DNA of 22,562 nucleotides from a virus. The stretch spans positions 1 to 22,562 of the IMG/VR virus record IMGVR_UViG_3300021961_000690; one strand, written 5' to 3'. The notes beneath the pieces were generated by a model, which was given only the letters and a program-made list of their open reading frames with translations, was not told where the DNA came from and did no database searches. A program made the translations under genes and the position numbers. Shown here piece after piece: positions 1 to 22,562 of the stretch (positions within the stretch are counted from its first letter, which is position 1; every line of letters starts with the position of its first letter).

Positions 1-135
1 GTTTTTGATTAACTCGTCTGTAATCTCTTCCCCTAAATGTTCATAGATAGCCATTTCCCTATCTGCGATTGTTTGTAAAATTTGCTCCGCCTCTTCTGCA
101 AAACGGGCAGTATCTTTTAACATACGGCGGAACAT
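1..135 (-). CDS. Unrecognised protein, N-terminal 45 residues only (cut by left edge)
   Basis: The reading frame is open from an ATG at 135 to the window edge. The start is supported by GGTGAT, which forms the last codons of the preceding gene; this ATG follows that gene's TAA with no spacer. The visible 45 residues begin MFRRMLKDTARFAEEAEQ and look like a charged, amphipathic helix. The beginning matches the tag of the preceding genes with Phe in place of Trp (M-F-x-x-M-L-K). Function unknown; by position it could be a neck or tail gene. It is too short in the window to classify. Confidence 0.75.
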   Translation of the reverse strand, partial: MFRRMLKDTARFAEEAEQILQTIADREMAIYEHLGEEITDELIKN

Positions 136-1131
136 TTAATCACCTTTGTAGTTTATGGACTGACGGAATATGTTATAAACGTTTCGTAATTCCTCAGGAT
201 TTGGGAATGCTGGAACGCCACCTTTGGTTTCAATAGAACTAATCCATTCATTCATTTCTTTAAAGAATTCACCTAATTTATTTGATGATTGTTGAATAGT
301 ATTTTCTACAATAAATTTACCCCAATTTGGATTATTACCATTTACTGTAACCTTGTCCTGTAATAGATTAATTAATTCATTCTTTTGACTTTCGTTCATA
401 ATAGAATTAGCATCAACCTCAGGCATTTTTTGTCTTCCTCTTCTAGCAAGAATTCTTTGGAAACTTGGTCTTTCTACTCTTGTTTCTGTTGAAGTAGTAG
501 CAATATCACTTGCGCCTAACCCCATTTCACTTGCTAATAAATAATCGTATAGGTTTAAGTTATTTTCTTGAGAACTTTGAATCATTTCATTCAAGTTTTG
601 CTTAACCATTTTACCTGTTTGTCTATCATAGGTATATCCAAAATTAGCGTCTTCAACTTCTTTTTTCCATGTATCAAAGTCTTCCACTTCGTTCCAAACT
701 TCGTCAAGATTAAAAGATTGAGGCATACTAATAATAATTTCTTTTAATACAGATGAAACAATAGCGGTAAGTAAATCTTCTTCATTATTTACTTGAGATT
801 CAGGAAGTAGTTTAATATTTGTTCCAATAACACTTCTAAAATAATAATCCCCTTCTTCGTTTTCATTCATAATAATATCAAAGGATTGTCTTTTTCCGGG
901 TGCGTATTTATTTCTATACGTTACGTTATATGTTCTAGTTTTACCTACTACCCTACCATTTGGAGGATTAAATCTAACATATGAACGACGACCACCGCCC
1001 TTCGGTCCTTCATAAATTTCTGCAACTGATTGACTTAATTTTCTCCTTAATTCATTAATGAACATATCCACATCAGAAACCACAAGGTCTACACCTGCTG
1101 ACGTTTTAATCTTTAAAACATCAAACCACAT
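136..1131 (-). CDS. Tagged protein of unknown function, 331 aa
   Basis: I place the start at the ATG at 1131 (MWFDVLKIK) rather than the TTG at 1143, because GGTGAT lies 4 bases before this ATG and overlaps the TGA of the preceding gene. I do not recognise the family. After the W-x-D-V-L-K tag comes a mixed domain (about 20-120) with a basic, Gly-rich stretch (about 41-60, EGPKGGGRRSYVRF) and beta-strand-like segments. The remainder is Asn/Gln/Glu-rich and helical, with no signal peptide or membrane helix. Its position after the head-tail adaptor and among small tagged proteins suggests a virion or connector protein, which is inference. Confidence 0.85.
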   Translation of the reverse strand: MWFDVLKIKTSAGVDLVVSDVDMFINELRRKLSQSVAEIYEGPKGGGRRSYVRFNPPNGRVVGKTRTYNVTYRNKYAPGKRQSFDIIMNENEEGDYYFRSVIGTNIKLLPESQVNNEEDLLTAIVSSVLKEIIISMPQSFNLDEVWNEVEDFDTWKKEVEDANFGYTYDRQTGKMVKQNLNEMIQSSQENNLNLYDYLLASEMGLGASDIATTSTETRVERPSFQRILARRGRQKMPEVDANSIMNESQKNELINLLQDKVTVNGNNPNWGKFIVENTIQQSSNKLGEFFKEMNEWISSIETKGGVPAFPNPEELRNVYNIFRQSINYKGD

Positions 1132-1136
1132 AGCAA

Positions 1137-1508
1137 TCACCAATTATAATTACAAGCCCAATACCCTGCCTTGGTTTTATCCTTCTTTTCATCACAGTTA
1201 TGACGGGATTTGAAATTAGCCCTTCGCTTTGAATCTTTGTGTTGTAAGAAATCCTTATACCCTCTTGCACCAAATTCCACTACACGGTATTTTCCATCCT
1301 GATGAGCCAATACACGATATTTCTTTTTGCTACCCTTAGGTGCTCTCTTAGGTTTATTAACACCGGGGAATTTTTCACCACGATACTTCACCCCACCTTT
1401 GACTCTTTCAATTTGAGGTTTTTTATTTCCGGCCTTTTCCACGTCTTCATCGCCACATGAATTACAGCCGCACCCACACCCTTTAAGAATATCTTTCCAA
1501 TCAGACAT
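1137..1508 (-). CDS. Tagged small basic Cys-rich protein, 123 aa (marine-virus family)
   Basis: The start is the ATG at 1508 (MSDWKDILKG), with GGGAGGG a few bases upstream; it overlaps the end of the preceding gene by 8 bases. Three parts are visible: the N-terminal tag (W4, L8, K9); a Cys cluster at C11, C13, C15 and C18; and a basic C-terminal domain (about 33-123) ending in an R-H-N-C...Y-W-A-C-N-Y-N-W pattern with C105 and C119. From memory, this last pattern (KRRxxFxxRHxC, then KTxAxYWxC) recurs in small proteins of marine phages and large eukaryotic viruses whose function is unknown; I could not search. The cysteines could bind a metal. It may be a packaged nucleic-acid-binding or structural protein. 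Confidence 0.85.
   Translation of the reverse strand: MSDWKDILKGCGCGCNSCGDEDVEKAGNKKPQIERVKGGVKYRGEKFPGVNKPKRAPKGSKKKYRVLAHQDGKYRVVEFGARGYKDFLQHKDSKRRANFKSRHNCDEKKDKTKAGYWACNYNW
1482..1499 (-). repeat. 18-base identical copy of tag-coding DNA (copy A)
   Basis: The minus-strand string TGGAAAGATATTCTTAAA encodes W-K-D-I-L-K at the start of the 123-aa Cys-rich protein. It is identical, including synonymous positions, to bases 2945-2962. Confidence 0.9.
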
Positions 1509-1971
1509 AAGCAACCCTCCCTTCTTCTTCTCTAAAATATGATAATGAATCTTGAATTAAATTAATAATAGGGGAATTAGGACCATGACCTTCGCTTCTA
1601 TACATTCTAAGTAATTCTTCAAGTGTTGGTTTTACATCATCATCATCTGTATCAAAAAGAAGCATTCTTAATTTTTGTGCTTCCTCATTTACATTATTAT
1701 TTAAATTTTGAATGAAAAACTTTCTTGCTTTTTTAGAAGTTAATGCATCATACGCTTTTAGGATAGCGGTAGCACCTGCACTTTGAAGACTTTCAACAGT
1801 TGAATTAATATATTCAAAAATTTGTTCCATTGGTTCTTTATTTTCTAAGGCTTCTTTAATAGCACCTAATGTGAAAATTAATTGATTCATAACTTCAACG
1901 ATTTCTTCTTCGTCCTCATCATCAGGGGCTTCGATATCAACCTTGAGAAGATTTTCCCAACTTACCACCAT
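1501..1971 (-). CDS. Tagged acidic protein of unknown function, 156 aa
   Basis: The start is the ATG at 1971 (MVVSWENLLKVD), with AGGTGGT about 4 bases upstream. Its first bases overlap the 3' end of the 31-codon gene at 1962-2057. After the tag (W5, L9, K10) comes a very acidic run (about 13-27) and then a helical region with alternating charges, probably an all-alpha fold. No catalytic motif, membrane helix or cysteines are apparent. Its acidity contrasts with the strongly basic tagged proteins upstream. I do not recognise the family. Confidence 0.82.
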   Translation of the reverse strand: MVVSWENLLKVDIEAPDDEDEEEIVEVMNQLIFTLGAIKEALENKEPMEQIFEYINSTVESLQSAGATAILKAYDALTSKKARKFFIQNLNNNVNEEAQKLRMLLFDTDDDDVKPTLEELLRMYRSEGHGPNSPIINLIQDSLSYFREEEGRVAYV

Positions 1972-2057
1972 TTCCACCACCTAATTTTAATACCATTACG
2001 GTATACCTGTTTATCTAACACGTCACTAATATATAAATCTAACCAAGCGTCACGCAT
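1962..2057 (-). CDS. Candidate very small protein, 31 aa
   Basis: An ATG at 2057 opens a 31-codon frame ending in TAA at 1962-1964. It fills almost exactly the gap between the stop of the preceding gene (2058) and the next start (1971), which it overlaps by 10 bases. A G-rich stretch (GGGGGG) sits about 7 bases before the ATG. The peptide starts MRDAWLDLYISDVLDK and ends in a Trp-rich tail (IRWWKWW). W5-x-D7-L8 is a weak match to the neighbouring N-terminal tag but lacks the Leu-Lys. The tight fit and overlap are the main support; it could be a chance frame. Confidence 0.5.
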   Translation of the reverse strand: MRDAWLDLYISDVLDKQVYRNGIKIRWWKWW

Positions 2058-2399
2058 TTATTTTCCCCCCTTTCCCCAAGTCTTTCCTCTTCCTTTTTGA
2101 TTACAAGCACCGGGCGTTGGCCTACATTCAGGGTATTCGCTTCTTTTTTCACCTTCTGCTCTTCCACAAGGTTTGCATTTCTTACGCCCGTTTTTATCCT
2201 CACGACAGGTATTGCAATCAATCCATCCACCTGTGCTTCCTTTAGCACCTTTACGACCGAACCAATCTGAAAGAGATTTCTCAGAAGAAGGCTTCGCAGT
2301 TAATTTCTTTCTTTTTTTTCGAGCCTTGCCCGGTTTTCTTGTGCGACCGCGTGACTTCTTTCGCTTGCGCTTAAGAACTTCCTGCCAATCATCAGTCAT
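2058..2399 (-). CDS. Tagged, highly basic Cys-rich protein, 113 aa (marine-virus family)
   Basis: The start is the ATG at 2399 (MTDDWQEVLK), preceded by GGGGTAATT and overlapping the preceding stop by 8 bases. After the tag (W5, L9, K10) comes an extremely Lys/Arg-rich stretch (11-33). A compact domain follows, with six cysteines (C62, C65, C75, C78, C92, C99), an SLSDWFGRKGA motif (42-52) and YPECRPTPGAC (89-99), then a Gly/Lys-rich tail. The DWFxRKGA...GWxDCNTC...CRPTPxAC pattern is one I recall from many marine phage and large-virus proteins of unknown function. A role in binding packaged DNA is suggested by its charge only. The C62/C65/C75/C78 set could bind zinc. Confidence 0.85.
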   Translation of the reverse strand: MTDDWQEVLKRKRKKSRGRTRKPGKARKKRKKLTAKPSSEKSLSDWFGRKGAKGSTGGWIDCNTCREDKNGRKKCKPCGRAEGEKRSEYPECRPTPGACNQKGRGKTWGKGGK

Positions 2400-2589
2400 T
2401 TGAATTACCCCAATTATCTGCACCAACTTTACGACATTGAACTAAAGCACCGGAAGCATAGGCCGAAGGCCACTTTTTATATCTACTCTTAACTTTGTAA
2501 TAACAAGCATCGCGCTTTACATTCTTTTTCTGTTTCTTACGGCGGGCTTTCTTTTTATTAGCCTTAAGCATTTCCCACCATTCATCCAT
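2392..2589 (-). CDS. Tagged small basic protein with PSAYAS motif, 65 aa
   Basis: The start ATG at 2589 follows the previous stop by 4 bases, with a GTGAT-like ribosome site in the overlap. The tag is MDEWWEMLKAN (W4, L8, K9). It is followed by a Lys/Arg run (12-26) and a conserved-looking C-terminal module (28-61): ACYYKVKSRYKKWPSAYASG, then ALVQCRKVGADNWG. I recall this PSAYASGALvxCRKVGAxNWG module as a short protein found in many marine phages and giant viruses, with no known function. It is probably nucleic-acid binding or structural. The tag appears to have been placed in front of an otherwise free-standing module. Confidence 0.85.
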   Translation of the reverse strand: MDEWWEMLKANKKKARRKKQKKNVKRDACYYKVKSRYKKWPSAYASGALVQCRKVGADNWGNSND

Positions 2590-2593
2590 AAAA

Positions 2594-2965
2594 TCACAAC
2601 CAAGTATTTAAGTCACCAAGGATTTTATGTTGTTCCATAATATCCTTGTAATATTTATCATTTTGTTTTCCGGCTCTAACAATAGCAATCGCGCACTTAT
2701 CAACGAATAATTTTAATTGTTTACACGATAATTTACTAACCATTTCTCTATCTTCTCTTGTAAATTTCTCTAAACCCTTAATATGTAAATTATGCAGGTT
2801 GCTACGGACTACAAGATTAGCCCTTGCACATACATTTCTATAACCGGGGTCGTCATTTGGAACAATCTTATCCGCATTTTCGATTGTATCGAGTAAGATA
2901 TATTCATCAGTTTCTACAACAATTTCACCTTCTCTAGGTTTAAATTTAAGAATATCTTTCCACAT
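2594..2965 (-). CDS. Tagged protein of unknown function, 123 aa
   Basis: The start ATG at 2965 (MWKDILKFK) lies 4 bases after the stop of the head-tail adaptor gene, with ATGTGAT as ribosome site. The tag occupies residues 1-7. The remainder appears to be alpha/beta, with a short beta-rich N-terminal part (about 14-30), a central helical region, and cysteines at about 47, 80 and 91. No known motif is seen. It is the first of the run of tagged genes, directly after the adaptor, so a neck, tail-completion or packaged role is possible; function is not assigned. Confidence 0.83.
   Translation of the reverse strand: MWKDILKFKPREGEIVVETDEYILLDTIENADKIVPNDDPGYRNVCARANLVVRSNLHNLHIKGLEKFTREDREMVSKLSCKQLKLFVDKCAIAIVRAGKQNDKYYKDIMEQHKILGDLNTWL
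2945..2962 (-). repeat. 18-base identical copy of tag-coding DNA (copy B)
   Basis: Same string as 1482-1499, here encoding W-K-D-I-L-K directly after the start codon of the other 123-aa tagged protein. Flanking sequence differs on both sides, and the two proteins are otherwise unrelated. Confidence 0.9.
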
Positions 2966-2969
2966 AATA

Positions 2970-4058
2970 TCACATCCCGTCTAGGTAATACATCACACGT
3001 TTCTTCAACTTTAAAATCTTATCTACGTCAGCCTTATATGAGTCATATTTACTCTTAAGGTCAATGCCTGATTGACTTCCTCCGGCATCTAATAACGTGT
3101 AAGAATCATCCGAAGCAATTAATTCACAACAGACCAATTTAGTAGCCGCGTCTTCAATAACTGCGGGGACTGTAATATTCCCATATTTATATGTAGCCTT
3201 TACAGAATGTTTTAATCTTAACGGGTATTCTGAACGGAAGAAAATATCGCCCGATGGTTTCATATCCCACCAATCCTGTGTTCGTGAATATTCTTCTTTA
3301 TCTGTAAATGGTGTAACAATAGTGCTACTCGATGAAGAAGAAATAGTGCAATTTGTTCCATCACTACCCGGAAGTAAAGATACAATAGTAACTGTATCAT
3401 CATCTTCTAAATTAGCATAGAAAAATTTTGAAATATTATAATTATTTGTTATATCCTTTAAGGCTTTACTTTGTGTAGCACCTGTAAATTCAGCAGTTAC
3501 AGTAGGAGCCTGTTCATTAATAAGATAACATAATTCTTGAGCGGCAGTTCTTTTTCCCCATATAATATTATACTCATTTTCAAAACTACCTGTCCCACCA
3601 GTTAATTCCCAAGTCCTTGCTGATTCATTCCCAGCAGTTAAGGTAATAATACCCGCATCAGTAAAATCGTTAAACTTAACAGTAGCAACTGCTGAGGCTA
3701 AATCCCTATAACGGTCCCCATCCCATACGGCTAATCTGATAATCTTACGAATGTATTCATTGTGTAGTCGGATTTTTCCAACGTATTCATCTCGATAGAA
3801 TCCTGATGCGTCATAGAAAAAATCGTGAAATTCATTTTCAACTAAATTATCACGCCAAGAATCATTAGCCATTTCATCAATGTAGTCTTCACATCTGCGA
3901 ATAAGGTCACCCACTTCTGCTAATGTGGGTGAGGTATCAGCAGTAAAATCAGAAATACCCAATAACGCGGCAACCTTAACTGCGGTTGTATAAGAACCCA
4001 CCCCACTTGTATAATTCACTATTTGAAGGGGTGCATCCGAGGCAGTTACAATTTTCAT
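2970..4058 (-). CDS. Probable head-tail adaptor (connector) with inserted beta domain, 362 aa
   Basis: The start is the ATG at 4058, sharing one base with the preceding TGA (TGATG), with GGTGGT just upstream. Residues about 24-120 look like gp6-like head-tail connector proteins: VAALLGISDF, then T-x-PTLAEVGDLIRRCEDYID, SWRD, and a tyrosine-rich segment leading into IRLHNEYIRKIIRL. Residues about 265-362 (EYPLRLKHSVKATYKYG, then VPAVIEDAATKLVCCELI) look like the second half of the same fold. Between them, about 125-260, is a Thr/Ser/Gly-rich beta region with an Ile-Ser7 run (about 239-246), typical of small virion surface domains. The protein would seal the portal after packaging. The family call rests on recalled sequence pattern; moderately sure. 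Confidence 0.62.
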   Translation of the reverse strand: MKIVTASDAPLQIVNYTSGVGSYTTAVKVAALLGISDFTADTSPTLAEVGDLIRRCEDYIDEMANDSWRDNLVENEFHDFFYDASGFYRDEYVGKIRLHNEYIRKIIRLAVWDGDRYRDLASAVATVKFNDFTDAGIITLTAGNESARTWELTGGTGSFENEYNIIWGKRTAAQELCYLINEQAPTVTAEFTGATQSKALKDITNNYNISKFFYANLEDDDTVTIVSLLPGSDGTNCTISSSSSSTIVTPFTDKEEYSRTQDWWDMKPSGDIFFRSEYPLRLKHSVKATYKYGNITVPAVIEDAATKLVCCELIASDDSYTLLDAGGSQSGIDLKSKYDSYKADVDKILKLKKRVMYYLDGM

Positions 4059-6913
4059 CAAACACCACCAACTGCTTCTCTTAAGGTTGATAATCTAGCC
4101 ATTAGTCCGTCTGCTTGAGTTTTAGCAGTTCTATCAATAGCCTTTTGACTAGCGGTAAACCTAAAAGTTTTCTTTTCTCCTGTTTCGGGGTCCTGTCTAA
4201 TTCCCGTAGACGCTCCTATTCTTGTCCCACCTGTAAGTGTTTTCTTACCCGTAAGTCCTCTCAAACCCATTGTGGGGTTAATTGAACCCGTCTTTACAAA
4301 GGTTAATTTAAGGGTAATATCAGTAGTCCTTTTTTCTTTTCCAACAGTAGAAGAAACGTCTGTTTCTATTGATATTCTTCCATATACCTTAGGGTCAGAA
4401 AGTGGGGTTCCATATGTTTCGTTTGCAATTCCCTTAATAATAGATTCGTAAATTTGTCTATCATAATCACTTAATGTAGTTAAATCTACACCTTCAATTA
4501 AATACCCTATTACGTTTTCTACATCTTCCATACCTGAATCAATTAAGTCTTCAGTTAAAACATCTGAAAATTCTTGTTCGATTTCTAATCTAAATTTAGT
4601 AGCGTTGTTTGCAGTTAATTTATCTCTATGATTTTTGTTTCCATAAGTTCTTTTTAATCCATCAAGAACATTTTTAAGAGAACTTCTTTTAACTCCTTTA
4701 TTGGAACCACTTTCCATCCTCAAATTAGAATCATAAAAATTATAAATAGCCTTAATAATTCTATTAGCATCATCAACATTAGGTGGAGAAACATTGATAG
4801 TTCTAGCAAATCTCTTAATAGCAGATGCGGCCCTATCTAAGTTATTTGTGTTTTTCCTAATATCTTTAATTTTTTCATAAGAACCGTCATTATCACGATG
4901 GGTTTCTACCAATGATAAGATATAATCTTGCATTAAGTTAACCTTGTCTACTGCTTCTGCAATCTGTGTTTTGAAGTTATCACCTTCTTCAGTAGATTCT
5001 GTGCTAGAAAGTAACCTTTCTACTGCTTGAGCACTAAGGTCATTTAATAATTCATCCATGCTAAGACCCGCATCAGTAATAGCCTCTTTTAAATCTGCAT
5101 AAATATCTCTAATATTATTTGTCTTATTACCTTTTTTATCTTTATAAACAGTAAATAATTGATAATCTCTTAATGAATCTTCTCTATCTTCTTCTTCTTC
5201 TTCTTCATCTTTACTAGAATCTTCAAAAGACGCAATATCCTTTTCTTCTTCTTTTCTATATTTTTCTAATTTTTTCACAGCACTACCTGTAATATCTGTA
5301 TTAGATAGTTGTTTTGTAAACTCATTAAAAGCCTCCTTAGCATCAGTATCTTCAATGAAGGCATATTGTTTTAACCCCTTTAATGAATCGTATAATTCTA
5401 ATTTAACAGGGTCAATATCAATTTCAGGAAGATTAATTTCATAAGGACCAAATACCCTGCTAGCCCTTGAAGATTCATCAACAACGTCAAAACCTACCCC
5501 CCTATCTCTATAAAAATCTGCACCCCAATTCCATTCACCCTTAAAATTACTATTTAAATTAGCAAGCATTCTTGGGACTACTAATGATTCGTAAGTTTTT
5601 TTATCTAAGGGTGTGGATAAGACTTCATCAACGGAAACGTCCTTTGTTCCTTCATTGTCCACCCCTTCATATGCAGGACTTGCTTTTCCAAAATTAACTT
5701 CTTCTAAAATTTTAAACAAGGCATCTGCTTTAATATCTTCTCTAAGTTTATCAAGCATTTCATTTCCTGTGCCTTGTTTTAATCTTTTTCTAAAAAGAGA
5801 AATATTTTTCTTATATACTTCTTGGAAATTTTTAACGAAAGAATCCGGTGTATGGCGTAGTAAAATAGAATAAAATCGTGCAAGGGGTTCATCACCTAAT
5901 GGGGCTCTGATATTTAATTCGTATTCTCTATCAGCATTTTTTCCTTCAAAATCATAATTTCCCATATCTACATTTTCTGCAAAACCCGCTTCCTTTAAAG
6001 CAGATAAACCATCTAGGTCTAATTTCAATTCAAATTGATAATGTTCTTCTTTGGGAATAACAAAGGGGTGAAATTTATAACCTGAAAAATTAACCTCGAA
6101 ATCAAATAACACCATAAAAGCAGTTATTCTAGAATGCCGGTCGCTCATAACCCTTCTAAAAACATTTTCGATATTATCTTTTATTTTTTCAAAATAAACT
6201 TCAGCAGTTTTGTATCCCCTTTCTTTAAGAATTGTTGATACCATTCGCCTTAAATTTTCATTTTTATCTAATTCTTCTTGAGTGCTAGTTTTAGGGTCCA
6301 AGAACTTTAGACCAATAGATGCAATTAAAGCACCAAAAGACGTTTTAGGAGCCTTTTCAGAAAATAAACTATTAACAGTTAAATCAGCAATTGTCTTTTG
6401 AAATTCATCGCTATTGATATCAACACCCATATAGAGAGGGGTTATATCACCTTTTAATACATCACCTAAAGTTAATTTATCGTATCTCTCCTGCATATCA
6501 GGAGTCCTCATAATAGCGGGTAGGCCATCGGAATTAATTTCCTTAAGGAGAGGAATAACATCGGAAACCTTAGCCCCTAATAAATCTCTAAACGCGGCTA
6601 CGTTGATTCTATCCAACTCAGCATCGTTATATCCTTCAAAGGGAATAGGGTCATTGTGGTCTGTTGCTAACCATGTGGGGAATGCTCGAATGAATTGTCT
6701 GTTTTTAGAAGAAGGAAAATCAACTTCGTTAATAAAAGCATACATTAAGAATTTAGCATCCTGTGTTGTATATTGCCCGTCCCTTTCAGGTGAAAATAAA
6801 TCATCTTCAATAGGCAATTTAACTTCTTCTGAAGAAACACCTTCTTGGTTTTCCCTACCCTGTTCTCTTTGGATTCCGGTAGTTACTCTTGGGATTTTTG
6901 GAACACGAACCAT
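4058..6913 (-). CDS. Very large protein of unknown function, 951 aa
   Basis: The start ATG at 6913 has GAGGTGAT 5 bases upstream and follows the 99-aa gene by 11 bases. I do not recognise the family. It is hydrophilic, mostly helical, with no clear membrane helix. There is a basic N-terminus, a QRE...EGVSSEE motif (15-30) also seen in the 780-aa protein, and an acidic stretch around residue 570 (KDEEEEEEDRED). A beta-rich C-terminal segment (about 845-885) is followed by a Gly/Thr/Lys-rich tail. Base composition is clearly more AT-rich than the capsid gene. Between capsid and adaptor genes, a large virion protein (internal or neck) is likely, but this is inference. Confidence 0.85.
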   Translation of the reverse strand: MVRVPKIPRVTTGIQREQGRENQEGVSSEEVKLPIEDDLFSPERDGQYTTQDAKFLMYAFINEVDFPSSKNRQFIRAFPTWLATDHNDPIPFEGYNDAELDRINVAAFRDLLGAKVSDVIPLLKEINSDGLPAIMRTPDMQERYDKLTLGDVLKGDITPLYMGVDINSDEFQKTIADLTVNSLFSEKAPKTSFGALIASIGLKFLDPKTSTQEELDKNENLRRMVSTILKERGYKTAEVYFEKIKDNIENVFRRVMSDRHSRITAFMVLFDFEVNFSGYKFHPFVIPKEEHYQFELKLDLDGLSALKEAGFAENVDMGNYDFEGKNADREYELNIRAPLGDEPLARFYSILLRHTPDSFVKNFQEVYKKNISLFRKRLKQGTGNEMLDKLREDIKADALFKILEEVNFGKASPAYEGVDNEGTKDVSVDEVLSTPLDKKTYESLVVPRMLANLNSNFKGEWNWGADFYRDRGVGFDVVDESSRASRVFGPYEINLPEIDIDPVKLELYDSLKGLKQYAFIEDTDAKEAFNEFTKQLSNTDITGSAVKKLEKYRKEEEKDIASFEDSSKDEEEEEEDREDSLRDYQLFTVYKDKKGNKTNNIRDIYADLKEAITDAGLSMDELLNDLSAQAVERLLSSTESTEEGDNFKTQIAEAVDKVNLMQDYILSLVETHRDNDGSYEKIKDIRKNTNNLDRAASAIKRFARTINVSPPNVDDANRIIKAIYNFYDSNLRMESGSNKGVKRSSLKNVLDGLKRTYGNKNHRDKLTANNATKFRLEIEQEFSDVLTEDLIDSGMEDVENVIGYLIEGVDLTTLSDYDRQIYESIIKGIANETYGTPLSDPKVYGRISIETDVSSTVGKEKRTTDITLKLTFVKTGSINPTMGLRGLTGKKTLTGGTRIGASTGIRQDPETGEKKTFRFTASQKAIDRTAKTQADGLMARLSTLREAVGGV

Positions 6914-6924
6914 TAGCCATCACC

Positions 6925-7224
6925 TCAATTGTGAATGACGTAAACTGTAAGTCCTTGTGTGAAATCAGTAGATTTAACCGTGAGGCCATTTCTAACAATT
7001 ACCTTATATCCGCGATAATCTTCACTACTTTCTAACGATGTATCTGATACCACAAAGGTAGCAATATCATTAGTAGCGTCAGCAGAACCTACTGTGTTAG
7101 CATCGTGAATACTAATGCTTTCAAGTCCGGTTCCGCCACCATCGCAATAAATAATAATTCCTTCCCAAGTTCCACCAATGTTTGAAACGGTTGTATTTTC
7201 TGTAATCTTTGTAATCCTATGCAT
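6925..7224 (-). CDS. Small beta-rich, probably structural, protein, 99 aa
   Basis: The start ATG at 7224 is preceded by GGAGG with an 8-base spacer, and the gene follows its own TATA-like promoter (7262-7277). The protein is Thr/Ser/Gly/Ile-rich, with alternating strands and turns and a CDGGGTG loop (about 27-33), ending in strands (VIVRNGLTV, GLTVYVIHN). This resembles small capsid-decoration or beta-sandwich virion proteins that sit after the capsid gene in tailed viruses. No catalytic residues are seen. The family is not identified. A dedicated promoter suggests high-copy expression, fitting a decoration or surface protein. Confidence 0.8.
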   Translation of the reverse strand: MHRITKITENTTVSNIGGTWEGIIIYCDGGGTGLESISIHDANTVGSADATNDIATFVVSDTSLESSEDYRGYKVIVRNGLTVKSTDFTQGLTVYVIHN

Positions 7225-7261
7225 GGCTAAAGCCTCCTATAACAACGTTAAGGTCGAAGAG

Positions 7262-7277
7262 GTATTTAAGGTTTTAC
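7262..7277 (-). promoter_or_regulatory. Putative archaeal promoter (TATA box plus BRE)
   Basis: Read on the minus strand, GTAAAAC (BRE-like, 7271-7277, overlapping the stop of the 105-aa gene) is followed by CTTAAATAC (TATA-like, 7262-7270). A start about 25 bases downstream would fall near 7240, just before GGAGG (7233-7237) and the ATG at 7224. Spacing and short leader fit archaeal promoters. Based on motif and spacing only. Confidence 0.5.
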
Positions 7278-7591
7278 TCTTCTTCGCCTACTGCTAATGA
7301 AAGAAGTGCGGCCTTTGTATCAGTTAGTTTAAAACTAATACCAAGACCGTTAAGGTAAGATTGCAATTCTTTCTTAGTCATATCTTCGAGGGAAGGCTCC
7401 GAAGGGGAGTCCTCCACTACGGCAGTTTCTTCAACCACCGGAGCAGATTCTTCCCCTTCGGAAACCAACTCAAATCTGTTGCGAAGGAATACATCAACAT
7501 GGCGTTCAGGAATATCGTATTCACGGTTTCCACCGTAACGACGACCCATAACTTCTCGGGTTCCACCTGATTTGTTAATCATTCGCACCAT
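7274..7591 (-). CDS. Small protein with C-terminal HeH/SAP-like helix-extension-helix domain, 105 aa
   Basis: The start ATG at 7591 has GAGGTGAT 6 bases upstream and follows the 192-aa gene by 11 bases. The N-terminal half (1-46) is basic with aromatic residues. It is linked through an acidic, Pro/Val/Glu-rich stretch (about 47-68) to a C-terminal segment SLEDMTKKELQSYLNGLGIS, then TDTKAALLSLA. That pattern (MTKxELxxYLxxxGI...TKAxLLxL) is typical of the small HeH/SAP/Rho-N-like folds often found in phage head genes next to the capsid protein. It may bind DNA or another head protein. A role in head completion is inferred from position. Confidence 0.75.
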   Translation of the reverse strand: MVRMINKSGGTREVMGRRYGGNREYDIPERHVDVFLRNRFELVSEGEESAPVVEETAVVEDSPSEPSLEDMTKKELQSYLNGLGISFKLTDTKAALLSLAVGEEE

Positions 7592-7602
7592 CCTAAATCA
7601 CC

Positions 7603-8181
7603 TCAAATTCCGTAAACTCGTAGTCTAACTGTTCCTAAATCAGCATCATTAGAAGCAGGAACACCGGCTCCGTTAGCGGCATGTAATTCAACATATGTTT
7701 GACCGCCGGATAAACCACCACTTGTGGTTTTAACGCCAAATGTGCTACCATCTGTTTCTTGACCTGTGATGAAAACAGTATTAATTACTCTTAAACCAAA
7801 TTCGCTAGCAAGTAACAATTCGTATGTTGGACGAACAGTAATAGCATCGCCGGTTTCGTCACCGGCTACTGCACTTAAGGTCAACACACTTCCAATTGCA
7901 CCTACACCGCTAATAGCAGTAATTGTAACTGTTCCGTCATTTGTTGCACTTTCTGTATCGCTAATAGTAATGGATTGCCCAACCTTTAGGGAAGGGAAAT
8001 CAGTAAGATTAGCAACAGTTAGGGTAAACGTATTAGCGGCGGCTACAAATGTTCCTGTAAATGCTACATCGGTTCTAAACTCAGTAATATCTACTGCCGC
8101 ATCAACGTAATACTCATGTCCTTTAACCTGACGCTTTGCTACACCGTGATGGTCGGAAAGAATTGTTGTAGTGTGGGTCAA
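7603..8181 (-). CDS. Probable capsid decoration or minor head protein, 192 aa
   Basis: It starts with TTG at 8181: GAGGTG lies 6 bases upstream, and no in-frame ATG occurs until far downstream, so a non-ATG start is needed. The protein is Thr/Val/Gly/Ala-rich with many predicted strands. Residues about 40-112 look like an inserted Ig-like or bacterial-surface beta domain (TGTF, then FTLTVANLTDFPSLKVGQSI). The flanks, from YELLLASEFGL onward to a C-terminal LRVYGI, resemble a small virion beta fold. Immediately after the major capsid gene is the classic site for a decoration protein. Family not named; function inferred. Confidence 0.75.
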   Translation of the reverse strand: MTHTTTILSDHHGVAKRQVKGHEYYVDAAVDITEFRTDVAFTGTFVAAANTFTLTVANLTDFPSLKVGQSITISDTESATNDGTVTITAISGVGAIGSVLTLSAVAGDETGDAITVRPTYELLLASEFGLRVINTVFITGQETDGSTFGVKTTSGGLSGGQTYVELHAANGAGVPASNDADLGTVRLRVYGI

Positions 8182-8191
8182 TTAAAACACC

Positions 8192-9445
8192 TCACTCCAA
8201 ATCAATAATCTTGCCTTGTCCACGGAAGTAAGTGCACATTGTTTCGCCAATGGTTCGGTAAAGTCCACGGTGTCCGAGTTTGCCGTGGCCGAATACATCA
8301 GCACCAACGCCACCCTCGAAATACTCGGTTGGCTTTAAGGTGCAAAGGAACAAGTGGTCGGTGTCTAGAACCAACATATCACTTAGACCTGTGCGGCCAG
8401 ACTTCGGCATATCCTTTGTGGGGATAATTGGGATGTCGTGGTATGTTGCAACACGGAAACCTACTTGGCGACCTTCAACACCCTTGATACCTGCGTGGGA
8501 CGGAACGATTTCCGAGCGACCCATGAAACGTTCTTGGGCTTGGAGTAATTCACCGAGAACCTGAATGGTGTCGTAGCCGGTTAGAATTACCTTAGGTTCA
8601 GCACCGCGAGCCATTAAGTCACGGAGCATTGTGTTTAGAATGTTCACAGTTAATGCACGGTCTGTTCCACCGTTTTCATCAACGAGAGATTCTAAGTGTT
8701 CAGCACCAGTCGAAGCACGGGTAGAACCGTAAAGGTTTAGGGAGTTTGTAAATAGACCATTTAACTCATCGAAGTTGGAAATAATCTGATACAAAGAGGT
8801 TAAACCTTGTAGGGGGTTTCCGGTTGATAGACCACGGTAGGTGGAGTCTGCTAGACCATCGGTTGAGTGAAGGTCAGTTAGCACCATCTTGTTCATAGAT
8901 TCAGCGTGAGAAATACCGACTTCTTCGCGGTAGTTTCGCATAAGGTCGCCAATGCCGTCGTCAAGACCAGCCATCAATTGTGCAATTTCCGAAACTTCGA
9001 AAGAGTGTGCAATTGTCTTGGGCGAAACGCTGAGAACATCGTATTCGGGACGGACGTTTAGAATGGTCGAAAGAGATTCGTTCTCATCAACACCACCAAG
9101 ACCCAAAGAGGACTCGTAGCCTGTTCCGCTAACATCGAAAGCGAAGGTATCACCGCCACCACCGATTGCACGTTCCTTTAGGATTCTCCAACCCGAGGAC
9201 TTCCAAGGCTTCTTGGGAAGCATGGAAAGTGCGTTAATTTCACGGTTAATCATAGACCATACTTTTTGTCCGTAAACAAGGTTGTATAGTGCGGGAACAT
9301 CAGCCGCGCCGGTTTGTGCGCCGTCGTGTGTTGTGTGAATCCCTTCTGTGATTACCTCTGTATATGCTTTGCTAATGCGGCCATTGTCGCCAAGACCGTA
9401 AGTAGCGCGTTCTAAGTCTGCAATTGTATTAAAATATCCTGTCAT
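8192..9445 (-). CDS. Major capsid protein, HK97-like fold, 417 aa
   Basis: The start is the ATG at 9445 (MTGYFNTIADLERA), with GAGGTGA 6 bases upstream; the in-frame GTG at 9454 lies on the ribosome site itself. It directly follows the protease-scaffold gene. Order, length and pattern fit the HK97 capsid family: a long N-terminal arm, a central region with a long helix (MRNYREEVGISHAESMNKMV), and an A-domain-like stretch (RALTVNILNTMLRDLMARGA, then PKVILTGYDTIQVLGELLQA). The end (HDIPIIPTKDMP, then DMLVLDTDHLFLC) resembles the C-terminal beta portion of these proteins. Its DNA is much more GC-rich than that of the large unknown genes, consistent with codon choice for high expression. The prohead protease may trim the N-terminal arm. 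Confidence 0.88.
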   Translation of the reverse strand: MTGYFNTIADLERATYGLGDNGRISKAYTEVITEGIHTTHDGAQTGAADVPALYNLVYGQKVWSMINREINALSMLPKKPWKSSGWRILKERAIGGGGDTFAFDVSGTGYESSLGLGGVDENESLSTILNVRPEYDVLSVSPKTIAHSFEVSEIAQLMAGLDDGIGDLMRNYREEVGISHAESMNKMVLTDLHSTDGLADSTYRGLSTGNPLQGLTSLYQIISNFDELNGLFTNSLNLYGSTRASTGAEHLESLVDENGGTDRALTVNILNTMLRDLMARGAEPKVILTGYDTIQVLGELLQAQERFMGRSEIVPSHAGIKGVEGRQVGFRVATYHDIPIIPTKDMPKSGRTGLSDMLVLDTDHLFLCTLKPTEYFEGGVGADVFGHGKLGHRGLYRTIGETMCTYFRGQGKIIDLE

Positions 9446-9455
9446 TTTTTTCACC

Positions 9456-10016
9456 TCAGTTTAATCTGTTAAATAGGTCATGGGCTTCATCCCACGACAT
9501 TTCGCTTACGCGAGAAAGTTCTTCGCTAACCTGAACGCGAGAGGCTTCAACCGACTTGGCGATTGTAGCGTCACCTTCAAGGGACTTGCGGAGAGCGTTA
9601 AACTCTTCCTTAAGTGCTTCAACTGCGTCTGCAGCGTTAAAGTCTTCTTTAGCGATACGGGCCTTTTCTTCTTCTAATTCAGCCTTGTAGCGAGCCTCGA
9701 ATTGTGCCTTGACTAAACCAAATGCACGTTCTTCCTCACGCTCGGCACGGAAAGCCTCGTAAGCCTTCTCAATGTTCGAGGGAGAAAGGTCGAGGGTTTC
9801 AGCACGAACAGACTTGTATTCTTTGTCCATTTCTTCTTCGCTGTAATCGCCCATCTCTACGTCTTCTTCTTCATCAGCCATTTCAACATCTTCTGTTTCC
9901 ATGCCTGCGGCCTCATCCATAGCCTCTACGTCTTCGGATTCTTCCTTGCGTAGTTCGCCCTTTAGTTCGGCCATTACTTCGTTAAATTCTTGTAATGCTT
10001 TTTCAATTTCACTCAT
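9456..10016 (-). CDS. Nested scaffold protein from internal start, 186 aa
   Basis: In frame within the protease gene, the ATG at 10016 (Met179, MSEIEKALQEFNEVM) is preceded by a near-perfect Shine-Dalgarno GGAGGA (10024-10029) with a 7-base spacer. It falls exactly at the boundary between protease and scaffold domains. The product would be a protease-free, acidic, coiled-coil-like scaffold with the same C-terminal W-D-E peptide. This parallels lambda C/Nu3, where scaffold is made from an internal start of the protease gene. The site is seen; translation from it is inferred. Confidence 0.65.
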   Translation of the reverse strand: MSEIEKALQEFNEVMAELKGELRKEESEDVEAMDEAAGMETEDVEMADEEEDVEMGDYSEEEMDKEYKSVRAETLDLSPSNIEKAYEAFRAEREEERAFGLVKAQFEARYKAELEEEKARIAKEDFNAADAVEALKEEFNALRKSLEGDATIAKSVEASRVQVSEELSRVSEMSWDEAHDLFNRLN

Positions 10017-10550
10017 TTTAGTGTCCTCCTTAACAATGTCAAATTTGGCTTCGGGATTGATGCCTTCCTCACAAATGGTAATCTCATGGAGTTCTAATTT
10101 ATCAATTTCTTTATAGGTCCCCACCGATTCATTGTGTCGGTTAACTTTATTCAATGCCTGTCCACCAATCGAGAAAGAACGTAGTTTCCCCTTTCTTACG
10201 TCACGGGCTACTTCTCGCGCCTTCTCGATATCATCTCTTAACTTAATTACTACAAAAAAACCTGTATCATCAACGCCTGTTTTTAGGACTTTTCCTTTGG
10301 AATCTGTATATGTGTCTAAAACTTCACCAACCTGAACGTTAGAATGCGTAATCATAACGTTTCGGTATCGGTCGTTTTTCATAAATTTGTCTGCCGCTTC
10401 ACGGATAGCAGGAAGTGTAATCATATCATTCTGCTTATCCACTACATCAACAGATGCGTAGCCCGCAATAACGGTGTCCTTATCTTCCTTCATTACAATG
10501 AATTCGCTACCGGCTTCGGGCGAATTACCAAACATAAGTGACTCGAACAT
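9456..10550 (-). CDS. HK97-family prohead protease fused to scaffold domain, 364 aa
   Basis: The start ATG at 10550 has AGGAG about 9 bases upstream and sits in a short leader behind a TATA box. Residues about 15-175 are the serine protease: IAGYASVDVVDKQNDMI, the catalytic His motif MITHSN (H69), the catalytic Ser in LRSFSIGG (S127 likely), and the family ending ELHEITICEEGINPEA. Residues 179-364 are helical and very acidic (about 205-245), typical of a scaffold. They end in MSWDEAHDLFNRLN, a Trp-acidic-Leu peptide with W353. The protein would organise and then degrade the procapsid interior. An internal ribosome site before M179 suggests that scaffold is also made separately. Confidence 0.88.
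   Translation of the reverse strand: MFESLMFGNSPEAGSEFIVMKEDKDTVIAGYASVDVVDKQNDMITLPAIREAADKFMKNDRYRNVMITHSNVQVGEVLDTYTDSKGKVLKTGVDDTGFFVVIKLRDDIEKAREVARDVRKGKLRSFSIGGQALNKVNRHNESVGTYKEIDKLELHEITICEEGINPEAKFDIVKEDTKMSEIEKALQEFNEVMAELKGELRKEESEDVEAMDEAAGMETEDVEMADEEEDVEMGDYSEEEMDKEYKSVRAETLDLSPSNIEKAYEAFRAEREEERAFGLVKAQFEARYKAELEEEKARIAKEDFNAADAVEALKEEFNALRKSLEGDATIAKSVEASRVQVSEELSRVSEMSWDEAHDLFNRLN
10024..10029 (-). promoter_or_regulatory. Internal Shine-Dalgarno GGAGGA for nested scaffold
   Basis: On the minus strand, AAGGAGGACACTAAA precedes the ATG at 10016. The match to the 16S anti-Shine-Dalgarno is as good as, or better than, the site of the full-length protease gene. Its location at a domain boundary argues against chance. 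Confidence 0.65.
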
Positions 10551-10587
10551 TATGCTACGCTCCTAGTATATTTCTGTGGCTTATAGA

Positions 10588-10603
10588 CTATATAAAGGTT
10601 ATC
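10588..10603 (-). promoter_or_regulatory. Putative archaeal promoter of the capsid segment (BRE plus TATA box)
   Basis: On the minus strand, GATAACC (BRE-like, about 10597-10603) is followed by TTTATATAG (10588-10596). A transcript start about 25 bases downstream, near 10567, would precede AGGAG (10560-10564) and the protease ATG at 10550. This lies in the largest gap between genes in the window (10551-10628). A perfect 10-base palindrome, CATTTAAATG (10612-10621), lies just upstream and could be an operator. Motif-based only. Confidence 0.55.
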
Positions 10604-10628
10604 TAAACTTTCATTTAAATGTCTATCA

Positions 10629-12698
10629 TTATGACTCATAAATATCAATTACCCCTTTATCTGAATCTTTTGGTGCGGGTTTCTGTTCATATCCGGTCCA
10701 TGCTAACCACATTTCTTTACCACCTACCGGCAATAATCTAACGTGTAGTTTTGAACGAATATCCTTACCACTTAGAATGTATTCATGGTAGTCAGTTCTT
10801 TGTGCACCGAGAATAACTGTCCCTTTATCAATTACCTTATCTTGAGAGGATTCCTTAACAGCCTTTGCAGGATATTTACCAGCCTCCCCTAAGAAGTCGT
10901 ATAACTCTTCATCGGAAGAAGCCTCGATTTCCCAAGTTTGTTTTTTACCATCATAGATAAATGTAAAGTTGAGATTACCTGTATTAGTTAATGATAATAC
11001 AAAGGACCCTCTTCTTTCTGCCTTTAGTAAGCCCTTGAAAACATAGCGGTTACCTTCCTTTTCGATACCATAGGCTTCACCACCATTGTCTAACCTTTCA
11101 GTCATTTTCTTCATGTTGCCCTTAAACAATCGGTCCATTAAGTCCTCGTCATGGTCCATTCCTGCGTTGTAAATATCTTCTGCAGACATTCTTTTGTCCT
11201 CGAGAATTTGCGCTACAAAGGCCATGAACCTTCCATTATCCTTTCCATAGGTTTCTTGTAATTTCTGCTTCCAAAGGTCCATTTCCAAATTAGCCATCTT
11301 AGCCATTAGGTTATCCTTTTCAAAATCATAAAATACAAATCCTTCAGGTTCGATTCCATATTCCATTTTTGCAATTCCGTGAATACCGTCACTAACTGTG
11401 TAGGACTTTTTCAATGCTTCAACCTTATAATCACCCAATGATTTACGTCCACCTTCGGATAATAATTCCAAAGAAATAGCCCTATCCGGTTGCTCCACTT
11501 CAGGGATTTCGTGAATCTTTGCACCACCTAAGGTAAAGCCCTTTTCCTTGCTACCCAAAATATCGTCCACCTTTACGCGAATGATACTACCAACAGGAAG
11601 TTTTTTACTGTAATTAGCGGCCTTACCAACGGGCATGTATTTTTTCCCACCAATGGATTTTAACTTAGAACCTTCTTCTTCAGGACCAACACCCATTGTA
11701 TAGGAATAAGTATTATTAGCATTTTTACGAGCCTCGAGAATAATTACATCAAGGTCTACAAAATTCTTCCACTTAACCCATTTTGGGTTCTTTTTCTTAC
11801 CAATGATATATGAAGATTTGGCGTCCTTAATAACAACACCTTCAGCGGTGGGGTTATTCATAATTTCTTCAGCATAGCGGGCGATTTCTTCTTTAGAATC
11901 TGCATCGCGTGTATTTTTCTTATTAGGGAATGTAATATCATCATTAGCCAATGCAGAAAAGTTTTGCATAAGAACTTCGAGTCTATCCTCTAGTTTTTCT
12001 TTGTAAACTTCATCACCCGCAAAATGCATGATATCGAAAACGTGAATTCTGATATCTGCACTTTCAGCGTTTTTCTTATTAATATACGCTAATGTATCAG
12101 ACCTTACCAATGGGTCGTCGTCTTTGTATAGCACCGCTTCACCATCAATAATAAAATCACCAACGTCTTTCTTTTCTAAATATTCTGCAAGTTGTGTAAA
12201 CTTGGGTGTAATATCATTCCCATTAAAAGAATAAACCTTGACCTTATTATCAAAGTTGTGAACCTGAACCCTTAGACCGTCGTATTTTTCTTGAACGATA
12301 TAGAAACCTGTAAAGCCACGAATTTCATCTAAGTCGTCAATTTCAAAGATTCTATACATTGGTTTATTTGGAATAATAAACTTGGGATTCTCTTCTTCCT
12401 TCAAAAATGTGTAGGGTTTCTTTGGTTCTAAATCAGTAATGGCTGAGTATAATTTCTGCGCCTGCTCACTTCTAACATTAAGAGATAAATTAGAAAATAG
12501 AATATCATCTTCAAAGTCAAACTCAGCACGAATAATTGGGTCGCTCATAAGTTTCCTAAGTTCTAAAACCAATTTTTCCCATTCTTGACCGAAGGCTTTT
12601 TGATTATCAACGCCTGTAAGATAGCGTGAGGCTACCACGTTTCTAAGCATCATAATGTGCGGTTGCACATCAGGAGTCTGCACTTCGAATGGATTCAT
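10629..12698 (-). CDS. ATP-dependent DNA ligase with long C-terminal extension, 689 aa
   Basis: The preferred start is the ATG at 12698 (MNPFEV), with GAGATGAT 4 bases upstream; an overlapping ATG at 12707 adds three residues. Ligase motifs are clear: I, EKYDGLRV with nucleotide-accepting K138; III, DGEAVLYK (E187); IIIa, HVFDIM; IV, EGVVIK (286-291); V, KWVKWK (306-311). An OB-fold-like region runs to about 405. It would seal nicks using ATP. Residues about 410-689 are an unusual addition; the end (HEYILSG, then LHVRLLP, MWLAWTG) faintly recalls LigD phosphoesterase-like beta domains, which I could not verify. Placement inside the head-assembly block, not with replication genes, suggests a role in or near the capsid. 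Confidence 0.85.
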   Translation of the reverse strand: MNPFEVQTPDVQPHIMMLRNVVASRYLTGVDNQKAFGQEWEKLVLELRKLMSDPIIRAEFDFEDDILFSNLSLNVRSEQAQKLYSAITDLEPKKPYTFLKEEENPKFIIPNKPMYRIFEIDDLDEIRGFTGFYIVQEKYDGLRVQVHNFDNKVKVYSFNGNDITPKFTQLAEYLEKKDVGDFIIDGEAVLYKDDDPLVRSDTLAYINKKNAESADIRIHVFDIMHFAGDEVYKEKLEDRLEVLMQNFSALANDDITFPNKKNTRDADSKEEIARYAEEIMNNPTAEGVVIKDAKSSYIIGKKKNPKWVKWKNFVDLDVIILEARKNANNTYSYTMGVGPEEEGSKLKSIGGKKYMPVGKAANYSKKLPVGSIIRVKVDDILGSKEKGFTLGGAKIHEIPEVEQPDRAISLELLSEGGRKSLGDYKVEALKKSYTVSDGIHGIAKMEYGIEPEGFVFYDFEKDNLMAKMANLEMDLWKQKLQETYGKDNGRFMAFVAQILEDKRMSAEDIYNAGMDHDEDLMDRLFKGNMKKMTERLDNGGEAYGIEKEGNRYVFKGLLKAERRGSFVLSLTNTGNLNFTFIYDGKKQTWEIEASSDEELYDFLGEAGKYPAKAVKESSQDKVIDKGTVILGAQRTDYHEYILSGKDIRSKLHVRLLPVGGKEMWLAWTGYEQKPAPKDSDKGVIDIYES

Positions 12699-12703
12699 TT
12701 TAA

Positions 12704-13126
12704 TCATCTCAAGGTGGGTTGCATAGCATCAGCGGCTTCTACTTCTAAGGTGTGCTTTAGTCTGCGAATCTTTTCTAAAGTCTGTTCAATAGAAGCGGCT
12801 ACGTCCTTAGATTGTGAATCTTCAGGAGCGGTAGGAGGTTCAACAGGAGCATCTCCTGATTCATCAAATGCCGGTTCTTTGTATAGCATATCATTCTTAG
12901 GCATTAAACTTGGTGTGCCCTTCTTAAACGCTTCAGGTAGTCCCTTTGTATATGGTCGAGCGGCTAATCTTTCTACATCTGTTTTCTTAGGTTTTACAGT
13001 CTTATATGCTTGTGCGTTAGCCGATTCGACTAAAGCCCCAAGAGCATTTGTTACTAATGTTTCTAACTCGACTAGTCGAGAATATACTGTTTCTTTCTGT
13101 GTTAAATCTTCTGTTTCTTTCATCAT
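12704..13126 (-). CDS. Small helical protein of unknown function, 140 aa
   Basis: It overlaps the previous gene by 4 bases (ATGA), which suggests translational coupling; a second ATG at 13123 is equally possible. G-rich sequence lies just upstream. The protein has an N-terminal helix with coiled-coil character (about 14-38), a Pro/Lys-rich middle, an acidic, Pro-rich linker (about 88-106), and a C-terminal helix (SIEQTLEKIRRLKHTLEVEA). No known motif. It lies between the 75-aa protein and the ligase; a small head-assembly or chaperone role is conceivable but unproven. Confidence 0.78.
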   Translation of the reverse strand: MMKETEDLTQKETVYSRLVELETLVTNALGALVESANAQAYKTVKPKKTDVERLAARPYTKGLPEAFKKGTPSLMPKNDMLYKEPAFDESGDAPVEPPTAPEDSQSKDVAASIEQTLEKIRRLKHTLEVEAADAMQPTLR

Positions 13127-13350
13127 TGTCCCCCCATTCTATCAACGAGTTCGTCTAATTGGTCCCAAGACATTTTAGCAATAGTATTTGAATCAGGGTT
13201 TAAACTTTGGGTCTTAGCAGACGGGCGTGGTGTATGTGCTACAAAGCCCGACTTAAGCAAAGTCATTTCAGATTCTAACACTTGGCGTTCTAAGTCCTTT
13301 ACTCTTTCAACAAGCATTTTCAAAATTTCTAATGTATTTTCTTCATTCAT
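13123..13350 (-). CDS. Coiled-coil protein with C-terminal W-D-Q docking-like peptide, 75 aa
   Basis: It overlaps both neighbours by 4 bases (ATGA); the ribosome site GGAGG/GAGGA lies in the preceding gene's end. Residues 5-33 form a clear coiled coil (LEILKMLVERVKDLERQVLE). A flexible Ser/Pro/Thr linker follows, then AKMSWDQLDELVDRMGGQ with W62. The last segment closely matches the C-terminus of the protease-scaffold (MSWDEAHDLFNRLN). This design (oligomerising helix, linker, short terminal peptide) looks like an adaptor or mini-scaffold. Function is inferred from the shared peptide. Confidence 0.8.
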   Translation of the reverse strand: MNEENTLEILKMLVERVKDLERQVLESEMTLLKSGFVAHTPRPSAKTQSLNPDSNTIAKMSWDQLDELVDRMGGQ

Positions 13351-15689
13351 TCTTCCTCATCCTCCGGATAAACTTCTTCTCTAATATCTTCATATAGGCC
13401 TTCGTATAATTTTCTTAAGCGGGCGGCTAGTTTAATAACCTTGAGGTTTCGCTCGTTAAGCCCTTCAAGCATTTCCTCATCCCCTTCTTCGGAAACCCCT
13501 TCTAATACTTCAATGAGTTTCCCTAGTTTTAAATATTCCTCTCCAAAGTAAGAGGTCGGGTCAGCATCCTGTAAATAAGTCTTGACTTCCCTTCGTTGTT
13601 TTTCGTTTAGTGAACCAACGTCCATTTTCTCAAATCGAGCCGCCTCGTTTTCTGCTCTGAAGCGTTGTCTTTTTTCCTCTGTCGAAATGCCCGGAGATAT
13701 AGACGTGTTTCCTAATAACTCCGGTTCTTCTTCAACAATTTTAGCATCTTCATTTAATTCAATAAATACCCTATTAATAATATCGTATTTCTGTTCACCT
13801 TCTTTAATTCGCTTTAATTGAATATTTTTAATTCTATCTCTATCATCGTAAGAGATAACTAAATCATTTCTTGTAATATTTAAATTTTTAACTAATTCAT
13901 CAAGTTTACTTTCAATTGTTTCATGAATATTGTTTCTTTCATCTTCATTCTTTTTTCTTTCACTATGGTATTTACGGAAATTGGATAACATATTATCTCT
14001 TTTTTCAACAAGTAAGTCATTGTTTTCAGCAAGAGTTTTTTCCTTGTCTAAAATACCCGAAGACATACTTTTTAAATCCTTTAAATTAGAATCTTTTGTA
14101 TCAGAGGGAATATCCTTATAGGGTTTATTATACCCAAGTTCAAGGTTTTTATCCGCACCTGCTTCTTGTTTATCTCTAATTTTATCAAGTAATCTCAAAA
14201 TATTATCAATTTTTCTTATTTCCTTCTCTTCAGCAGGTTTCATAGTTTCCTTAAGTTTATTTAATTCTTGTAACTTTCTACCAATTTCGATATATAATGG
14301 TTCAATATTTTCTTTATAAAATTCCATAGCAAATGCAGAATTTTCATAGGGAGAAAGTAAAGAATAATTTACCTTCTTTCTAGATGGTGAAACTTCAGGA
14401 CGTTCAATTGATTCAGGGATTCTAAAGGGCGTTTTAAACTCTGGTGCTACACCGCTTCCTACAAGGTTTTTACCCTTTTCGTCATATACGTTCTTAGCCC
14501 CAAGCCCTACACCTGCACCCATTTGAGATTTTAATGCACCTGCTACCCAAGAACCTAACGGTAATTTCATTCCTTCAGGTCCAACTTCCTTAGAATATAA
14601 TTCCATAACCTTATCCCTTGTTTGGGGGGTCAATGCTTCTAAATAATTGGGAGAAGTTAAGACTTGAATAGCATACACTTCATCGCCCTTGAAAATTTTA
14701 AATAAATTTTTATAGAATAATTTTCTATCAAATTTTCCTGATGATGGGAACATACGCTCGCTTTCTCTGACGATTTTACTATACAATGGAGATGTAATTA
14801 AACTACGACCCAATTCTTCAATAGTATTAGCAGAAACATTTGATTCTGAAGTCATAAACGCTTGAAGTTCCCTAAAGAAAATAGAAGCAAATTTCTTAAT
14901 AGGGACCTTATCAACATCTTCTAAAGGATAATAATTTTTAGTAGCCCATTCTTGCCAAACATCTAAAGCGTCCTCGTATACTTTATTAGAAGCATTTTTC
15001 TTTAAAACTTCTTTATTAATATAACTAATTTTAGGATTAACCTTACTTGGACTATCACTAAATCTAATAATATTCCCATTACTAGATTGAATCTTGATAC
15101 CCTTAGCATCAGGAATTACCTTATCCTTTAAACCTCTTAAGTAAGGAACAAACATACCATAAAAATCTTCTTCCTTTGATTCTAAATTAGTCACGTTATA
15201 ATTTTCAATCATACGCATTAATCTATTAATGTCTGACTTATTAACACCATCATTATTTTCTTGTAGATTATTTAAGGCTTTAACAATAATAGAATAATCG
15301 TTTTGTGAAATACCTCTATTAAATTCAATCATAAAATTTCTGATATCAACATTTGAAACGCCCTTTGTTGTTAAAAATTCAAAGGTTTGTCCGTATAGTT
15401 TCTTATCTCGAACAATTTTAGCGGGAGGACTAGGCTTATATTCAAAACCCTTATCTCCGGGTCTAAGTATAGAAAACAAAGGTGCGCCTACTGTATCTGA
15501 GGGTAATGTAGCAGTTGACGGATATTTTTCAGCAAATTCCTCTTCAGTTAATCTTCTTTTTTCATCTGCAGAAACACCTTCCCCTCTTGCTTCTCTTTGA
15601 CTAGTTTTTGGAAAACCTTCTAGGGATGGCGGTCTGCGGAATGGAAACCCCTTACCCTTTTTATCTTCTTTTTCTTTTTTTCTAGCCAT
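13347..15689 (-). CDS. Very large hydrophilic protein of unknown function, 780 aa
   Basis: The start is the ATG at 15689 (MARKKEKEDK), with GAGGTG 5 bases upstream; the in-frame TTG at 15707 lacks a site. Not recognised. It has a strongly basic N-terminus, then a QREARGEGVSADE motif (31-43) also found near the start of the 951-aa protein. A helical body follows, with one Gly-rich amphipathic segment (about residues 380-400, SWVAGALKSQMGAGVGLGAK), and the C-terminal half has long charged coiled-coil-like helices and a very acidic end. It is AT-rich. It lies two genes after portal. A portal-associated or internal ejection protein is one idea, with no direct evidence. Confidence 0.85.
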   Translation of the reverse strand: MARKKEKEDKKGKGFPFRRPPSLEGFPKTSQREARGEGVSADEKRRLTEEEFAEKYPSTATLPSDTVGAPLFSILRPGDKGFEYKPSPPAKIVRDKKLYGQTFEFLTTKGVSNVDIRNFMIEFNRGISQNDYSIIVKALNNLQENNDGVNKSDINRLMRMIENYNVTNLESKEEDFYGMFVPYLRGLKDKVIPDAKGIKIQSSNGNIIRFSDSPSKVNPKISYINKEVLKKNASNKVYEDALDVWQEWATKNYYPLEDVDKVPIKKFASIFFRELQAFMTSESNVSANTIEELGRSLITSPLYSKIVRESERMFPSSGKFDRKLFYKNLFKIFKGDEVYAIQVLTSPNYLEALTPQTRDKVMELYSKEVGPEGMKLPLGSWVAGALKSQMGAGVGLGAKNVYDEKGKNLVGSGVAPEFKTPFRIPESIERPEVSPSRKKVNYSLLSPYENSAFAMEFYKENIEPLYIEIGRKLQELNKLKETMKPAEEKEIRKIDNILRLLDKIRDKQEAGADKNLELGYNKPYKDIPSDTKDSNLKDLKSMSSGILDKEKTLAENNDLLVEKRDNMLSNFRKYHSERKKNEDERNNIHETIESKLDELVKNLNITRNDLVISYDDRDRIKNIQLKRIKEGEQKYDIINRVFIELNEDAKIVEEEPELLGNTSISPGISTEEKRQRFRAENEAARFEKMDVGSLNEKQRREVKTYLQDADPTSYFGEEYLKLGKLIEVLEGVSEEGDEEMLEGLNERNLKVIKLAARLRKLYEGLYEDIREEVYPEDEEE

Positions 15690-15691
15690 AT

Positions 15692-15913
15692 TCACACCTC
15701 TTTCCAACGCTTTCTCATTCGAGGACCTGCTTCAATTGCATATCCTACACGACTTGGTGCATCCCGCTTATCACCATCAGTAATAGGTTCAGGAACAGGT
15801 GGTGATACCGTCCTTGTTTTCCTAACCTCAGGTTCGGGTGCATTAACCTTATTCTCAATTTGGCTCAACTGCTTTTTTGCTTCGTCTAATTTTCTTCTGA
15901 TAATATCACTCAT
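15692..15913 (-). CDS. Small protein of unknown function, 73 aa
   Basis: The start ATG at 15913 overlaps the portal stop (ATGA), with GGAGG about 8 bases upstream; the next gene starts 2 bases after its stop. It has an N-terminal coiled-coil-like helix (MSDIIRRKLDEAKKQLSQIE), a Pro-rich middle, and a basic C-terminus (RMRKRWKEV). No motif recognised. Tight coupling to portal suggests a portal partner or head-assembly accessory. Confidence 0.78.
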   Translation of the reverse strand: MSDIIRRKLDEAKKQLSQIENKVNAPEPEVRKTRTVSPPVPEPITDGDKRDAPSRVGYAIEAGPRMRKRWKEV

Positions 15914-17568
15914 TGTGGCGTCCTCCTTTCACTTCTTCTATCAACATTATTATTTGCCGCTTCTTCGGGTAATCCTGTAAATCTCTTTGGTGGCCCAACA
16001 CTCATGCTAGGCTTATTGCGTTTTCCCGGCACTTCACCGGCAACCTGCGCCTTCGTTTGCCCACTCATAAGGGCCTGTTCTTGTAATTGTCCTAATTGTG
16101 AAGCGTCAATGTTTGTTCCTGCATATGGGTCAGTTTCTAACATTGGTTGCTCATCAGCACTTACGTCCACATCTGTAACTTCCTTAGACGGGTATTTCTT
16201 GAATACAAAATCCCCCTCTTCATTCATATCAACTTCAAAACCTAAGTTTTTCATCTGAACGGCAAGGTTAATTTCAATTTCACGTCTTCTTAGATGAGCA
16301 GTTTGGTCCTCTTCTTCGGAACGTAGTAATTGAATCCTCCAGTCTGTAATACCGAATTGCTTCATTAGGTATGGGAATAGATATTTGTTGTAAACATTTT
16401 GCGACATTTCAACTGCACGGTTAGTTACAAGAATTTGCATACCTTCGTTATTCATACCACCTGCGGTTGTTGTATCACCCATGAATACATCGCTTACACC
16501 ATAGAAGGCACTAATACGCTTGCGAAGGTCGTCCTTAACTGCGATGTAGTCCATTTCTTTTAGTGTATTCATAAAAGGAACCCATTGAACAGAACCACCT
16601 GCCCCACCTTCAGTTTCAATACCCATGATGGGGATATAGTGAGGGTCTTTTTCTAACTTCTCCTTAACACCTTTCCAATATTTAACTAGTGATTCCATAT
16701 TGTTAGTCTGCACGGCTAGAATACCCCTCGGTGTTCGTGCTTTAGAATAAGATGTGCTAATGTAAGATTCCATAGCCTGAAGTGTGAAGATGTGATTCCA
16801 TAGTGTAAGAACGGGTGGATGGCCGTATAACCTCGATGGAGAGTATTTGCTAATATGCACTACTTCACCCATAATGAAGTTCTGTTCACCGCCCGTGGTG
16901 GGTTTATTAACAAACTCCACAGGGTATAGTTTAGAGTTACAAATTTCACAGGGGGCATAACAATCATCTGAAATCATTTCACGATGAGAAACACAGGTGT
17001 AGCGTGTATATCCTCTATCACCGTCTTCATCAGTTTCAATATACATAGTGGTCGGGTCGCCACGATAAACTTCCTTAACCTTGGATAACTTAATTTCACC
17101 TCTTTCATCTAAGATGTAGTCCTTAACTAAAATTAAGAAAGCATCATCAATTACGTTGAGGTCGGTTTCTAACTCTTTCATTAAGTCAATGAATAACTGA
17201 TTTGCTTCGTTTACATACCCCTTAAAGAAATTTTCAGCATAAAGTTTTTGGTTGAAATCGGGTCTTCGTAGATTTCCACTATTACAACTATAACAACGGT
17301 CCACTTCTCTTTGGTGTTCATATCCACAGTCAATACACTTTAGTTCAAACTCCTTCTTCCATTCATAACTACGACGGAAGACCTCGTTCTTTAATTGCAC
17401 TAAACAAGTGCGGACGATAGTAGAATTACGGGCAGTATCATAAAGATACTTACCCGCATAATGTTGAGGCATACGCCTCTCTTGAATACCAAGATTGAAG
17501 ACCTCATCCGACTTAGGAATGGGTGTTCTTCTTGTAATGACCGCCCTTACTCTATCTCTTAATCCCAT
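15910..17568 (-). CDS. Portal protein with zinc-ribbon-like insertions, 552 aa
   Basis: The start is probably the ATG at 17568 (MGLRDRVRAV), 7 bases after GGAGGA; the ATG at 17574 sits too close to that site. The HK97/SPP1-type portal core is visible in the second half: ARTPRGILAVQTNN, DYIAVKDDLRKRISAFYGVS, MGDTTTAGGMNNEG, and the long helix EGMQILVTNRAVEMSQNVYN. The first half carries two Cys clusters: C78, C81, C92, C95 (CIDC, then CYSC), and a second with C192, H195, C203, C207 and C210. Both look like zinc-binding knuckles, unusual for a portal. The dodecameric ring would be the DNA entry and exit channel and terminase dock. Confidence 0.85.
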   Translation of the reverse strand: MGLRDRVRAVITRRTPIPKSDEVFNLGIQERRMPQHYAGKYLYDTARNSTIVRTCLVQLKNEVFRRSYEWKKEFELKCIDCGYEHQREVDRCYSCNSGNLRRPDFNQKLYAENFFKGYVNEANQLFIDLMKELETDLNVIDDAFLILVKDYILDERGEIKLSKVKEVYRGDPTTMYIETDEDGDRGYTRYTCVSHREMISDDCYAPCEICNSKLYPVEFVNKPTTGGEQNFIMGEVVHISKYSPSRLYGHPPVLTLWNHIFTLQAMESYISTSYSKARTPRGILAVQTNNMESLVKYWKGVKEKLEKDPHYIPIMGIETEGGAGGSVQWVPFMNTLKEMDYIAVKDDLRKRISAFYGVSDVFMGDTTTAGGMNNEGMQILVTNRAVEMSQNVYNKYLFPYLMKQFGITDWRIQLLRSEEEDQTAHLRRREIEINLAVQMKNLGFEVDMNEEGDFVFKKYPSKEVTDVDVSADEQPMLETDPYAGTNIDASQLGQLQEQALMSGQTKAQVAGEVPGKRNKPSMSVGPPKRFTGLPEEAANNNVDRRSERRTPQ

Positions 17569-17570
17569 GC

Positions 17571-18935
17571 TCATTCCTCCTTAACGATACTATCTAACTC
17601 GTTCATCAGTTCCCATTTATTACTTTCCCGGTATTTAGTAATATCCTCTTCAGTAATTCCATACTTAACGAATTCGTCTTGGTTCCTAGCATCCTTCCAA
17701 TTTTCCCACTTGATGAGTTTAAAAATCTGCTCGACTCGCTCCTTAGCCCACGGTTCTTTCTTGAAATGCTTCTTGATTCTGATAGCCTCTTGAAGTAATC
17801 TGCCCTGTGTCTGTTTCATACGAAGATGGGGAAGGCACTTGTCTAATAGTTTAATAATATCATTCTGAGCATAGAAATTTAAACGATGTTGGCTACGCGA
17901 ATTTTCTCCTACCTTTTGGTCTAAATGTAGTCGCCCAATATTTAACTCTTTCTCTAATTCTGTAAAGAATGCCCGCCCACGGTTGCCCGTTGCAATCATA
18001 CCAATGCGGGGGGCATAAGAAGAATCCATAGTGATAAAACCGTCAGAATCAATGAAACCCGCAACGTAGGAATAGAGGTCTTTTTTAATCTCGTCACTTA
18101 GTAAGTAATACTCACCATCAACATTGGTTACACCAAGTTTGCGTAACATCTTTGCAATTGTTTGAGGACTAGTAGAATTTTTATATGAATTGGGAAGAAT
18201 AGCATGTAGGTGATTACTTGTAATTCCCGGTGTTTTACAAACCTGTTTAATTAATTCATCATCCAACCTTTCCTGTCTGCTCTTACGAATTGATTGGTGA
18301 TTGATTTCCTTTAATACACTTCGAATCTCTTTCTTTGTTTCCTTAAAAATATTACTAAATTTGCAGTATTCACTACCGTAATCCAATTCAGATTTTTTAG
18401 TATCTGCATCCCACATTCTTAAAAGCATATCTACTACTTCTGTTCTTGTTTTACCATCCTTGATGTGTTCAAATTTTTTCAAGGTATCCAAACTTGGGGT
18501 AAGTAGTCTCACCGCTTTCTTATATGGCTTCAACCAATAGATAGATTCGAGGGTATCGTTTAGGTGTCCCGTATAAGCCTTAATTAGATGGTCTATTGTA
18601 TTAGACATTTTAACTCTTGCATCACCCTTTAACTCTCTTCTCATCATACGGAGTTCCTTAATAATTTCAGGAATAGTCTTACTATCAATAAGTGGTTCAT
18701 CAGGCATCTTAGTTAACATATCAGCCGCATCGGTTAGATTGATAGAATAATTTTTAGAAATTTCCTTAATTACTTCGGATTCATCTAAGGATAAATATTC
18801 CGACCAAGATTTTCCCACAAGTTCCTTAATCTTGTTTTTGACTTCTTCGGTTTCCTCTTGTTCTCGAGCCAATTCTTGAAGAGCCGCAATTGTAGCATCT
18901 GTATTAATTTTTTCTTCCTTATAGATTAATCCCAT
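17571..18935 (-). CDS. LAGLIDADG homing-endonuclease-like protein with long N-terminal region, 454 aa
   Basis: The start is the ATG at 18935, with GGAGGTG 7 bases upstream; it overlaps the terL end by 17 bases. Residues 1-220 are helical and unrecognised. Residues 225-280 look like a winged-helix DNA-binding segment (LIKQVCKTPGITSNHLHAIL). Residues 285-400 are a single-motif LAGLIDADG domain (YVAGFIDSDGFITMD, acidic D297 or D299), with the family's later LRMKQTQ segment. One motif implies it works as a dimer. There are no intein splicing motifs, and terL is intact. The C-terminus has NKWELMNELDSIV (W441), like the scaffold C-terminal peptide. It could be mobile, or recruited for packaging or regulation. 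Confidence 0.82.
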   Translation of the reverse strand: MGLIYKEEKINTDATIAALQELAREQEETEEVKNKIKELVGKSWSEYLSLDESEVIKEISKNYSINLTDAADMLTKMPDEPLIDSKTIPEIIKELRMMRRELKGDARVKMSNTIDHLIKAYTGHLNDTLESIYWLKPYKKAVRLLTPSLDTLKKFEHIKDGKTRTEVVDMLLRMWDADTKKSELDYGSEYCKFSNIFKETKKEIRSVLKEINHQSIRKSRQERLDDELIKQVCKTPGITSNHLHAILPNSYKNSTSPQTIAKMLRKLGVTNVDGEYYLLSDEIKKDLYSYVAGFIDSDGFITMDSSYAPRIGMIATGNRGRAFFTELEKELNIGRLHLDQKVGENSRSQHRLNFYAQNDIIKLLDKCLPHLRMKQTQGRLLQEAIRIKKHFKKEPWAKERVEQIFKLIKWENWKDARNQDEFVKYGITEEDITKYRESNKWELMNELDSIVKEE

Positions 18936-20364
18936 AAATCCCACCTCCGAAATTTTGTTTTTGAATAATAGACTGTAACGGGTCTTCGTTACCTCCGAAA
19001 ATGCCTCCACCGTCAATTTCAATGAATGAATCATTGAACGATTTGGTGGCTTGGTTAGCCAAAGCAAGAGCAATCACGGCATCGTCGTGTGCGCCTAATC
19101 CTTCAATCTTACCTGTGGATGAAATACCAAACGCCTCCAATTCTTGAACAATTGCATTAGTCATACTCTTAGCGGTGTCGTCCGCATAAGGGAAATGAAT
19201 CTTATTATTCTCAAGATTCATCTGCAGGTTTAAAATAATTTCCTCCTTCTTCCTTCGGGACATTGTAAACTCACGGACAGGGAAATCGGAAATGTCGCGT
19301 AATTCCATAGCAAAGGACTTTGCAAACGTGTTTGTTTCAATCATAACCAACTCAGGCTTGTATCTAACACAAAGGTCTGAGATACGATGAATGTGTCCCC
19401 TGAAGTCTAGATTTTTTTCTCTCGTCATATGGACCACCGTTTTATTCATATCCTCATCAACTTCGAGAACAAGCATCACGGTGTAGTCACCATCTTGACT
19501 CAATGATGGGTCATAGCCAATATAGTATTTATAGGCTTCGTTATTGCCTGAATATTTTGTAGTAATAGTCCTATCCTTAGCGGCTTCAATATGTTCTTTT
19601 TGGAATAACATAGTGTTAGACGAAATTGGGATACATAGATATTCACGGGTAAATTTTGAAGAGCCGATTTCACGCTTACGTTTTTCGAGGGAATCAATAT
19701 CCCAACGGGAAGGCCATAGCGCATGGCCCGCCTGATTGATAGCCGGATAACGCTTAACATCATATTCACTATTTTCTTCTAATTCTGCGAAGATATCTGT
19801 ATAGGTGAAAGGGGTTCCAATCATTCTTAGCGTAGACGTGTGGTGAAGGGTAGGAATCATGTCGCCCCAAAACCAATCTGAAACACGTTGAATAGCCGCT
19901 ACTGAGAACTCTTTCATAGGGTCGTCCACAATGATTTCATCAGGGTGAAGACCACGAATCTGTGAGCCAACGGAACGTTCAAGAATTTCATTACCATTAG
20001 TCAATCGCATAGCACCAACGGCCCAACCGGACTTAGGTTTGAATCTTCTTAGGGCAGGGATATTGGTAAACATACGGTCAATATCTTTCATGTGAACCAT
20101 AGTCTGTTTTTGGTTAGAAGAAATATATAGCATCTGATAAGGCGGCTCTTGGAAAATTAATTGATACACACACCAAGAGTGGAAAAAGACAGACTTACCG
20201 TGGTCGCGGGAACAAATTGTAACCGTGCGTTTTGTATCGTTTACACGTTCTAACCATTCTCTATGAAACGGGGCCATCTCGTAGCCGAGAACTTTGGTAA
20301 AAAAATATTCAAAGTTGCCCTTAGAAGCGGCAAGGTCCATTTCCGTAAGTAGGTCTAACGACAT
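18919..20364 (-). CDS. terL: Terminase large subunit, 481 aa
   Basis: The start ATG at 20364 follows GAGTGAT. This is the ATP-driven DNA-packaging motor and headful or site-specific nuclease. The ATPase shows Walker A CSRDHGKS (51-58), Walker B EIIVDD (143-148), and a coupling motif MIGTPF (181-186). The RNase H-like nuclease shows GYDPSLSQDGDYTV (acidic D285), MIETN (E343), and GAHDDAVIALALA (D427/D428). The gene is complete and uninterrupted, with usual length. A Gly-rich tail (FGGGIYGINL) overlaps the next start. No small terminase subunit is recognised in the window. Confidence 0.93.
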   Translation of the reverse strand: MSLDLLTEMDLAASKGNFEYFFTKVLGYEMAPFHREWLERVNDTKRTVTICSRDHGKSVFFHSWCVYQLIFQEPPYQMLYISSNQKQTMVHMKDIDRMFTNIPALRRFKPKSGWAVGAMRLTNGNEILERSVGSQIRGLHPDEIIVDDPMKEFSVAAIQRVSDWFWGDMIPTLHHTSTLRMIGTPFTYTDIFAELEENSEYDVKRYPAINQAGHALWPSRWDIDSLEKRKREIGSSKFTREYLCIPISSNTMLFQKEHIEAAKDRTITTKYSGNNEAYKYYIGYDPSLSQDGDYTVMLVLEVDEDMNKTVVHMTREKNLDFRGHIHRISDLCVRYKPELVMIETNTFAKSFAMELRDISDFPVREFTMSRRKKEEIILNLQMNLENNKIHFPYADDTAKSMTNAIVQELEAFGISSTGKIEGLGAHDDAVIALALANQATKSFNDSFIEIDGGGIFGGNEDPLQSIIQKQNFGGGIYGINL

Positions 20365-20368
20365 ATAA

Positions 20369-22562
20369 TCACTCAGGTTGTAAATTTAACTCTCTAATTA
20401 AATTACGCAAGGCAATACGCTTTCTTTGGTCTTCATCTGAACCCATTGTTTTACTAGCCTTTTCACGCAATTTTCTTTCTTGTTCAGTATATAGTCTGTA
20501 TTTCTTCCCATCAATTTCGTAAATCTTACCCGAATCCCAACGGGGGTCATACATACCCTTATACAATTCAGTCACCGGACGGAATAGACCCTTGATTTCG
20601 TAAACTAACTTTTCGTCAATACCATGTGCCTTAGCGATGGAAGAGAAAGAGTCTTGGCTGGATACAATTCTTTCAATATCTCGAGCGTATAGGTCTACAT
20701 TATGAGAACCCTTCATCTTTCCAATAATGTAATCCATATCATCGAGATTATCTGTATCTCTATATGCCTTGTAAATTGCTTCACCGCGCTTTGTCTTTAA
20801 TAAGTCAAGGGCTTCAATATAAGCCTTAGATAACTCAAGGTCGTCGGAAGACATTTTAAGATTCTGAATAGCCAATCTTAAACCGGAAGCATATTTAATA
20901 CCTTCATCTCTAGCATATTCTTGGAAATCTTCATCTTCAACCATTTCAATTAGCGCGTCTAAGGCCTGACTAAAAGTTTCATTAGTAGCAGGGGCGTATT
21001 TATCCAAAGGAGCATTCATAAAAATTTTGTTATCTGAAGGGATACTTCTAGCATCTAACCATTTTCTAAATTCACCGGCAAAGAAATTTCTGATACTCTT
21101 TGTTCTCTTAGTAATTTCTTGTCTACGCCCACTTTCTGTTTCACTTACACCTAAAATTGCAACTTTGGTAAATGCTAAGGCGGCTTCTTCTAAAACATCT
21201 AATACAGTAGATTGGTTATTTTCTCTAAATAATTGACTATAATTTCTGAAGAATTTCATAAGGTCTTCCATATCATCGGATTCAAAACCAATTGAAGATG
21301 TTTCTGCCAATCTTCTGCTAATAGTTTGATATGCAGGGTTAGCATCAATAGTCCCAACCTTTCTTAAATTAGTGTAAAATTTACTATAAGCAAACGAAGG
21401 ACTTTCTCTACCAAACATATTTTTTGGTCTTAAAGGTTCAAAGAAATACTTATTTAACAATGCACTTAATTCAGGAATTACATTTTGTCCTGCTGGTAAC
21501 CTTCCTTTTTGTCCGGGGAGAGTTCCACCACGTTCTGCTCTAATCTCACTTACAGGTTTAGTATTTCTATTTCTACTTGCCTTTCTTTCAGCGGGGGTTG
21601 TAGGTGCTTCACCTGTTCTATATCTTCGACCGGATGTTACTTCTGCTTGAATAACTAAATTTCTAAAAAAGTCAGTATTAATAGAATTAACCTGTTGTGC
21701 TACTTGAGAAGCACTACCTGTTAATTCTGAATCTTCTTCAAAGGAAATAGTGGAACCTGTTTCTGTTGTATTTACTACCATTTTTAATACAAAGGTCTTT
21801 ACTTCCATTTTTCCGGCAGGACCATCTGCGTTTTCAAATGTGTCCATTAAATTATTAGTTTTACCCATTAATGGAAAATAATAACTATCTCTTTCAACGA
21901 CTTGTCCACTAATCTTATCCATCACTTCATTAAGTTCTTGTTCAATAATAGGACCCATGAAGGGGGTAAGTTTAGTAGTAGATAAAATATAATTAAGTTG
22001 TTTTTCAACCTGTTCCCTAACCTCATCATCAGCCAAAACAAGAGGAAGTCTTCCCTCTTTATCAGTAACATATTCTAATGCTAGTAATGGGTCTAATCCG
22101 TCTACATCTCTTAATTCCAAATCAACCTCTTTATCGTATTCCTCAACGGATGCTTGGAATTCATCAAAAGTAGGTCCTTCAGTCTGAGTTTCTCCCGTTT
22201 CCGAATCAATAAATTCTTCAGGTCCTTTCATTTTTGCATCAGGATTTAGAAGTCTTTCAATGTCCTTATCTTCATAAATAGAATTAATTAAAATTCTAGC
22301 CGAGGTAGCGGGCCTATACATTTTAACGGTTACAGTATCGGGAGCCATTACAACATAAGAAGCCAATTTAACACCGTCTAATTCTTTATAGATTTCTTCT
22401 AGTTGTGGAGGAATATCAATTTGGGTATTTTTTAAATTAACTTTCATATCTAAATAAATTCCTTTCCAATAATCATATAGATTCTTACGCCCTTGTAATG
22501 TTAAAGAAGTCTTAAAATCTAAAACATCTCCTACAACAGTTTCAATTTTAGAACTATCAACT
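20369..22562 (-). CDS. Large protein of unknown function, at least 730 aa (cut by right edge)
   Basis: The frame stays open beyond the ATG at 22447 to the window edge, adding 38 codons (from about 22561), and these look like real coding sequence (LTLQGRKNLYDYWKGIYLDM). The true start therefore probably lies outside the window. It ends 4 bases before terL. Not recognised: hydrophilic; an alpha-rich N-terminal part, a beta-rich stretch (about 250-290: KTFVLKMVVNT, TGSTISFEEDSE), a basic Gly/Pro linker, and a long helical C-terminal half. It is AT-rich like the 780- and 951-aa proteins. Preceding terL, it may be another virion or portal-associated protein. Confidence 0.85.
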   Translation of the reverse strand, partial: VDSSKIETVVGDVLDFKTSLTLQGRKNLYDYWKGIYLDMKVNLKNTQIDIPPQLEEIYKELDGVKLASYVVMAPDTVTVKMYRPATSARILINSIYEDKDIERLLNPDAKMKGPEEFIDSETGETQTEGPTFDEFQASVEEYDKEVDLELRDVDGLDPLLALEYVTDKEGRLPLVLADDEVREQVEKQLNYILSTTKLTPFMGPIIEQELNEVMDKISGQVVERDSYYFPLMGKTNNLMDTFENADGPAGKMEVKTFVLKMVVNTTETGSTISFEEDSELTGSASQVAQQVNSINTDFFRNLVIQAEVTSGRRYRTGEAPTTPAERKASRNRNTKPVSEIRAERGGTLPGQKGRLPAGQNVIPELSALLNKYFFEPLRPKNMFGRESPSFAYSKFYTNLRKVGTIDANPAYQTISRRLAETSSIGFESDDMEDLMKFFRNYSQLFRENNQSTVLDVLEEAALAFTKVAILGVSETESGRRQEITKRTKSIRNFFAGEFRKWLDARSIPSDNKIFMNAPLDKYAPATNETFSQALDALIEMVEDEDFQEYARDEGIKYASGLRLAIQNLKMSSDDLELSKAYIEALDLLKTKRGEAIYKAYRDTDNLDDMDYIIGKMKGSHNVDLYARDIERIVSSQDSFSSIAKAHGIDEKLVYEIKGLFRPVTELYKGMYDPRWDSGKIYEIDGKKYRLYTEQERKLREKASKTMGSDEDQRKRIALRNLIRELNLQPE

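Follow-up and report, generated by a model that had tools for sequence, protein, structure and literature searches.

Proteins with unrelated bodies, encoded among the late genes of a group of viruses that infect abundant marine archaea, begin with one short peptide. We consider it probable (roughly two chances in three, judging from the sequences) that this peptide is a capsid-loading tag that mimics the docking end of the capsid scaffold. The scaffold ends in the same peptide, and for this reason the tag is probably an address label for the virus head. The tag module comprises eight residues, M-[S/N/T]-W-x-[D/N]-[I/V]-L-K.

Six genes of the window begin with the same peptide

The stretch of DNA analyzed (here, the window) comprises positions 1 to 22,562 of IMG/VR record IMGVR_UViG_3300021961_000690. 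Six of its genes, all on the minus strand, start with M-x(0-3)-W-x-[D/E/N]-φ-L-K; the N-terminal tags that a first-pass annotation had claimed for these genes were all present where it had placed them.

2945-2965, minus strand: tag MWKDILK, heading a 123-aa gene (2594-2965)
2563-2589, minus strand: tag MDEWWEMLK, heading a 65-aa gene (2392-2589) with a basic WPSAYASG domain body
2370-2399, minus strand: tag MTDDWQEVLK, heading a 113-aa basic Cys-rich gene (2058-2399)
1942-1971, minus strand: tag MVVSWENLLK, heading a 156-aa acidic gene (1501-1971)
1482-1508, minus strand: tag MSDWKDILK, heading a 123-aa gene (1137-1508) with DUF5754 (PF19058, E = 1.7e-12)
1111-1131, minus strand: tag MWFDVLK, heading a 331-aa gene (136-1131)

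For the 26 called genes of the window, the internal rate of the motif predicts 0.002 N-terminal tags, and the probability of finding at least six is about 3e-20. A near-identical record of 21.8 kb, which reaches ~6 kb beyond the left end of the window, carries the identical six tags and none further. Two additional candidates of the annotation were not upheld. MFRRMLK, with which the partial gene at 135 begins, has no W; its counterpart in relatives, a small protein that starts with MFRK-I-L-E, was assigned from its location and sequence similarity (no match in a profile search). The 31-aa open reading frame (ORF) at 1962-2057, regarded as a weak version of the tag, has no L-K.

The tag was present in 10 of 10 members of the family of the 331-aa protein and in the majority of the 36 matches to an iterated profile of the DUF5754 gene. 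No homologous body was found among the related loci examined for either the 123-aa gene at 2594-2965 or the 156-aa acidic gene. An AlphaFold2 model of the 331-aa protein shows residues 1 to 5 as disordered, with a folded body behind them; a fold search with this protein yielded no convincing match (best E = 0.013, low TM). TGGAAAGATATTCTTAAA is present twice in the window, and some neighboring genes share long DNA identity.

The tag is enriched on the morphogenesis strand of related viruses

The relatives of the window (TerL identity, 66 to 89%) agree with Magrovirales, the viruses of Poseidoniales, in genome size, strand arrangement and gene content, and the window is part of the late module. 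According to the ICTV text, Magrovirales have a genome of 90 to 110 kb in which the genes for replication form one cluster and those for morphogenesis another, opposed to it, and their gene set comprises a family B DNA polymerase, clamp loader, TFB, chaperonin and ATP-dependent ligase. Pfam matches in the relatives included a split DNA_pol_B, Cpn60, Rep_fac_C, TFIIB Zn ribbon and ligase. The chaperonin encoded by these viruses is of the Cpn60 family (GroEL-type).

The comparison set consisted of 12 near-complete related genomes (~68 to 98 kb, magrovirus-like) and the window. The tag was found on 227 of 948 morphogenesis-strand genes, as opposed to 2 of 732 genes on the opposite strand (Fisher P = 4e-59). 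The annotation had described completely different bodies behind the tag, and the 227 genes indeed comprise 132 unrelated bodies across the 12 genomes and the window. Each virus has about 20 tagged proteins, soluble and unrelated to one another, which are encoded with the head and packaging genes; the tags cluster upstream of TerL and near the portal gene, and the tail module has few or no tagged genes. A membrane segment was predicted for 0 of the 227 tagged proteins and for 109 of 721 untagged late ORFs, a set that includes spurious small ORFs. When 129 tagged proteins were compared with Pfam and PHROGs, the only matches were PAP2, DUF5754, SUKH_6, DUF6782 and a few unknown PHROGs.

The annotation had also suggested a search for enrichment in related contigs. 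Among 1,680 called genes, the motif was N-terminal in 168 cases and internal in 7, and 103 of 107 matches in the window and 80 related IMG/VR loci lay 1 to 5 codons past a start codon. A motif scan gave mostly 5 to 14 matches per ~90-kb genome, on one strand only, whereas a reversed control pattern produced one match in total across the same scan. In a collection search, a codon-swapped control pattern had 47 single matches as opposed to at least 120 for the tag pattern. Forty-six of 120 collection matches were listed without a magrovirus relative; these were mostly short ORFs or members of a holin-like MNWADILKAVIPV family and were taken as coincidence rather than true tags. Of the 27 late proteins listed for HVTV-1, a virus of the haloarchaeal relatives (Druskaviridae), none started with W-x-[DEN]-φ-L-K, and its prohead protease lacked such a motif at the C terminus. 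A single genome scan bearing on host carriage found only two contigs, likely misbinned viral sequences. We found no published description of the tag peptide or of magrovirus targeting or scaffold proteins, and no virion proteomics for these uncultured viruses.

The tag is a protein-level feature

The 168 tags are encoded by 139 distinct 18-mers, with all six Leu codons and all Ile codons in use, which argues that the tag is selected at the protein rather than the DNA level. Information content was 2.6 bits at the tag lysine and 0.3 bits at the following residue, and conservation was highest at W, followed by L and K. Most tags have an acidic residue (D/E) or N at position +2, and only one positive charge is conserved. 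Mis-assigned starts had been raised as a possible flaw. An archaeal-type Shine-Dalgarno sequence preceded 65% of the starts with a tag, 63% of those without one (genes of >150 aa) and only 10% of internal in-frame ATGs, which indicates that the tagged starts are genuine. The tag, originally described as N-terminal, is not strictly so: copies also occur at C termini and at domain junctions. In a family of 360- to 484-aa proteins, the tag is N-terminal in two genomes (G017 and G023) and C-terminal in four (G006, G010, G020 and G012).

The protease-scaffold ends in the tag pattern

Other features of the window bear on how the tag may work:

8192-9445, minus strand: major capsid protein, SU10_MCP family (PF17236, E = 2.9e-9)
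9368-9376, minus strand: ISK with the invariant K26 in the N-terminal arm of the capsid protein, candidate maturation cleavage site
9456-10550, minus strand: prohead protease (Peptidase_S78; PF04586, E = 9.6e-12) with a fused coiled-coil scaffold-like domain
9459-9500, minus strand: C-terminal putative docking motif of the protease-scaffold, MSWDEAHDLFNRLN, with M-S-W-x-[D/E]-[I/V/A/L], the tag pattern
10029-10043, minus strand: FDIVK at the protease-scaffold junction, candidate self-cleavage site
13123-13350, minus strand: 75-aa coiled-coil protein, candidate second scaffold, present in 12 of 12 genomes
13126-13173, minus strand: C-terminal putative docking motif of the 75-aa protein, MSWDQLDELVDRMGGQ, with M-S-W-x-[D/E]-[I/L]
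13252-13260, minus strand: LLK in MTLLKSGFV of the 75-aa protein, candidate protease site

The C-terminal motif was found in 62 of 62 distinct C termini of protease-scaffold homologues and was kept on the 75-aa protein in all 12 genomes. Thirty genes had the C-terminal pattern, 26 of which belonged to one of these two families; about 5 were expected by chance overall. W353 of the protease-scaffold is invariant in the alignment, and in a weak, low-confidence model a separate C-terminal helix begins at this residue. The +4 residue is L in tags and H or N in the protease-scaffold. Neither the capsid protein nor the protease had useful PDB relatives by sequence.

Both the N-terminal arm of the capsid protein and the 75-aa protein contain φ-φ-K, the second half of the tag. 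In the arm, it was present in 51 of 51 distinct N-terminal stretches, within variable and gapped surroundings; the mature capsid chains of HK97 begin at residue 104, directly after K103. The mid site of the 75-aa protein is conserved in relatives as [ILV]-[LM]-[LM]-K-[SA]-G, and the protease-scaffold junction reads F-[DEN]-[IL]-[LVI]-K in 49 of 49 distinct homologues. Since HK97 gp4 has AAMKS at a comparable place, the lysine of FDIVK may be structural instead. The residue following the lysine is A/Q/S/G in the capsid protein as opposed to E/A/N/R/K in the tags, which makes cleavage of the tags uncertain. Moreover, the motif is kept in C-terminal tags, where a cut would release nothing, so that the common function has to be docking rather than cleavage.

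Proposed mechanism and alternatives

We propose that the tag folds as a short amphipathic helix with W, I and L on one side, which would dock on the partner used by the scaffold C terminus. This partner would most likely be the major capsid protein, at its inner face, or otherwise another procapsid component, and tagged proteins would thus be enclosed during procapsid assembly. With less confidence, we suggest that the S78 prohead protease then cuts directly after the lysine of D-I-L-K, freeing the cargo; the same protease probably also cuts at the invariant lysine of the capsid protein arm. T4 internal proteins and Alt enter the host with the DNA. That part of the cargo does likewise in these viruses is the step we hold with the least confidence. 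We lean slightly toward a single peptide code that would serve both to assemble the procapsid and to load its cargo, with the scaffold docking end copied onto about a quarter of the late genes, in N-terminal, internal or C-terminal position, and overlapping a protease cut site.

The tag could instead direct late proteins to a different partner, of the virus or of the host, for example an assembly compartment or the GroEL-type chaperonin that these viruses encode. We regard this as unlikely: it leaves unexplained both the motif at the C termini of the protease-scaffold and the 75-aa protein and the almost complete lack of tags on tail proteins and on genes of the replication strand. Less likely still, only the second half of the peptide would count, as a recognition leader for the prohead protease, with head entry achieved by other means. 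The strong conservation of L and K after W, the φ-φ-K shared with the 75-aa protein and the arm of the capsid protein, and the cut after lysine in HK97 are consistent with such a leader. However, the first half, M-S-W-x-D, is also conserved and is the part common to the scaffold C termini, and C-terminal tags would be senseless as leaders.

Some proteins, for example MreB, are anchored by short N-terminal amphipathic helices, and W, I and L on one helix face would suit an anchor that holds late proteins at the host membrane. The acidic residue or N at +2 in most tags, the lone conserved positive charge, the same acidic pattern at the scaffold C terminus and the lack of other membrane features in every tagged protein make this reading improbable. 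Finally, the long DNA identity between some neighbors and the tandem paralogue arrays might suggest a by-product, either an element that acts in the mRNA or at the start of translation or a remnant of one duplicated gene start. The codon diversity (139 DNA words for 168 tags, with every Leu and Ile codon) and the C-terminal and internal copies already contradict this explanation, as do the 132 unrelated bodies, and we give it almost no weight.

If the capsid-loading reading is true, the head protein content of uncultured archaeal viruses would be readable from sequence, with ~20 candidates per virus, most of them without any known relative. It would provide an open-ended list of virion-enclosed proteins for one of the most abundant virus groups of the surface ocean, a loading peptide that is defined and portable, and a specific contact open to testing, between the capsid shell and the tag or the end of the scaffold. 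It would also mean that T4-style cargo tagging has arisen in an order of archaeal viruses, and there on a far larger scale. The tag singles out orphan late genes that are worth work as possible early-acting host-modifying proteins.

Comparison with known systems

The annotation had likened the tag to the capsid-targeting sequence (CTS) of T4. The analogy is well supported with respect to the small, diverse, soluble cargo, the morphogenesis strand, the almost untagged tail module, the scaffold end and the CTS-like pattern, but not as sequence homology; the loading into virions and delivery to the host cell that the annotation also suggested stand as proposals. The T4 CTS (MKTYQEFI or MKTFKEFT), carried by the internal proteins IPI, IPII and IPIII, is likewise a short conserved N-terminal peptide on diverse, small, often basic proteins and shares the order aromatic-x-acidic-hydrophobic-hydrophobic. 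Because the tag resembles MKTYQEFI in pattern only, it may work like a T4 CTS rather than be one. The magrovirus tag differs in its archaeal-virus setting, in its number (~20 tagged genes per genome rather than a handful), in its presence at the protease-scaffold C terminus and at cargo C termini or junctions, and in its candidate cut, which an S78 protease would make after lysine, whereas T4 gp21 cuts after glutamate. T4 internal proteins are highly diverse, with only the CTS conserved (PMC3012670); they associate with the scaffold core and are cleaved by the prohead protease (PMC5694885).

HK97 is similar in its protease family, Peptidase S78, and in the capsid protein N-terminal-arm lysine as a candidate cut site. 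Unlike in HK97, the magrovirus protease is fused to a scaffold-like coiled coil with a conserved putative docking motif, and its proposed substrates, from sequence alone, include many cargo proteins. In herpesviruses, the protease-scaffold and the scaffold share a C-terminal capsid-binding peptide. Magroviruses similarly have two proteins, one with and one without a protease, that end in one short amphipathic motif, but here the motif is also on many cargo proteins and capsid binding is putative. The giant phages SPN3US and phiKZ target many different proteins into the head, where the prohead protease processes them (PMC5694885). The inner-body propeptides of these phages are mostly ~100 residues or longer, as opposed to eight for the magrovirus tag.

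Two cargo domains of the window also occur in cyanophages. The WPSAYASG domain (gene 2392-2589) is shared, at 80 to 90% identity, with proteins of T4-like cyanophages; in S-E7, the annotation is that of a T4-like structural protein. S-CREM2 ORF137, which was detected in virions, has only a DUF6321-like end in common with the S-B64 cyanophage protein; it does not contain the WPSAYASG domain of the window and is thus weak evidence. The LHDWF-type domain of gene 2058-2399 was found both in a WPSAYASG-bearing cyanophage protein and in tagged mosaic proteins of the relatives.

Viral affiliation and gene content

The window, a single 22.6-kb virus record, comes from a tailed archaeal virus and covers part of its late module, with all genes on the minus strand.

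Late genes recognized in the window
TerL, minus strand, PHROG 38
Portal, minus strand, PHROG 18178
10629-12707, minus strand, ATP-dependent DNA ligase
9456-10550, minus strand, prohead protease (Peptidase_S78) with a long C-terminal extension
Major capsid protein, minus strand, SU10-type

The window TerL matched 80 IMG/VR relatives at 66-89% identity, several of them on contigs of 86-98 kb. Their genomes are arranged in two gene clusters of opposed orientation, with a chaperonin, a split family B polymerase, a clamp loader, a TFIIB-type zinc ribbon and a UvrD-type helicase on the other strand. This layout and gene set agree with the ICTV account of Magrovirales, viruses of Poseidoniales (PMC10768690, PMC12999244). 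Assignment of the window virus and its relatives to this order rests on gene content.

In the window as in relatives, the ligase is encoded among the head genes, with portal on one side and prohead protease on the other, which is unusual for an enzyme of replication or repair. The end of TerL is overlapped by a gene (17571-19073, minus strand) with a LAGLIDADG-like stretch, SYVAGFIDSDG; relatives have a similarly sized gene at this TerL-portal site, which suggests either a homing endonuclease resident there or a late protein formed by fusion. Two records assigned to Altibacter and Maricaulis MAGs (NZTP01000014.1 and NZMJ01000115.1) carry a TerL with about 80% identity to that of this virus family and are probably misbinned virus contigs.

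A peptide tag shared by unrelated late proteins

Six small genes in succession in the window start with M-x(0-3)-W-x-[D/E/N]-φ-L-K, where φ is a hydrophobic residue; judging by how often the motif occurs within proteins, only 0.002 such starts were expected among the window genes. The first-pass annotation, which had singled out these six genes, is thus upheld, except that its two weaker cases, the gene at 135 and a 31-aa open reading frame, proved untagged on comparison with relatives and direct reading. The enrichment at N-termini that it proposed to look for in related viruses was found: the motif directly followed the start codon in 103 of 107 matches across the window and the 80 TerL loci, and was N-terminal in 168 of 175 matches in a gene set made up of 12 near-complete genomes, read whole, plus the window.

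Under a looser motif definition, the tag was present on 227 of 948 morphogenesis-strand genes versus 2 of 732 on the opposite strand (Fisher p = 4e-59). The genes were called by our own greedy procedure; some of the small open reading frames among them are spurious, which can only dilute this strand effect. In a motif-free test, 266 late genes had tryptophan at residues 2-4, and 231 of these had lysine five residues later. Information content is high from W through K and drops to 0.3 bits one position further on. All six leucine codons are used, and 168 tags derive from 139 distinct DNA words. Ribosome-binding sites are as frequent before tagged starts as before those of other genes, which contradicts mis-assignment of starts. 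Together, the N-terminal enrichment, W-to-K conservation, codon diversity and normal ribosome-binding sites leave us virtually certain that the tag is a real, selected module common to many proteins.

Behind the tag, the bodies are as different as had been claimed, forming 132 clusters between which no relation could be detected. Known families are few among 129 tagged representatives (PAP2 phosphatase, DUF5754, SUKH_6 and a DUF6782-type metallopeptidase); several further proteins carry HExxH motifs, and none of the 227 tagged proteins has a predicted membrane segment. The cargo domain at 2392-2589 shares 80-90% identity with part of gp114 of Syn9, a T4-like cyanophage, likewise a domain; this type of protein is annotated in phage S-E7 as a T4-like structural protein. 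In the predicted model of the 331-aa tagged protein, residues 1-5 are disordered ahead of the folded body.

Most tagged genes lie within about ten kb upstream of TerL and some near the portal; the tail module has few, if any. In the window they come after the head-completion region. Three related genomes contain tandem arrays of 4-9 tagged paralogues (G010:C1:71083-75890, G003:C1:83832-89600 and G012:C1:87760-89979). The array proteins have in common a further N-terminal segment, which closes with a string of acidic residues and a cysteine (often DDC), with highly variable bodies behind it.

The tag motif on scaffold-like proteins

The prohead protease is fused to a coiled-coil, scaffold-like domain whose C-terminus reads M-S-W-x-[D/E]-[I/V/A/L]-[H/N] in 62 of 62 distinct relatives (EMSWDEAHDLF in the window), which corresponds to tag positions one to six. 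A 75-aa coiled-coil protein (13123-13350), present in 12 of 12 genomes and absent from the first-pass annotation, ends in the same motif (IAKMSWDQLDELV in the window). Of 30 genes in the set with the C-terminal pattern, against about 5 expected by chance overall, 26 belong to these two families. The tag also changes ends within a family of 360-484 aa, being N-terminal in two genomes (G017 and G023) and C-terminal in four (G006, G010, G020 and G012), and several proteins, one a PAP2 fusion, bear a second tag at a domain junction. A low-confidence model of the protease-scaffold shows a separate C-terminal helix opened by the conserved W; the W, I and L of the tag would line up on the same side of a short helix.

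Because it appears functional at either protein end and matches the scaffold end, the tag would most simply be a docking peptide for a procapsid component. It would direct its carriers into the procapsid, docking as the scaffold C-terminus does, a reading to which we give a probability of roughly two in three. That a good part of the cargo then enters the host is a more tentative proposal, to which we lend slightly less than even odds.

The internal proteins of T4 are a very diverse set in which only the targeting peptide is conserved (PMC3012670); these proteins associate with the core of the scaffold and are prohead protease substrates (PMC5694885). Their MKTYQEFI or MKTFKEFT shares with the magrovirus tag an aromatic-x-acidic-hydrophobic-hydrophobic pattern, so the likeness to T4 drawn in the first-pass annotation holds at that level, but by sequence the tag is not a member. 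In our reading, the tag would function like the T4 capsid-targeting sequence. The scale is new, at 9-24 tagged genes per magrovirus genome.

Possible cleavage after lysine

The N-terminal stretch of the capsid protein is variable and gapped among relatives, except for a single lysine (K26 in the window) that never changes and that follows two hydrophobic residues in 51 of 51 sequences; the same φ-φ-K-[S/A]-G occurs in the middle of the 75-aa protein. In HK97, whose gp5 is matured by a protease of the S78 family, mature PDB chains show that the cut falls after Lys103. The tag has I-L-K at its end, and its conservation goes no further than K. By analogy with HK97, and given the shared φ-φ-K and the end of conservation, the lysine is a likely P1 residue in the capsid protein and a possible one in the tags. 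Against cleavage of the tags, the residue after K differs from that in the capsid protein, and C-terminal tags retain the motif although nothing there would be released; we give removal by the prohead protease slightly less than even odds. FDILK is conserved at the protease-scaffold junction in 49 of 49 sequences, but HK97 gp4 shows AAMKS at a comparable place, so the motif may mark no more than where the S78 fold ends.

Related and unrelated sequences

A holin-like family outside magroviruses (five records) starts with MNW(A/G/Q)DILKA(V/I)IPV, which fits the tag pattern; we rejected it as an unrelated, coincidental match. In the haloarchaeal relative HVTV-1, the tag was not found at the starts of 27 late proteins, nor the motif at the C-terminus of the prohead protease. 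Proteins 113, 115 and 116 of that virus, among several head-module proteins near its prohead protease, carry an N- or C-terminal repeated module resembling VYVxSPxEAPE...GGxYY, which could be an analogous, unrelated head-targeting module of haloarchaeal viruses.

Between the portal and the 75-aa gene, the window encodes an untagged 786-aa protein (13347-15707, minus strand). Its homologues in four related genomes (G001, G002, G003 and G015) start with the tag, and in several others it has shrunk to a tag-like protein of about 110-120 aa.
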